A stretch of DNA of 64,000 bases from Variovorax beijingensis (GTDB lineage: Bacteria > Pseudomonadota > Gammaproteobacteria > Burkholderiales > Burkholderiaceae_C). A program made the position numbers and the translations under genes. Within the stretch, counting starts at the first letter, position 1. Each line of letters starts with the position of its first letter. The DNA is taken from positions 860,001 to 924,000 of the forward strand of contig NZ_VIVL01000001.1 in assembly GCF_007828835.1 (NCBI RefSeq), read 5' to 3'. The notes below the pieces were generated by a model. That model worked only from the letters and a program-made list of their open reading frames with translations. It did not search any database and was not told where the DNA came from. Of the stretch, positions 1 through 64,000 are shown in pieces.

Positions 1-14
1 TTCGCAAGAAACGT

Positions 15-25
15 CAAAGTTATAG

Positions 26-32
<7 letters not shown>
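15..32 (+). repeat. 5' strand of the 23S processing stem
   Basis: An 18-nt segment just before the 23S start is the exact reverse complement of 2890..2907 just after its end (CAAAGTTATAGGG... against ...CCCTATAACTTTG). Such paired flanks form the long stem cut by RNase III to release pre-23S rRNA; the pairing is visible directly, the processing role is family knowledge. Bases 1-14 are the tail of the upstream spacer. Confidence 0.8.
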
Positions 33-2897
<2,865 letters not shown>

Positions 2898-3025
2898 TAT
2901 AACTTTGATCAATCAGATCAAGGTGTTATGCCAAGTTGACGCATTCAAAATAATTCGCCAAAAGCTGATTCCAAACTCTATGAATTCGTTTGCCTGATCA
3001 TGTGATCAGACAGACAACAAGTTAT

Positions 3026-3139
3026 GCCTGATGACCATAGCGACGTGGTACCACTCCTTCCCATCCCGAACAGGACAGTGAAACGCGTCAGCGCCGATGA
3101 TAGTGCGGGTTCCCGTGTGAAAGTAGGTCATCGTCAGGC
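3026..3139 (+). rRNA. rrf: 5S ribosomal RNA
   Basis: A 5S rRNA follows 23S after a spacer of about 130 nt. The terminal helix is visible as GCCTGA at the 5' end and TCAGGC at the 3' end, and the conserved CCATAGCG, CCCATCCCGAACAGG and GTAGGTCATCG segments are present. Length is about 114 nt. The spacer between 23S and 5S holds no tRNA. A strong terminator follows within 15 nt, so this is the last gene of the rRNA operon. Confidence 0.93.
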
Positions 3140-3152
3140 TCTTACAGCCAGG

Positions 3153-3183
3153 AAAAGCCCAACACGGTGTGTTGGGCTTTTTT
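3153..3183 (+). terminator. rRNA operon intrinsic terminator
   Basis: A near-perfect hairpin (AAAAGCCCAACAC / GTGTTGGGCTTTT with a 3-nt loop) runs straight into a T-run. It lies 14 nt after 5S and is a textbook Rho-independent terminator for the rRNA operon. Confidence 0.92.
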
Positions 3184-3194
3184 CTTTGCAGCCT

Positions 3195-3231
3195 TAAAAA
3201 AGCGCGTCATCTTTCGGTGACGCGCTTTTTT
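3195..3231. terminator. bidirectional intrinsic terminator
   Basis: A hairpin with stem AAAAAAGCGCGTCA / TGACGCGCTTTTTT and a TCTTTCGG-type loop. It has A-tract and T-tract on opposite sides, so it can terminate the rRNA operon on the plus strand and the converging metallo-hydrolase gene, whose stop is 19 nt away, on the minus strand. Confidence 0.88.
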
Positions 3232-3249
3232 TATTCCAGCGGACAAAGA

Positions 3250-4179
3250 TCAGATATTGCGGATGCCTGAGGAGTCCATCTCCGCCGCCCCTGCGCCGAT
3301 CAGCTCGTGCAAGACGTCTCCGGCCAACTGCGCCAATTCCGCATCGGCAAAGAAGCGCGAACGAACGATATCCAGATACGGCGTGCTGCGAACCCAGGCT
3401 TCCCAGTTCTCAAGGGCAATGGACTGCACCTCCAGCAGCTTGAACTTCATCAGCACCTTGATGGCGTGCCGCGCGTGCTTCACGGGATCGCGCTGAAGAC
3501 CCTCGAGTCGGCGGCGCGCCGTGGCCAGGGCTTTGTCGACATCACTGAAGACCGGGCCGTGGCCGGGGATTACCTGCAGCGGCCCCAGCGCCTCGATCCG
3601 ATCCAGCGTCGCAGCCATATCGCCGAACGCCGGTTCGCCCGCAAGCTCAGGAAAGGCAACGCCAAAGCCGTTCTCCCACAGGGCATCCGCCGAGATCAGC
3701 ATCCGTGAAGCGGGATCGAAGAGGATGATCGAGTGGGGATCGTGGCCAGGCGCGCCATGCACCTGCCACGGACTGTCGCCGAGCATGCATTCGGTCCCAG
3801 GCTGCAAGAGCCCCGTGAACCGGAACCGCGGGCAGATCTGTCCCGTCGCTAGAAAACTCAGCCCGCGCTCATCCCACCGCTCCACCAATGCCGCCTCGCC
3901 GGGTGGAATGTCCGTCCGGATCGCGGGGTAGCGCTGCTGCAGCGCCGCGTTGCCGCCGCAATGGTCGCTGTGCAGATGCGTATTCACGATGCGGTCGAGC
4001 GGCCTGCCGCCCAGCGCGGATTCGACCAGTGCAAGTGTCTGATCGGCATGCGTGCTGTACCCGGTGTCGACCAGCGCGGTCTCGCCGGCCCCAATGAACA
4101 GGATGTTGTTCGACGACAGCCAGCCGCGCTCGAAGACCAGGAGATTCGCCGGCAGCCCGGCCGCGGCGAGCTCCTTCAT
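3250..4179 (-). CDS. MBL-fold metallo-hydrolase
   Basis: A 309-residue metallo-beta-lactamase-superfamily hydrolase. The zinc motif HLHSDH is at residues 68-73, and later metal-ligand motifs (GAPGHDPHS; a C-terminal GHGP) are present, so the di-metal site looks intact. No signal peptide. The start ATG follows immediately after the stop of the upstream acyl-CoA ligase (TGAATG), so the two are translated as one unit. Some MBL-fold members act as thioesterases or lactonases, and pairing with an acyl-CoA ligase would suit an acyl-ester or thioester substrate; that is inference, and the true substrate cannot be read from sequence. Confidence 0.85.
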   Translation of the reverse strand: MKELAAAGLPANLLVFERGWLSSNNILFIGAGETALVDTGYSTHADQTLALVESALGGRPLDRIVNTHLHSDHCGGNAALQQRYPAIRTDIPPGEAALVERWDERGLSFLATGQICPRFRFTGLLQPGTECMLGDSPWQVHGAPGHDPHSIILFDPASRMLISADALWENGFGVAFPELAGEPAFGDMAATLDRIEALGPLQVIPGHGPVFSDVDKALATARRRLEGLQRDPVKHARHAIKVLMKFKLLEVQSIALENWEAWVRSTPYLDIVRSRFFADAELAQLAGDVLHELIGAGAAEMDSSGIRNI

Positions 4180-5871
4180 TCAGGCGCCCGCGCTGGTGCG
4201 CAACTCGCGCCGCAGGATCTTCCCGACATTGGTCTTCGGCAGCGAGTCGCGGAATTCGATGTGCTTGGGCCGCTTGTAGCCGGTGAGTTGTCCATTGCAG
4301 TATTGCAGCACGGCCTCTTCGGTGAGCGCCGCGTCCTTGCGCACGACGAAGACCTTGATCGCCTCGCCCTGCTTTTCGTCCGGCACACCGACGGCCGCGC
4401 ATTCGACGACGCCAGGACAGAGCGAAATCACGTTCTCCAGTTCGTTCGGAAAGACGTTGAAGCCGCTCACCAGGATCATGTCCTTCTTGCGGTCGACGAT
4501 GCGGCTGTAGCCGTCCTCCTGCATGACGGCAATGTCGCCCGTGCGCATGAAACCATCGGCGGTGAAGGCGGCCGCGGTTTCGGCGGGCTGGTTGTAGTAG
4601 CCGGTCATGACGTTGGGCCCCCTGATGCAAAGCTCGCCCGGCGTACCGATGGGCAGGGAGTTGCCTTCGTCGTCCTTGATGGCGATCTCGATGCTCGGCA
4701 GCGGCAAGCCGATGGTGCCTGTGAAGCTGGTGTTCGACACCGGATTGTTGGTGCCGATCGCGCAGGTCTCGCTCATGCCCCAGCCTTCGATCATCGGGCA
4801 GCCGGTGGCCTCGAACCAGCGCCGCGCTGTGCCTTCGGAGGCGGCCATACCGCCCGCCTGCGAGACGAACAGCGTGGAGAAGTCGATCGACTTGAACTCG
4901 GGATGCATCAACAGCGCATTGAAGAGCGTGTTCACTGCGGGCAGCATGTGGAAGGGGCGCTTCTTGAGTACTGCGATGAACTTGTCGAAATCGCGCGGAT
5001 TGGGGATCAGTGTCATGTGCGAGCCCTGGCGGATGACCAGGAGGCAGAGCGTGAGCGCGAAGATGTGATACAGCGGCAGCGCCGCGATGCTGTTGACCTT
5101 GGCCAGGTCGCCCGCCCGCGACAGCGCCGGCGTGAACCAGGCCTCCGCCTGCAGCGTGGCCGCGACGATGTTGCGGTGGGTCAGCACCGCGCCCTTGGAC
5201 AGGCCCGTCGTGCCGCCGGTGTACTGCAGGAAGGCGATCGAATCGAGCGTGCTCTGGTCCGGCGCCAGGGCGCGTCCGCGTCCCTCCTCGATGACCTTGG
5301 AGAAAGGCGTGACGCTGCGGCCGTTGCCCAGGGGCAGCTTGTACGGCGGCACCATCTTCGCCAGGTGGCGGACCGCCACCGTGATCCAGGCGCCATAGAG
5401 CCCGCCGAGCAGGTCGCCCATCGAAGTGACGACCACGTGCTTGACGGGCGTGCGCTCGATCACCTGTTCCAGCGTTGCGGCGAAGTTCTCGAGGATGACG
5501 ATGGCCGTGGCGCCCGAATCTTTGAGCTGGTGCTCGAGTTCGCGCGCCGTGTAGAGCGGATTGACGTTGACGCAGATATAGCCGGCGCGGAGCACGCCGC
5601 ACATCGTGACAGCGAACTGGGGCACATTGGGCAGCATGATGGCGACCCGTGCGCCGGGCTCGAGGCCCAGCGACTGCAGCCATGCGCCCAGGGCCGTCGA
5701 CAGGGCGTCGAGCTCGCGATAGGACATCCAGCGTTCCATGCAGACCGAGAACGGCCGATCGGCATAGCGGGCGAAGGCCTCGTCGAACATGTGGGGCAGG
5801 GACCGGTACTGCCCGGGGTCGATCTCGTGCGGCACGCCGGCCGGGTAGTTCTGTCGCGCGGATGTCTGCAT
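4180..5871 (-). CDS. fadD: long-chain fatty-acid-CoA ligase (FadD-like)
   Basis: An ATP-dependent acyl-CoA synthetase that activates fatty acids as acyl-AMP and transfers them to CoA. It has 563 residues, close to E. coli FadD (561). Visible motifs are the AMP-binding P-loop YTGGTTGLSKGA near residue 217, the GWGMSET substrate/adenylate motif, the YSRIVDRKKDMI hinge and the catalytic lysine in NVGKIL near the C-terminus. I chose the start at 5871 because AAGGAG sits 5 nt upstream; an in-frame ATG 39 nt further upstream lacks a site this good. It is transcriptionally coupled to the following MBL-fold hydrolase. The gene symbol reflects family similarity; chain-length specificity is unknown. 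Confidence 0.9.
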   Translation of the reverse strand: MQTSARQNYPAGVPHEIDPGQYRSLPHMFDEAFARYADRPFSVCMERWMSYRELDALSTALGAWLQSLGLEPGARVAIMLPNVPQFAVTMCGVLRAGYICVNVNPLYTARELEHQLKDSGATAIVILENFAATLEQVIERTPVKHVVVTSMGDLLGGLYGAWITVAVRHLAKMVPPYKLPLGNGRSVTPFSKVIEEGRGRALAPDQSTLDSIAFLQYTGGTTGLSKGAVLTHRNIVAATLQAEAWFTPALSRAGDLAKVNSIAALPLYHIFALTLCLLVIRQGSHMTLIPNPRDFDKFIAVLKKRPFHMLPAVNTLFNALLMHPEFKSIDFSTLFVSQAGGMAASEGTARRWFEATGCPMIEGWGMSETCAIGTNNPVSNTSFTGTIGLPLPSIEIAIKDDEGNSLPIGTPGELCIRGPNVMTGYYNQPAETAAAFTADGFMRTGDIAVMQEDGYSRIVDRKKDMILVSGFNVFPNELENVISLCPGVVECAAVGVPDEKQGEAIKVFVVRKDAALTEEAVLQYCNGQLTGYKRPKHIEFRDSLPKTNVGKILRRELRTSAGA

Positions 5872-5942
5872 GCAAGCTCCTTTTGCGCGGATTGTGGGAG
5901 CCAGACACATCTGGCCGCCAGCGGGCTTGTCCTAGGAGCGGT

Positions 5943-5984
5943 GCATGCGCTGTCGCGCATGCGATAGCGCGCGGCAGCGCATGC
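5943..5984. repeat. hairpin downstream of phhA
   Basis: A perfect 10-bp inverted repeat (GCATGCGCTG / CAGCGCATGC) with a GC-rich loop sits between the 3' end of phhA and the fadD start. There is no T-run on either side, so it is not a classic intrinsic terminator, but it could stabilise the phhA mRNA 3' end. Function is not known. Confidence 0.45.
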
Positions 5985-6016
5985 TTGCCGCGGCAGTCAG
6001 GTTTTGGGGAACGACT

Positions 6017-6895
6017 TCAGGCCTGGCCGGACTCGCCCGGCAACAGCACTCCGGCCGGAATGTCGGGCAATGCGTCGAGCGCCTGGTAGAGCGGCGTGAA
6101 GTCGGGTGCCGTGAGGTCGAAGAGCTGCGCGAAGCTCTCGATCACGAAGTAGTTGCTCTGGTAGGTGTCGATCTTGTAGCGCGTGCGCATGGTGCGCAGC
6201 AAGTCGAGCGGCAGCCGGTGCGGCTCGCCGCTGCGCACGGCATGCTGCAGTTCGCCGACGGAGCTCAGGATGCCGGCGCCGTATGCGCGCAGGCCGTCCG
6301 GCTGCCGGATCAGGCCGAACTCGACCGTGTACCAGTACAGCCGCGCGAGCTTTTCGCCCGCGCCGAGCTCGTGCGCCTTGATGCCCCCCTGGCCATAGCG
6401 CTGCACGTAGTCGGCAAAGACCGGGTCGAACAGCATCGGCACATGGCCGAACAGGTCGTGAAACACGTCGGGCTCGACGATGTAGTTGAACTCCTCCGGC
6501 TTGCGGATCCAGTCGGTCACCGGAAACTTGCGGTTCGCAAGCAAGCTGAAGAACGGCAGCTCGGGAATCAGCCCCGGCACCGCGACGATCTCCCAGCCGG
6601 TGGCGCGGTGCAGCCGCTCGTTGATTTCCTCGAAGCGCGGGATGCGGTCCTTCACGCCCAGCAAGGGCAGCGCCTTGATGAATGCATCGCAGGCCAGGCC
6701 CGGCAGCTGCGCAGCCTGCCGCTCGTAGAGCCGCTTGTAGGTCTCGTGGTCGGCCGGCGTGTAGCTGGCCCAGTCCTGCGGGCAGGTGTAGTCGGCAAGC
6801 ACCGCCCCGCCGCGCGAGTAGTCGCCGCGCGGCGGACGGTCCGAGGCGCCGTAGACGGCGGGCGTGGCGACAGCGGCTGCTGCAGGGGTGTCCAT
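6017..6895 (-). CDS. phhA: phenylalanine-4-hydroxylase
   Basis: A 292-residue monomeric-type, tetrahydrobiopterin-dependent, iron enzyme converting phenylalanine to tyrosine. The iron ligands are visible as H146 and H151 in HDLFGHVP and E192 in YWYTVEFGL. It has no N-terminal ACT regulatory domain, as usual for bacterial PhhA. The start at 6895 opens a typical low-complexity Ala/Pro N-terminus; no other nearby ATG fits. It lies 17 nt downstream of a PheC-like gene and in the same direction as hpd, so phenylalanine is likely taken to tyrosine and then homogentisate. No pterin-4a-carbinolamine dehydratase gene is in the window. Confidence 0.95.
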   Translation of the reverse strand: MDTPAAAAVATPAVYGASDRPPRGDYSRGGAVLADYTCPQDWASYTPADHETYKRLYERQAAQLPGLACDAFIKALPLLGVKDRIPRFEEINERLHRATGWEIVAVPGLIPELPFFSLLANRKFPVTDWIRKPEEFNYIVEPDVFHDLFGHVPMLFDPVFADYVQRYGQGGIKAHELGAGEKLARLYWYTVEFGLIRQPDGLRAYGAGILSSVGELQHAVRSGEPHRLPLDLLRTMRTRYKIDTYQSNYFVIESFAQLFDLTAPDFTPLYQALDALPDIPAGVLLPGESGQA

Positions 6896-6912
6896 AAGAA
6901 TGCTCTCTCTGA

Positions 6913-7713
6913 TTACTTGAGCCAGCGGTCCATCACCCGCTGGAAGTCGCCGCCGGCTTTCTGCAGGTGCAGCCATTGGTCGACGTACGCCTTGAAGGCC
7001 ACATCGTCGCGCGGCAGCATCCAGGCCATTTCGCCGTATTGCAGCGGCTTGTCGGGATTGATCGCGCACAGGCCCGGCTTGAGCTTCTGCTGCGTGATGG
7101 CCTCGGCGGATTCGGTCACGAACACGTCGGCGCGGTTGGACAGGATCTCGTCGAAGATCGTCACGTTCTCGCCGTGCAGCGTGAGCCTGGCCTGCTTGAA
7201 GTTGGCGCGCGCAAAGCGCTCGTTGCTGCCGCCCGGATTGAAGATCACCCGCGTGGAAGGCTTGTCGATGTCGGCCACGCTCTGGTATTTGGCGACGTCG
7301 GCGCAGCGCGCAATGGGCGCCTTGCCGTTCACCATGTAGGGCGCGCTGAAGAAGGCGCGCTTTTGCCGGTCGGTGGTCACGGAAACGCCGCCCACGGCGA
7401 TGTCGCACTTGCCGGCGCTGAGGTCGGGCAGCAGGTTGGCCCAGGTGGTCTTGACCCACTCGGGCTTCGCGCCGAGGCTGGCGCTGAAGCCCGTCATGAG
7501 ATCGACGTCGATGCCCTCGAACGTGCCGTCGGCCTTCTGGAAGCTGAAGGGCTTGTAGTCGCCCGGCGTGCAGATGCGCAGCGCCGCCGCCTTCTGCACC
7601 GTGTCGAGGTGCGAGCCTGCCGCGGGGGTGGCCGGCGCCATGGCGCAGCCCGAAAGAAGAACAACGGCGGCTGCCGCGGTGAGGGTCAAGCCGATCGAGA
7701 ACGTGCTGCGCAT
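6913..7713 (-). CDS. PheC-like cyclohexadienyl dehydratase, predicted lipoprotein
   Basis: A 266-residue periplasmic binding-protein fold. Its sequence follows Pseudomonas aeruginosa cyclohexadienyl dehydratase PheC closely: GDYKPFS (51-57), TTWANL, SVTTDRQK, NPGGSNERFARAN (159-171), NVTIFDEI and YVDQWLH. E204 in ESAEA lines up with the catalytic glutamate of PheC, so I favour an enzyme (prephenate to phenylpyruvate, arogenate to phenylalanine) over an amino acid transport receptor. The N-terminus has a lipobox LLSGC with C23 as the lipidation site, where PheC has an ordinary signal peptide. No ABC permease or ATPase gene adjoins it. It lies between phhA and hpd in what looks like one operon. 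The alternative is a polar amino acid solute-binding protein. Confidence 0.72.
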   Translation of the reverse strand: MRSTFSIGLTLTAAAAVVLLSGCAMAPATPAAGSHLDTVQKAAALRICTPGDYKPFSFQKADGTFEGIDVDLMTGFSASLGAKPEWVKTTWANLLPDLSAGKCDIAVGGVSVTTDRQKRAFFSAPYMVNGKAPIARCADVAKYQSVADIDKPSTRVIFNPGGSNERFARANFKQARLTLHGENVTIFDEILSNRADVFVTESAEAITQQKLKPGLCAINPDKPLQYGEMAWMLPRDDVAFKAYVDQWLHLQKAGGDFQRVMDRWLK

Positions 7714-7741
7714 GGAGGCTCCTGGCCAGTGAAAAAGGCGC

Positions 7742-8869
<1,128 letters not shown>

Positions 8870-8964
8870 GTGTGAGGTCTCCAGAAGTGGGGTTCGAATG
8901 AATGAGAGAGCGAACGAATGGGCGAAAACGGCCAGTGCTGCACTGTAGAGCGGATGCCACTCAC

Positions 8965-9019
8965 GTTTTCTGCATTATTGGGCGCCGAGAAGAGACGTGG
9001 CGCAATAAAACTGCGAAAA
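8965..9019. promoter_or_regulatory. hpd/Lrp divergent control region with inverted repeat
   Basis: The 157-bp gap between hpd and the Lrp-type gene carries an imperfect inverted repeat of about 21-nt arms (TTTTCTGCATTATTGGGCGCC at 8966-8986 against GGCGCAATAAAACTGCGAAAA at 8999-9019). It is the only AT-rich patch there. Position and symmetry suit an operator for the adjacent Lrp-family protein acting on both genes. This is inference from layout; no promoter boxes are clear. Confidence 0.5.
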
Positions 9020-9026
9020 TGGAGAA

Positions 9027-9500
9027 ATGGAAGCACTCGACAAGATTGATAGGCTAATTTTGCGCACGCTGCAAGCAGACGGGCGCGCCACCTACGACCA
9101 GATCGCCGAGCAGGTCAGCCTTTCTCCCAGCGCCGTGCTTCGGCGCGTCAAGCGGCTGGAGGAGAGCGGGGTCATCGACCGCTACGTCGCGCTCGTGCGC
9201 CCTGAAGTCATCGGCCTGGGCCTGACGGCCTATCTCAATGTGCGCCTCGAAAAGCACACCGAAACCCACAAGCGCAACCCGATGGACCTGTTCCGCGCCA
9301 GCGTGCAGACCTGGCCCGAAGTGGTCGAGTGCGCCGCCCTCACCGGCGACATGGACTACCTGCTGCGCGTGGTGGTCGCCGACATGGGGCACTACAGCCG
9401 CTTCATCATGGACACCCTGCTCAAGCACCCCAGCGTGGAAGATTGCAAGACCAGTTTCGTGCTGGACCGTGTCAAGGCCACAACAGCCGTGCCGGTTTAG
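9027..9500 (+). CDS. Lrp/AsnC family transcriptional regulator
   Basis: A 157-residue regulator. The N-terminal winged helix spans about residues 5-50 (LDKIDRLILRTLQADGR then LSPSAVLRRVKRLEESGVI), and the C-terminal RAM ligand-binding/oligomer domain contains VVECAALTGDMDYLLRVV. Length is normal for the family. It is divergent from hpd-pheC-phhA, so it most likely senses an aromatic amino acid and controls that cluster and itself; this follows from context only. Confidence 0.9.
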   Translation: MEALDKIDRLILRTLQADGRATYDQIAEQVSLSPSAVLRRVKRLEESGVIDRYVALVRPEVIGLGLTAYLNVRLEKHTETHKRNPMDLFRASVQTWPEVVECAALTGDMDYLLRVVVADMGHYSRFIMDTLLKHPSVEDCKTSFVLDRVKATTAVPV

Positions 9501-9583
9501 CCACCCAATGGTTGCGTGAACGACACGCTCTCTGGTACTGGTTCACAAATGTCGCCAGAAAGTACCCCTGCAATCTTGGTGTT

Positions 9584-9599
9584 TAAGGGAAAACCCTTA
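9584..9599. promoter_or_regulatory. palindrome upstream of the acetyltransferase gene
   Basis: A perfect inverted repeat TAAGGG-AAAA-CCCTTA lies 11 nt before the ATG of the acetyltransferase, followed by TATATT. It could be an operator or a hairpin in the leader overlapping the ribosome-binding region. No regulator can be assigned. Confidence 0.4.
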
Positions 9600-9609
9600 T
9601 ATTTGAGCC

Positions 9610-10338
9610 ATGCTTACCGCCAAGACCCTCCTGAAGGCGTCTCTCGGCCTCGGCTCTTTCCTGAAGGCGCCGATGGTTGAGGCGCAACCACGCGCGGCCT
9701 CCTCGCCGCCACCCGTCATGGTGCCGATCCGCTCGATCGGCCCGCGCGAGCGCGACCGCATCGCGCAGCACCTGCTGGCACTCACGCCGCACGACCGCTA
9801 CCTGCGCTTCGGCTATGCCGCGGGCGACGAGCAGGTGCAGCGCTACGTCGACGGGCTCGATTTCGAGCGCGACGAGCTCTTCGGCATCTACAACCGCCGG
9901 CTCGACCTGATCGCCCTGGCCCACCTGGCGTTCGCGCCGGACGAGCAGCACAGCGACTGCGCCGAATTCGGCGTGTCGGTGGCCGCGCACGCGCGCGGCC
10001 GCGGCTACGGGGCCCGCCTGTTCGAGCGCGCCGTGGTCGTGGCGCGCAACGAAGGCGTGGGCATGCTGTTCATCCATGCGCTGAGCGAAAACGCCGCCAT
10101 GCTGAAGATCGCCCGCAACGCCGGTGCCACCGTGGTGCGCAGCGGCTCGGAATCGGAGGCGCACCTGCAGCTGCCGAGCGCCACCTTCGACAGCCGCATG
10201 AGCGAAATCGCGCTCGAGCAGTACGCGGCGGTCGACTACCACCTCAAGACCCGCGCCAAGCAGTTCTGGGCCTTCCTGGCCAGCCTGCAGGAAGTGCGCA
10301 GCGGCATGCGGGACGCGCGCAGCAAATCCGCGCCCTGA
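9610..10338 (+). CDS. GNAT-family N-acetyltransferase
   Basis: A 242-residue protein with a GNAT domain over about residues 40-190. The acetyl-CoA-binding signature appears as ARGRGYGARLFERAV, preceded by the beta-4 strand AEFGVSVAAHARG. The segment LLALTPHDRYLRFGYAAGDE is characteristic of a proteobacterial GNAT subgroup of unknown substrate. The first 30 residues are an Ala/Pro-rich lead; there is no clear signal peptide. It stands alone between an Lrp gene and the CorC-like gene, with an AT-rich palindrome just upstream. Substrate not predictable. Confidence 0.8.
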   Translation: MLTAKTLLKASLGLGSFLKAPMVEAQPRAASSPPPVMVPIRSIGPRERDRIAQHLLALTPHDRYLRFGYAAGDEQVQRYVDGLDFERDELFGIYNRRLDLIALAHLAFAPDEQHSDCAEFGVSVAAHARGRGYGARLFERAVVVARNEGVGMLFIHALSENAAMLKIARNAGATVVRSGSESEAHLQLPSATFDSRMSEIALEQYAAVDYHLKTRAKQFWAFLASLQEVRSGMRDARSKSAP

Positions 10339-10427
10339 GTACCCGGAAACGGCTTGTGACGGCCGTGCGGTAGAGCCTGTCATGCGCAATCCGGTATCCT
10401 TGTATCTCTTCAACTACGCCTCCCGCA

Positions 10428-11306
10428 GTGGCCGACCCTCACCCTGAACGCGCACCCGTCGAACGGGAAGACAAGCGCGGCTTTCTCCAGAAGCTGGCCG
10501 AATTCATCCATCCCGGTCCCGACTCGCGCGACGAGCTGATCGAAACCCTCGCGGATGCCGAGGACAACGAGGTGATCGGCGCCGAGTCGCGCGTCATGCT
10601 CGAGGGCGTGCTGCGCATGGCCGACATGACGGCCGGCGACGTGATGGTCGCGGCCCCGCGCATGGACCTGGTGAACATCGACGCGCCCTTCGACGCGCTG
10701 CTGCACCTGGTCATCGACACCGCGCACTCGCGCTTCCCGGTGTACGAGGGCGAGAAGGAAAACATCATCGGCATCCTGCTCGCGAAGGACCTGCTCAAGC
10801 TGCAGCGCGCGCCGGGGCTCAACATCCGCGCGCTGCTGCGGCCCGCGACCTTCATCCCCGAGAGCAAGGGCCTGAACGACCTGCTGCGCGAGTTCCGCGG
10901 CAACCGCAACCACCTGGCCATCGTGATCGACGAGTTCGGCCGCGTGGCCGGCCTCATCACCATCGAGGACGTGCTCGAGCAGATCGTCGGCGAGATCGAG
11001 GACGAGTTCGACATTGCCGAGGACGAGGGCGACATCTTCGGCCTGGCCGACCACACCTACCGCGTCTCGGGCGACACGCCGATCGAGCGCGTGGCCGAGG
11101 CCTTCGGCATCGTCTTCGACGAAGAACAGCTGAGCGAAGACTTCGACACCATCGGCGGGCTCATCGCGCACGAGATGGGCCACGTGCCCAAGCGCGGCGA
11201 GCACCACGCGATCGGCGGCTTCGACTTCGTGGTGCTGCACACCAAGGGCGGGGCCGTGCGCTGGTTCAAGGTGTCCCCGGCCCGCGGCAGCGACGCGGCC
11301 GACTGA
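10428..11306 (+). CDS. corC: HlyC/CorC-family CBS-domain protein (CorC/YbeX-like)
   Basis: A 292-residue cytosolic protein with a pair of CBS domains (about 60-190, with APRMDLVNI and VIDEFGRVAGLITIEDVLEQIVGEI) and a CorC/HlyC C-terminal domain (about 205-285, DTIGGLIAHEMGHVPKRGE). Members are linked to magnesium/cobalt efflux and membrane homeostasis. The start is a GTG at 10428; no ATG gives the conserved N-terminus. The stop overlaps the lnt start by one base (TGATG), matching the ybeX-lnt gene pair conserved across proteobacteria. Confidence 0.9.
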   Translation: MADPHPERAPVEREDKRGFLQKLAEFIHPGPDSRDELIETLADAEDNEVIGAESRVMLEGVLRMADMTAGDVMVAAPRMDLVNIDAPFDALLHLVIDTAHSRFPVYEGEKENIIGILLAKDLLKLQRAPGLNIRALLRPATFIPESKGLNDLLREFRGNRNHLAIVIDEFGRVAGLITIEDVLEQIVGEIEDEFDIAEDEGDIFGLADHTYRVSGDTPIERVAEAFGIVFDEEQLSEDFDTIGGLIAHEMGHVPKRGEHHAIGGFDFVVLHTKGGAVRWFKVSPARGSDAAD

Positions 11307-12895
11307 TGCCGCTGCCGGCAGCGGCCACGCTGCGCACCTCACCCGCCTTTTCCGCCGTGGGCCTGCTGCGCCTGCTGGGCTTTGCCTTCGCGGGCCTCGC
11401 GCAGGCCGCGGCCATTGCCTGGCCCGCGAACGGCCGGCCGCTGTGGTGGCTGCAGCTCTTTTCGCTGGCCGTGCTCGTCGGCCTGCTGGACTGGCTGCGC
11501 GCCGAAGGTGCGGGCTGGCGCCGCGCCGGGCTGCATGGTTGGCTCTTCTCGACCGCCTGGCTCACGGGCAGCTTCTGGTGGCTCTTCATCTCGATGCACA
11601 CCTACGGCGGGCTGGCGGCGCCGCTCGCGGCCATTGCGGTGCTGCTGCTGGCGGCCGCGCTCGGGCTGTATTACGCAGCGGCCTGCGCCTGGTTCGTGGT
11701 TCGCGGGCCGCGCGGGCCGGTGGCCGGCGCGGTGGTGTTCGCCGCGCTGTGGACGCTGGCCGAGCTCGTGCGCGGCAGCTGGTTCACCGGCTTTCCCTGG
11801 GGCGCGGGTGGCTATGCGCATGTCGAGGGGCCGCTGGCGGCCTGGGCGCCGTGGATCGGCGTGTACGGCATTGGCGCCGTTGCCGCGCTCGTGGCGGCGC
11901 TTGTCGCCCTGACCCGGCCCGCGCGCAGCATCGTGTTCGCGCAGGCCCTGGTGCTTGTCGCTGCCGGATTCGCCACGCCGCATCTCGTGGCACCGCTTTC
12001 CGGAGATGTGCAGGGCGCCAAGGGGTCGAGCGGCAAGCTGCAGCTCGCACTGCTGCAGGGCAACATCCCGCAAGACGAAAAATTCATTCCCGGCGGCGGC
12101 ATCGACCTGGCGCTGCGCTGGTATGGCGAACAGCTGCGCGATGCCAAGGCCTCGCTCGTGGTGACGCCCGAGACCGCATTGCCGCTGCTGCCGCAGCAAC
12201 TGCCCGCGGGCTACCTGGAGGCCATCCAGTCGCGCTACAGCCAAGGCTCGCAGGCCGCGATCGTCGGCCTGCCGCTGGGCGGCCAGGGCACCTACAGCAA
12301 CGCGGTGCTTGGCTTCCAGCCCGGCGCGGCGCAGCCCTACCGCTACAGCAAGCACCACCTCGTTCCGTTCGGCGAATTCATTCCGCCGGGTTTTCGCTGG
12401 TTCATCCGCATGATGAACATCCCGCTCGGCGACTTTGCGCGCGGCGGCCTGGCGCAGGCGCCCTTTGCCTGGCAGGGCCAGCGCATTGCGCCGAACATCT
12501 GCTACGAAGACCTGTTCGGCGACGAGATCGGCGCCAACTTCAAGGACCAGGCCACGGCGCCGACCATCCTGCTCAACGTGAGCAACATCGCGTGGTTCGG
12601 CAACTCGGTGGCCATCGACCAGCACCTGGCCATCTCGCGCATGCGCTCGCTCGAATTCGCGCGGCCGATGGTGCGGGCCACCAACACCGGCGCCACGGTG
12701 GTGATCGATGCAGAAGGCCGCGTCACGCACCAGCTGCCGCGCCTTACGCGCGGCGTGCTCGAGGCCTCGGTCGAAGGCCGCACGGGGCTCACGCCCTATG
12801 CGCGCTGGGTGGCGCCCTTCGGGCTGTGGCCGATCTGGATCGCGGCGATTGCCGTGGTGGCCATCGCCTTCGTGCTGCGCCGCCGCCGGGGCTGA
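11306..12895 (+). CDS. lnt: apolipoprotein N-acyltransferase
   Basis: The inner-membrane enzyme that adds the third acyl chain to lipoproteins. It has 529 residues: an N-terminal block of about six membrane helices, a periplasmic nitrilase-like domain and a final C-terminal helix (LWPIWIAAIAVVAIAFV). The catalytic triad is visible as E289 in VVTPETALP, K349 in YRYSKHHLVPFGE and C399 in NICYEDLFG. Translation is coupled to corC by a one-base overlap. The 3' end converges on the flavoenzyme gene with only 21 nt between stops. Confidence 0.95.
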   Translation: MPLPAAATLRTSPAFSAVGLLRLLGFAFAGLAQAAAIAWPANGRPLWWLQLFSLAVLVGLLDWLRAEGAGWRRAGLHGWLFSTAWLTGSFWWLFISMHTYGGLAAPLAAIAVLLLAAALGLYYAAACAWFVVRGPRGPVAGAVVFAALWTLAELVRGSWFTGFPWGAGGYAHVEGPLAAWAPWIGVYGIGAVAALVAALVALTRPARSIVFAQALVLVAAGFATPHLVAPLSGDVQGAKGSSGKLQLALLQGNIPQDEKFIPGGGIDLALRWYGEQLRDAKASLVVTPETALPLLPQQLPAGYLEAIQSRYSQGSQAAIVGLPLGGQGTYSNAVLGFQPGAAQPYRYSKHHLVPFGEFIPPGFRWFIRMMNIPLGDFARGGLAQAPFAWQGQRIAPNICYEDLFGDEIGANFKDQATAPTILLNVSNIAWFGNSVAIDQHLAISRMRSLEFARPMVRATNTGATVVIDAEGRVTHQLPRLTRGVLEASVEGRTGLTPYARWVAPFGLWPIWIAAIAVVAIAFVLRRRRG

Positions 12896-12916
12896 CCCGG
12901 CGGCGCCACTTGATCG

Positions 12917-14290
12917 TCAGGCTGTCGCCGGCACGGCCTTCACGGGCCAGTCGCGCAGCTTGCCCGGGTTCAGCAGGCCCAGCGGGTCGAAGCGCTTCTT
13001 CATCTCGATGACCTCGGGCGGCAGCGGTCCCCCCGCCTTGCCGTCTTCCACGATGTTCACGTGCGGATTGTTGATGTGCACGCCGTGTGCGCGGTGAATG
13101 TCGATGATCTCCGCGAGCCGCTCCTCGGTGCTGAAGCGCACCAGCTGGAGCCCGCTGCAGGTCATGAGCCCGGCCACGTTGCGGATGAACTCGGTGTGCA
13201 TCAGCACCTCGCCGCCGAACAATTGCTCCATTTCGATGATCTGCTCGACGTGCCGGCCCGGCACGAAGCCGCTCTGCAGGTAGGTGAGCGTCGGGTCGAC
13301 CTTCAGCGCATGCAGCGTGGTGTGGTTCCAGGTGAATTCCATCAGCGTGCGGTTGCTCTTCTGCACCTCGGCCGCGGTCCTGCGGTAGCTCGCCGTGCCG
13401 CCGTGCGCCTCGGCCAGCTGCAGCATCGCCGGCTCGCAGGATTCGGCCACCAGCGACAGCACCGTGTGGCAGCCTTTGGGCAGGTGTGCCGCAAGCTGTG
13501 CCAGGTGGTCCGGAATCGGCGCGGCGAAGAAGGCGATCTCCCGCTTCACGATGCCCGGCGCATTCGCGAGCTTGTCGGCGAAGTGCAGCGCGTCCGCAAA
13601 ATTGTCGAAGCTCACCAGCGTCTCGAGCCAGGGATGCGCGGGCGCGAGTGCGATCTCCAGCTCCAGCACCAGGCCGTTGGTGCCCCAGAGGTGGTGCATG
13701 CGCATGGCCTCGGCGCCGCGCAGCTCGACCATCTGCGGCTCGGGCTCGATGGTCATCGCGCGGATGCCGAGCACGTTGCCGGGCGCACCCAGCGGCCCGT
13801 AGTTGATGGAACCCACGCCGCCGAAGCCGCCGCCGAACAGGCCGCCGAGCGTGGCGCTGCGGTAGGTGGAGGGCATGCTGCGCATCTCCTGGCCCGAGGG
13901 CCTGGTCTGCTTCTCGAGTTCGCCCAGGCGGATGCCGGCCTGCGCACGGGCCACGCCGGGCTTCACCCACAGGAAGGCGTTGTAGCCCGTCATGTCGAGC
14001 ACCACGCCGCCCGCGAGCGGCGTGGTCTGGCCGTAGTTGCCGGTGCCGCTGCCGCGCAGGGTGATCGGCACGCCGCGGCGCGCGCAGGCGCCGACCACCG
14101 CGCGGATCTCGTCCTCGGTGCGCGGACGCACGGCCACGTCGGCGCGCTTGTCCTTCAGCTGGCGGTTCAGCACGGGGCTGAACCACGAGAAGTCCTGCGA
14201 CAGGCGCGTGACGCGGCCCTCGTCGGTGATCCAGTCGAGCTCGGGCAGTTCGAGCAGCAGCTGTTCGATGGCGGAAATGGAAGCATTCAT
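12917..14290 (-). CDS. FAD-binding oxidoreductase, GlcD/D-lactate dehydrogenase-like
   Basis: A 457-residue flavoenzyme of the PCMH/VAO type. The FAD-binding domain spans about residues 50-220 (PRTEDEIRAVVGACAR, TLRGSGTGNYGQ, the glycine-rich GGLFGGGFGGVGS). The C-terminal FAD-oxidase cap ends in the family signature MKKRFDPLGLLNPGKL. It resembles glycolate oxidase subunit GlcD and D-2-hydroxyacid dehydrogenases, but the substrate is open. It is the last gene of the minus-strand importer cluster, 11 nt downstream of the permease stop, so it probably oxidises the imported compound or a product of it. Confidence 0.82.
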   Translation of the reverse strand: MNASISAIEQLLLELPELDWITDEGRVTRLSQDFSWFSPVLNRQLKDKRADVAVRPRTEDEIRAVVGACARRGVPITLRGSGTGNYGQTTPLAGGVVLDMTGYNAFLWVKPGVARAQAGIRLGELEKQTRPSGQEMRSMPSTYRSATLGGLFGGGFGGVGSINYGPLGAPGNVLGIRAMTIEPEPQMVELRGAEAMRMHHLWGTNGLVLELEIALAPAHPWLETLVSFDNFADALHFADKLANAPGIVKREIAFFAAPIPDHLAQLAAHLPKGCHTVLSLVAESCEPAMLQLAEAHGGTASYRRTAAEVQKSNRTLMEFTWNHTTLHALKVDPTLTYLQSGFVPGRHVEQIIEMEQLFGGEVLMHTEFIRNVAGLMTCSGLQLVRFSTEERLAEIIDIHRAHGVHINNPHVNIVEDGKAGGPLPPEVIEMKKRFDPLGLLNPGKLRDWPVKAVPATA

Positions 14291-14301
14291 GGTCAAGGTT
14301 T

Positions 14302-15105
14302 TCAATCCTGGGAAAGTTCGCTCGCGTGCCACGAGCCCAGGGCCAGCCTGGTGAGCCAGGCCATCAGCACGAAGAGCGCGACGCCGGTCAGCGAGATCAA
14401 GAGCAAGGCCGCGAACATGCGCGGAATGTTGAGCTGGAAGCCGGCCTGGAGGATCTGGTAGGCCAGCCCCGCGCCGGAGCCGCCGGTGCCGGCCACGAAC
14501 TCGGCCACCACCGCGCCGATCAGCGCCAGGCCGCTCGAGATTCGAAGTCCGCCAAAGAAGTACGGCAGCGCGCTCGGAATGCGCAGCCGCACCAGCTGCT
14601 GCCAGCGCGTCGCGCGGTTGAGCTTGAAGTAGCTCTGCAGGTCGGGGTCGATGCTGCGCAGGCCGAGCGTGGTGTTGCTGATGATCGGGAACAGCGCCAC
14701 CAGCGCGGCGCACACTGTCATCGCCGCCACCGGGTTCTTCACCCAGATGATGATGAGCGGCGCCACCGCCACGATGGGCGTCACCTGCAGCAGCACCGCA
14801 TACGGAAAGAGCGCGGTCTCGATGCGCTTGCTCTGCACGAACAGGAACGAGATCAGCACCCCGGCCACGGTGGCCAGCAGGAAGGACAGCAGCGTGATCT
14901 TGAGCGTGACCAGCAATGCGTTGCCGAGTGGCGCCCAGTCGCTGACGAGCGTCTGCACCATGAGGAAGGGCGAGGGCACCAGGTAGGGCGGCAGCTCCAA
15001 GGCCACCACCATCCACTGCCACAGCGCAACCAGCACCACGCCGATGAGCACGGGGTAGAGCACGCGCTGCACGCGCGGCTGGCTCAGGAGGGGCGGGCTC
15101 TTCAT
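14302..15105 (-). CDS. ABC transporter permease (SsuC/TauC/ThiX type)
   Basis: A 267-residue inner-membrane permease with about six helices. The cytoplasmic EAA-like loop that docks the ATPase is seen in IPSALPYFFGGLRISSG followed by LALIGAVVAEFVAG, typical of nitrate/sulfonate/pyrimidine-type importers. Its start codon overlaps the ATPase stop (ATGA), so both are made together. With the next two genes it completes an importer. Confidence 0.92.
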   Translation of the reverse strand: MKSPPLLSQPRVQRVLYPVLIGVVLVALWQWMVVALELPPYLVPSPFLMVQTLVSDWAPLGNALLVTLKITLLSFLLATVAGVLISFLFVQSKRIETALFPYAVLLQVTPIVAVAPLIIIWVKNPVAAMTVCAALVALFPIISNTTLGLRSIDPDLQSYFKLNRATRWQQLVRLRIPSALPYFFGGLRISSGLALIGAVVAEFVAGTGGSGAGLAYQILQAGFQLNIPRMFAALLLISLTGVALFVLMAWLTRLALGSWHASELSQD

Positions 15106-15932
15106 CGTGCGTGCTCCTCGTCGGCCTGGCTGGCGCGCAGCAGGCTGTCCTGCAGGCGCCGGGCGTGGCGCGCGAATTCCGGCGTCACCATGAAGTCGGG
15201 CGTGCGCGGGTAGGGCTCGTCGATGTGGAACTGTTCCACCACGCGGCCCGGCCGCGCGGCCATCATCACCACGCGGGTCGACAGGAACACCGCCTCGTGG
15301 ATCGAGTGCGTCACGAAGATCACCGTGAGCTTCTTCTTGCGCCAGAGGTCGAGCAGGTCGGCGTCGAGCTTGTGGCGCGTGATCTCGTCGAGCGCGCCGA
15401 AGGGCTCGTCCATCAGCAGCAGGTCGGGCTGCGTGACGAGGCCGCGCGCGATCGACACGCGCATCTGCATGCCGCCCGAGAGCGCGCGCGGCAATGCATC
15501 GGCAAACTTCTCGAGCCCCACCAGCGCGAGCGATTCCATCACCCGCGCATCGGCCTCCTTGCGCGGCACGCCGGCCAGGTCGAGCGGCAGCCGCACGTTG
15601 GTACGCACGCTGGCCCACGGCATCAGCGTGGCCGACTGAAAGACGAAAGACAGCTTGTGCGGGCAGCTGTGGATCTCCGCCACAGGCTTGCGCCACACGA
15701 GCAGCCGCCCGTCGCTCGGCTCGAGCATGCCCGCCACCATCTTGAGCAGCGTGCTCTTGCCGCAGCCCGAAGGCCCGAGCAGCGTGACGAACTCGCCTTC
15801 GGCGATCGACAGGTCCACCGGCAGCAGCGCCTGCGTGCCGTTGGGATAGGTCTTCTCGGCCGAGAGCACTTCCACCGCGGGCACGGCAGGCACCGCGGGC
15901 GGCGCGAGGGTGTGGGGTTCGATGCGGTTCAT
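15102..15932 (-). CDS. ABC transporter ATP-binding protein (SsuB/TauB/ThiZ type)
   Basis: A 276-residue ATPase. Walker A is GPSGCGKST (53-61), the signature is LSGGMQMR, Walker B is LLLMDEPFGALDE and the switch histidine is in VIFVTHSIHEA. The first 20 residues are a Pro/Ala-rich lead. It belongs with permease 14302..15105 and receptor 15944..16930; it overlaps the former and is 11 nt after the latter. Substrate class cannot be told from the ATPase. Confidence 0.93.
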   Translation of the reverse strand: MNRIEPHTLAPPAVPAVPAVEVLSAEKTYPNGTQALLPVDLSIAEGEFVTLLGPSGCGKSTLLKMVAGMLEPSDGRLLVWRKPVAEIHSCPHKLSFVFQSATLMPWASVRTNVRLPLDLAGVPRKEADARVMESLALVGLEKFADALPRALSGGMQMRVSIARGLVTQPDLLLMDEPFGALDEITRHKLDADLLDLWRKKKLTVIFVTHSIHEAVFLSTRVVMMAARPGRVVEQFHIDEPYPRTPDFMVTPEFARHARRLQDSLLRASQADEEHAR

Positions 15933-15943
15933 GGATGGATGGC

Positions 15944-16930
15944 TCAGGGCAAAACCTTGGCGTCCTTCACGAACTCGGTGGTGTAGGTCTTGGCCAGCTC
16001 CACCTTCGCCGGGTCGAGCAGCTTGGCGGCGACGAGGAAGTCGTAGCTCGCCTTGGAACGTGCATCGGTGATCACGCCGATGCCGAGCTTGGCCGCATCG
16101 CCGCCGGTGACCATGCCCATTTCCTTGAGCTTGGCCACGCTGTAGGCCAGCTGGTCGTCGGTCATGTTGGGGTTGTCCTTCTTGATCAGCGCATTGGCGG
16201 GCGCCGGGTCGGCGAGGTAGCTCTTCCAGCCCTCGGCCGATGCCTTCACGAAGGCTTCCACCTGCTTGCTGCGGTCCTTGACGGTCTTTTCCATGCACGA
16301 CACCGTGGTGGCGTAAGCCGGGAAGCCGTGGTCGCTGAACATCAGCACCGTGCTCTTCACGCCGGCCTTCTGGATCGCGTAGGGCTCCGAGGTCAGGTAG
16401 CCCTGCTGCGCGGTGTTCTTGTCGGCCACGAAGGGCTGGATGTTGAAGGTGTAGGGGCGCGTCTGTTCGTCGGTGAAGCCGAACTTGGCCTTGAGCCAGG
16501 GCCAGTAGCCGCGGTTGGCCTGCGCGCCGATCAGCAGCGTCTTGCCCTTGAGGTCCTCGAACTTCTTGACGTCGTCGTGCGCGATCAGCACCTGCGGGTC
16601 CTTCTGGAAGAAGGCCGCCACGTTGACCACCGGCACGCCGCCTTCGCGCACCTGCATCATCTGGATGTCGCTCGAACCCATGATGCAGTCGGCCTGGCCC
16701 GCGGCCATCATCTGCGTGATGTTGACCTGCGGGCCGCCCATCTTGATGGTCACGTCGAGGCCGTGCTTCTTGTAGATGCCCAGCGCCACCGCCTGGTAGA
16801 AGCCGCCGTGCTCGGCCTGCGCGTACCAGTTGGTCATGTAGGTGAACTTGTCTTGTGCCTGGGCCGGTGCGGCAGCGGCGAACAGTGCGAGCGCGGCGGC
16901 GCCGGCCATGGAAAGAGCGAAGGAGCGCAT
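15944..16930 (-). CDS. NMT1/THI5-family ABC substrate-binding protein
   Basis: A 328-residue periplasmic receptor. A Sec signal peptide ends at about AQA-Q (residues 1-26). The mature part begins with FTYMTNWYAQAEHGGFYQA, the opening typical of the NMT1/THI5 group, in which relatives bind pyrimidine precursors of thiamine, sulfonates or nitrate. The motif YKKHGLDVTIKMGG and a central IGAQANRGYWPW follow. It lies downstream of creatininase- and CodA-like hydrolase genes, which points to a nitrogenous, probably cyclic, ligand; that is inference. Confidence 0.85.
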   Translation of the reverse strand: MRSFALSMAGAAALALFAAAAPAQAQDKFTYMTNWYAQAEHGGFYQAVALGIYKKHGLDVTIKMGGPQVNITQMMAAGQADCIMGSSDIQMMQVREGGVPVVNVAAFFQKDPQVLIAHDDVKKFEDLKGKTLLIGAQANRGYWPWLKAKFGFTDEQTRPYTFNIQPFVADKNTAQQGYLTSEPYAIQKAGVKSTVLMFSDHGFPAYATTVSCMEKTVKDRSKQVEAFVKASAEGWKSYLADPAPANALIKKDNPNMTDDQLAYSVAKLKEMGMVTGGDAAKLGIGVITDARSKASYDFLVAAKLLDPAKVELAKTYTTEFVKDAKVLP

Positions 16931-17003
16931 GGTGTGAACCTCTCGAAGGCTGGTGAAGGAAGGGGTGGAAGAACGGCGATGAAGCGGATGCAAGTAGCGC
17001 GCC

Positions 17004-17867
17004 TCAGGCGGCCTCGAACGACTGCTGGATGAAGCCCTGCTGGTGGCCGCGCTCCCAGGTGGCTTCCTCGCGCACGACCCAGCGCAGCGCATGCAGCTCG
17101 GTCAGCGCCTGTGCCCAGCTGCCTGCGAGCGTGTCCAGGATCTCTTCGCCCTGTTCGCGCGTGGCCGTGGTCGGGTCGCCGATCACACCGCTCGGGCCGA
17201 AGTCGCGCGCGGTCCAGGCGCAGGCCGGGCGGCCATCGGCCGACAGCAGCTTGATCGGAAACGGCGGCGGAAAGTTGGCGACGGCGCGTTCCATGTGCAC
17301 CGTCTCGGGCGCGAGCGCGAGCATCAGTGCGGTCTCGGAATGGCCGGCATGCATCGCGAGCTTCTTCTCCTGCTCGCTCACCTGCTTGCTGGCCGCGCTC
17401 GGCAGGCGCGACACGCCATGCGGCACCACCACGAAGTCGCCATGCCGCAGCCGCAGTTCGCGCGCCGCCATCTCCAGCACCTGCGGCTGGCCGCCATGGC
17501 CGTTGGCGAACAGCAGCTTGCGAAAGCCCGCGCGGTAGACCGACTCGCCGATCTCGGTCACGGTCGACAGGAGCGTGGTGCCGGTCAGCGTCATGGTGCC
17601 CGGAAAGTGCAGGTGCTCTTCCGACTTGCCATAGGTGATGGTGGGCAGCGCGAAGGCACGCACCTCGGCGGGCAGCTTCTCGAGCGCCTTGCCCATCACG
17701 CCCGAGGCGATCACGCTGTCGACCGAGCAGGGCAGGTGCGGGCCGTGCTGCTCGATGGCGCCGCAGGGCAGCACGATGACCGTGTTCTCGCGGTCGGGCA
17801 GCGCGGCGATTTCGGTCCAGCTCAGGTAGGGCAGGAAGCGGTGGGGCGGGATGTAGCCGTGGAGCAT
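17004..17867 (-). CDS. creatininase-family amidohydrolase
   Basis: A 287-residue protein of the creatininase fold. The metal ligands are visible: E39 and H41 in GAIEQHGPHLP, D50 in SVDS, H124 in NGHGGQ and E178 in HSET. The family opens cyclic amides or deformylates pyrimidines (creatininase, ArfB-type deformylases, MftE). It sits 15 nt downstream of a CodA-like gene and upstream of the importer genes. A role in the breakdown of an imported N-heterocycle or its formamide is likely; bona fide creatininase activity is not established by motifs alone. Confidence 0.85.
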   Translation of the reverse strand: MLHGYIPPHRFLPYLSWTEIAALPDRENTVIVLPCGAIEQHGPHLPCSVDSVIASGVMGKALEKLPAEVRAFALPTITYGKSEEHLHFPGTMTLTGTTLLSTVTEIGESVYRAGFRKLLFANGHGGQPQVLEMAARELRLRHGDFVVVPHGVSRLPSAASKQVSEQEKKLAMHAGHSETALMLALAPETVHMERAVANFPPPFPIKLLSADGRPACAWTARDFGPSGVIGDPTTATREQGEEILDTLAGSWAQALTELHALRWVVREEATWERGHQQGFIQQSFEAA

Positions 17868-17882
17868 GGGGGTCCTTGTTTG

Positions 17883-19157
17883 TCAGCGGGGAAGGAAGGG
17901 CGCCGCATCGCCATGTGTGACGCGGCCGTCGCGCAGCACCACGCGGGTGGCGCTGCGCGACGGCCAGCCATGGCGGTCGGCCTGGGTGAACAGCACGAGG
18001 TCGGCCTTGGCACCGGCCAGCGCGGGCGCCGCCGTGGCGGGGGCGCGCTGCAGCCAGTCGCCGCGGCACAGCGCCTGCGACCAGTCGTCGAAGGGATCGG
18101 CCAACTGCGCGGCGAGCGCGGCGGTGCCCAGCGCCTCGACCGGGTCGAAGCTGCCAAGGCGGCAGAACGGGTCTTGCACGTTGTCGCTTGCGAACAGCAG
18201 CGGGATGCCGCGCTTGCGCGCTTCCTTCACCAGCGTGAGGCCGCGCAGGCGCGGCGTGCGGCCCGTCACCGCGTCCTGCAGCAGCAGGTTGGTGGCGGGC
18301 AGCGAGACGATGGTGATCGGCGCGCTTGCGACGGCATCGAGCGTGGCAAGGGCCTCGGCCTCGGGCTGGGCGGCCAGCGCGCAGACGTGGCCGCAGACCA
18401 CGCGGCCCTCGAAGCCGATCTCGCGCAGGATGCGGGCGGTGGTTTGCAGGCCGACCGCCGCGGAATTCAGTTCTTCATCGACGTGCAGGTCGACGTCCAG
18501 ATCGCAGGCCTGCGCCGCCACCAGCAGGTTGCGCAGCGCGTTCTCGCTCCAGTTGGTGGAGTGCACGAAACCGCCGAGCAGCGCATGCGGCCCCGTGGCC
18601 TTCACCTGCCTGGCGAGCCGCAGAGCCTGCGCCGCGTCCTCGAACAGCGGCAGCTTGATCAGGCTGACCTGCTCCAGCCGCACCCTGCCGGCCCATTCCT
18701 GCGCGAGCTCGGCCATCACGGGCCAGGCCAGCGGCACCGCATCGGGCTCCCACCAGTCGACATGCGTGCGCAGCTGCGTGGTGCCGCATTCCCAGGCCCA
18801 CTGCAGGCCGCGTGCGGCGCGCTCGTGCACATCGGCGGACGTCCAGTGCACGCGGTCGGCCAGCATCGCATCGATGGCGCCGAGCAGGCCGGGCTGCACC
18901 TTTTTCATGCGCGGCAGCGTGAAGGCCTTGTCCAGGTGCGTGTGGGCGTCGACGAAGCCCGGCAGCACGAGCGTGCCGGCCAGGTCCCACGCTTCGGGGG
19001 AGGACCCGTCCTGGCCGGAAGCAGGCCGCAGCGACTGCACGCGCCCGGCCTCGAGCGCAATGCGCGCCAGCACCGGCACGCCGTCGCGCTCGGGCCAGCC
19101 GGCCGGCAGCAGCCAGCGCGGCAGGCACGCGTTGTCGAGCAGGGCGGGCGTCTTCAT
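17883..19157 (-). CDS. CodA-like amidohydrolase (cytosine deaminase family)
   Basis: A 424-residue amidohydrolase-superfamily enzyme. The metal motif is HTH at residues 72-74 (FVDAHTHLDKAF), followed by a CodA-type HVDEE, a CGHV histidine and the late metal aspartate in ASDNVQDPF. The layout follows E. coli cytosine deaminase, whose relatives deaminate cytosine, isocytosine, creatinine or similar rings. Its start overlaps the stop of the upstream flavodoxin-like reductase (ATGA). Together with the creatininase-like gene it suggests sequential ring deamination and opening. Confidence 0.83.
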   Translation of the reverse strand: MKTPALLDNACLPRWLLPAGWPERDGVPVLARIALEAGRVQSLRPASGQDGSSPEAWDLAGTLVLPGFVDAHTHLDKAFTLPRMKKVQPGLLGAIDAMLADRVHWTSADVHERAARGLQWAWECGTTQLRTHVDWWEPDAVPLAWPVMAELAQEWAGRVRLEQVSLIKLPLFEDAAQALRLARQVKATGPHALLGGFVHSTNWSENALRNLLVAAQACDLDVDLHVDEELNSAAVGLQTTARILREIGFEGRVVCGHVCALAAQPEAEALATLDAVASAPITIVSLPATNLLLQDAVTGRTPRLRGLTLVKEARKRGIPLLFASDNVQDPFCRLGSFDPVEALGTAALAAQLADPFDDWSQALCRGDWLQRAPATAAPALAGAKADLVLFTQADRHGWPSRSATRVVLRDGRVTHGDAAPFLPR

Positions 19158-19741
19158 GCGAAACGCGCCATTGCAGCGCCGACCCGTGCCATGAAACGCT
19201 TGAGCTGGGGCTCGGTCGCCACGTTCATGTGGTAGTGGGCGTGGTAGTCCACCTTGGCGCGCCGGCCCGTGAGCCGCAGCATGTAGCGCGTGACGATCTT
19301 GCGCGGCGGATCGCCCATGTACCAGGCCATCCAGCGCGGCCGCCCGTAGGTGACCACGGCGCTGATGCGCCGGATGTGCGTGAGCATCGGCTTCACGTGG
19401 GCCGGGTCGCTGATGTCGAAGGCCACCCCCGGCATGAAGAGCCGGTCGAAGTAGCCCTTGAGCATCGCGGGCAGGCCGAAACACCAGGTCGGAAAGCAGA
19501 ACACGAGGCCCTCGGCCCACTGCAGCCGCTCCACGTAGGGCTTGAGCGGCAGCTGGTTGGCCGGCACCTCGTGATAGCCGAGCCGCTCCTCGCGCGAGAG
19601 CACCGGATCGAAGCCCTCGGCATACAGATCGCAGTCGTCCACCTCGTGCCCGGCCGCGCGCAGGTTCTTCAGCACCTCCTGGTGCAGGGCGGCGTGAAAG
19701 CTGGTTTCGACCGGATGGCAGTAGACGACGAGCACGCGCAT
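19154..19741 (-). CDS. flavodoxin-fold NAD(P)H dehydrogenase
   Basis: A 195-residue flavodoxin-like reductase of the NQO1/KefF group. It opens with RVLVVYCHPVETSFHAALH, and the FMN/FAD-binding loops FPTWCFGLPAMLKGYFDR and VTYGRPRW are present. No signal peptide. It is the first gene of the cluster that continues through the CodA-like, creatininase-like, importer and GlcD-like genes, and is translationally coupled to the CodA-like gene. It probably supplies reduced flavin or reduces an intermediate; the actual substrate is unknown. Confidence 0.85.
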   Translation of the reverse strand: MRVLVVYCHPVETSFHAALHQEVLKNLRAAGHEVDDCDLYAEGFDPVLSREERLGYHEVPANQLPLKPYVERLQWAEGLVFCFPTWCFGLPAMLKGYFDRLFMPGVAFDISDPAHVKPMLTHIRRISAVVTYGRPRWMAWYMGDPPRKIVTRYMLRLTGRRAKVDYHAHYHMNVATEPQLKRFMARVGAAMARFA

Positions 19742-19791
19742 GAATTTGACCGCTTAATCAGAGCAAGTGGTCAGGTTATGCAAGCGACGTG

Positions 19792-19814
19792 CCAGTCCGG
19801 ATGCACCGGACTGG
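19792..19814. terminator. hairpin downstream of the MFS gene
   Basis: A perfect 9-bp stem CCAGTCCGG / CCGGACTGG with a 5-nt loop lies about 30 nt past the MFS stop, in the gap before the flavodoxin-reductase cluster. It lacks a T-run, so termination is only a possibility; it may also lie in the leader of the downstream cluster. Confidence 0.4.
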
Positions 19815-19843
19815 GGAGCGGGCGCTGCCCGCGGCAGTGGCGG

Positions 19844-21067
19844 CTACGCGGCCTTGCGCGGCCAGAGCCGCACCGCGAGCGCGGCGGCAGCCGTGCCAGT
19901 CGCGAGCCCTGTCACTCCGGCCCAGCCCCACTGCGCGAGCGCCAGCGCACCCAGCGCCGAGCCGGCCGCCATGCCGGTGAACATGCTGGTGAACAGCACC
20001 GCATTGAGGCGGCTGCGCGCACCGGGCTCGATGCCGTAGACGATGGTCTGGTGCGCGATCAGCGCCGCCTGCATGCCCAGGTCGAAGCCGACCGCGGCCA
20101 GCGCCAGCAGCCAGAGCTGCGCATGCGGCGCCATCAGCGGCGCCAGGCCCATGGCCGCGAACGACACCACCACCAGCCCGGCACCCAGGCGCGTCACCAG
20201 CTCCGGCCCGCGGCGGTCGGCCAGCCGGCCGGCCAGCGGCGCCGCCAGCGCGCCGGCCGCGCCGGCCAGGCCGAAGGCGCCCGCGGCCGCGCTGCCCAGA
20301 TGGAAAGGCGCGCCGTGCAGCATCACGGCCAGCGTCGACCAGAAGGCGCTGAATCCCACCGCCAGCAGCGCCTGGGCCAGCGCGGCGCGGCGCAGTGCGC
20401 TGTGGCGCGACCACAGCGTGCCCAGCGAGCCCAGCAGCGCGGCATAGGCCAGGTGCGTGGTCGGCCGGAAGCGCGGCAGCCCGCGCCAGGCGGCCGCGCC
20501 GATGAGCGCGATGCTGGCCGCGGCCGCGATGAACATCGCGCGCCAGCCGAAGTGCTCGGCCACGAAGCCGCTCACCACGCGCGACAGCAGAATGCCCAGC
20601 AGCAGCCCCGTCATCACCGTGCCGACCGTCTTGCCGCGCGTGGCCTCGGGCGCCAGCGTGGCGGCCGCGGGCACGATGTCCTGCGCCATCGTGGCCGCCA
20701 GGCCGATGGCCAGGCTGGCCGCGAGCAGCACGCCGATCGACGGCGCGGCGCCGGCCACCAGCAGCGCGGCGCACAGCGCGGCCGCCTTGGCCAGCACGAT
20801 GCGGCGCCGGTCGAAGCGGTCGCCCAGCGGCGCCAGCAGCAGGATGCCGAGCGCGTAGCCCAGCTGCGTGAGCGTGGGAACGAGTCCCACCGAGCGGGGG
20901 GAGGCGCCGATGTCGGCGCCCAGCACGCCGAGCATCGGCTGGGCGTAGTAGAGCGAAGCCGCCGACAGGCCCGCGCCCATGGCCAGCAGCAGGACCAGCG
21001 AGGCCGGCAGGCCGCGTCCCTCGGGCGCAGCGCCCGTCGCTGCATGCGTGATCTGAATGGAAGACAT
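19844..21067 (-). CDS. MFS transporter, drug efflux type
   Basis: A 407-residue major facilitator protein with about 12 membrane helices. Motif A appears as GDRFDRRRI between helices 2 and 3 and again as GRLADRRG between 8 and 9. It resembles arabinose/multidrug-efflux MFS proteins of the YdeA/YnfM type. I chose MSSIQITHAA at 21067 as the start, since further-upstream codons run into the divergent promoter region. It is divergent from a LysR regulator 110 bp away, a common regulator-exporter pairing. Substrate unknown. Confidence 0.87.
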   Translation of the reverse strand: MSSIQITHAATGAAPEGRGLPASLVLLLAMGAGLSAASLYYAQPMLGVLGADIGASPRSVGLVPTLTQLGYALGILLLAPLGDRFDRRRIVLAKAAALCAALLVAGAAPSIGVLLAASLAIGLAATMAQDIVPAAATLAPEATRGKTVGTVMTGLLLGILLSRVVSGFVAEHFGWRAMFIAAAASIALIGAAAWRGLPRFRPTTHLAYAALLGSLGTLWSRHSALRRAALAQALLAVGFSAFWSTLAVMLHGAPFHLGSAAAGAFGLAGAAGALAAPLAGRLADRRGPELVTRLGAGLVVVSFAAMGLAPLMAPHAQLWLLALAAVGFDLGMQAALIAHQTIVYGIEPGARSRLNAVLFTSMFTGMAAGSALGALALAQWGWAGVTGLATGTAAAALAVRLWPRKAA

Positions 21068-21073
21068 GGTGTT

Positions 21074-21098
21074 AACCCTTGAATATCGAGCGAGGGTT
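21074..21098. promoter_or_regulatory. candidate LysR operator
   Basis: The short divergent gap between the MFS and LysR genes holds an inverted repeat AACCCT-N13-AGGGTT at 21074-21098, just ahead of the MFS ATG. Dyads of this size and position are usual for LysR-type control of a divergent gene. Assignment is inference. Confidence 0.4.
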
Positions 21099-21177
21099 GA
21101 AATGTGCATCTGAGAAGCTTGGCTTGGTAGCTCCGCGGATCGCACAATGTACATACGCTACACGCATAAAGAAGGCC

Positions 21178-22119
21178 ATGCCGACTCCCTCCCCCGCCGC
21201 CGACCGCATCGAGCTGATGCAGACCTTCGTCCACATCGTCGAGGCCGGCAGCCTCTCGGCCGCCGCGCTCCAGATGGGTGCGACGCAGCCCACCGTGAGC
21301 CGCCGCCTTCAGGCACTGGAGCGCTCGCTGGGCGTGCGGCTGCTGCGCCGGTCCACGCACGCCATGAAGCTCACCGAGGACGGCGAGCGCTGCTACGAGC
21401 GCGCCCGGGAGCTGCTCGCCGACTGGCACGCCTTCGAGGCCGACCTGCGCGGCGTGGGCGACGAGCCCGAGGGCACGCTGCGCGTGGTGGTGCCGCATGC
21501 AATGGGCCAGCTGATGCTGGTCGGGCCGCTGGCCGACTACCTTCGCGCCTATCCGCGGGTGGCCGTCGAATGGCTGCTGAACGACCGCCGGCCCGACTTC
21601 ATTGCCGAAGGCGTCGACTGCGCCATCCAGGTCGGCGAAGTGACCGACACCATGGCGGTGGCCATCAAGCTGTCCGAAGTGCCGCGCGTGGTGGTCGCCG
21701 CGCCCTCGGTGCTGGCCGGACGGGCGCCGCCCGCGCATGCGTCGGAGCTGGCCGAACTGCCGTGGCTCGCACTGCGCACCTTCTATCGCAACGAGGTGCT
21801 GCTCACGCACCGGCCGAGCGGCGAGATCGCGCGGGTGCCGATCCGCCCGCGCATGAGCACCGACAGCCTCTATGCGCTGCAAAGCGCGGCCCGCATGGGC
21901 CTGGGCGCCTGCGCGGGCTCGGCCTGGCTCCTGAACGAGGACATTGCCGCCGGCCGGCTGGTGCAGCTCGTGCCGCAATGGCATGTGGCGCCGCTGCCGG
22001 TGTACCTGATCTATCCGCCGTCGCGCTTCCAGCCTGCGCGGCTGCGCCGCTTCATCGAGAGCATGCGGCTCGCGCTGGCCGACCCGGCGGGCCGCGCCTG
22101 GGAAGCGGGCGCGGCCTGA
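21178..22119 (+). CDS. LysR-family transcriptional regulator
   Basis: A 313-residue LysR regulator. The helix-turn-helix is at about residues 18-46 (SLSAAALQMGATQPTVSRRL then ERSLGVRLLRR), and the periplasmic-binding-like effector domain fills 95-300. I start it at 21178, where AAAGAAGG lies just upstream; an in-frame ATG 99 nt earlier would overlap the divergent promoter region. It most likely controls the divergent MFS gene. Confidence 0.9.
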   Translation: MPTPSPAADRIELMQTFVHIVEAGSLSAAALQMGATQPTVSRRLQALERSLGVRLLRRSTHAMKLTEDGERCYERARELLADWHAFEADLRGVGDEPEGTLRVVVPHAMGQLMLVGPLADYLRAYPRVAVEWLLNDRRPDFIAEGVDCAIQVGEVTDTMAVAIKLSEVPRVVVAAPSVLAGRAPPAHASELAELPWLALRTFYRNEVLLTHRPSGEIARVPIRPRMSTDSLYALQSAARMGLGACAGSAWLLNEDIAAGRLVQLVPQWHVAPLPVYLIYPPSRFQPARLRRFIESMRLALADPAGRAWEAGAA

Positions 22120-22138
22120 AAAAGGGCCGGGTGCGGCC

Positions 22139-22996
22139 TCAGCCGGCCCGCCGCGCCGCATGCGCGGCATCGGCGAACCACGACAGGAAGTGCAGCAGCC
22201 AGCTCGTCGCTTCGTCCAGGAAGCGCGGCGTGAGCCGCACCTGCGCGCGCCCCGCGTCATGCGCCAGGTGGCCCGCCTCCGTCGCCTCCTTCAGCAGGCC
22301 GCGCACGTGCGAGTGCGACAAGCCCAGTCCCTCGGCGAGTTCGCGGGCGCGCAGCGGGAAGGCCGCCGGGGGCGAGCCTGCCACCGGGTTGGCCTTGAAA
22401 TGGTCGCGCAGCAGCAGCATCGCGACCCGGCCGCCCCCGTCGCGCTCGTCGAACCAGCTCCAGCCGCCGAAGCGGCCGCGGTGCAGCGCCACCTGGTCCA
22501 GGATGGTGCCGGCGCGGCTCACGAAGGCCGAGAAAAAGGCGTCGTCGTCCATGAGCCTGCCGGCATGGCCGGCGCCCAGCAGGCCGAGCGCCTCGCAGCA
22601 GCGCAGGTGGTGCGCGATCCAGGCGCGCAGGCCGGCAACCAGCCGCTCCTGCGGCACCAGGTAGCGCACGCGGCGGTCGGCGGGATCGGCCTCGGCCGTC
22701 ACCATGCCCGTGAGCCGCAGCACGGCGACAAAGCTGGCCAGCGTGCGCGTGCCGCGGCTCGCGTGGCGCTGCAGCAGCGCCAGCGTGGGGCGCTCGGCGC
22801 CTTCTTCCTTCCAGCGGTAGTGCTGCACCACGATGCGGCCCGCGGCGTGCGACTGCATGGCGCGGCCGAAGATCTTGTTGATGAGCCGTTCGCCCCAGTG
22901 CATGCGCACGATCGCATCGCAATAGAGCGCCACGGCGTTGGCGCGGGCCTCGTAGGAGATCGGAATCGCCAGCTCGGGCGGCGGCAGGAAATCCAT
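22139..22996 (-). CDS. uncharacterised protein with two winged-helix-like segments
   Basis: I do not recognise this 285-residue protein as a named family. The segment around 75-130 (LLQRHASRGTRTLASFVAVLRLTG then VTAEADPADRRVRYLVP) reads like a MarR-type winged helix with its wing. A second helix-turn-helix-like segment is near 225-262 (RARELAEGLGLSHSHVRGLLKEATEAG). The middle is rich in aromatic and charged residues; there is no signal peptide or membrane helix. It is convergent with the LysR gene and divergent from the carbonic anhydrase gene, so a regulatory role is plausible. The start at 22996 is preferred; another ATG exists 42 nt upstream. Confidence 0.6.
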   Translation of the reverse strand: MDFLPPPELAIPISYEARANAVALYCDAIVRMHWGERLINKIFGRAMQSHAAGRIVVQHYRWKEEGAERPTLALLQRHASRGTRTLASFVAVLRLTGMVTAEADPADRRVRYLVPQERLVAGLRAWIAHHLRCCEALGLLGAGHAGRLMDDDAFFSAFVSRAGTILDQVALHRGRFGGWSWFDERDGGGRVAMLLLRDHFKANPVAGSPPAAFPLRARELAEGLGLSHSHVRGLLKEATEAGHLAHDAGRAQVRLTPRFLDEATSWLLHFLSWFADAAHAARRAG

Positions 22997-23117
22997 GCAA
23001 TGTTTGGACTTTGTTGTTCTCGATACAGAGCGTAACAATTCGTGCGCCTGTGCGAAAGCCCCGGCCTTCCTGCCGGGCGACCGGCGAGCTCAACACCCAC
23101 CAAGAACGGAGTTCCCC

Positions 23118-23837
23118 ATGTGTGATTGCCTACCTTCCGCCGCGGTGCCGGCAACCTCGCGCCGCCGGCTGCTGGGCGGCGCGGCCGCTTTCGCCGCCCT
23201 GGCGTCCGGCGCCGATGCATTCGCGGCCGACACGCCGCTGCCCGACAACCGCATCGGCGGCGATGCCGCGCTCCAGCGGTTGGTGCAGGGCAATCTGCGC
23301 TATGCGCAGGGCCGGCAGACGCAGCGCGATTTCAGTGTCGGCCGCGTGGCGCGCACCTCGGGCCAGAAGCCGTTCGCCGCGATCCTCGCCTGCGCGGATT
23401 CGCGCGTGGCGCCGGAACTGGCCTTCGACCAGGGCCCGGGCGATCTCTTCGTGGTGCGGCTGGCCGGCAACTTCGTCAACGACGATGCCATCGCCAGCAT
23501 GGAATACGCGGCCAAGTTCCTCGACGTGCCGCTCATCATGGTGCTCGGCCACAGCAACTGCGGCGCCATCTCGGCCACCATCAAGGTGCTGCAGGAAAAC
23601 GCCGTGCTGCCGGGGCACCTGCCCGGGCTGGTGGCGTCGATCCGGCCCGCCGTGGAGGCCGCGTCGCGCCGCGAGCCCGCCTCGCTGCTGCAAGCGGCCA
23701 CCGAGCAGAACGTGCGCCAGAGCGTGGCGCGCCTGGCCACGTCGGCGCCCGTCCTCGGGGGCATGGCCTCCAGCGGCGCGGTCAAGATCGTCGGCGGAAT
23801 CTACGACCTGGCGACCGGCCGGGTCAGCATGATCTGA
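23118..23837 (+). CDS. beta-carbonic anhydrase with Tat signal
   Basis: A 239-residue beta-class carbonic anhydrase interconverting CO2 and bicarbonate. Zinc ligands and the catalytic dyad are visible: C92 and D94 in CADSR, H145 and C148 in GHSNCG. Unlike cytosolic forms it begins with a twin-arginine signal (SRRRLLGG at residues 14-21, then a hydrophobic stretch to about 35), so it should be exported folded to the periplasm. Its 3' end overlaps the converging TetR gene by 14 nt. The window has a second, cytosolic beta-type enzyme at 39587. Confidence 0.9.
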   Translation: MCDCLPSAAVPATSRRRLLGGAAAFAALASGADAFAADTPLPDNRIGGDAALQRLVQGNLRYAQGRQTQRDFSVGRVARTSGQKPFAAILACADSRVAPELAFDQGPGDLFVVRLAGNFVNDDAIASMEYAAKFLDVPLIMVLGHSNCGAISATIKVLQENAVLPGHLPGLVASIRPAVEAASRREPASLLQAATEQNVRQSVARLATSAPVLGGMASSGAVKIVGGIYDLATGRVSMI

Positions 23838-24534
23838 TGAAGGCCTGCGGCGAGGCCGGGCTGCCGATGCCGCAGCCGGCCAGCACGAAGGCCACGAGCT
23901 CGCGCGCAATCGGCTCGCGGTCGATCGGCGCATCGGGCGGCAGGCCGAGCATCACGCGCGTCTGGATCGCGTAGTCGGCGTAGCTCTGGGTCATGGCCCA
24001 GATGTGCATCAGCAGCAGGCGCGCATCGAGCGGGCGCATCTGCCCGCGCGCGATCCAGCCGTTGATGATGTCGACCTTTTTCTGCGTCCAGGCCTGCGCG
24101 TTGGGCCAGTAGCGGTCGAGGTTGCGGCCGCCGTCGAGCACTTCGCGCGTGAAGATGCGCGAGATCTCGGGATTGTCGAAGGCGTGGTCGAGCTTCTTGC
24201 GGATGTAGTCGCCCAGCACGGTGGCCGGGTCGCTGGCGTCCTCGAACGAGAACACCACCTTCCAGGCATGCAGCACCTGCATCAGCAGCTCCTCGTAGAG
24301 CTCTTCCTTGCCGGCGATGTAGTAGTGCAGCTGGGGCTTGGTGAGGCCGGCGCGCGCGGCGATGGCCTGGGTGGAGGTGCCCTTCAGGCCATGCAGGCTG
24401 AACTCGGCCACGGCCGCGGTGCGGATCGCCGCCATGATGCGCTCGCGCCCCGGCCGCGCGCGCGACAGCGGGCCGTCGGGGGCGGGCATTTCCTGGGCGG
24501 TGCTTGGGGACAGGGCGGCGGGATCGGCGTTCAT
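23824..24534 (-). CDS. TetR-family regulator, RutR-like
   Basis: A 236-residue TetR regulator. The HTH is at about residues 35-75 (AAVAEFSLHGLKGTSTQAIA then RAGLTKPQLHYYIAGKEELY). The ligand domain, with HIWAMTQSYADYA near the end, resembles RutR/YcdC, which senses pyrimidines; the resemblance is from memory and moderate. It is divergent from asparaginase across a 154-bp gap with a palindrome, and its 3' end overlaps the carbonic anhydrase gene tail-to-tail. It could govern asparaginase, the distant CodA/creatininase cluster, or neither. Confidence 0.85.
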   Translation of the reverse strand: MNADPAALSPSTAQEMPAPDGPLSRARPGRERIMAAIRTAAVAEFSLHGLKGTSTQAIAARAGLTKPQLHYYIAGKEELYEELLMQVLHAWKVVFSFEDASDPATVLGDYIRKKLDHAFDNPEISRIFTREVLDGGRNLDRYWPNAQAWTQKKVDIINGWIARGQMRPLDARLLLMHIWAMTQSYADYAIQTRVMLGLPPDAPIDREPIARELVAFVLAGCGIGSPASPQAFIRSC

Positions 24535-24574
24535 GGGATGGCGGGTTTTGCGGCGGTGCGCCCGGCGATGGTAA

Positions 24575-25759
<1,185 letters not shown>

Positions 25760-25761
25760 CG

Positions 25762-25941
25762 CACCCCCGATGCGGCTCACTTCGTGTAGCCGCCTCCCCC
25801 TCGAGGGGGCAACACCGGCGGCCCGGCAAAGCCGGTTCCACGGTGTTCTTGACCCACCCCCGATGCGGCTCACTTCGTGTAGCCGCTTCCCCCTCGAGGG
25901 GGCAACACCGGCGGCCCGGCAAAGCCGGTTCCACGGTGTTC
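25762..25941. repeat. two tandem copies of a structured intergenic repeat
   Basis: Two nearly identical units with a 93-bp period (25762-25854 and 25855-25941). Each holds three hairpins in order: GCGGCT-CACTTCGTGT-AGCCGC, the palindrome CCCCCTCGAGGGGG (CCCCTTCC variant start in copy two), and AACACCG...CGGTGTT enclosing CCGG-CAAAG-CCGG. A diverged copy is at 55872-55967. They fill the gap between asparaginase and the converging PAP2 gene and encode nothing. They may act as bidirectional terminators or mRNA ends. Confidence 0.85.
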
Positions 25942-25970
25942 CTGGCGAAGACTTCCTCGATCGATGCTTC

Positions 25971-26792
25971 TCAGGGGCGGACGCGCCGGCGCTTTCGGTG
26001 CCGCGCGTATTCGAGGCTGCTCACGCACACGAGCAGCCAGGCGAGGCCGGTCAGCAGGCCGGCCGCCACGTCGCTGGCGAAATGCACCTGCAGGAAGATG
26101 CGGCTGCACGCGATGGTGACGATGGCCGCCGCGGCCGCCATCGCCGCCGGCACGTGCCAGCGCGCCGGCAGCAGGCGCAGGGCCAAATACAACAGCATGC
26201 CGTAGCTCACGATCGCGCCCGCGCTGTGGCCGCTCGGGAAGCTGTAGCTCGTCTCCAGCGCCAGGCCGTGGTCGTGCAGCGGCCGTGCGCGCGCGAAGAT
26301 GCGCTTGAGCGCCGGGTTCAGCAGCACGATGCCGCCGAGCGCCATGACCCAGCCCAGTGCCAGGCCATGGTGGGCCCTGCGCCACAGCAGCAGGGCCACC
26401 ACCAGGCACACCGGCGCCAGCAGTTCGGCATCGCCCAGGTGCGTGAGCCAGCTGAAAGCCACCAGCGCCGCCCACGGCAGGTGCTCGCCGATGGCATCGG
26501 CCAGCGCCTGGTCGGCCAGGCCCAGCAGGCGCCCGTCGCCGAGCTTCGATGCGAGATATGCCACCAGGCTGGCCGCCCCGAGGATCGACAGGAAGCCGAT
26601 GGCCAGCCCGGCGGCCAGCCGCGGTTCGTCGGGCTCTTCGCTCGACGACCTTCTGATGCGCCGCCGCTGCAGCACCCGGCAGGCCGTGCCGGCGCCGAGC
26701 ACCGAGACGGCGAAGGCGCCTGCGAACCAGGCCAGTGAATGCTCGCCCAGCTGGCGGGCGAGAAGAACGAGATCGGGGGCTTCCATCGGCAT
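25971..26792 (-). CDS. PAP2-family membrane phosphatase
   Basis: A 273-residue integral membrane phosphatase with about six helices. The three acid-phosphatase motifs are intact: KRIFARARP, PSGHS within SFPSGHSAGA, and SRIFLQVHFASD. Such enzymes dephosphorylate phosphatidic acid, undecaprenyl pyrophosphate or lipid A. The N-terminal arm carries an RRRIRR patch. It ends a minus-strand unit with a metallophosphoesterase and a lipid kinase gene, with 10 nt between it and the former, so a phospholipid role is likely. Start at 26792 or the ATG 6 nt downstream. Confidence 0.88.
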   Translation of the reverse strand: MPMEAPDLVLLARQLGEHSLAWFAGAFAVSVLGAGTACRVLQRRRIRRSSSEEPDEPRLAAGLAIGFLSILGAASLVAYLASKLGDGRLLGLADQALADAIGEHLPWAALVAFSWLTHLGDAELLAPVCLVVALLLWRRAHHGLALGWVMALGGIVLLNPALKRIFARARPLHDHGLALETSYSFPSGHSAGAIVSYGMLLYLALRLLPARWHVPAAMAAAAAIVTIACSRIFLQVHFASDVAAGLLTGLAWLLVCVSSLEYARHRKRRRVRP

Positions 26793-26802
26793 GCGGCGCA
26801 CC

Positions 26803-27627
26803 CTAAGCGGGCGCCCCGGCGCTGGCAAGGGGAAGCTGCAAAACCTTGGCGCACACGAAGGACTTGTCGGCGGCCGAATGGTCCCAGCGCTCGGCCTGGC
26901 ACGCGCGGCCATCTTCCGGCGCGCCCAGGCGCAGCACGTTCACCGAGTTGGGGTGGCCCGCGCGCACGCGCGACGACACGGCCGTGCCGGCCTGCACCGC
27001 CCATGCGGTGCGCGGGCAGCCGGCGTACGCGCCGTGCAGCGAACGCACGAACGGCAGGTGGATGTGGCCGCCCAGGATCAGGTCGGCGCCGGCCGCGCAC
27101 CAGCGCGCGACGGCGGCTTCGCGCCCGTGCAGCCGGTTCGGCATGTCTTCCTGCCGCGTCACCATCACCGGCTGGTGCGTGACCACCACGCGCAATTGCG
27201 AAGGCGAGGCGCCCGCCAGCCGCGCCGCCACCCGCTCGATCTGGGCCGGCGAGACTTCGCCGTCCGCATGCCGCCACCAGCGCGTGGTGTTGACCGCCAC
27301 CACCAGCCAGTCGGCGGATTCGAACACCGGCTCCAGGTCGGTGCCGAAGGCTTGGGCGTAGCGCGCATAAGGCGAGAACAGGCGCGCCCCCAGCTGGAAC
27401 AGCGGAATGTCGTGGTTGCCCGGAATGGCCAGCACGGCCGGCGCGGCCAGTCGGTCGACGAAGGCGCGCGCCGCCGCGAACTGCTTGCGCGTGGCGCGCT
27501 GCGTGATGTCGCCCGAGAGCACCACCACCTGCGGCGCCAGGGCCCGCGCGAGCCGCTCGAGCGCGGCCATCACCTCGGGCTGCTCGGTACCGAAATGCGT
27601 GTCGGAGATCTGCAGCAGGCAGCTCAT
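26803..27627 (-). CDS. calcineurin-like metallophosphoesterase
   Basis: A 274-residue cytosolic phosphoesterase. The dimetal motifs are in order: DTH (9-11 in ISDTHFG), SGDIT, PGNHD, VVTHQP and GGHIH. It resembles the CpdA/YfcE-like class III cyclic nucleotide or lipid-pyrophosphate hydrolases. The start overlaps the stop of the lipid kinase gene (ATGA), so the two are made together. Possible substrates include cAMP, UDP-sugar lipids or phospholipid head groups; none can be chosen here. Confidence 0.87.
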   Translation of the reverse strand: MSCLLQISDTHFGTEQPEVMAALERLARALAPQVVVLSGDITQRATRKQFAAARAFVDRLAAPAVLAIPGNHDIPLFQLGARLFSPYARYAQAFGTDLEPVFESADWLVVAVNTTRWWRHADGEVSPAQIERVAARLAGASPSQLRVVVTHQPVMVTRQEDMPNRLHGREAAVARWCAAGADLILGGHIHLPFVRSLHGAYAGCPRTAWAVQAGTAVSSRVRAGHPNSVNVLRLGAPEDGRACQAERWDHSAADKSFVCAKVLQLPLASAGAPA

Positions 27628-28589
27628 TGCTTCGCGGCCTCCAGCTCGGGCGCGACGTCGGGCCGCACCAGCCACAGCGGCTCGGGCGAAACCCGGAACA
27701 GCAGCGGCATCTCGGCCCAGGCGATCTCGCCGTCAATGGCCACCTTCACGCGGCGCGGCGGATGCAGGCGGCCGGCCTTCACCGTCATCGACTCGAAGGG
27801 GAAGCTCAGCACCTCGTCGGCGCTGCCCAGCCGGCCGAGCGCGCCGCGCACCAGCAGGCCGGGCATGGCCAGCACGCCCACCGGTTTCAGCGCCACGGCG
27901 GCCAGCTGGCCGTTCTCGGGTGCATCGGCGTGCTCGATGCCCACCTGCAGCAGCTGCAGTGGGTTGTTGCCCACGAAAAGGGTCGTCGTGCGGATGTCGC
28001 GCTCCACCCCGTGCGAGGCGATGCGCAGGTTCCAGTGCCGGTGGCCGCGCATCACGGTGAGCAGGCCGGCGAAGAACGCGACCCAACGGCTGCGGCCATA
28101 GCGCACCTTGTAGCTCTCGCGTTCTTCCAGCAGTTCGGCATACAGGCCCATGCTGGCATTCACCAGGAAGATGCGGTCATTGACCAGCCCCACCTGCACC
28201 GGCCGCGGCTGCTCGGCCAAAAGCACCTGCAGCGCCTGCGCCGTATCGCGCGGAATGCCGTGGGCGCGGCTGAAATAGTTGAAGGTGCCCTGCGGCAGCA
28301 CGCCGAAGGCCAGCCCGCTGCCGAGCGTGGCCCGCGCCACCGTGTTGATGGTGCCGTCGCCGCCCGCGGCCACCACCACGCCGTCCACGGCGCGGGCGCG
28401 CTCCACCGCCTCGCGCGCCAGCGCCTGCACCGTCGTGCGTTCGTCGACCAGGAAGATGCGCAGCCTGCGGCCCGCCGCGGCGCAGCCCTGCTCGATGATT
28501 TCGCGGGTTTCGGCGGCGTCCGCGCTGCCGGAGCCGGCGTTGAGAACGACGAACAAGGGGGAGCTCGGACCGAGGGGAGACGGCTGCAT
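27624..28589 (-). CDS. diacylglycerol kinase-family lipid kinase
   Basis: A 321-residue soluble lipid kinase of the DgkB/YegS type. The ATP motif GGDGT lies in VVAAGGDGTINTVA and is followed by LPQGTFNYFSR. The C-terminal half carries the beta-sandwich with KVAIDGEIAWAEMP. Substrate is diacylglycerol, phosphatidylglycerol or a sphingoid base. The start at 28589 has only a weak ribosome-binding site. It leads the unit kinase-phosphoesterase-PAP2, which places opposing phosphorylation and dephosphorylation of lipids in one operon. Confidence 0.87.
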   Translation of the reverse strand: MQPSPLGPSSPLFVVLNAGSGSADAAETREIIEQGCAAAGRRLRIFLVDERTTVQALAREAVERARAVDGVVVAAGGDGTINTVARATLGSGLAFGVLPQGTFNYFSRAHGIPRDTAQALQVLLAEQPRPVQVGLVNDRIFLVNASMGLYAELLEERESYKVRYGRSRWVAFFAGLLTVMRGHRHWNLRIASHGVERDIRTTTLFVGNNPLQLLQVGIEHADAPENGQLAAVALKPVGVLAMPGLLVRGALGRLGSADEVLSFPFESMTVKAGRLHPPRRVKVAIDGEIAWAEMPLLFRVSPEPLWLVRPDVAPELEAAKQ

Positions 28590-28841
28590 GTCGATGGAAA
28601 CCGGAAAAAAGGAGGGGAAGAGCCCGGCGGGCTGCGAAAGTTCGGGCGCGGGAGGGTGGGAACGGCTGGGTAAAGCGCGGTGCGCGCCCCCGCCCTGCGG
28701 TTGTCGCACGGCCGGCCGGCCCGCGCAGGCGGCCGGCATCCCGGCTTGCTGTGGGAGAGCGGCCCTCCGCCCGTAAAATCGTCTGCTTTCGCGGTGCTTC
28801 ATCGCGCTACCGTCCAACGCCCGGTCACGCCGGCCTGCTTC

Positions 28842-29747
28842 ATGTTGACCTTCCAGCAAATCATTCTCAAACTGCAGTCGTACTGGGCCGACAAGGGCTG
28901 TGCGCTGCTGCAACCCTACGACATGGAAGTGGGGGCGGGCACTTCGCACACCGCCACCTTCCTGCGCGCGCTCGGTCCCGAGCCCTGGAAGGCCGCTTAC
29001 GTGCAGCCCAGCCGCCGTCCCAAGGACGGCCGCTACGGCGAGAACCCCAACCGCCTGCAGCACTATTACCAGTACCAGGTGGTGCTCAAGCCGGCGCCCA
29101 GCAACATCCTGGAGCTCTACCTCGGCAGCCTCGAAGCGCTGGGCTTCGACCTCAAGAAGAACGACATCCGCTTCGTGGAAGACGACTGGGAGAACCCGAC
29201 GCTCGGCGCCTGGGGACTGGGCTGGGAAGTCTGGCTCAACGGCATGGAGGTGACGCAGTTCACTTACTTCCAGCAGGTCGGCGGCATCGACTGCAAGCCG
29301 ATCACCGGCGAGATCACCTACGGCCTGGAGCGGTTGGCCATGTACCTGCAGGGCGTGGACAACGTCTACAACCTGACCTGGACCGAGGGCCTGAGCTACG
29401 GCGACGTCTACAAGCAGAACGAGGTCGAGCAGTCGACCTACAACTTCGAGCACAGCGACGCCGAGTTCCTGTTCACCGCCTTCGCGGCGCACGAGAAGCA
29501 GGCCAGGCACCTCATGACCGAGCAGCTCGCGCTGCCGGCCTACGAGCAGGTGCTCAAGGCCGCGCACAGCTTCAACCTGCTCGACGCGCGCGGCGCCATC
29601 AGCGTGACCGAGCGCGCGGCCTACATCGGCCGCATCCGCAACCTCGCGCGCAGCGTGGCGCAGAGTTATTACGAGAGCCGCGAGCGGCTCGGTTTTCCGA
29701 TGGCGCCTCGCGAGTGGGTTGCACAAATCACGAAGAAGGCGGCCTGA
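28842..29747 (+). CDS. glyQ: glycyl-tRNA synthetase alpha subunit
   Basis: The 301-residue catalytic (class II) subunit of the bacterial alpha2-beta2 glycyl-tRNA synthetase. The sequence is the standard family form: [20 protein letters not shown], the motif [17 protein letters not shown] and [18 protein letters not shown]. It is followed 3 nt later by glyS. The 252-bp gap upstream, shared with the divergent lipid kinase, holds a TAAAAT at 28774 but no well-spaced -35, and no recognisable riboswitch. Confidence 0.98.
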
Positions 29748-29750
29748 GCG

Positions 29751-31889
29751 ATGACGAGCGTGCAAAAGAACCTGTTGGTCGAACTCTTCGTCGAAGAGCT
29801 GCCGCCCAAGGCGCTGAAGAAACTCGGCGACGCCTTCGCCGGCGTGCTGCGCGACCAGCTCGTGGCCCAGGGGCTTGCCGAGCCCGCCTCGGTGCTCACA
29901 GCCTATGCGTCGCCGCGCCGCCTGGCTGCGCACCTCACGCACGTGGCCGAGCGCGCCGCCGACAAGGCCGTGTCGCAAAAGCTCATGCCCGTGGCCGTGG
30001 GGCTCGACGCCTCGGGCCAGCCCACGCCCGCGCTGCTCAAGCGCCTGGCCGCGCTGGGCGCAGACGCCTCGGCCGTGCCCGGCCTCAAGCGCGCGATGGA
30101 CGGCAAGGCCGAAGCGCTGTTCTACGAAAGCACCGCCAAGGGCGCAACGCTGGCCGAAGGCCTGCAGAAGGCGTTGGCCGAAGCCATTGCCAAGCTGCCG
30201 ATTCCCAAGGTGATGAGCTACCAGCTCGAAAGCGGCTGCGAGCTGCCCGGCTGGAGCAGCGTGAGCTTCGTGCGCCCCGCGCATGGCCTGGTGGCGCTGC
30301 ATGGCGACGCCGTGGTGCCGGTCGAGGCGCTCGGCCTGAAGGCCGGCCGCGAAACCCACGGCCACCGCTTCGAGGCGGCCGTCGATCCGGTCGTGCTGCG
30401 CGACGCCAACAGCTATGCGCTGCAGATGCAGGACGAGGGCGCGGTCATCGCGAGCTTCGAAGCGCGCCGCACCGAGATCGCGCGCCAGCTCGCGGCCGCG
30501 GCCGTGCAAGTCGGCGGCGCCGTGGTGCCGATCCACGACGACGCGCTGCTCGACGAAGTGACCGCGCTGGTCGAGCGGCCCAACGTGCTGGTCTGCAGCT
30601 TCGAGCGCGAATTCCTCGAAGTGCCGCAGGAGTGCCTGATCCTCACGATGAAGGCCAACCAGAAGTACTTTCCGCTGCTCGACGCCTCGAACCGGCTCAC
30701 CAACAAGTTCCTGGTGGTCAGCAACATCAGCCCCGAAGACGCGAGCGCGGTGGTCGGCGGCAACGAGCGCGTGGTGCGCCCGCGCCTGGCCGACGCCAAG
30801 TTCTTCTTCGACCAGGACCGCAAGAAGTCGCTGGCCTCGCGCGTCGAATCGCTGGGCAAGGTGGTCTACCACAACAAGCTCGGCACCCAGGGCGAGCGCG
30901 TCGAACGCGTGATGCGCATTGCGCGCGGCATTGCTGAAAAGCTCGGCGGCGCCGCGCTCGTCGCGCATGCCGTGCAGGCCGCGCAACTGGCCAAGGCCGA
31001 CCTCGTGACCGACATGGTCGGCGAGTTCCCGGAGCTGCAGGGCACCATGGGCCGCTACTACGCGCTGCACGACGGCCTCTCTGCCGAAGTGGCCGACGCG
31101 ATCGAAGACCACTACAAGCCGCGCTTTGCCGGCGACGAGCTGCCGCGCAACAGCGTGGGGCAGGTGGTCGCGCTGGCCGACAAGCTCGAGACGCTGGTCG
31201 GCATGTTCGGCATCGGCAACCTGCCCACCGGCGACCGCGACCCCTTCGCGCTGCGCCGCCATGCGCTTGGCGTGATCCGCATGCTGATCGAGAAAGACCT
31301 GCCGCTGAAGCTCGACGCGCTGCTGCAGGACGCCGCCGCGCAGTTCAAGGACATCGAGGGCTTCGACACCGGCAAGGCCACGGCCGAGCTGCAGGACTTC
31401 ATCCTCGACCGCCTGGCCGGCAGCCTGCGCGAGCAGGGCGCCAGCGCCCAGGAAGTCGACGCCGTGCTGGCGCCGCGGCCACAGCGCCTGGGCGAAGTGC
31501 CCAAGCTGCTGGCGGCGGTGCGCGCCTTTGCCGCGCTGCCCGCCGCCGCCGCGCTGGCCGCCGCCAACAAGCGCATCGGCAACATCCTCAAGAAGGCGCC
31601 CGAAGCCGACGCGCACGTCAGCGAGCTGTTGCTGAAGGAGCCTGCCGAGAAGGCGCTGCATGCCGCCATGGCCGAGGTCGTGCCAGCCGCCAATGCCCAG
31701 TTCGACGCCGGCGACTACACCGCTTCGCTGCAGACCCTGGCCGCGCTGCGCGAACCGGTCGATGCCTTCTTCGACGGCGTGATGGTCAATGCCGAACAGG
31801 CCGACCTGCGCCTCAACCGGCTCGGACTGCTGATGTCGCTGCACGCCGCGATGAACCGCGTGGCGCAGCTCGAGCGGCTGGCTGCCTGA
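29751..31889 (+). CDS. glyS: glycyl-tRNA synthetase beta subunit
   Basis: The 712-residue tRNA-binding subunit pairing with GlyQ. It opens with NLLVELFVEELPPKALKKL, typical of GlyS, contains the HD-like segment around residues 430-480 (LVTDMVGEFPELQGTMGRYYA) and ends in the anticodon-binding domain (DAFFDGVMVNAEQADLRLNR). Length matches the family (about 690-720). It is in an operon with glyQ upstream and gmhB-plsC downstream. Confidence 0.98.
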   Translation: MTSVQKNLLVELFVEELPPKALKKLGDAFAGVLRDQLVAQGLAEPASVLTAYASPRRLAAHLTHVAERAADKAVSQKLMPVAVGLDASGQPTPALLKRLAALGADASAVPGLKRAMDGKAEALFYESTAKGATLAEGLQKALAEAIAKLPIPKVMSYQLESGCELPGWSSVSFVRPAHGLVALHGDAVVPVEALGLKAGRETHGHRFEAAVDPVVLRDANSYALQMQDEGAVIASFEARRTEIARQLAAAAVQVGGAVVPIHDDALLDEVTALVERPNVLVCSFEREFLEVPQECLILTMKANQKYFPLLDASNRLTNKFLVVSNISPEDASAVVGGNERVVRPRLADAKFFFDQDRKKSLASRVESLGKVVYHNKLGTQGERVERVMRIARGIAEKLGGAALVAHAVQAAQLAKADLVTDMVGEFPELQGTMGRYYALHDGLSAEVADAIEDHYKPRFAGDELPRNSVGQVVALADKLETLVGMFGIGNLPTGDRDPFALRRHALGVIRMLIEKDLPLKLDALLQDAAAQFKDIEGFDTGKATAELQDFILDRLAGSLREQGASAQEVDAVLAPRPQRLGEVPKLLAAVRAFAALPAAAALAAANKRIGNILKKAPEADAHVSELLLKEPAEKALHAAMAEVVPAANAQFDAGDYTASLQTLAALREPVDAFFDGVMVNAEQADLRLNRLGLLMSLHAAMNRVAQLERLAA

Positions 31890-31908
31890 TCCCCCCGGCG
31901 ACCTCACC

Positions 31909-32502
31909 ATGGGCGGCACTTCCATGAAACTCGTCATCCTCGACCGCAACGGCACGATCAACGTGCACCGCGAAGACTTCGTCAAGAGCGACATCGAGTG
32001 GACGCCGCTGCCCGGTGCGCTCGAGGCCGTGGCCCGGCTCAACCATGCGGGCTGGCATGTGGTGATCGCGTCCAACCAGTCGGGCCTGGGCCGGGGCCTG
32101 TTCGACATGGCCTCGCTCAACGCCATGCACGCCAAGATGCACAAGATGCTTGCGGCCGTGGGCGGGCGGGTCGATGCGGTCTTCTATTGCCCGCACAGCC
32201 CCGACGAGGGTTGCGATTGCCGCAAGCCCGCGCCGGGCCTGTTCCGCCAGATCGGCGACCGCTACGGCATCGACCTGAAGGACGTGCCCACCGCGGGCGA
32301 CAGCCTGCGCGACCTGCAGGCCGGCGCGGCCGCCGGCTGCGAGCCGCACCTGCTGCTCACCGGCATGGGCGCGGCCTGCCGCGGCGTCGATCCGCTGCCC
32401 CCCGAATATCCGGCGAACACCGTGGTTCACGAGAACCTCGCCGCCTTTGTCGACTTCCTGCTTGCGCGCGAAGCGCAGGCCGCACTGCAGGTGGCTGTCT
32501 GA
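31909..32502 (+). CDS. gmhB: GmhB-like heptose-bisphosphate phosphatase, altered motif
   Basis: A 197-residue HAD phosphatase of the GmhB group, which removes the 7-phosphate of D-glycero-D-manno-heptose 1,7-bisphosphate in LPS core synthesis. The zinc loop CPHSPDEGCDCRKP and the distal aspartate in TAGDSLRDL are intact. The catalytic box is LDRNGTIN, not LDRDGTIN: the nucleophile Asp remains but the second Asp (general acid/base) is Asn. The codon is AAC at 31948. The real start may be the ATG at 31924 (MKLVILDRN). It overlaps plsC by one base. Confidence 0.85.
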   Translation: MGGTSMKLVILDRNGTINVHREDFVKSDIEWTPLPGALEAVARLNHAGWHVVIASNQSGLGRGLFDMASLNAMHAKMHKMLAAVGGRVDAVFYCPHSPDEGCDCRKPAPGLFRQIGDRYGIDLKDVPTAGDSLRDLQAGAAAGCEPHLLLTGMGAACRGVDPLPPEYPANTVVHENLAAFVDFLLAREAQAALQVAV

Positions 32503-33278
32503 TGGCATTGATCCGTTCCGTTGTCCATGCCCTGTGGATGCTCGTCACCGTGGTGCCCTGGGGCATCATCATGTGCGTCAGTTCGCTCTGGAAGCGCGGC
32601 ATCCCGCTCTACTGGATGGCCGTGCAGTGGCTCAACTGGGCCATCGGCGGCGCGCGCGTGCTGCTGGGCATCCAGACGCGCGTGACCGGCATGGAAAACC
32701 TGCCCGCCGACAAGCTGGCCGGCGCGGTCCTGCTGGTGAAGCACCAGTCGACCTTCGAGACCTTCCTGATGCCCACGCTGATGCCGCATCCGCTGGCCTT
32801 CGTGTTCAAGAAGGAACTGATCTACGTGCCCTTTTTCGGCTGGGCGATGGCGCGGCTCGACATGATCCACATCGACCGCAGCCAGCGCGCGCAAGCCTTC
32901 AACAAGGTCGTGAACCAGGGCCGCAAGCTGCTCGCGCAGGGCATCTGGATCATCATGTTTCCCGAAGGCACCCGCATTCCGCGCGGCCAGAAGGGCACCT
33001 ACAAGAGCGGCGGCACGCGGCTCGCATGCGAGACCGGCGTGCCGGTGATTCCCATTGCCGTCACCTCGGCCAAGGTCTGGCCGCGCAAGGCGTTCATCAA
33101 GCGCCCCGGTGTGGTCGACGTGTCGATCGGCCCGGCCATTTCCAGCGTGGGCCGCAAGCCCGACGAGCTGATGCGCGAGGTCGAGGCCTGGATCGAATCC
33201 GAGATGCGCCGGCTCGACCCCGAGGCCTACCGCGACAGCCTGCCGCTGCCGCAGGCGCCGCAAGAGGCGTTGAAGTAG
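32502..33278 (+). CDS. plsC: 1-acyl-sn-glycerol-3-phosphate acyltransferase
   Basis: A 258-residue inner-membrane acyltransferase making phosphatidic acid from lysophosphatidic acid. One or two N-terminal membrane helices (residues 8-60) precede the catalytic motif KHQSTFET, where the usual HX4D is HX4E, then motif III FPEGTRIPRGQKGTYKSGG. Its ATG shares a base with the gmhB stop (TGATG). The gmhB-plsC pair after glyS is a known betaproteobacterial order, linking LPS core and phospholipid supply. Confidence 0.93.
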   Translation: MALIRSVVHALWMLVTVVPWGIIMCVSSLWKRGIPLYWMAVQWLNWAIGGARVLLGIQTRVTGMENLPADKLAGAVLLVKHQSTFETFLMPTLMPHPLAFVFKKELIYVPFFGWAMARLDMIHIDRSQRAQAFNKVVNQGRKLLAQGIWIIMFPEGTRIPRGQKGTYKSGGTRLACETGVPVIPIAVTSAKVWPRKAFIKRPGVVDVSIGPAISSVGRKPDELMREVEAWIESEMRRLDPEAYRDSLPLPQAPQEALK

Positions 33279-33298
33279 AAAAAAAGAAAGAGCCCGAG

Positions 33299-34276
33299 AT
33301 GCGGGGACTGCTTCAGTTCACGATGGACCTGTTCGAAGGGCTGGGCAACGAGTTTGCGCCGGCCAAGCCGAGCGAGCCGCGCGGCAAGAAGGTCAGGAAA
33401 AAAGCGGCGCCGCCGGCCGTGCCCCAACTCCCGGTGGCCGATGCGCGGCAAGGCTGGGCCGGGGATGCCGGTCCCGCGCAGCCCGCCGTTCCGCTGCGCG
33501 ACACGCTTGCGCTCGCGAGCTTCGTGCACCCGCAGGCCACGCGCGAAGCGGTGCTGGGATCGGCGCGCGTGGCCTACGAGTTCAAGCGCGGCAAGCGCAA
33601 GACCATCGGCTTCGTGGTGGGCGCCGAAGGCCTGTCGGTGCGCGCGCCGCGCTGGGTCACGCTGCGCGACGTCGACGCCGCCATCCAGGAGAAGGCCGGC
33701 TGGATCCTGCGCAAGCTGCTGGAGACGCAGCAGCGCCACGCACGCGTCGAGGCCACGCGCATCGACTGGAAGGATGGCGCGGAGTTTCCGTTCATGGGCG
33801 AGACGGTCGTGATCCGCCTCGATCCGAAGCACGGCTTTGCAAGCGTGGGCGGCACGCTCGATGCGAGCGATGACGGCGCCGGGCCGCGCACTTTGCGCCT
33901 GGCCGTGGCGCAGAACGCCGAGGCCTCGCAGATCCGCGATGCCGCCCAGGCCTGGCTCATGCGGCAGGCGCGCCGGCTCTTCATCGAACGGCTCGACCAC
34001 TTCGCGCCTCGGCTCGGGGTGCGGTGGCAGAAGCTGTCGCTTTCGAATGCCGCAACGCGCTGGGGGAGCGCGAGCGCGGATGGGTCGATCCGGCTGAACT
34101 GGCGCTTGATCCACTTTCGCCTGCCGGTGATCGACTATGTGGTGGCGCACGAACTGGCGCATCTGCGGGTGATGGATCATTCGCAGCGGTTCTGGGATAC
34201 GGTGGAGAGCGTGGTGCCGGACTATGACCTGCTGCGGCGGCAGCTCAAGGATGAGGCTGTGCCTCGGTGGTCTTGA
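33299..34276 (+). CDS. YgjP-type zinc metallohydrolase (DUF45)
   Basis: A 325-residue protein whose C-terminal half is the YgjP/DUF45 metallopeptidase-like domain. The zinc motif HELAH with the third ligand in MDHSQRFW is at about residues 285-305, preceded by SNAATRWGSASADGSIRLNWRL split across the fold. The first 70 residues are a low-complexity Lys/Pro/Ala arm absent from short family members. No signal peptide. It is 20 nt after plsC and probably cotranscribed. Role unknown; proteolytic activity is not proven for the family. Confidence 0.85.
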   Translation: MRGLLQFTMDLFEGLGNEFAPAKPSEPRGKKVRKKAAPPAVPQLPVADARQGWAGDAGPAQPAVPLRDTLALASFVHPQATREAVLGSARVAYEFKRGKRKTIGFVVGAEGLSVRAPRWVTLRDVDAAIQEKAGWILRKLLETQQRHARVEATRIDWKDGAEFPFMGETVVIRLDPKHGFASVGGTLDASDDGAGPRTLRLAVAQNAEASQIRDAAQAWLMRQARRLFIERLDHFAPRLGVRWQKLSLSNAATRWGSASADGSIRLNWRLIHFRLPVIDYVVAHELAHLRVMDHSQRFWDTVESVVPDYDLLRRQLKDEAVPRWS

Positions 34277-34296
34277 GGTTGTTGTTTCTTGTGTTT

Positions 34297-34864
34297 TCGG
34301 GGGCCGGGTCTCGCCCCGGCGGGCGACTCACTTTCTTTTGCTTCGCCAAAAGAAAGTAAGCAAAGAAAAGGCGACCCCACTGTCTGCGACCCTTCGCTTC
34401 GCTACGGGCAACCTGCGGTGCTCGCGTTTCGCGGGGTCTCGCCCAAACTCGCTTCGCTCAAACAAGGGCGAGCCCTGATCCGCGAAACGCTGCGCTCCTC
34501 GGCGCAGCCAGAGGGGAGGGCAAACCGACGGGCCTTTGCTTCGCTCGGCCACCAAGCCACCGCGGCGCGCAGCGCCTGCGGTGGTTGGTATTGGCTGTTG
34601 GGATCGGACTCGGCCGAGCGAAGCGATGGCCTGTCTTCTCCCCACCCCTTCTGGCTGCGCCGAGGAGCGCAGATGGAGGCGGGATCAGGGCCGCAGCTGT
34701 TTGAGCGAAGCGAGTTCTGCGGACCCCCGCCGTAATCGAGCACCGCAGGTTGCCCGCAGCGAAGCGAAGGGACGCAGACAGTAGGGTCGCCTTTTCTTTG
34801 GCTACTTTCTTTTGGCGAAGCAAAAGAAAGTAGCTCGCCCGCCGGGGCGAGACCCGGCCCCCGA
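34297..34864. repeat. large nested palindrome, about 568 bp, non-coding
   Basis: The outer arms, 34297-34424 and 34737-34864 (128 bp each), are reverse complements with only about six mismatches. Inside them further pairs nest: 34446-34463 with 34699-34716 (perfect, AACTCGCTTCGCTCAAAC), a GCTCCTCGGCGCAGCC pair, a GCTTCGCTCGGC pair and a GCGGTGGTTGG pair around the centre near 34575. Each arm also contains the local hairpin CTTTCTTTTG-CTTCGC-CAAAAGAAAG. Open frames within are symmetric by-products. It fills the gap between the YgjP-type gene and the converging SDR gene. A transcript would fold into one very long rod. Confidence 0.9.
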
Positions 34865-34883
34865 CCTCAAAAAAACCAAAAAC

Positions 34884-35654
34884 TCACCGCGCGTGCGTAA
34901 CCCCCCCATCCACCACCAACGTAGACCCCATCACATAGTCCCCCGCCCGGGAGGCAAGATAAATGGCCGCCCCCGCCATGTCCTCCGGCACTCCGATGCG
35001 CCCCGCGGGAATCCGCTCCTTCACCTCGTCGCCATGGTCGCGCGCCAGCTTGTTCATGTCCGAGGCAAACGCCCCGGGTGCAATCGCGCTCACCACGATC
35101 CGGTCCTGCGCGAGCCGCAGCGCCATGCGCCGCGTGAGCTGGATCAGGCCGGCCTTGCTCGCCGCGTAGGAGTACGTCTCCTGCGGATTCACCGAGATGC
35201 CGTCGATCGAAGCAATGTTGATCACCTTCGCGAGGTGGTCGGTCGCCGCCTTCTTGAGCATCGGCGTCAGTGCCTTCGTCAAGAAGAACGGCGTCTTCAG
35301 GTTCAGGTCCACCACCTTGTCCCAGCCGCTCTCGGGAAACTCGTCGTACGGTGCGCCCCAGGCTGCGCCGGCGTTGTTGACCAGGATGTCGAGCGCGTCT
35401 TCATGCTTTGCATAGGCATCGACCAGCGCCTGCGCGCCTTCCAGCGTGGACACGTCGGCCGGCAGCGACACGCAATGGCCGAAGGCCGAAAGCTCCTTGG
35501 CGGTCTGGTCGCAGGCCGCGGCCTTGCGCGCCGAGATGTACACGCGCGCGCCCTGGGCCAGGAAGCCCTCGGCAATCATGCGGCCGATGCCGCGCGAGCC
35601 GCCGGTGATCAAGGCGCTGCGGCCCTTCAGCGAGAAGAGTTGGGTGGTGTCCAT
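34884..35654 (-). CDS. short-chain dehydrogenase/reductase (RhlG-like)
   Basis: A 256-residue classical SDR. The cofactor motif TGGSRGIG (about 17-24), the NNAG motif and the active-site YAASK are present, and the C-terminus ends in VVDGGVTHAR. The overall pattern (SLKGRSALITGGSRGIG, SASSK-type centre) resembles RhlG, an NADPH-dependent ketoacyl reductase, though RhlG's exact substrate is debated. Alone on its strand between the large palindrome and the rluA-like gene. Substrate not predictable. Confidence 0.87.
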   Translation of the reverse strand: MDTTQLFSLKGRSALITGGSRGIGRMIAEGFLAQGARVYISARKAAACDQTAKELSAFGHCVSLPADVSTLEGAQALVDAYAKHEDALDILVNNAGAAWGAPYDEFPESGWDKVVDLNLKTPFFLTKALTPMLKKAATDHLAKVINIASIDGISVNPQETYSYAASKAGLIQLTRRMALRLAQDRIVVSAIAPGAFASDMNKLARDHGDEVKERIPAGRIGVPEDMAGAAIYLASRAGDYVMGSTLVVDGGVTHAR

Positions 35655-35721
35655 GGTGCAGGTGTCTCCTGAATGAAAGTTCTCAGGAAACGAGCTTAGT
35701 GCGCGGCGTGCCCGCGGGGCG

Positions 35722-36633
35722 TCACCTTGGCGGCAGTGCCAGGCTGCGCGGGCTCGTGAAGCTGCGCAGTTCGCCGCTCACCGGGTCCTGGAACGCCACC
35801 GACTTGGCCAGCAGCTGCAAAGGCTTGTCGAAATCGTCGCTGTCGGGCGGCAGCAGCGTGGGGTAGAACGGATCGTTGACGATCGGCATGCCCAGTGCCA
35901 TGCAGTGCACCCGCAGCTGGTGCTTGCGGCCGGTCACCGGCGAGAGCCTGAGCAAGGCGTGGCCGCCCGCCGTCTGTTCCACGGCGATGTGCGTTTCGGA
36001 ATTGGGTTCGCCGGCCTCTTCCTTCACGCGCATGAAGTGGTCGTCGTCCACCAGCCGGCTGCGGTAGGTGCCGGGCACCGACGACACGCCCGGCTGCCAC
36101 GGCACCACGGCCTCGTAGTGCTTGTCGATGCGGCGCTCGGGGAACATGGCCTGGTAGGCGCCGCGCGTTTCGGGGCGTACCGAGAACAGCACCAGCCCCG
36201 CCGTGCTGCGGTCGATGCGGTGCAGCGGCACCAGGTCGTCGAGCTTCAGCTTGCGCTTGAGCCGCACCAGCAGGCTCTCCTGCAGGTACTTGCCGGTGGG
36301 GGTCACGGGCAGGAACGGGGGCTTGTCCGCCACCACGAGCTGGTCGTCCTGGAACAGCACCTGCTCGTCGAAGGGAATGCGCACCTCGGCATCGAGCGTG
36401 CGGTAGTAGTACACGCGCAGGGGTGCCTGGTAGCGGCGCTGCGCGGTCACGGGCACGCCGTGCTCGTCGACCACGTCGCGGGCCTCCATGCGGGCCATCC
36501 AGGCTTCGCGCGTGATCGCGGGGAAGCGTTCGATCAGGAACTCGGCGATGGTGGGCCATGCGCCTTGCGGAAGGCCGACGCAACTCGGGCCGACGCCGTC
36601 GCGCGTGGGCAGGGGCAGGCGCTGGCCCGTCAT
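35722..36633 (-). CDS. RluA-family pseudouridine synthase
   Basis: A 303-residue RNA pseudouridine synthase. The catalytic box is HRIDRSTAGL with the essential Asp, followed by PERRIDKHYEA and the C-terminal TGRKHQLRVH. It lacks an obvious S4 domain; the N-terminal 85 residues instead hold an RluC/D-like lead with REAWMARMEARDV. The target could be rRNA or tRNA. Its start overlaps the stop of the LRR-kinase gene (ATGA), so the two are coupled in translation. Confidence 0.88.
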   Translation of the reverse strand: MTGQRLPLPTRDGVGPSCVGLPQGAWPTIAEFLIERFPAITREAWMARMEARDVVDEHGVPVTAQRRYQAPLRVYYYRTLDAEVRIPFDEQVLFQDDQLVVADKPPFLPVTPTGKYLQESLLVRLKRKLKLDDLVPLHRIDRSTAGLVLFSVRPETRGAYQAMFPERRIDKHYEAVVPWQPGVSSVPGTYRSRLVDDDHFMRVKEEAGEPNSETHIAVEQTAGGHALLRLSPVTGRKHQLRVHCMALGMPIVNDPFYPTLLPPDSDDFDKPLQLLAKSVAFQDPVSGELRSFTSPRSLALPPR

Positions 36634-37940
36634 GGCGAGAGCTCGCGCTCGAGCAGCGCCGCGGCCTCGGCGAACGAGGGCCGCGCGTACACATCGGCCT
36701 GCATGCAGCGGTCCTTCAGCGCAACCATCGCCTGCGGCGGTGCATCGCTGCAGCGCTCGAGCAATTCTTCCAGCAGGCAGCCGAAGGCGCGCATCTCCAG
36801 CCGCTGCAGCGCCCGGGCCTGCGCCGCGTCGAGCGCGCCCGTCATCCAGGCCGCGCCGAAGTCGCCGAGCAGTCCGCCGCCCTGCGCATTCCAGAGGATG
36901 TTGTGCGCATAGAGGTCGCCGTGCAGGATGCCGCGCGCATGCAGGTGCTGCATGGCGGACGCGATGTCGCGGGCGATGCGCAACGCCACGCCGGAGGTCC
37001 ACTGCGCATCGTCCGCATAGACGTCGCGCGTGCAGGATGCGAGGCTTGGCGGGCCGGCGAGCGTGCGGAAGGACGGATCCACCAGCGCCATGACCAGGCC
37101 CTGGGTGCCGTCCGGATGTCCGTCGATCCGGCCTTGCGCAGCAATCAGCGTCGGATGCGCGCCGGCCGCGATGCTGGCGGCCATCTCGCTGTGCGGCCAG
37201 CCGTCGCTGGTGACGGCGCCCTTGAACAGCTTGACGGCCACCGGCTGCGACGCAGGACCCAGCACCGCCTGGTGGATGACTCCCGATGCACCTTCGCCGA
37301 GCTTCTGTCCCAGCGCCAGTTCGCGCCAGTCGACGTGCGGCACCGACTGCGCGGCGATGGCCGCTTCCTCGGCCTGCATGTCGAACGGATTGCCGGCGCC
37401 CGCGAGCCACGCCAGGCGCGGCAGCGCGAGCAGCCATGCGGGCAGCGCCCCGAAGCGGTTGGCTGAAATGCGCAGCAGTTCGAGCCGGCCGCAGGCCGCC
37501 AGCGATTCCGGCAGCGCACGCAGTTGATTGCCGGCGAGCATGAGCTTCTGCATGGCGGTGCACTGGCCCAGCGCCTCGGGCATTGTCTCGATCTGGTTGT
37601 CGGTCAGGATCAGCCAGCGCAGCGCCGGCAGCTGCAACGCGGCGGCAGGCACGGTGCGGATGCGGTTGGCCTTGAACCCGACCATCTCCAGCGCCCGGCA
37701 CTGGCCGATGGATTCGGGCAGCTGCGTGAAGCGGTTGTCGGAGCAGAACAGCACGCGCAGGCGATGCAGCCGGCCGAGGTCTGCGGGCAGCGCGTCGAGC
37801 GCATTGCCGGAGAGGTTCAGGGTCTCGAGCGAATCGGCCAAGTCGAATATTTCGCGCGGGAACTCGGTGAGTCCGCACGAGAGGTCGAGCCTGGTGGCGC
37901 CTGCCAGCCGGCCCGCGCGCAGCTCAGCCAGCGTGTCCAT
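36630..37940 (-). CDS. leucine-rich-repeat protein kinase
   Basis: A 436-residue two-part protein. Residues about 15-195 are seven or so leucine-rich repeats of about 23 residues (for example LETLNLSGNALDALPADLGRL then LRVLFCSDNRFTQLPESIG). Residues 205-436 are an eukaryotic-like kinase: glycine loop LGEGASGVI (214-222), VAVK with K237, the catalytic loop HGDLYAHNIL with D342 and N347, and DFG at 360-362. HRD is HGD, as in many RIO-like or aminoglycoside-type kinases. The C-lobe is short. No signal peptide or membrane helix, so it is cytosolic. It is coupled to the pseudouridine synthase gene by a 4-base overlap. Target unknown. Confidence 0.87.
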   Translation of the reverse strand: MDTLAELRAGRLAGATRLDLSCGLTEFPREIFDLADSLETLNLSGNALDALPADLGRLHRLRVLFCSDNRFTQLPESIGQCRALEMVGFKANRIRTVPAAALQLPALRWLILTDNQIETMPEALGQCTAMQKLMLAGNQLRALPESLAACGRLELLRISANRFGALPAWLLALPRLAWLAGAGNPFDMQAEEAAIAAQSVPHVDWRELALGQKLGEGASGVIHQAVLGPASQPVAVKLFKGAVTSDGWPHSEMAASIAAGAHPTLIAAQGRIDGHPDGTQGLVMALVDPSFRTLAGPPSLASCTRDVYADDAQWTSGVALRIARDIASAMQHLHARGILHGDLYAHNILWNAQGGGLLGDFGAAWMTGALDAAQARALQRLEMRAFGCLLEELLERCSDAPPQAMVALKDRCMQADVYARPSFAEAAALLERELSP

Positions 37941-37949
37941 CCGCCGAGT

Positions 37950-39029
37950 CTAAAGTGCCCGGGCCGTGGCGCTGCGGGGTCCGAAGCGGTAGACGCCGTC
38001 CTCGCCCAGCTCGCGCCGGACCTGGCCCTCGAACCACAGCAGGTGCAGGTGGGCCACGGTCTCGCCCATCGCGAAGGTCATCTGGTGCAGGTCGAGTTCG
38101 CGCTTGAACAGGATCGGCAGGCCCTCGGCCGCGGTCAGCGGGCGCGCGGTGCAGGCTTCGAGCAGTTCGGCCAGGCGGTCGCGGTGGTGCGCCTGCAGCT
38201 GGTCGACGCGGCGGTGAATGCCCGTGAACGGCTTGCCGTGCGAGGGCAGGCCCAGCGTGTCGGCCGGCAGCGCCTTGAACTTGTCGATGCTGTCCAGGAA
38301 GAGCCGCAGCGAATTGGCTTCGGGCTCGCCCGCATGCACGCTCACGTTGGTCGAGATGCGCGGCAGCATCATGTCGCCGCCCAGCAGCAGCTTCAGTTCG
38401 TCGCAGTACAGCGCGATGTGCTCGGGCGCATGGCCGTAGCCGCTGATGCAGCGCCAGGCATGGCCGTTGATGGCCACGGTGTCGCCATCCATCATGCGCG
38501 TGAAGCGGTCGGGCACCGAGGGCACCATGTTGGCGTAGTAGCTGGTGCGCGCGCGGATCTTGGCGATCGCCCCGGGGTCGGTCAGGCCGTGCGAGGCAAA
38601 GAAGCGCGCCGCCGCGTCGCCGCCCGCCAGCGTGTCGCCGGCGGTGCTCAGCACGCGCGCCACGTGGTAGTCGGTCGAGCTGATCCACAGCGGCGCGTTC
38701 CAGCGCGTGCACAGCCACTCAGCCAGGCCGATGTGGTCGGGGTGCATGTGGGTGACGATCACGCGCAGGATCGGCAGGCCCTGCAGCTGCGTTTCGAACA
38801 CCTGCTCCCACTGCGCGCGGGCTTCGTCGTGCGCGATGCAGCAGTCGACCACGGTCCAGCCCTCGACGCCGTCGAGGCTGTCGCGCAGCAGCCAGAGGTT
38901 GATGTGGTCGAGCGCGAACGGCAGCCGCATGCGGATCCATCGCACGCCGGGCGCGACTTCCAGTGCTTCGCCGGGAGCGGGCAGGGTGTCGCCCAGGGGG
39001 TAGTGGAGTTCGCGTTCGAGGAGGTTCAT
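37950..39029 (-). CDS. MBL-fold metallo-hydrolase (glyoxalase II-like)
   Basis: A 359-residue metallo-beta-lactamase-superfamily enzyme with motif THMHPDHIGLAEWL, a later histidine in GYGHAPEHIALY, the metal Asp in LLGGDMMLP and a final LGLPSHG histidine. A C-terminal region of about 90 residues adds a winged-helix-like segment (TVAHLHLLWFEGQVRRELGEDGVYRF), the LACTB2/RNase-Z-like extension found in acyl-CoA thioester hydrolases of this group. The start codon has no Shine-Dalgarno; a 20-bp palindrome lies 7 nt upstream. Divergent from a MerR regulator. Confidence 0.85.
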   Translation of the reverse strand: MNLLERELHYPLGDTLPAPGEALEVAPGVRWIRMRLPFALDHINLWLLRDSLDGVEGWTVVDCCIAHDEARAQWEQVFETQLQGLPILRVIVTHMHPDHIGLAEWLCTRWNAPLWISSTDYHVARVLSTAGDTLAGGDAAARFFASHGLTDPGAIAKIRARTSYYANMVPSVPDRFTRMMDGDTVAINGHAWRCISGYGHAPEHIALYCDELKLLLGGDMMLPRISTNVSVHAGEPEANSLRLFLDSIDKFKALPADTLGLPSHGKPFTGIHRRVDQLQAHHRDRLAELLEACTARPLTAAEGLPILFKRELDLHQMTFAMGETVAHLHLLWFEGQVRRELGEDGVYRFGPRSATARAL

Positions 39030-39036
39030 GTAAGAT

Positions 39037-39056
39037 TGACGTTTACGTAAACGTCA
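39037..39056. promoter_or_regulatory. perfect 20-bp palindrome, candidate MerR operator
   Basis: TGACGTTTAC-GTAAACGTCA is a perfect palindrome between the MBL-fold gene and the MerR gene. It ends 7 nt before the MBL ATG, where a ribosome-binding site would normally be, so that mRNA may be leaderless with the operator in the promoter spacer, as is usual for MerR proteins. It resembles the ACGT-rich operators I recall for LiuR-type MerR regulators; unverified. Confidence 0.65.
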
Positions 39057-39149
39057 TGGGTTGAGGGCATCATTGTAGGCAGAGCGGGGCCATCCTGCTG
39101 TCGCCACCGCAACGCCCCTCCAGACGGCTTTTCGACAGATCCCCGTCCA

Positions 39150-39548
39150 ATGTCCGCGCAAACCTTCACCATCAGCCAGCTCGCGAAGGAATTCGACCTC
39201 ACGACGCGCGCCATCCGCTTCTATGAAGACATGGGGCTGCTGACGCCCGAGCGCGCCGGCCTGCAGCGCGTCTACAGCGCGCGCGACCGGGCCCGGCTCA
39301 CGCTCACGCTGCGTGCCAAGCGCCTGGGCCTGAGCCTGACCGAGGCCAAGGACATTCTCGACATGTACGACAGCCCGCGCGACACCGTGCCGCAGCTGCA
39401 GAAGTTCCTTGGCGTGCTGGGCGCGCACCGCGCGCAGCTCGAATCGCAGCTGGCCGAGCTGCAGGCCAACCTGGCGGAAGTGCGCGAGCACGAGAAAAAG
39501 GGCCGCGCGGCCCTGGCCAGGGCGCAGAAAGCGGCCAGGACGGCCTGA
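39150..39548 (+). CDS. MerR-family regulator
   Basis: A 132-residue MerR regulator. The winged HTH is at the N-terminus (TISQLAKEFDLTTRAIRFYEDMGLL then VYSARDRARL), followed by a coiled-coil dimer helix (about 75-132) ending in a Lys/Ala-rich tail. It has no metal-binding cysteines, so it is not a metal sensor. It resembles the LiuR subgroup that controls branched-chain or fatty acyl-CoA catabolism. It is divergent from the MBL-fold gene across a 20-bp palindrome. Confidence 0.88.
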   Translation: MSAQTFTISQLAKEFDLTTRAIRFYEDMGLLTPERAGLQRVYSARDRARLTLTLRAKRLGLSLTEAKDILDMYDSPRDTVPQLQKFLGVLGAHRAQLESQLAELQANLAEVREHEKKGRAALARAQKAARTA

Positions 39549-39586
39549 GATCCCGACCGAACCACGACTCATCGACAATCACACCC

Positions 39587-40366
39587 ATGTCCGACAATCT
39601 TGATGACCTGTTTGCCCACAACCGTGCCTGGTCCGCACAGATGGAACGCGACCGGCCCGGCTTCTTCACCAGCCTGGTGAAGCAGCAGACGCCGCGCTAC
39701 ATGTGGATCGGCTGCTCCGACAGCCGCGTGCCCGCCAACCAGATCACCGGCCTGGAGCCGGGCGAGGTGTTCGTGCACCGCAACGTCGCGAACATCGTGG
39801 TGCACTCCGACCTCAACGCGCTCTCGGCGATCCAGTTCGCGGTCGAGCACCTGAAGGTCGAGCACATCATGGTGGTGGGCCACTACGGCTGCGCCGGCGT
39901 GAAGGCGGCGCTCAGCGGCGCGCGCATCGGCCTGGCCGACAACTGGATCCGCCACATCCAGGACGTGCGCGACCGCCACAGCGTGATGCTCGAGAGCCTG
40001 CCCGAAGAAGTGCGCGTCGATGCGCTGTGCGAGCTCAACGTGGCCGAGCAGGTGGTCAACGTGGCCGTCAGCACCGTGATGGTCGATGCCTGGGGCCGCG
40101 GCCAGAAGGTGCAGATCCACGGCTGGACCTTCGGCGTGCACGACGGCCTGCTGCAGGACCTGGGCCTGAACGTCGACGGCGCGAAGCCGCTCGATGCGGT
40201 CTACAAGGCCGCGGTGCAGCGCATCCGCTACAAATGGAGCAAGCCGGGCGAGGTGATCCAGTCGCTGACGCTGCAGGGCGCGCAGGTGAACCAGTCGGTG
40301 CAGGAGGCGCAGGCCATGTCCCCGCAGCCCGAGGCCGACGGCGCGGCCGACCCTGCCGCGGCCTGA
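39587..40366 (+). CDS. can: beta-carbonic anhydrase, cytosolic
   Basis: A 259-residue beta-class carbonic anhydrase of the Can/CynT2 type. Zinc ligands are C43 (GCSDSR, with D45), H99 and C102 (VGHYGCAG). No signal peptide, unlike the Tat form at 23118. The last 30 residues are an Ala/Pro/Gln-rich tail. It lies 38 nt after the MerR gene and 31 nt before aceK, so it may be cotranscribed with both. Supplies bicarbonate for carboxylases such as the biotin enzymes in the liu operon. Confidence 0.94.
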
Positions 40367-40397
40367 CCGGCCGTTCAGCATCCGCACTCGCACTGCC

Positions 40398-42218
40398 ATG
40401 TTCCCGCAGCGTCTCGATTCACCGCTGGCCTACGACATCGCCAAGGCGATGATCGACGGGTTCAATCGCCACTACACCCTGTTCCGTGCCGAGTCGGCGC
40501 GCGCCAAGCACCGCTTCGAAACGGCCGACTGGCACGGCCAGCAGCGCGCGCAGCGCGAGCGCATCGAGTTCTACGACTTGCGCGTGAACGAGGCCGTGGC
40601 CCGGCTCGAGAAGGAATTCAAGGCCGGCGACCAGCCGATGGAGGTGTGGCACCAGGTCAAGCTGCACTACATCGGCCTGCTGGTGGACCACCACCAGCCC
40701 GAGCTGGCCGAGAGCTTCTTCAATTCGGTGACCACGAAGATCCTGCACCGGGCCTATTTCCAGAACGACTTCATCTTCGTTCGCCCGGCCATCAGCACCG
40801 AATACATCGAGCCGCGCGGTGCGCCCACGTACCGGCCCTACTACCCTTCGCATGCCACGCTGGCCGACACCATCGAGCAGATGCTGGACGACTACGGCCT
40901 GCAGGGCAGCTTTGCCAACAAGCGGCGCGACGCCGAGCGCGTGGCGCACGCCATCATGGGGCGCTTCCACCAGGTGAAGCTGCGCGCCAACTTCCAGCTG
41001 CAGGTGCTCTCGGGGCTGTTCTACCGCAACAAGGGCGCCTATGTGGTGGGCAAGATCATGAACGGCTTCGTCGAGCTCCCGTTCTCGCTGCCGATCCTGC
41101 ACGACAGCCAGGGCAAGTTCTACGTGGACGCGGCGCTCTTCGGCGAGGACGACCTGCAGATGCTCTTCAGCTTTGCGCGCGCCTACTTCATGGTCGACAT
41201 GGAGGTGCCCTCGGCCTGCGTGCAGTTCCTGCGCTCGCTCATGCCGCGCAAGCCGCGCGCCGAAATCTACAACGCGCTGGGCCTCGCCAAGCAGGGCAAG
41301 ACGCTGTTCTACCGCGACTTCCTCTCGCACCTGAACTACTCGAGCGACCGCTTCCGCATTGCGCCCGGCATCAAGGGCATGGTCATGCTGGTGTTCGACC
41401 TGCCGTCGTTCCCGTTCGTGTTCAAGGTCATCAAGGACTTCTATCCGCCGCAGAAGGACACCACGCGCGAGCAGATCAAGGGCAAGTACATGCTCGTGAA
41501 GCAGCACGACCGCGTGGGCCGCATGGCCGACACGCTGGAGTACAGCGACGTGGGTTTTCCGCTCGACCGGTTCGAGCCCGAGCTGATCGAGGAAATCCGC
41601 AAGTTCGCCCCCAGCCAGCTCGAGATCGGCGACCGCGACGGCAACGGGGAGATGGAGCTCGTGCTCAAGCACGTCTACATCGAGCGCCGCATGATCCCGC
41701 TCAACATCTTCCTGCAGGAGGCCTTCGACACGCTGGCCAATCCGGAGAGCCCGGCGCATGCCAGGCGCGCGAAAGAGCAGCTCGAGCACGCGGTGGTCGA
41801 GTACGGCAACGCCATCAAGGACATGGTGGCGGCCAACATCTTTCCGGGCGACATGCTGTGGAAGAACTTCGGCGTCACGCGCGGCGGCAAGGTGGTCTTC
41901 TACGACTACGACGAGATCGAATACATCACCGACTGCCAGTTCCGCAAGGTGCCCGCGCCGCGCAACGAGGAAGACGAGATGAGCGGCGAAGTCTGGTATT
42001 CGGTGGGCCCGAAGGACGTGTTCCCCGAGACCTTCGGGCCTTTCCTGCTCGGCAACGACGCGGTGCGCGAAGCCTTCATGGCGCACCATGCCGACCTGCT
42101 CGACGCCGCCTTCTGGCAGCACCACAAGGAACGCATCCGGGCCGGCCAGATGCTGGATGTGTTCCCGTACGAAGAGTCGCAGCGCTTTCCGCACGAAGGC
42201 CATGCGACCCATTTCTGA
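40398..42218 (+). CDS. aceK: isocitrate dehydrogenase kinase/phosphatase
   Basis: A 606-residue bifunctional AceK that phosphorylates and dephosphorylates isocitrate dehydrogenase, switching carbon between the TCA cycle and the glyoxylate bypass. The nucleotide-binding stretch [20 protein letters not shown] (about residues 316-340) and the catalytic DFG-like DYDEIE region with [17 protein letters not shown] are present. Length is usual (about 580-610). It is separate from aceA/aceB, which are not in the window. Confidence 0.97.
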
Positions 42219-42275
42219 TTGAGCCCGCGGTCCGCGGCGACCGCTTTTTCTTCCAACTTTCCGAAGGAGACCACC

Positions 42276-43460
42276 ATGCCTGAATCCATCGTCATCGTCG
42301 GCGCCGCCCGCACCCCCATGGGGAGCTTCCAGGGCGACTTCTCTTCCCTCTCGGCGCACGACCTCGGCGGCGCCGCCATCAAGGCCGCCGTGGAGCGCGC
42401 CGGCATTGCGCCCGACAGCGTGGGCGAGGTGCTGTTCGGCAACTGCCTGATGGCCGGCCAGGGCCAGGCGCCGGCGCGCCAGGCGGCCTACAAGGGCGGC
42501 CTGCCCGACAGCGCGGGCGCGGTCACGCTCAGCAAGATGTGCGGCTCGGCCATGAAGGCCGCAATGCTCGCGCACGACCTGCTCTTGGCCGGCACGCACG
42601 AGGTGATGGTGGCGGGCGGCATGGAAAGCATGACCAACGCGCCCTACCTCATGCTCAAGGGCCGCGGCGGCTACCGCATGGGCCACGACCGCATCTTCGA
42701 CCACATGATGCTCGACGGCCTCGAAGACGCCTACCAGCCGGGCCGCTCCATGGGCACCTTCGGCGAAGACTGCGCCGCCAAGTACAAGTTCACGCGCGAG
42801 CAGCAGGACGCCTTCGCCATTGCGAGCGTGCAGCGCGCCAAGGCCGCCACCGAATCCGGCGCGTTCAAGGACGAGATCACGCCCGTCACCATCAAGGGCC
42901 GCGGAGGCGACACCGTCATCTCCATCGACGAAGGCCCGGGCAAGGTCAAGCTCGACAAGATCGCCACGCTCAAGCCCGCGTTCAAGAAGGAGAACGGCAC
43001 CATCACCGCCGCGTCGAGCTCGTCGATCAACGACGGCGCCGCCGCGCTGGTGATGATGACCGAGTCGCACGCGAAGAAGATCGGCGCCAGGCCGATCGCA
43101 CGCATCGTCGGCCATGCCACGCATGCGCAGCAGCCCGAGTGGTTCTCCACGGCCCCCGTGGGCGCCGTGGCCAAGCTGTTCAAGAAGACCGGCTGGACCG
43201 TCAAGGACGTGGACCTGTGGGAGGTGAACGAAGCCTTCGCCGTGGTGCCGATGGCGCTGATGCACGAGCTCGACGTGTCGCACGAGATCGTCAATGTGAA
43301 CGGCGGCGCCTGCGCGCTGGGCCACCCGATCGGCGCCAGCGGCGCGCGCATCATGGTCACGCTGATCCATGCGCTGAAGGCGCGCGGCAAGAAGCGCGGC
43401 GTGGCCACGCTGTGCATCGGCGGGGGTGAAGGCACCGCCGTGGCACTCGAGTTGCTTTAA
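42276..43460 (+). CDS. acetyl-CoA C-acetyltransferase (thiolase)
   Basis: A 394-residue thiolase. The acyl-binding cysteine is C89 in KMCGSAMKA, and the C-terminal catalytic boxes NGGACALGHPIGASGAR and CIGGGEGTAVALE supply His and Cys. It follows acetoacetyl-CoA thiolases of the AtoB/PhbA type, so it can make or split acetoacetyl-CoA. Start at 42276 follows GAAGGAGA. It ends in a strong terminator. Could complete the acetoacetate end of leucine breakdown; not proven. Confidence 0.93.
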   Translation: MPESIVIVGAARTPMGSFQGDFSSLSAHDLGGAAIKAAVERAGIAPDSVGEVLFGNCLMAGQGQAPARQAAYKGGLPDSAGAVTLSKMCGSAMKAAMLAHDLLLAGTHEVMVAGGMESMTNAPYLMLKGRGGYRMGHDRIFDHMMLDGLEDAYQPGRSMGTFGEDCAAKYKFTREQQDAFAIASVQRAKAATESGAFKDEITPVTIKGRGGDTVISIDEGPGKVKLDKIATLKPAFKKENGTITAASSSSINDGAAALVMMTESHAKKIGARPIARIVGHATHAQQPEWFSTAPVGAVAKLFKKTGWTVKDVDLWEVNEAFAVVPMALMHELDVSHEIVNVNGGACALGHPIGASGARIMVTLIHALKARGKKRGVATLCIGGGEGTAVALELL

Positions 43461-43473
43461 CAAAAAACAACCG

Positions 43474-43510
43474 CCACAAGCGCCCCTTGCCGGGGCGCTT
43501 CGTGGTTTTT
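43474..43510 (+). terminator. intrinsic terminator after the thiolase gene
   Basis: A 9-bp stem AAGCGCCCC / GGGGCGCTT, extended by CCAC / GTGG with one bulge, followed by TTTTTCT. It lies 14 nt after the thiolase stop. Confidence 0.88.
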
Positions 43511-43546
43511 CTCTCTACGAATACTGCAGACGCCAGGAGATTCTTC

Positions 43547-44797
43547 ATGCGCCCATTCCCTCAACGCACCCTGCTCGCAGCCCTGCTGGCCGCCGCCTTG
43601 CTGGCACCAGCCGCCGGCTGGGCGCAGAAGCGCGACAACGTGCTGTTCCAGGCCGCCACCGACGCGCAGCCCGCGGTGCTCAAGACGCTGGAGCAGCTGG
43701 TCAACATCGAAACCGGCACGGGCGATGCCGAGGGCATTGCAGCCGCCGGCAACTACCTCGAGGGCGAACTCAAGAATCTCGGTTTCACCGTCACGCGCAG
43801 CAAGTCCGCCGGGCTCGTGGTGGGCGACAACATCGTCGGCAAGCTCAAGGGCCGGGGCGGCAAGAACCTGCTGCTGATGTCCCACATGGACACCGTGTAC
43901 CTCAAGGGCACGCTCGCCAAGGCGCCGTTCCGCATCGAAGGCAACAAGGCCTACGGCCCCGGCATTGCCGACGACAAGGGCGGCAACGCCGTCATCCTGC
44001 ACACGCTGAAGCTGCTCAAGGACTACGGCGTGCGCGACTACGGCACCATCACCGTGCTGTTCAACACCGACGAGGAAAAAGGCTCCTTCGGCTCGCGCGA
44101 CCTGATCCAGGAAGAAGCCAGGCAGGCCGACTACGTGCTCTCGTTCGAACCCACGAGCGCGGGCGACGAGAAGCTTTCGCTCGGCACTTCGGGCATTGCC
44201 TACGTGCAGGTCAACATCACCGGCAAGGCCTCGCATGCGGGCGCCGCGCCCGACCTGGGCGTGAATGCGCTGGTCGAGGCGTCCGACCTCGTGCTGCGCA
44301 CCATGAGCATCGACGACAAGGCCAGGCACCTGCGCTTCAACTGGACCATGGCCAAGGCCGGCAACGTGTCGAACATCATTCCGGCCAGTGCCACGCTGAA
44401 CGCCGACGTGCGCTACGCGCAGAACGAGGACTTCGAAGCCGCCATGAAGACGCTCGAAGAAAGGGCGCAGCAGAAGAAGCTGCCCGAATCCGATGTCAAG
44501 GTGGTGGTCACGCGCGGCCGTCCGGCCTTCAATGCGGGCGAAGGCGGCAGGAAGCTGGTCGACAAGGCCGTGGCCTACTACAAGGAGGCCGGCGGCACGC
44601 TGGGCGTGGAAGAGCGCACCGGCGGAGGCACCGACGCGGCCTACGCAGCGCTCTCGGGCAAGCCCGTGATCGAGAGCCTGGGCCTGCCGGGCTTCGGCTA
44701 CCACAGCGACAAGGCCGAGTACGTCGACATCAGCGCCATTCCACGGCGCCTGTACATGGCGGCACGGCTCATCATGGACCTGGGCGCCGGCAAGTAA
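43547..44797 (+). CDS. M20 peptidase, carboxypeptidase G2-like
   Basis: A 416-residue exported zinc exopeptidase. A Sec signal peptide ends near GWAQ (residues 1-27). The di-zinc motifs are MSHMDTVY, GIADDKGG, NTDEEKGS and the C-terminal FGYHSDKAE. It follows glutamate carboxypeptidase (CPG2), which cuts C-terminal glutamate from folates and similar compounds; the bacterial substrate may be other N-acyl amino acids. Start at 43547 follows CAGGAGA and opens the signal peptide. 35 nt before an acyl-CoA dehydrogenase gene. Confidence 0.9.
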   Translation: MRPFPQRTLLAALLAAALLAPAAGWAQKRDNVLFQAATDAQPAVLKTLEQLVNIETGTGDAEGIAAAGNYLEGELKNLGFTVTRSKSAGLVVGDNIVGKLKGRGGKNLLLMSHMDTVYLKGTLAKAPFRIEGNKAYGPGIADDKGGNAVILHTLKLLKDYGVRDYGTITVLFNTDEEKGSFGSRDLIQEEARQADYVLSFEPTSAGDEKLSLGTSGIAYVQVNITGKASHAGAAPDLGVNALVEASDLVLRTMSIDDKARHLRFNWTMAKAGNVSNIIPASATLNADVRYAQNEDFEAAMKTLEERAQQKKLPESDVKVVVTRGRPAFNAGEGGRKLVDKAVAYYKEAGGTLGVEERTGGGTDAAYAALSGKPVIESLGLPGFGYHSDKAEYVDISAIPRRLYMAARLIMDLGAGK

Positions 44798-44832
44798 GCA
44801 GGCCCGCAAGAAAAAAGACAGGAGACAACGCC

Positions 44833-45963
44833 ATGCTGCTCAGTGCCGACCAGGAAGCCATCCGCGACGCGGTGCGCGATTTTTCACAGGCCGAACTCTG
44901 GCCCAATGCCCCCCAGTGGGACCGCGAGCACAGCTTCCCGAAGGAGGCGCACCAGGGCCTCGCGGCGCTCGGCGCCTACGGCATCTGCGTGCCCGAGGAA
45001 CACGGCGGCGCGGGCCTCGACTACCTCACGCTCGCGCTTGTGCTCGAGGAGATCGCGGCCGGCGACGGCGGCACCAGCACCGCCATCAGCGTGACCAACT
45101 GCCCGGTCAACGCCATCCTCATGCGCTACGGCAACGCGCAGCAGAAGAAGCAGTGGCTCGAGCCGCTGGCGCAGGGCCGGATGCTCGGCGCCTTCTGCCT
45201 CACCGAGCCGCAGGCCGGCAGCGACGCCTCGAGCCTGCGCACCACGGCGCGCAAGGACGGCGACGGCTGGGTGATCGACGGCGTGAAGCAGTTCATCACC
45301 AGCGGCAAGAACGGCCAGGTCGCCATCGTCATCGCGGTGACCGACAAGGGCGCCGGCAAGCGCGGCATGAGCGCCTTCATCGTGCCCACCGACGCGCCCG
45401 GCTACAGCGTGGCGCGGCTCGAGGACAAGCTGGGCCAGCACAGCAGCGACACCGCGCAGATCAACTTCGACGGCTGCCGCATTCCGGCTGAAAACCTCAT
45501 CGGCGCCGAGGGCGAGGGCTACAAGATCGCGCTGGGCGCGCTCGAGGGCGGCCGCATCGGCATTGCGGCGCAGAGCGTGGGCATGGCGCGCAGCGCCTTC
45601 GACGTGGCGCTGGCCTATGCCAAGGAGCGCCAGGCCTTCGGCGGGGCGATCTTCGAGCAGCAGGCCGTCGGTTTCAGGTTGGCCGAATGCGCCACGCAAC
45701 TCGAAGCCGCCCGCCAGCTGATCTGGCACGCCGCGAGCCTGCGCGATGCCGGCCGGCCCTGCCTCAAGGAAGCCGCCATGGCCAAGCTGTTCGCGAGCGA
45801 AATGGCCGAGCGCGTGTGCAGTGCGGCTATCCAGACGCTGGGCGGCTATGGCTATGTGAACGACTTTCCGCTCGAACGCATTTACCGCGACGTGCGGGTG
45901 TGCCAGATCTACGAAGGCACCTCGGACATCCAGAAGCTGCTGATCCAGCGCGCGCTGGCCTGA
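44833..45963 (+). CDS. acyl-CoA dehydrogenase
   Basis: A 376-residue flavin acyl-CoA dehydrogenase. The FAD/substrate signatures are CLTEPQAGSDASSL and QTLGGYGYVNDFPLERIYRD; the catalytic base is E361 in QIYEGTSD, the position used by short/medium-chain enzymes. Likely acts on a short straight or branched acyl-CoA. It lies after the M20 peptidase gene but has its own GGAGAC ribosome site. No electron-transfer-flavoprotein gene is near. Confidence 0.93.
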   Translation: MLLSADQEAIRDAVRDFSQAELWPNAPQWDREHSFPKEAHQGLAALGAYGICVPEEHGGAGLDYLTLALVLEEIAAGDGGTSTAISVTNCPVNAILMRYGNAQQKKQWLEPLAQGRMLGAFCLTEPQAGSDASSLRTTARKDGDGWVIDGVKQFITSGKNGQVAIVIAVTDKGAGKRGMSAFIVPTDAPGYSVARLEDKLGQHSSDTAQINFDGCRIPAENLIGAEGEGYKIALGALEGGRIGIAAQSVGMARSAFDVALAYAKERQAFGGAIFEQQAVGFRLAECATQLEAARQLIWHAASLRDAGRPCLKEAAMAKLFASEMAERVCSAAIQTLGGYGYVNDFPLERIYRDVRVCQIYEGTSDIQKLLIQRALA

Positions 45964-46049
45964 ACCGGGCGTTTCGCACGGCCGCCGGCCGGGCCCCGGG
46001 CTTGCCCCATCGGCGAAGGGCCCCGGAGGATGTTCCAATAGCGTTCTTC

Positions 46050-46478
46050 ATGAGTGCCACCGATCCCACCACCGGACCTTGCCCCTGCGGCCGCACGGAC
46101 CGCCGAGACAAGCCCATCGGCTATGCCCTGTGCTGCGGCCGCTACCTCGAGGATTTCGAGGGCACGCCCGCGCCCGACGCCGAATCGCTGATGCGCTCGC
46201 GCTATACCGCCTTCGTGCTGGAACGCGGCCCCTACCTGCTGGCCACCTGGCACGCGTCGACGCGTCCGGCGTCGATCGAGTTCGAACCCGGCGTGAAATG
46301 GCTCGGGCTCGACATCCGCTCGCGCTCGGTGCTCGACGCCGACCATGCCGAGGTCGAATTCGTCGCCCGCCAGCGCAGCAGCACCGGCGCCGCCACGCGC
46401 CTGCACGAGCGCAGCCGCTTCGTGCGCGAGGGGGAGCGCTGGTTCTACCTCGAAGGCGATCTGCAGACCCCCGGTTGA
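46050..46478 (+). CDS. YchJ-family protein with SEC-C-like cysteines
   Basis: A 142-residue UPF0225/YchJ-type protein. The N-terminal zinc-like cysteines are in CPCGRTDRRDK and LCCGRYL, followed by the signature PDAESLMRSRYTAFV. It lacks the C-terminal SEC-C motif of longer YchJ proteins. No signal peptide. It lies between acyl-CoA dehydrogenase and the thiC riboswitch. Biochemical role unknown. Confidence 0.88.
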   Translation: MSATDPTTGPCPCGRTDRRDKPIGYALCCGRYLEDFEGTPAPDAESLMRSRYTAFVLERGPYLLATWHASTRPASIEFEPGVKWLGLDIRSRSVLDADHAEVEFVARQRSSTGAATRLHERSRFVREGERWFYLEGDLQTPG

Positions 46479-46511
46479 CGCACCGGGCTGCGGCCCGCAC
46501 AATAGTCCCCG

Positions 46512-48587
<2,076 letters not shown>

Positions 48588-48642
48588 GCCCGGCCCGGGG
48601 TCATTGCTACCATGGGGGAATTCCCCGAACCCCTGCAGCGCA

Positions 48643-49335
48643 ATGACCCCATTCCCCTTCGACGCCGTACTCTTCGACTGCGACGGCGTCCTCGTCGATT
48701 CCGAACCCATCACCAACCGCGTGCTCGCCGAGATGCTCGGCGAACTCGGCTGGCACCTCACCACCGAAGAGTCGATGAACACCTTCACCGGCAAGGCCGT
48801 GAAGGACGAAGCCGCGCTCATCGAATCGAAGACCGGCGTCAGGATCACCGAAGACTGGCTCAAGGCCTTCAGGGCCCGCCGCAACGAAGCCCTCGAGCGC
48901 GACCTCGTGGCCATCGCGCACGCCCCTGCGGCCATCCGCGAGATCCATGCGCGGCTCCGGGGCCGCATCGCCTGCGCCTCGGGCGCCGACCGCCACAAGG
49001 TCGAACTGCAACTGGCGAAGGTCGGGCTGCTCGAGTGCTTCGAGGGCCGCATCTTCAGCGGCCACGAGATGCCGCGCTCCAAGCCCTATCCCGACGTATA
49101 CCTTGCCGCCGCCGAGGCGCTGGGTGTCGATCCGAAGCGCTGCGCGGTGGTCGAGGACACCGTCACGGGCGCAATGGCCGGCGTGGCCGCGGGTGCCACC
49201 GTGTTCGGCTACAGCACCGGCGAATCGGGCCACAGCGGGCCCGAGGCGCTGCGCAGCGTCGGCGCGCTGCAGGTGTTCAGCGACATGCAGGAACTGCCTG
49301 CGCTGCTCGCTTCGCACGGCCTGCAGCCGGCCTGA
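48643..49335 (+). CDS. HAD-family phosphatase
   Basis: A 230-residue HAD hydrolase of the beta-phosphoglucomutase/phosphoglycolate phosphatase-like subfamily. The nucleophile motif is LFDCDGVLVDSEP, with a cap domain at about 20-85, motif II CASGAD, motif III Lys in RSKPYPDVY and motif IV VVEDTVTGAMAGVAAG. The start at 48643 gives the conserved N-terminus. It lies 55 nt after thiC but its link to thiamine (for example HMP-P or ThMP phosphatase) is speculation. Confidence 0.87.
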   Translation: MTPFPFDAVLFDCDGVLVDSEPITNRVLAEMLGELGWHLTTEESMNTFTGKAVKDEAALIESKTGVRITEDWLKAFRARRNEALERDLVAIAHAPAAIREIHARLRGRIACASGADRHKVELQLAKVGLLECFEGRIFSGHEMPRSKPYPDVYLAAAEALGVDPKRCAVVEDTVTGAMAGVAAGATVFGYSTGESGHSGPEALRSVGALQVFSDMQELPALLASHGLQPA

Positions 49336-49419
49336 AGACCAAGCCCCTGCCGCGAGCAAGCCCGCAGGGTTTCTGCTGCAATGGCATCAAGCAAGCCAGT
49401 CCACAAGGAGCCGGATCCC

Positions 49420-49746
49420 ATGACTTCCGAATACAAGACCGAGCAGCCCGACCGCGCCGAGATCGATGCCCTGAAGGGCCCGGCCGTGGTCGAGTTCGGC
49501 ACCAACTGGTGCGGCATCTGCAAGGCCGCGCAACCGAACATCGCCGAAGCCTTTGCCAAGTACCCGGACATCCCGCGCATCAAGGTCGAGGACGGCAGCG
49601 GGAGGCCGCTGGGCCGCTCGTTCAACGTGCGGCTGTGGCCCACGCTGGTGTTCATGCGCGACGGCCAGCAGGTTGCGAAGCTGGTGCGGCCCGAAGACAG
49701 CCAGTCGATCGCCGATGCGCTGGCGTTGATTGCGCAGCCGGGCTGA
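49420..49746 (+). CDS. thioredoxin-like protein
   Basis: A 108-residue thioredoxin-fold protein. The active site is WCGIC (thioredoxin has WCGPC), with the cis-Pro loop in LWPTLVFMRDG. No signal peptide, so it is cytosolic. I chose the ATG at 49420 with AAGGAG 9 nt upstream over one 39 nt earlier. The missing proline should raise the redox potential, making it more like a disulfide carrier or thiol peroxidase partner. It follows the HAD gene in the same direction. Confidence 0.85.
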   Translation: MTSEYKTEQPDRAEIDALKGPAVVEFGTNWCGICKAAQPNIAEAFAKYPDIPRIKVEDGSGRPLGRSFNVRLWPTLVFMRDGQQVAKLVRPEDSQSIADALALIAQPG

Positions 49747-49765
49747 GCCTCGCGTTGGTGCCTTG

Positions 49766-50072
49766 TTCGGGGCGCCGCTGTTCAGTTCAGGGCGCTGCTG
49801 TCCGGGGCGCGATCACGCCGACGGGGTACCTTGCTCCGCGAATGTCCTCCGGCCTGCGGCCTCCCCCTTTATTTCGCTGCGCAAGGCACCCCATCAGCGT
49901 GATCGTTGTTCAGCGCGGCTGTTGATCAGCGGTTCACCAGCGGCGTGCCCGGTGCACAGGGCATCGGGTGCTCCCCGCAGCGAAATCAAGGAGGAGGCCG
50001 CAGGCCGGGGGACATTCGCGGAGGGGAGTACCCGGTGGCCTGTGCACGCGCCCTGAACAACAGCGCCCCGAA
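49766..50072. repeat. inverted-repeat intergenic element
   Basis: The 329-bp gap between the thioredoxin-like gene and the converging AraC gene is almost filled by an imperfect inverted repeat. Arms are about 49766-49893 and 49948-50072: TTCGGGGCGCCGCTGTTCAG at the left against CTGAACAACAGCGCCCCGAA at the right, then a shared CTCCGCGAATGTC, GGCCTGCGGCCTCC and ATTTCGCTGCG. The centre is less symmetric. It encodes nothing and may terminate both converging genes. Confidence 0.8.
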
Positions 50073-50075
50073 CCG

Positions 50076-51104
50076 CTACAACCCCCGCAGCCGAAAGTCC
50101 CGCGGCGCATGCCCGGTCCACTGCAGGAACGCACGCGAAAAGCTCTTCTCGTTGCGAAAGCCCACCGCCAGTGCCACCTGCTTGATCGGCCGGTTGGTGC
50201 GGCGCAGCTGCTCCACCGCCATCTCGTGGCGCACTTCGTTCTTCAGCGCCTGCAGCGAGGTGCCTTCCTCGTGCAGCTGCCGGTGCAGCGTGCGGCCTGA
50301 CACATTGAGCAGCGTGGCCAGCGCCTCCGCCGTCGTGGCCTCGGCGGCGCGCGAACGCAGCAGCTCGCGCACGCGCTGGCCCAGCAGGCGGTCGCGCCGG
50401 TACTGCAGCACCGTGAGCGGCAGCGCCCGCTTGAGCATGGTGCGCAGCGCACGCTCGTCGCGCTGCAGCGGCAGCGCGAGATAGCGCTCGTCGAAGCTGA
50501 TGCTCGCCTCGGGCGCATCGAAGCGCACCTCGGGCGTGAACATCAGCGGATAGGCATCGCGGTGCGGCGGCGCGGCAAAGGGAAAGGTCGCGTCCCGCAG
50601 CGAGATGCGCGAATCGATGGCCCAGCAGACGTACCCGTGCAAGAAGCGCAGGCTCGTCACCAGGCAGAACTCGCGGAACGCCTCGTCCAGCGGGCGGTGC
50701 TCGGCGATGCGCAGCGTGGCCACGCCGCCCGACACCTCCAGCGCCAGCGTGATGTCCTCGGTCAGCAGGCGGTGATGGCGGCACCAGCGCTTGATGGCCA
50801 CGCCCAGGTCGGGCGAGGTCAGCGAGGCGCGGCACAGCATGCCGTAGCTGCCCCAAGGCAGCCGCCGCGAGAACCAGCCGAGCGCCTCGTCGTCGAGCTC
50901 CTGCATCGCATGGCCCGACAGCGCCTCGAACTGCGCAGCCGTCACCCGCGCGCCCGGCCGGGCCAGCTCGCGCGGCGTGATCTGTGCCGCTTGCAGCGCC
51001 GCGGACGGATCGATGCCATAGCGCTCGTAGCCCTGCACGATGGCTCTCACGAAGGCCATCGGCGTGACGGCGCGGGCGGGTCGGAGGAAGGACGGGGACG
51101 ACAT
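50076..51104 (-). CDS. AraC-family regulator with arabinose-binding-like N-domain
   Basis: A 342-residue regulator. The C-terminal pair of HTH motifs lies at about 245-335 ([20 protein letters not shown] and [20 protein letters not shown] with the RRTNRPIKQ linker). The N-terminal 200 residues are the PF12625-type domain seen in OruR/ArgR-like and catabolic AraC regulators ([20 protein letters not shown]). It is divergent from the isovaleryl-CoA dehydrogenase gene and so is the likely activator of the liu operon. Confidence 0.9.
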
Positions 51105-51121
51105 GGTCAGGTGGTTCCAGC

Positions 51122-51156
51122 GTGGCGCAATTTGCAACCATTGTGGCGCCAATTGC
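51122..51156. promoter_or_regulatory. direct repeat in the AraC/liu divergent promoter
   Basis: GTGGCGCAATTTGC at 51122-51135 and GTGGCGCCAATTGC at 51143-51156 form a direct repeat with a 21-bp period, two helical turns. Direct repeats with this spacing are the usual binding form for AraC-type proteins, and the site sits 17 bp from the AraC ATG and about 90 bp from ivd. No clear -10 can be assigned. Confidence 0.6.
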
Positions 51157-51247
51157 GGCGCGGCGAGGCGTAAGCTGCATTCTTCCAAGCGCCCATCCGC
51201 GTGGGACAGCCTGCCTGCGCGCCGACCCTTCAGAGGAGACAACACAC

Positions 51248-52420
51248 ATGCACGATCCCGGCCTGAACTTCGACCTGGGCGACACCATCGACTCGCTGCG
51301 CAGCGCGATCCAGGACTTTGCCGCGAACGAGATCGCCCCGCGCGCCGCCGACATCGACCGCGACAACCTGTTCCCGCACGACCTGTGGCGCAAGCTCGGC
51401 GAGCTCGGCCTGCACGGCATGACGGTGAAGGAAGAATTCGGCGGCACCGAGCTGGGCTACCTGGCGCACATCGTGGCCATGGAAGAGGTGTCGCGCGCCT
51501 CGGCCTCGGTCGGCCTCTCGTACGGCGCGCACTCCAACCTGTGCGTGAACCAGATCCACCGCAACGGCAGCGACGCGCAGAAGAAGAAATACCTGCCCAG
51601 GCTGGTGAGCGGCGAGCATGTGGGCGCGCTGGCCATGAGCGAGCCCAACGCCGGCTCCGACGTCGTGAGCATGAAGCTCAAGGCCGAGAAGAAGAACGGC
51701 TACTACGTGCTCAACGGCGGCAAGATGTGGATCACCAACGGCGGCGACGCCGACACGCTCGTGATCTACGCCAAGACCGAACCCGAGATGGGTGCGCGCG
51801 GCATGACGGCCTTCATCGTCGAAAAGGGCTTCAAGGGCTTCTCGGCCGGCACCAAGCTCGACAAGCTCGGCATGCGCGGCTCCAACACCTATCCGCTGTT
51901 CTTCGACAACTGCGAAGTGCCCGAAGAGAACGTGCTCGGCGGTGAAGGCATGGGCGCCAAGGTGCTGATGAGCGGCCTCGACTATGAGCGCGCGGTGCTC
52001 TCGGGCGGGCCGCTGGGCATCATGGCCGCCTGCATGGACGCGGTGCTGCCCTTCATCCACGAGCGCAAGCAGTTCGGCCAGAGCATCGGCGAGTTCCAGC
52101 TGATGCAGGGCAAGCTCGCGGACATGTACTCGACCTGGCAAGCCACGCGCGCTTACGTGTACGCCGTGGGCAAGGCCTGCGACCGCAACGACCATGCGCG
52201 CACCTTCCGCAAGGACGCGGCCGGCGCCATTCTCTATTCGGCCGAGAAGGCCACGTGGATGGCCGGCGAGGCGATCCAGGCGCTGGGCGGCGTGGGCTAC
52301 ACGAAAGACTTTCCGGTCGAGCGGCTGTGGCGCGATGCCAAGCTGTACGAGATCGGGGCCGGCACCAGCGAGATCCGACGCATGCTGATCGGGCGCGAGC
52401 TGTTTTCGGAAACGGCCTAG
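51248..52420 (+). CDS. liuA: isovaleryl-CoA dehydrogenase
   Basis: A 390-residue acyl-CoA dehydrogenase of leucine breakdown. The catalytic base is E247 in [15 protein letters not shown], the position specific to isovaleryl-CoA dehydrogenase, while the usual C-terminal Glu is Gly in EIGAGTSE; this separates it from short-chain enzymes. The flavin signatures [14 protein letters not shown] and [18 protein letters not shown] are intact. GAGGAGAC precedes the ATG at 51248. First gene of the liu operon, divergent from an AraC regulator. Confidence 0.96.
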
Positions 52421-52429
52421 ATTGTTTTT

Positions 52430-52542
52430 CTCCCTCCCCTTCCGGGGGAGGGCAGGGGTGGGGGCAAGCGGCGTTCGATGAAGCAGGTCGCCGAACAAGC
52501 GCCGTCCGCCCCCATCCCAACCTTCCCCCGGAAGGGAAAGGA
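52430..52542. repeat. inverted repeat in the liu operon leader
   Basis: A GC-rich inverted repeat, arms 52430-52476 and 52492-52542, lies between liuA and the acyl-CoA ligase gene: CCTCCCCTTCCGGGGGAGG against CCCCCGGAAGGGAAAGG, plus a GGGGTGGGGGC / GCCCCCATCCC pair and a GCGTTCG / CGAAC end. The ligase start is only 22 nt after it, so it may control that gene's translation or mRNA processing. It encodes nothing. Confidence 0.75.
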
Positions 52543-52564
52543 GCCAGACAAGGAGACAAGGAAC

Positions 52565-54247
52565 ATGAACATGACTGCTTCGTTGACTGAAAGCTACAGC
52601 AAGGGCGCCACCAACGTCCCCCTCATCGAGCAAACCATCGGCGATTTCTTCGACGGCATGGCCGCGAAGCAGCCCGACCGCGAGGCGCTCGTCAGCCGCC
52701 ACGAAGGCAAGCGCTTCACCTACCGCGAGCTCCAGGCCGAGTCCAACAAGCTGGCCAGCGCATTGCTCAAGCTGGGGCTCGCACCCGGCGACCGCGTGGG
52801 CATCTGGTCGCACAACAACGCGCCCTGGGTGCTGATGCAGATAGCGACCGCGAAGGCCGGGCTGATCCTCGTCAACATCAACCCGGCCTACCGCACCTCC
52901 GAACTCGAATACGCGCTCAACAAGGTCGGCTGCAAGGCGCTGGTGACGATGGCGAAGTTCAAGACCAGCGACTACCTGGGCATGCTGCGCGAACTCGGGC
53001 CGAAGCGCCTGCCGCAGCTGCGCCACACCTTCTGGATCGACGGCAAGGCCGCGGCTGATGTGCAGGAGCCCGGCATGCAGCGCTTCAGCGAGCTGCTCGC
53101 GAGCGGCGACGCGGCCGACCCGCGCGTGGCACAGGTGCAGAAGACGCTCAAGGCCACCGACCCGATCAACATCCAGTTCACGAGCGGCACCACGGGCTTT
53201 CCGAAGGGCGCGACGCTCACGCACCGCAACATCCTCAACAACGGCTTCTTCATCGGCGAATGCATGAAGCTCACGCCGGCCGACAGGCTGTGCATCCCGG
53301 TGCCGCTCTACCACTGCTTCGGCATGGTGCTCGGCAACCTGGCCTGCCTCACGCACGGCTCGGCCATCGTGTATCCGAACGACGGCTTCGATCCGCTCAC
53401 GGTGCTCGAGACCGTGCAGGCCGAGAAGTGCACGGGCCTGCACGGCGTGCCCACGATGTTCATCGCCGAGCTCGACCATCCGCGCTTCAAGGAGTTCGAC
53501 CTGTCCACGCTGCGCACCGGCATCATGGCCGGTTCGCCGTGCCCGACCGAGGTGATGAAGCGCGTGGTGAATGAAATGCATCTCAGCGAAATCACCATCG
53601 CCTACGGCATGACCGAGACGAGCCCCGTGAGCTGCCAGAGCAGCACCGACACGCCGCTCGACAAGCGCGTGTCCACCGTGGGCACGGTGCAGCCGCACCT
53701 GGAGATCAAGATCATCGACCCCGAGACCGGCGCCATCGTGCCGCGCGGCAGCTCCGGCGAGTTCTGCACGCGCGGCTACTCGGTGATGCACGGCTACTGG
53801 GAAGACGAGCCGAAGACCCGCGAGGCGATCGATGCCGAGCACTGGATGCACACCGGCGACCTGGCCACCATGGACGCCGAGGGCTACGTCAACATCGTCG
53901 GCCGCATCAAGGACCTCGTGATCCGCGGCGGCGAGAACATCTACCCGCGCGAGATCGAGGAATTCTTGTACCGCCACCCCAAGGTGCAGGACGTGCAGGT
54001 GGTCGGCCTGCCCGACAGGAAGTACGGCGAGGAGCTCTGCGCCTGGATCATCGTCAAGCCCGGCCAGGCCGCGACCGAGGACGAGATCCGCGACTTCTGC
54101 AAGGGCCAGATTGCGCACTACAAGGTGCCGAAGTACATCCGCTTCGTCGCCGAGTTCCCGATGACGGTGACCGGCAAGATCCAGAAATTCAAGATCCGCG
54201 AAGCGATGGCCGAGCAGCTCGGCCTCGAACAAGAAAAGACAGCATGA
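52565..54247 (+). CDS. acyl-CoA synthetase (AMP-forming)
   Basis: A 560-residue AMP-binding ligase. Motifs: [37 protein letters not shown] and the catalytic lysine in VTGKIQKFK. It belongs to the medium/short-chain acyl-CoA synthetase group. Start at 52565 follows AAGGAGACAAGG. Inside the liu operon it probably activates a branched acid such as isovalerate or methylcrotonate. Its stop overlaps liuB by 4 nt (ATGA). Confidence 0.9.
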
Positions 54248-55866
54248 GCAAGATCGAAACCAAACTCAACGCGCGTTCCGCAGACTTCCAGGCCAATGCC
54301 GCAGCGATGCGCGCGCTGGTCGACGACCTGCACAAGCAGTTCGCGAAAGTGGAGCAGGGCGGCGGCGAGGCCGCGCGCGCCAAGCACACGGCGCGCGGCA
54401 AGCTGCTGCCGCGCGACCGCGTGGCCGAGCTGCTCGACCCGGGCACGCCCTTCCTCGAGATCGCGCCGCTCGCTGCGCATGCGATGTACCTCGATGCCAA
54501 GGGTGCGGAGTCCGCACCCGGCGCGGGCCTCATCGCGGGCATCGGCCGCGTGAACGGCGTCGACTGCATGATCGTGTGCAACGACGCAACCGTGAAGGGC
54601 GGCACCTACTACCCGATGACGGTCAAGAAGCACCTGCGCGCGCAGGAGATCGCCGAGCAGAACCGCCTGCCCTGCATCTACCTGGTCGACTCGGGCGGCG
54701 CCAACCTGCCGAACCAGGACGAGGTGTTCCCCGACCGCGACCATTTCGGCCGCATCTTCTACAACCAGGCCAACATGAGCGCCCAGGGTATTGCGCAGAT
54801 CGCGGTGGTCATGGGCTCGTGCACGGCGGGCGGCGCCTACGTGCCGGCGATGAGCGACGAGTCGATCATCGTGAAGAACCAGGGCACCATCTTCCTGGGT
54901 GGTCCGCCGCTCGTGAAGGCCGCGACGGGCGAGGTCGTCACGGCCGAGGACCTGGGCGGCGGCGACGTGCACACGCGGCTCTCGGGCGTGGTCGACCACC
55001 TGGCGCAGAACGACCTGCATGCGCTCGCGCTCGCACGGTCGGCGGTGGCCAACCTCAACGCCAGGGCGGCCGATGCCCCGGCGAAGGCCGAGGTGCGCGA
55101 GCCCGCGTTCCCGCGCGAGGAGCTCTATGGCGTGATTCCCACCGACACGCGCAAGCCCTTCGACGTGCGCGAGATCATCGCGCGCATCGTCGACGGAAGC
55201 GAGTTCCACGAGTTCAAGGCCCGCTTCGGCGCCACCCTGGTCTGCGGCTTTGCCGAGATCGAGGGCATGCCGGTCGGCATCATCGCCAACAACGGCATCC
55301 TGTTCAGCGAATCGGCGCAGAAGGGTGCGCACTTCATCGAGCTGTGCTGCCATCGCAAGACGCCGCTGGTGTTCCTGCAGAACATCACGGGCTTCATGGT
55401 GGGCCGCAAGTACGAGAACGAAGGCATCGCGCGCCATGGCGCCAAGATGGTGACGGCCGTGGCCACCGCCAACGTGCCCAAGTTCACGATCATCATCGGC
55501 GGCAGCTTCGGCGCCGGCAACTACGGCATGTGCGGCCGCGCGTACAGCCCGCGCTTTCTCTGGATGTGGCCCAACGCGCGCATCAGCGTGATGGGCGGCG
55601 AGCAGGCCGCGAGCGTGCTGGCCACGGTGAAGCGCGACGGCATCGAATTGAAGGGCGGCAGCTGGAGCAAGGAAGAGGAAGAGGCCTTCAAGGCGCCGAT
55701 CCGCCAGCAGTACGAAGACCAGGGCCACCCGTACTACGCGACGGCGCGGCTGTGGGATGACGGGATCATCGATCCGGCGGACACGCGGCGGGTGCTGGCG
55801 CTCGGTCTTGCCGCTGCACGCAACGCGCCCATTCCAGAGCCGAAGTTCGGCATCTTCCGCATGTGA
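54244..55866 (+). CDS. liuB: methylcrotonyl-CoA carboxylase, carboxyltransferase subunit
   Basis: The 540-residue beta (carboxyltransferase) subunit of 3-methylcrotonyl-CoA carboxylase. It opens with the acyl-CoA carboxylase lead [20 protein letters not shown] and contains [18 protein letters not shown], the MCC-type signature, plus [16 protein letters not shown] and [13 protein letters not shown]. Partner is the biotin subunit at 57471. Start overlaps the ligase stop. Confidence 0.96.
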
Positions 55867-55871
55867 TATGG

Positions 55872-55967
55872 CTCGCCCCCAGTCTTCGCGCACTTCGTGT
55901 CGCTTCGCCAACCCCCTACCGGGGGCAACACCAGCGGCCCGGCAAAGCCGGTTCCGCGGTGTTCCTG
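55872..55967. repeat. diverged copy of the hairpin repeat of 25762
   Basis: A third copy of the intergenic repeat: CACTTCGTGTCGC, a CCCCCTACCGGGGG hairpin and ACACCAGCGGCCCGGCAAAGCCGG ending in CGGTGTTCC. It differs from the 25762 pair by a few substitutions and a different first hairpin. It sits in the 141-bp gap between liuB and liuC, within an operon. Confidence 0.8.
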
Positions 55968-56007
55968 GAAAAAGACAACAGAGCACCTCATACAAAGTGG
56001 ATCTGAC

Positions 56008-56796
56008 ATGACCTTCACCAAGCTGAACCTCGCCATCGACGGCGCGGTGGCGCGCATCTGGCTCGACCAGCCCGACGCGCGCAATGCCTTCGACGACGTG
56101 GTCATCGCCGAGCTCACGCAGGCCTTCGCCGATGCCGGCGCCGCGCCGCAGGTGAAGGCCATCGTGCTCGGCGCCAGCGGCCCGGCCTTCTGCGCGGGCG
56201 CGAATCTCAACTGGATGCGCCGCATGGCCGACTACACGCGCAGCGAGAACATCGCCGACGCGGGCAAGCTGGCCGCCATGCTGCGCACCATTGCCGAATG
56301 CCCCAAGCCCACCATCGCGCGCGTGCAGGGCGATGTGTATGCGGGCGGCATGGGGCTGGTCGCGGCCTGCGACATGGCGGTGAGCGTCGATACGGCGTGG
56401 TATTGCCTGAGCGAGGTCAAGATCGGCCTCGTGCCCGCGACCATCAGCCCGTACGTGCTGCGTGCCATGGGCACGCGCGCCTCGCAGCGCTACTTCCTCA
56501 CGGCCGAGCGCTTCACGGCCGCCGAGGCGCACCGTATCGGCTTCGTGCATGAAGTGGTGGCGGCCGATGCGCTCGACGCCAAGGTCGACGAACTCCTGAA
56601 GGCGCTCGCCAGCGCCAGCCCGGCCGCGGTGCGCGCCTGCAAGCAGTTGATCGCCGACGTGGACGGACGCGAGATCGACGACGCGCTGATTGCCAAGACC
56701 GTCGAGGGCATCGCCGACATCCGCGCGAGCGACGAAGGCCGCGAAGGCGTGCAGGCCTTCCTGCAGAAGCGCAAGCCTTCCTGGCTGAACCGCTGA
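56008..56796 (+). CDS. liuC: methylglutaconyl-CoA hydratase
   Basis: A 262-residue enoyl-CoA hydratase-family enzyme. It contains the oxyanion region FCAGANLNWMRRM, the catalytic segment VQGDVYAGGMGLVAACD and the LiuC-typical SEVKIGLVPATISPYV. In this context it hydrates 3-methylglutaconyl-CoA to HMG-CoA. Upstream is the repeat at 55872; downstream, after 10 nt, DUF4126. Confidence 0.92.
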   Translation: MTFTKLNLAIDGAVARIWLDQPDARNAFDDVVIAELTQAFADAGAAPQVKAIVLGASGPAFCAGANLNWMRRMADYTRSENIADAGKLAAMLRTIAECPKPTIARVQGDVYAGGMGLVAACDMAVSVDTAWYCLSEVKIGLVPATISPYVLRAMGTRASQRYFLTAERFTAAEAHRIGFVHEVVAADALDAKVDELLKALASASPAAVRACKQLIADVDGREIDDALIAKTVEGIADIRASDEGREGVQAFLQKRKPSWLNR

Positions 56797-56806
56797 GCGC
56801 CAGGCG

Positions 56807-57478
56807 ATGACTGCGCTCGACATGCCCCAGCTGCTCGCACTGGCCGCGGCCATCGGCTGGGCCAGCGGGGTGCGGCTGTACCTGGTCGTGCTGCTGACGG
56901 GGCTGGCCGGCTATTTCGGCTGGGTACCGCTGCCCAGCGGCTTGCAGCTGCTCGCGCATCCGGTGGTCATCGCGGCCAGCGGCTTCATGGTGTTCATCGA
57001 GTTCTTCGCCGACAAGATTCCGGGCCTCGACTCGCTGTGGGACGTGGTGCACACGGCCATCCGCATTCCGGCCGGCGCGGCGCTCGCGGCCAGCGTGTTC
57101 GGTGCCGACCATGGTGCGATGGCCGTCGTGGCCGCGCTCGTGGGCGGCGGTTTCGCGGCCACCGCGCATGCGGCCAAGGCCACGACGCGCGCGGCCATCA
57201 ACACATCGCCCGAGCCGTTCTCGAACGTGGGCGCCTCGCTGGTCGAGGACAGCATGGTGCCCGCGGGCTTGTGGCTTGCCGTTGCGCACCCGCTGGTCTT
57301 CCTGCTGCTGTTCGTCTTCGTGCTGGTGCTCAGCGTGTGGCTCATCCGCAAGAGCTGGCGCTTTCTCAAGGCGCTGTTCGTCCGCGTGGCCCGCATCTTC
57401 AGCGGCCGGCCCGATCCGGGCGTCGCGCCTGCATTCCAACTGAAAAAGAATCCTCCGGGAGACACTCCGAATGTTTAA
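56807..57478 (+). CDS. DUF4126 membrane protein
   Basis: A 223-residue membrane protein of the DUF4126 family. About four to five helices: GWASGVRLYLVVLLTGLAGY, a helix near 45-65, the VVAALVGGGFAATAHAAKA segment and a strong C-terminal pair (LVFLLLFVFVLVLSVWL). The C-terminal tail is cytosolic and basic. It lies inside the liu operon, its 3' end overlapping liuD by 8 nt. It is not a known part of leucine breakdown; a transporter or scaffold role is possible. Confidence 0.82.
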   Translation: MTALDMPQLLALAAAIGWASGVRLYLVVLLTGLAGYFGWVPLPSGLQLLAHPVVIAASGFMVFIEFFADKIPGLDSLWDVVHTAIRIPAGAALAASVFGADHGAMAVVAALVGGGFAATAHAAKATTRAAINTSPEPFSNVGASLVEDSMVPAGLWLAVAHPLVFLLLFVFVLVLSVWLIRKSWRFLKALFVRVARIFSGRPDPGVAPAFQLKKNPPGDTPNV

Positions 57479-59474
57479 GAAGATCCTCATTGCCAACCGA
57501 GGCGAGATCGCTTGCCGTGTCGCGGCCACTGCTCGTCGCATGGCGATCCGCACCGTCGCCGTGTACTCCGATGCCGACGCGCATGCCAACCACGTGCGTG
57601 CCTGCGACGAGTCGGTGCACCTCGGCGGCAGCGCGCCCAAGGACAGCTACCTGCGCTGGGAAAAGATCCTCGAAGCCGCCAAGGCCACGGGCGCCGAAGC
57701 GGTGCACCCGGGCTACGGCTTCCTGAGCGAGAACGAGGAGTTCGCGCAGGCCTGCGCCGACGCGGGCCTGGTCTTCATCGGCCCGCCGCCATCGGCCATC
57801 AAGGCGATGGGCCTGAAGGCCGAATCGAAGCAGCTGATGGAGAAGGCCGGCGTGCCGCTGGTGCCGGGCTACCACGGCCACGACCAGAACCCGCAGCTGC
57901 TGCAGCGCGAGGCCGACCGTATCGGCTACCCGGTGCTCATCAAGGCCAGCGCGGGCGGCGGCGGCAAGGGCATGCGCGCGGTCGACCGGGCCGAAGACTT
58001 TGCCGCGGCGCTCGCCTCATGCCAGCGCGAGGCGATCAACAGCTTCGGCGACGACGCGGTGCTGATCGAGAAATACGTGCAGCGCCCGCGCCACATCGAG
58101 ATCCAGGTGTTCGGCGACACGCACGGCAACTACGTCTACCTGTTCGAGCGCGACTGCTCGGTGCAGCGGCGCCACCAGAAGGTGCTCGAGGAAGCGCCCG
58201 CGCCCGGCATGACCGACGCGATGCGCAAGCAGATGGGCGAGGCGGCGGTGGCTGCGGCGCGCGCGGTGAACTACGTCGGTGCCGGCACGGTCGAGTTCAT
58301 CGTCGAGCAGCGCGAAGGCGGAGAGATGAATTTTTTCTTCATGGAGATGAACACGCGTCTCCAGGTGGAGCATCCCGTGACCGAAGCCATCACGGGCCTC
58401 GATCTCGTCGAATGGCAGTTGCGCGTGGCCTCGGGCGAGACGCTGCCTGCGAAGCAGCAGGAGCTGCAGATCCACGGCCACGCGATCGAGGCGCGCATCT
58501 GTGCCGAGAATCCCGACAACAACTTCCTGCCTGCGACGGGCAGCTTGCGCGTCTACCGCAAGCCGCAGGCAACGGCGTTCCAGCGCAGCCGCGTGCGCAT
58601 CGACGACGGCGTGCGCGAGGGCGGCGAGATCTCTCCGTTCTACGATTCGATGATCGCCAAGCTGATCGTGCACGGCAGCACGCGCGCCGAGGCGCTGGCG
58701 CGGCTCGATGCGGCGCTGGCGCAGGTGCAGATCGTGGGCGTGTCGACCAACGTGCAGTTCCTGCGCGGCATCCTTGCGACCGAATCGTTCTCGAAAGCGA
58801 ACCTCGACACCGCGCTGATCGAGCGCGAGCGCGCCGTGCTATTCGATCGCGAAGCGCTGGGCCTGCCGCTGGCCGCGGCCGCCGCCATCACGCGCACGCT
58901 CATCACCGAGCGGCCGGCCGGGGCACCCGACCCGTTCGAGCGGCGCGACGGCTGGCGCTCGCACGGCGAATACCGGCGCCACTTCGACTTCGAGTTCCGC
59001 GGCACGGAGCACGCGGCTGTGCTCGCCTACAAACGCGACGGCAGCCTCTGGCTCGAAGCCGGCGGCGTGCAGGGCCCGCTGGTCGTGGGCCAGTTCCCGT
59101 CGGGCGAGTTCGAGGTCGAGTTCGCCGGCACGCGGCAGACCGTGGACGTGCATCTGGATGGCGCCACGGCCCATGTGTTCGCGTCGAAGGGCGCGACGAA
59201 GATCATGGCGATCGACCGCCTGGCCCATGCCGGCGACACCCATGCCGAAGCCGGCCGGCTTACCGCGCCGATGCCCGGCAAGGTCGTGTCCTTCGCGGTC
59301 AAGGCCGGCGACAAGGTCAGCCGCGGCCAGCCGCTCGCAGTGATGGAGGCCATGAAGATGGAGCACACCATCGCGGCGCCGGCCGACGGCACGGTGGAAG
59401 AACTGATGTTCTCGCCCGGCGAGCAGGTGGCCGAGGGCGACGAACTGTTGCGAATGGTTGCGGCGGCGGCCTAA
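57471..59474 (+). CDS. liuD: methylcrotonyl-CoA carboxylase, biotin subunit
   Basis: The 667-residue alpha subunit. It opens with the biotin carboxylase MFKKILIANRGEIACRVA, holds the ATP-grasp GGGGKGMRAVD and RDCSVQRRHQKVLEEAPAP, then NTRLQVEHPVTEAITG. The C-terminal biotinyl domain carries K629 in EAMKMEH. It completes the carboxylase with liuB. No separate HMG-CoA lyase gene follows in the window. Overlaps the DUF4126 gene by 8 nt. Confidence 0.97.
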   Translation: MFKKILIANRGEIACRVAATARRMAIRTVAVYSDADAHANHVRACDESVHLGGSAPKDSYLRWEKILEAAKATGAEAVHPGYGFLSENEEFAQACADAGLVFIGPPPSAIKAMGLKAESKQLMEKAGVPLVPGYHGHDQNPQLLQREADRIGYPVLIKASAGGGGKGMRAVDRAEDFAAALASCQREAINSFGDDAVLIEKYVQRPRHIEIQVFGDTHGNYVYLFERDCSVQRRHQKVLEEAPAPGMTDAMRKQMGEAAVAAARAVNYVGAGTVEFIVEQREGGEMNFFFMEMNTRLQVEHPVTEAITGLDLVEWQLRVASGETLPAKQQELQIHGHAIEARICAENPDNNFLPATGSLRVYRKPQATAFQRSRVRIDDGVREGGEISPFYDSMIAKLIVHGSTRAEALARLDAALAQVQIVGVSTNVQFLRGILATESFSKANLDTALIERERAVLFDREALGLPLAAAAAITRTLITERPAGAPDPFERRDGWRSHGEYRRHFDFEFRGTEHAAVLAYKRDGSLWLEAGGVQGPLVVGQFPSGEFEVEFAGTRQTVDVHLDGATAHVFASKGATKIMAIDRLAHAGDTHAEAGRLTAPMPGKVVSFAVKAGDKVSRGQPLAVMEAMKMEHTIAAPADGTVEELMFSPGEQVAEGDELLRMVAAAA

Positions 59475-59532
59475 CCCCGTTTCGGGCGCTCGCCCGTATC
59501 AGCTGCGGTAGCCATTTCTTCAAGGGACTTTC

Positions 59533-60480
59533 ATGACCTGCCGCAAGCACCTGCGTTCGCATTTTTCTTCTTCTACTTTCGCTCACCGCCCGGGCGTTTT
59601 CCTGCTGGTTCTGGCCGCCGCCCTGTCGCTCGGGGGCTGCAAGAGAAGCGACAACGAGACCTCGGCCGCCGCCGAGCCTGCAATGGCCTACGGTGGATCG
59701 ATGGGGATGAAGAGCGCGCGGCTTGAAGCTGCGGCCCCGCCGGCGCCGGTGGCCGCCACCGCTTCCGATCGGGCCCCGGACGCGCCGCTGCAGCGCTTTC
59801 TCGCGGTGCGGCAGGACCTGAACGTCGAAGTCCCGCCCGAGCATCTGGCCGATGCCTGGGGCAAGGTGCGCGACCTGTGCGGCACGCTGCAGTGCGAACT
59901 GCTGTCGTCCACGCTGCAGCGCGAGACCCCGCAGCAGCCCGGCAGCGCGATGCTCGAAATGCGCGTGGCGCCGGCCGATGTCGACAGGCTGCTGGGCGGC
60001 CTGGCCGGCGTGGCCAGGGTGGTGTCGCAAAACACCACCAGCGAAGACAAGACCGCCGAGGTGATCGACGTCGAGGCGCGCATCAGGAACCGCGTCGAGT
60101 TCCGCGACAGCCTGCGCCTGATGCTGCGCGACACGGCCACCAAGCGCACCATGGCCGACCTGCTCGCCATCCAGCGCACGCTGTCCGACACGCAGGCCGA
60201 GCTCGATGCCATTGCCACCCAGCGCAAGGTGCTGGAGCAGCAGACCAGCAAGCAGCACGTCCAGATCCAGTTCACGCCGGCGCGCATGCTGGTGCAGGGC
60301 GGGCGCAGCTACAACCCCATGATGCGCGCGCTGCGCGAGGCGGGCTCGGTGCTGGCCGAGAGCGTGGGCACGCTCATCACCTTCCTGGCGGCGGTGCTCC
60401 CTTGGCTGCTGCTCGTTGGCTTGCCGCTGGCGTGGCTGCTGCGGCTGCTGTGGCGCCGTCGCCGGATCAAGGCGGCTTGA
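59533..60480 (+). CDS. DUF4349 lipoprotein
   Basis: A 315-residue predicted lipoprotein. The N-terminus has a signal peptide with lipobox LGGC near residue 36. A DUF4349 domain follows (about 85-300), with the coiled-coil stretch ARIRNRVEFRDSLRLMLRD and TQAELDAIATQRKVLEQQ, and a C-terminal membrane helix (LPWLLLVGLPLAWLL) and basic tail. Such proteins are probably membrane-anchored in the periplasm; function unknown. It starts 58 nt after liuD. Confidence 0.85.
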   Translation: MTCRKHLRSHFSSSTFAHRPGVFLLVLAAALSLGGCKRSDNETSAAAEPAMAYGGSMGMKSARLEAAAPPAPVAATASDRAPDAPLQRFLAVRQDLNVEVPPEHLADAWGKVRDLCGTLQCELLSSTLQRETPQQPGSAMLEMRVAPADVDRLLGGLAGVARVVSQNTTSEDKTAEVIDVEARIRNRVEFRDSLRLMLRDTATKRTMADLLAIQRTLSDTQAELDAIATQRKVLEQQTSKQHVQIQFTPARMLVQGGRSYNPMMRALREAGSVLAESVGTLITFLAAVLPWLLLVGLPLAWLLRLLWRRRRIKAA

Positions 60481-60492
60481 GCAGTCGGGCGG

Positions 60493-60807
60493 TCAGCCCA
60501 CCACCACTTCGCTGATCTGCATCACCGGCGCGATGTCGGTGTAGTTCTTGATGTCGCCCAGGATCTCCTTGGCATGCGGGCCGAAGGCCGCCTGGAAGGC
60601 CTCGGCCGAATCGCAGAACACGTGGCACATGCCGACATAGGCCGGCGGTGCGCCGGGTGCGCCGCCCGCCAGTCCCTTGTCGATGGTGTACGACCTGCAG
60701 GCATCGCCCATGCGCGCCTTCAACAGCGGCATGTGCTTGTCGCGGTAGTAGGCGTGGTCGAACCGTGCGCCTTCGGTGTAGGGGTACATCACGCTGACTT
60801 TGATCAT
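60493..60807 (-). CDS. EthD-domain protein
   Basis: A 104-residue protein of the EthD/ferredoxin-like fold: VMYPYTEGARFDHAYYRDKHMPLL at the N-terminus and DIAPVMQISEV at the C-terminus. EthD is linked to ethyl tert-butyl ether breakdown, but most members are uncharacterised dimeric barrel proteins. It is convergent with the DUF4349 gene. No catalytic residues can be assigned. Confidence 0.85.
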   Translation of the reverse strand: MIKVSVMYPYTEGARFDHAYYRDKHMPLLKARMGDACRSYTIDKGLAGGAPGAPPAYVGMCHVFCDSAEAFQAAFGPHAKEILGDIKNYTDIAPVMQISEVVVG

Positions 60808-60924
60808 GCTGGGGTCTCCGGGTGTGTCGATGTTCTGGATGGTCGCGCACGAGCATAGAAGAAGGCACCTGGCGGGACAAGCCGCCGATCGGATCGATGG
60901 GCCGGGGCCTCTAAGATCCGGCGC

Positions 60925-61845
60925 ATGAAAATCATCGTTTCCCTGACCGACAACCGCCCCGAACCGTGGATCGAAGGCCTCCGGGCCGAACTGCCCGATG
61001 CGCAGATCGAGGCCTGGAAGCCGGGCGTCGCCCAGGCCGACCATGCGGTGGTGTGGGCGCCGCCCCAGCAACTGCTCGACGAGCAGCCCGGGCTGCGCGG
61101 CCTGTTCAACATCGGCGCGGGCGTCGATGCGCTGCTCAAGCTGCGCGTGCCGGCGCACACGCGCATCGTGCGGCTCGACGATGCCGGCATGTCGGTGCAG
61201 ATGGCCGAATACGTGTGCCACACGCTGATCCGGCACTTCCGCGAGTTCGACGTGTACGAAGCCGATGCGCGCGAAGGCCGCTGGAGCTACCGCAAGCCGA
61301 AGCTGCGGCGCGACTTTCCGGTCGGCATCATGGGGCTGGGCGTGCTTGGCGAGCGGGTCGCGAAAGCCGTGGCGCAGTTCGAGTTTCCGGTGCTGGGCTG
61401 GAGCCGTTCGCCCAAGGCGATCGACGGCGTGAAGGTGTTCAGCGGCGAAGCGCAGTTCGACGAGTTCCTGTCGTCCACGCGCGTGCTGGTCAACCTGCTG
61501 CCGCTGACCGAGGCCACGCGCGGCATCCTCAACCGCCACACCCTCGGCAGGCTGCGGCCGGGCGGCTATCTCATCAGCATCGCGCGCGGCGCCCACCTGG
61601 TGGAAGACGACCTGATCCCGATGCTCGATGCGGGCCAGCTGGCCGGTGCCACGCTCGACGTGTTCCAGGTCGAGCCGCTGCCCGCCGGCCATGCCTTCTG
61701 GCGCCACCCGAAGATCACCGTCACGCCGCACGGCTCGGCGCGCACGCTGCGCGAGGAATCCATCGCCCAGATCGCCGGAAAGATCCGCGCGATGGAACAG
61801 GGCCTGCCGGTCAGCGGCGTGGTCGATCCGGTCCGGGGCTACTGA
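60925..61845 (+). CDS. ghrA: glyoxylate/hydroxypyruvate reductase A-like
   Basis: A 306-residue NAD(P)-dependent D-2-hydroxyacid dehydrogenase. Rossmann motif GLGVLGERVAKAV near 140, the Arg in ISIARGAHLVEDD, Glu and the catalytic His in VTPHGSARTLRE. It follows E. coli GhrA (312 aa). It reduces glyoxylate or hydroxypyruvate. Divergent from the EthD gene, 94 nt before an IclR gene. Confidence 0.9.
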   Translation: MKIIVSLTDNRPEPWIEGLRAELPDAQIEAWKPGVAQADHAVVWAPPQQLLDEQPGLRGLFNIGAGVDALLKLRVPAHTRIVRLDDAGMSVQMAEYVCHTLIRHFREFDVYEADAREGRWSYRKPKLRRDFPVGIMGLGVLGERVAKAVAQFEFPVLGWSRSPKAIDGVKVFSGEAQFDEFLSSTRVLVNLLPLTEATRGILNRHTLGRLRPGGYLISIARGAHLVEDDLIPMLDAGQLAGATLDVFQVEPLPAGHAFWRHPKITVTPHGSARTLREESIAQIAGKIRAMEQGLPVSGVVDPVRGY

Positions 61846-61939
61846 CGACGGCATGCGTTACCGGCGATGACGCTGAAAGGAGGCGCAGCCAGGGGCAAAC
61901 CCTGAGGCTTTTGTTTTTCACATACGCGAAAATTTCTTC

Positions 61940-62677
61940 ATGGTTGTGAAAACTGCTTTTCGCGTGATCGAGATCGTCGAGCTCTTTGCCCGGGAGAAGC
62001 AGCCGCTGGCGCTGTCCGAAATGGCGCGGCTGCTCGAGATGCCGGTGTCCAGCTGCCTCGGGCTGATCCGCACGCTGGAAGAGCAGGGCTACATGTATGA
62101 GACCGGCCGCCGCCAGGGCTACTACCCGACCGGCCGGCTGCTCGCGATGGCGCAGGTCATCGCGGCCCACGACCCGGTGCTCGACCGCGTGCGGCCCGCG
62201 CTCGAAGAGCTGCGCGACGGTGCGCGCGAAACCGTGCTGTTCGGCAAGTTCCGCGACCCGAGCACGGTCGTCTATCTGGAAGTGCTGAGTGCGCCGCAGA
62301 GCATTCGCTATTCCGCCGAGTCGGGCGAAACCCGCCCGGCCTATGCCAATTCGATGGGCCGCGCGCTGCTCTCCACGCTTGCGCCCGAGGCGCGCCGCAA
62401 GCTGCTGGCAGCCACTCCGTTGGCAGCGCTGACCGACGCCACGCTGACCACACCCGATGCCATCGAGCAGGAGCTCGAACGCTCGCCCGCGCGCGGCTGG
62501 TACGGCAACCTGGGCGAGAGCATCCCCGATCTCGTCGGCCTCGCATGGCCGCTGCGCATCGGGGGCGAGGCCTACGCGATCTCGGTGGCGGGCCCGCGCT
62601 ACCGGCTGGAGCCGCGCATCGACGAGGTGGCCGCCATGCTGCGCTCCGCCTGCCTGGCCATCGAACACAAAGGCTGA
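61940..62677 (+). CDS. IclR-family regulator
   Basis: A 245-residue IclR regulator. The winged HTH is at about 5-60 (ALSEMARLLEMPVSSCLGLI), and the effector domain fills 75-240 (YANSMGRALLSTLAPEARRKL). It is joined directly to the cupin gene (TGAATG), and to ghrA upstream, so it probably controls a small hydroxyacid-related cluster with the receptor gene that follows. Confidence 0.9.
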   Translation: MVVKTAFRVIEIVELFAREKQPLALSEMARLLEMPVSSCLGLIRTLEEQGYMYETGRRQGYYPTGRLLAMAQVIAAHDPVLDRVRPALEELRDGARETVLFGKFRDPSTVVYLEVLSAPQSIRYSAESGETRPAYANSMGRALLSTLAPEARRKLLAATPLAALTDATLTTPDAIEQELERSPARGWYGNLGESIPDLVGLAWPLRIGGEAYAISVAGPRYRLEPRIDEVAAMLRSACLAIEHKG

Positions 62678-63070
62678 ATGAAAACAATGACTGCACCACG
62701 CTACTTCGTCCGCGAGAGCGAGATCGCCGACTACCACCCGGCCAACCACACCGGCACCCTGAACAAGCGCCTGATCGGCCCCGAGACTGTGGGCGCGAAG
62801 CAGCTGGAGGTGCTGGTCGGCCACATCCAGAAGGGCAAGGGCGCGCTGCCGCATGCGCACCCGGGCATCGAGCAGGTCTGCTACATGCTCGAAGGCCGCG
62901 CGGTCGCCGAGGTGGGCGGCCAGCGGCAGGAGCTGCACCCCGGTGACAGCTGCTTTTTCCCGGCCGACGCGATGCACACCTTCACGGTGGTGAGCGACGA
63001 GCCGGTGCGCGTGCTGGTCATCTACAGCCCGCCGTACGAGGAATCGCCGGAGCGCGTGATCCGGCCCTGA
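62678..63070 (+). CDS. cupin-domain protein
   Basis: A 130-residue single-domain cupin. Metal-binding motif 1 is LPHAHPGIEQVCYMLEGRAV, and motif 2 is LHPGDSCFFPADAMHTF. Start ATG immediately follows the IclR stop; another ATG at 62687 is also possible. Possibly an enzyme acting on a keto acid or sugar; not assignable. Confidence 0.86.
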   Translation: MKTMTAPRYFVRESEIADYHPANHTGTLNKRLIGPETVGAKQLEVLVGHIQKGKGALPHAHPGIEQVCYMLEGRAVAEVGGQRQELHPGDSCFFPADAMHTFTVVSDEPVRVLVIYSPPYEESPERVIRP

Positions 63071-63096
63071 ACGACAACCACCCGGAGACAAGAACC

Positions 63097-64000
63097 ATGC
63101 AGACGAAGAACGCGACAACCACGGTCGCGGTGGCAAGCCGCCGCCGTTTCATTTCCATCGGCGCCGCCGCGGGCCTGGCCGGCGCGGCGCCCTGGGCCTT
63201 TGCGCAGGAGGGCTACCCGAAGCAGCCGATCAAGCTGATCGTGCCCTTCGCGGCCGGCAGCGGCACCGATGCGGTGGCGCGCATCACGGGGCAGATGCTG
63301 GGCGAGGCGCTGAAGGCCTCGGTCATCGTGGACAACCGCGCGGGCGCCAACGGCGTGATCGCCGCCGAGTTCGTGGCCAAGGCGCCGCCCGACGGCTACA
63401 CGCTCTTCATGACCACCAACACCACGCACTCGGCCAACCCGAGCCTGATGAAGTCGCTGCCCTACGACCCGGTGAAGGACTTCGCGCCCGTGAGTCGCAT
63501 GGGCAACCTGCCGTTCATGCTGGTGGTGAACAACGAGCTGCCGGTGAAGAGCGTGGCCGAGCTGCTGGCCTGGGGCCGCGCGCATCCGGGCAAGCTGACC
63601 TATGCGAGCGGCAACAGCACCGGCATCGTGAGTGGTGCCACGCTCTCGCGCATGAGCGGCGTGCCGATGCTGCACGTGCCCTACAAGAGCACGCCGCCCG
63701 CGATTGCCGACCTGATCGGCGGGCAGGTGTCGATGATGGTGGTCGACCTCGCCGCGGGGCTCGCCACGGTGAAGGCCGGCAAGATGCGCGCGATCGCGGT
63801 CACCACGCAGGAGCGCACCAAGCTGTTTCCCGAACTGCCGCCGCTGGCCGATACGCCAGAGCTCAAGGGCTTCGACATCACCTCGTGGAACGGCGTGTTC
63901 GCGCCGGCCGGCACGCCGCGCGACGTGGTGCTGAAGCTCAACAAGGTGCTGTCGGAAATGGCGAACGGCGCGGCCTTCCGCGAGCGGGTGGCGAAGCTGG
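63097..64000 (+). CDS. Bug/TctC-family solute receptor (truncated by window)
   Basis: A tripartite tricarboxylate receptor-like (Bug) protein, 301 residues visible, cut at the window end. A Tat-like lead SRRRFISIGA precedes the signal cleavage near AFA-Q. The Bug signatures IKLIVPFAAGSGTDAVAR, DNRAGANGVIAAEFVAKA, PDGYTLF and the domain-2 segment VPYKSTPPAIADLIGGQV are intact. It binds a dicarboxylate or similar ligand; the actual substrate is unknown. It closes the cluster ghrA-IclR-cupin-Bug. Confidence 0.9.
   Translation, partial: MQTKNATTTVAVASRRRFISIGAAAGLAGAAPWAFAQEGYPKQPIKLIVPFAAGSGTDAVARITGQMLGEALKASVIVDNRAGANGVIAAEFVAKAPPDGYTLFMTTNTTHSANPSLMKSLPYDPVKDFAPVSRMGNLPFMLVVNNELPVKSVAELLAWGRAHPGKLTYASGNSTGIVSGATLSRMSGVPMLHVPYKSTPPAIADLIGGQVSMMVVDLAAGLATVKAGKMRAIAVTTQERTKLFPELPPLADTPELKGFDITSWNGVFAPAGTPRDVVLKLNKVLSEMANGAAFRERVAKL

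What the first reader, a model, noticed from the sequence alone, without database searches (positions are those of the whole stretch)
36630..37940. Bacterial leucine-rich-repeat protein kinase coupled to an RNA pseudouridine synthase
An LRR array joined to an eukaryotic-like kinase is a plant-receptor-like layout, rare in bacteria. Here it is cytosolic, lacks a membrane anchor, has HGD in place of HRD and overlaps a pseudouridine synthase gene. The LRRs may recognise a protein and the kinase act on it or on the synthase.
Basis: partly seen in the sequence, partly recalled or inferred. Interest (0 to 1): 0.6.

Follow-up and report, generated by a model that had tools for sequence, protein, structure and literature searches.

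The report
Bacterial leucine-rich-repeat protein kinase
This soil bacterium carries an intact gene for a soluble enzyme that joins a protein-binding repeat domain to a stripped-down protein kinase; it belongs to a family found in many bacteria, one probable Vibrio member of which has been studied, and the overlapping RNA-modifying gene is a neighbour only in its close relatives.

Summary
Window 36630-37940, minus strand, encodes a 436-residue protein: eight leucine-rich repeats (LRR) of 23 residues fused to a protein-kinase fold. The key catalytic residues, HGD included, are kept in 74 of 74 aligned rows. Its stop overlaps the start of an RluA-type pseudouridine synthase (ATGA).

The fusion is not rare: 96 of 101 genomes of the genus and 34 of 299 of the phylum carry it, and a scan also found it in Bacteroidota. 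Public records already name it. By published residue numbers, Vibrio splendidus STPKLRR, reported to phosphorylate a host protein on serine, is very probably a member.

The synthase link is local. In linked Variovorax loci the 4-base overlap is common (60 of 73), but 15 of 94 genus genomes with both genes have them apart, and none of 96 loci outside the linked Variovorax/Xenophilus block has a synthase near the kinase.

Less expected: the kinase lacks the activation segment that normally holds peptide substrate, and the concave LRR face is far better conserved (87%) than other exposed LRR positions (53%). I infer a kinase acting in the bacterium's own cytosol whose LRR docks a conserved, still unknown partner. 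Secretion is not excluded.

The parts
36630..37940 (-). LRR-kinase gene, 436 aa (P0001)
37341..37940 (-). LRR domain, residues 1-200: eight beta strands spaced 23 residues; strongly conserved concave face
36633..37322 (-). kinase domain, residues 207-436: G215xG217xxG220, K237, E252, H340-G341-D342, N347, D360-F361-G362; alpha-F begins at 372, so no activation segment
36915..36923 (-). HGD catalytic motif, residues 340-342
35722..36633 (-). RluA-type pseudouridine synthase, 303 aa (P0002); ATGA overlap with the kinase stop; neighbour in Variovorax/Xenophilus only
37950..39029 (-). metallo-beta-lactamase-fold hydrolase, 9 bases upstream of the kinase; the steadier neighbour within the genus
34884..35654 (-). 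short-chain dehydrogenase; closely follows the kinase in 12 of 15 loci where the synthase is elsewhere

Best explanation
The gene encodes a soluble, catalytically competent Ser/Thr-type protein kinase of an existing bacterial LRR-kinase family. The N-terminal LRR solenoid uses its concave face to hold a conserved protein partner. The kinase domain, which lacks the activation segment and part of the C-lobe that normally hold peptide substrate, phosphorylates the docked partner. HGD (a non-RD type, recalled term) and the missing activation segment argue that it is not switched by activation-loop phosphorylation. In this genome it most likely acts inside the bacterial cell. The pseudouridine synthase is a lineage-specific, probably co-translated neighbour, most simply moved in between the kinase and a dehydrogenase in one branch. 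Shown here: fold (predicted), catalytic residues, conservation, gene order, no type III SctJ over the cut-off. Reported by others for a probable member: protein serine phosphorylation. Inferred: docking by the LRR face, cytosolic role. Unknown: the substrate.
For: G215, G217, G220, K237, E252, H340, G341, D342, N347, D360 and G362 are each at 1.00 in a 74-row alignment, window row included (F361 0.91). AlphaFold mean pLDDT 93.6, pTM 0.91, DFG at 360-362, alpha-F from 372. Kinase half: TNNI3K Z 22.4, rmsd 3.3, 219 residues; BRAF Z 22.0, rmsd 3.3, 215. LRR half: SHOC2 Z 25.6, rmsd 2.1, 190. Pfam PK_Tyr_Ser-Thr matches positions 2-152 of 258 at residues 209-367, leaving 69 residues for 106 positions. 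Concave LRR positions average 87% identity against 53% for the other exposed positions examined. L227 (Vibrio sp. THAF191d) has VLGQG from residue 208, matching the published LGQG 209-212 and VLGXG of STPKLRR, reported to phosphorylate tropomodulin at S52 in vitro (PMC10237653). SctJ (TIGR02544) is below the cut-off in this genome and unmatched in the seven Bacteroidota carriers. Purifying selection.
Against: No substrate or partner is known for this protein. The published activity is one report, in which the kinase is a secreted effector. This genome has two type VI TssB genes, and a VgrG-like gene lies near the kinase in many Pseudomonas loci and one Burkholderia locus, so secretion is not excluded. 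A kinase without a substrate-holding loop could be an ATPase switch or act on a non-protein substrate; Pfam's Kdo kinase model matches above its cut-off (32.8 against 21.3 bits). Part of the concave-face conservation may be structural, or an intramolecular contact; no control LRR family was run. Some carriers do have type III SctJ: 5 of 22, and 31 of the 96 genus carriers.
Confidence: 0.55

Rival explanations
1. The kinase and the pseudouridine synthase form a functional unit: the kinase phosphorylates or regulates the synthase, or they must be made together.
For: ATGA overlap in the window; 79 of 94 genus genomes with both have them adjacent on one strand; the 4-base overlap (ATGA or GTGA) is kept in 60 of 73 linked loci held, some genomes counted twice (31 of 44 among L001-L110, 29 of 29 among L139-L167).
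Against: 15 of 94 genus genomes unlinked, 2 of these over 1 Mb apart on one contig, with the block otherwise mostly intact. No synthase relative in any of 96 kinase loci outside the linked block. Both genes persist where unlinked.
Confidence: 0.12
2. It is a type III effector acting in eukaryotic cells, as reported for Vibrio splendidus STPKLRR.
For: Probable family member reported as type III secreted and phosphorylating host tropomodulin (PMC10237653); 32 of 101 genus genomes hold SctJ over the cut-off.
Against: SctJ best 65.2 bits against 161.95 in this genome, in a 650-residue frame (read as flagellar FliF by recall), and no match in the seven Bacteroidota carriers; 65 of 96 genus carriers have no SctJ over the cut-off; concave LRR face nearly fixed across bacteria of unlike life styles. 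Only SctJ was tested for type III; no named control genome is over its cut-off, but genus and Pseudomonas-family genomes are, so the model works.
Confidence: 0.05
3. It is a type VI secretion cargo.
For: Two TssB (PF05591) genes in this genome; 9 of 22 carriers have TssB over the cut-off. A VgrG-like gene (Phage_GPD, 192.8 bits in L039 and 249.6 in L062) lies downstream in many Pseudomonas loci and in one Burkholderia locus, L062.
Against: 13 of 22 carriers without TssB at this threshold, seven of them Bacteroidota (whose variant this model may miss, by recall); the Burkholderia VgrG is only 22-25% identical to the Pseudomonas ones; in Pseudomonas a YebC gene on the other strand lies between; no VgrG-like hit in the window.
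Confidence: 0.05
4. It is an ATPase switch or a small-molecule/lipid kinase, as RIO-type atypical kinases are thought to be switches (recalled), rather than a protein kinase.
For: 9 residues between DFG and alpha-F; shortened C-lobe. HGD in place of HRD. Pfam Kdo/WaaP match above its cut-off (32.8 against 21.3 bits); weak Bud32 matches below cut-off.
Against: The probable Vibrio member was reported to phosphorylate a protein serine in vitro. PK_Tyr_Ser-Thr and Pkinase score higher than Kdo; the best listed structural matches of the kinase half are TKL/TK protein kinases (group names recalled).
Confidence: 0.18
5. It is part of an anti-phage defence system.
For: PADLOC models mad6 (5.8e-17) and PD-T4-6 (3.8e-11) match the kinase half.
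Against: NCBIfam MADS6 40.9 bits against a cut-off of 460. Of the two flanking proteins scanned, one has no PADLOC match and one only a marginal one (E 0.0057). Near-universal in the genus at a stable place in the loci compared.
Confidence: 0.05

Closest known systems
Vibrio splendidus STPKLRR (GenBank MBY7732200.1; PMC10237653)
   Same: LRRs at 35-168 and kinase at 203-403 in the paper, against about 17-190 and 207-436 here; glycine loop VLGQG from 208 in L227 (Vibrio sp. THAF191d), which is 46% identical to the window protein over residues 1-397.
   Different: Reported as a type III effector acting on sea-cucumber tropomodulin; this genome has no SctJ over the cut-off. The STPKLRR sequence itself was not fetched or compared.
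Public annotation 'leucine-rich repeat-containing protein kinase family protein' (e.g. BEI72309.1, Paraburkholderia)
   Same: 60.8% identity over 93% of the query; the name stands in 2 of 15 plasmid-collection records matched; 12 of the 15 show no listed gene there, the collection's gene table being incomplete.
   Different: Only a name; no function in the record.
LRR Ser/Thr/Tyr kinase of Pseudomonas aeruginosa, gi 9948555 (PMC1262709, 2005)
   Same: LRR plus kinase architecture reported in a bacterium.
   Different: Sequence not compared here; no function in the passages seen.
Plant LRR receptor-like kinases
   Same: LRR then kinase.
   Different: No membrane segment here, kinase without activation segment.
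SHOC2 and Leptospira LRR proteins (LRR half); TNNI3K and BRAF (kinase half)
   Same: Domain folds.
   Different: The listed matches fit one half or the other, not the fusion.

Membership tests
Bacterial LRR-kinase family (public name; probably includes STPKLRR) | full-length homology, LRR N-terminal and kinase C-terminal | tested here: met
   341 relatives found, 80 kept, the best covering residues 1-436; named member 60.8% identical
Bacterial LRR-kinase family (public name; probably includes STPKLRR) | STPKLRR itself is homologous | tested here: inconclusive
   Published domain limits and LGQG at 209-212 agree with relatives: VLGQG from 208 in 6 of 9 distinct relatives read, one of them a named Vibrio; its sequence was not compared
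Bacterial LRR-kinase family (public name; probably includes STPKLRR) | protein Ser kinase activity | not testable with these tools
   catalytic residues kept; activity reported only for STPKLRR
Eukaryotic-like (Hanks) protein kinase | glycine loop, Lys, Glu, catalytic Asp/Asn, DFG | tested here: met
Eukaryotic-like (Hanks) protein kinase | activation segment with APE and P+1 loop (recalled definition) | tested here: not met
   alpha-F begins 9 residues after DFG in the model; Pfam match ends at position 152 of 258
Plant LRR receptor-like kinase | signal peptide, extracellular LRR, transmembrane helix | tested here: not met
   best 19-residue hydropathy 1.28; no signal-peptide program was run
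LRRK2/Roco | ROC-COR GTPase between LRR and kinase | tested here: not met
   no such Pfam match; LRR runs straight into the kinase
Type III effector | type III secretion apparatus in the genome | tested here: not met
   SctJ not over the cut-off in G000; one component tested
Type VI cargo | type VI apparatus in the genome and linkage to VgrG | tested here: inconclusive
   two TssB genes in G000 but no VgrG-like gene in the window
XopAC/XopL/XopAE effectors | NCBIfam cut-off | tested here: not met
   107 against 450; 53.1 against 500; 65.1 against 600
MADS6 defence kinase | NCBIfam cut-off | tested here: not met
   40.9 against 460
Kdo/WaaP kinase family (PF06293) | Pfam gathering score | tested here: met
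   32.8 bits against 21.3, but only over residues 306-357 around the catalytic loop, and below the two protein-kinase models
RluA family (neighbour) | PF00849 catalytic domain | tested here: met
   94.8 bits, cut-off 26.8; TIGR00005 126.8, below its cut-off 192.7

The most novel reading that the evidence does not exclude
The family is an old intrabacterial LRR scaffold kinase: the nearly fixed concave LRR face docks one conserved bacterial protein and so replaces the missing peptide-holding loop, giving kinase specificity by an LRR dock alone. The host-directed action reported in Vibrio would then be a secondary use or a misreading.
Probability: 0.33. Interest if true: 0.5.

Novelty: new member of a known kind. 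Interest (0 to 1): 0.27.

Why it matters
It tempers a tempting story (kinase plus RNA-modifying enzyme) and shows that LRR-kinase fusions are a widespread, conserved bacterial gene family whose ordinary role is unknown. If the one published member is of this family, the many carriers without the tested type III marker make the claim of a dedicated effector directly testable.

Tried and rejected
Functional link to the synthase as a family trait: rejected on gene order. The largest gap (396) comes from a kinase match split in two (G590); the next is 124.

Conserved neighbours as a clue to function: flanking ORFs were clustered in 38 named loci and in 62 loci of several families (only the 22 widest clusters printed). 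Besides the kinase, its antisense ORFs and common transporter, regulator and dehydrogenase families, I saw mostly lineage synteny. The exception is a VgrG-like gene: 19 of 38 loci, by my reading 18 Pseudomonas and one Burkholderia; searches show dissimilar VgrGs (22-25% identity between the Burkholderia one and the others). A YebC gene is near the kinase in 25 of 107 loci, all Pseudomonas or their unnamed family, plus a 33% relative in L183. MsrB- and SelO-like genes near four Hymenobacteraceae loci are named by recall. (TssB in this genome) made me lower the best explanation from 0.6 to 0.55, the novel case from 0.35 to 0.33, type III from 0.08 to 0.05 and the switch rival from 0.2 to 0.18, to make room for the type VI rival.

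Phage origin: 3 phage records match, to the LRR part only. Structure search: RIO, Bud32 and Kdo kinases do not appear among the listed rows; the lists are filled by common kinases and LRRs, so this excludes nothing. Transfer between phyla: the seven Hymenobacter/Solirubrum rows form one group beside Gallionellaceae with unstarred support 91/91; donor and direction not settled. Tree position of the Variovorax genomes with unlinked synthase was not tested, so 'moved in' rather than 'moved out' rests on two outgroup loci without it (L192, L205). Literature: ten completed searches (two gave nothing) led to two papers used; others were seen as listings only. Absence from this library is not absence from print.

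Full report
What is there. The finding lies on the minus strand. The ORF 36630-37940 starts with ATG and gives 436 residues. It gave the only match at E up to 0.001 in the genome. The window lies in a 6.94 Mb genome in 37 contigs; the closest named kinases are from Variovorax beijingensis and V. paradoxus, 93-94% identical, so I take the organism for a Variovorax. Pfam places LRR stretches within residues 37-161 and a protein-kinase domain from 209. The AlphaFold model is confident (mean pLDDT 93.6, pTM 0.91), with eight LRR strands spaced by exactly 23 residues followed by the kinase domain. Structural matches: SHOC2 for the LRR half (Z 25.6, rmsd 2.1, 190 aligned), TNNI3K and BRAF for the kinase half (Z 22.4 and 22.0, rmsd 3.3, 219 and 215 aligned).

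Kinase anatomy. G215, G217, G220, K237, E252, H340, G341, D342, N347, D360 and G362 are each at 1.00 in a 74-row alignment, window row included, that spans Pseudomonadota and Bacteroidota; F361 is at 0.91. In the earlier 110-row set 109 or 110 rows carry each, G341 in 108. Pfam's kinase model stops matching at position 152 of 258, with 69 residues left for the other 106 positions. The parts that normally hold a peptide substrate (APE/P+1 loop and alpha-G, by recall) are therefore absent or reduced. A Gly before the catalytic Asp makes this a non-RD kinase (recalled term), in line with no activation-loop switch. Pfam's Kdo kinase model also matches above its cut-off around the catalytic loop, which keeps a non-protein substrate open.

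LRR anatomy. Over the same 74 rows the exposed concave positions average 87% identity and the other exposed LRR positions examined 53%; the LRR as a whole (0.73) is better conserved than the kinase half (0.64). F65, W109, K132, L155, R157 and W178 are at 1.00. Some of this may be structural and no control family was run, but such a face suggests one fixed partner rather than a changing one. It could also be an intramolecular contact with the kinase; I could not see coordinates.

Distribution (own genome counted). The kinase is in 96 of 101 genomes of the genus at E up to 1e-40 and 34 of 299 of the phylum (G348 in two pieces, G349 partial). In the family, 101 of 200 have some match at E up to 0.001, but only 35 of 200 below 1e-100; the next is 9e-17, and the weaker ones listed cover the kinase or LRR part. 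A scan of named genomes found 341 relatives and kept the 80 best, which come from Variovorax, Xenophilus, Pseudomonas, Burkholderia and relatives, Gallionellaceae, Hymenobacter and Solirubrum. The seven Hymenobacter/Solirubrum proteins so found are 64-68% identical to the window's and group beside Gallionellaceae (91/91, unstarred). 15 plasmid-collection records carry it, 13 of them over 1.8 Mb. The fusion is conserved and not rare.

Link to the pseudouridine synthase. In the window the genes overlap as ATGA. Within the genus 94 genomes have both; in 79 they are adjacent on one strand, in 15 not (13 on different contigs, 2 over 1 Mb apart on one contig). Of 73 linked loci held, 60 have a 4-base ATGA or GTGA overlap (some genomes counted twice), so co-translation is probably kept in that branch. 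In all 15 unlinked loci the kinase sits after the metallo-beta-lactamase-fold gene and no synthase lies in the stretch fetched; in 12 of 15 the dehydrogenase follows closely. Two other genera (L192, L205) have the kinase after the hydrolase without the synthase too, L192 with the dehydrogenase directly behind. Of 110 loci, 44 have the synthase beside the kinase, all Variovorax or Xenophilus (L001 and L082 by kinship); 66 do not (28 of these had about 1.5 kb of flank or less). With wider flanks and E up to 1e-4, 11 of 107 loci had a synthase relative, again Variovorax or Xenophilus; 96 had none. The simplest account is that the synthase gene moved in between kinase and dehydrogenase in one branch. 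The upstream hydrolase is the steadier neighbour, found in 28 of those 107 loci, all of this family.

Known relatives. An LRR-bearing Ser/Thr/Tyr kinase of P. aeruginosa was listed in 2005 (PMC1262709, two passages seen). In 2023 STPKLRR of Vibrio splendidus was reported as a type III effector that phosphorylates sea-cucumber tropomodulin at S52 and aids internalisation (PMC10237653; abstract, outline, sections 6 and 9 and further passages seen). It has LRRs at 35-168, kinase at 203-403 and LGQG at 209-212. Of 9 distinct relatives from the class read, 6 have VLGQG from residue 208 (one of them the named Vibrio sp. THAF191d, L227, with HGDLYAHN at 337); one has ILGQG at 208, the Aeromonas one VLGEG at 212, and in one the pattern was not found. 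STPKLRR is thus very probably in this family, though its sequence was not compared. If so, the family can phosphorylate protein serine despite its reduced C-lobe.

Secretion. The type III marker SctJ (TIGR02544, cut-off 161.95 bits) scores 65.2 at best in this genome, in a 650-residue frame that I take for flagellar FliF (recalled). 32 of 101 genus genomes are over the cut-off, 31 of them among the 96 carriers. Of 22 carriers tested apart, 5 are over the cut-off; the seven Bacteroidota have no match. None of the 14 named control genomes is over it; 4 ring below it. The type VI marker TssB is present in this genome twice and in 9 of 22 carriers (of the 14 controls, E. coli only). VgrG-like genes lie near the kinase in many Pseudomonas loci and one Burkholderia locus, but not in the window. 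A type III route is thus unlikely here; a type VI route is not excluded.

Verdict. Confirmed observation, partly supported interpretation, new member of a known kind. The best-supported mechanism is a soluble LRR-docked protein kinase acting in the bacterium's own cytoplasm; the substrate is unknown. The reduced kinase and the fixed LRR face keep some interest.

Noticed in passing
window 34278-34883: A roughly 600-base near-palindromic repeat (arms of 159 bases, 87% complementary, plus an inner 61-base pair); five further near-full copies at 89-91% identity and several fragments lie elsewhere in the genome. ORFs called in it look spurious.
   Followed up: partly
window 37950-39029: Metallo-beta-lactamase-fold hydrolase 9 bases upstream of the kinase stays beside it in all 15 Variovorax loci where the synthase is elsewhere, and in two other genera (L192, L205).
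   Followed up: partly
L033, L036, L038, L045, L067, L073, L079: Hymenobacter and Solirubrum (Bacteroidota) carry the kinase at 64-68% identity to the betaproteobacterial one, as expected from transfer between phyla.
   Followed up: partly
L039, L047, L049, L053 and other Pseudomonas loci, about 6.4-9 kb; L062 6692-8836: A VgrG-like gene lies downstream of the kinase in many Pseudomonas loci, with a YebC gene on the other strand between, and a dissimilar VgrG in one Burkholderia locus.
   Followed up: partly
window 40398-42218: AceK, isocitrate dehydrogenase kinase/phosphatase, lies a few genes away; no link to the LRR kinase was tested.
   Followed up: no
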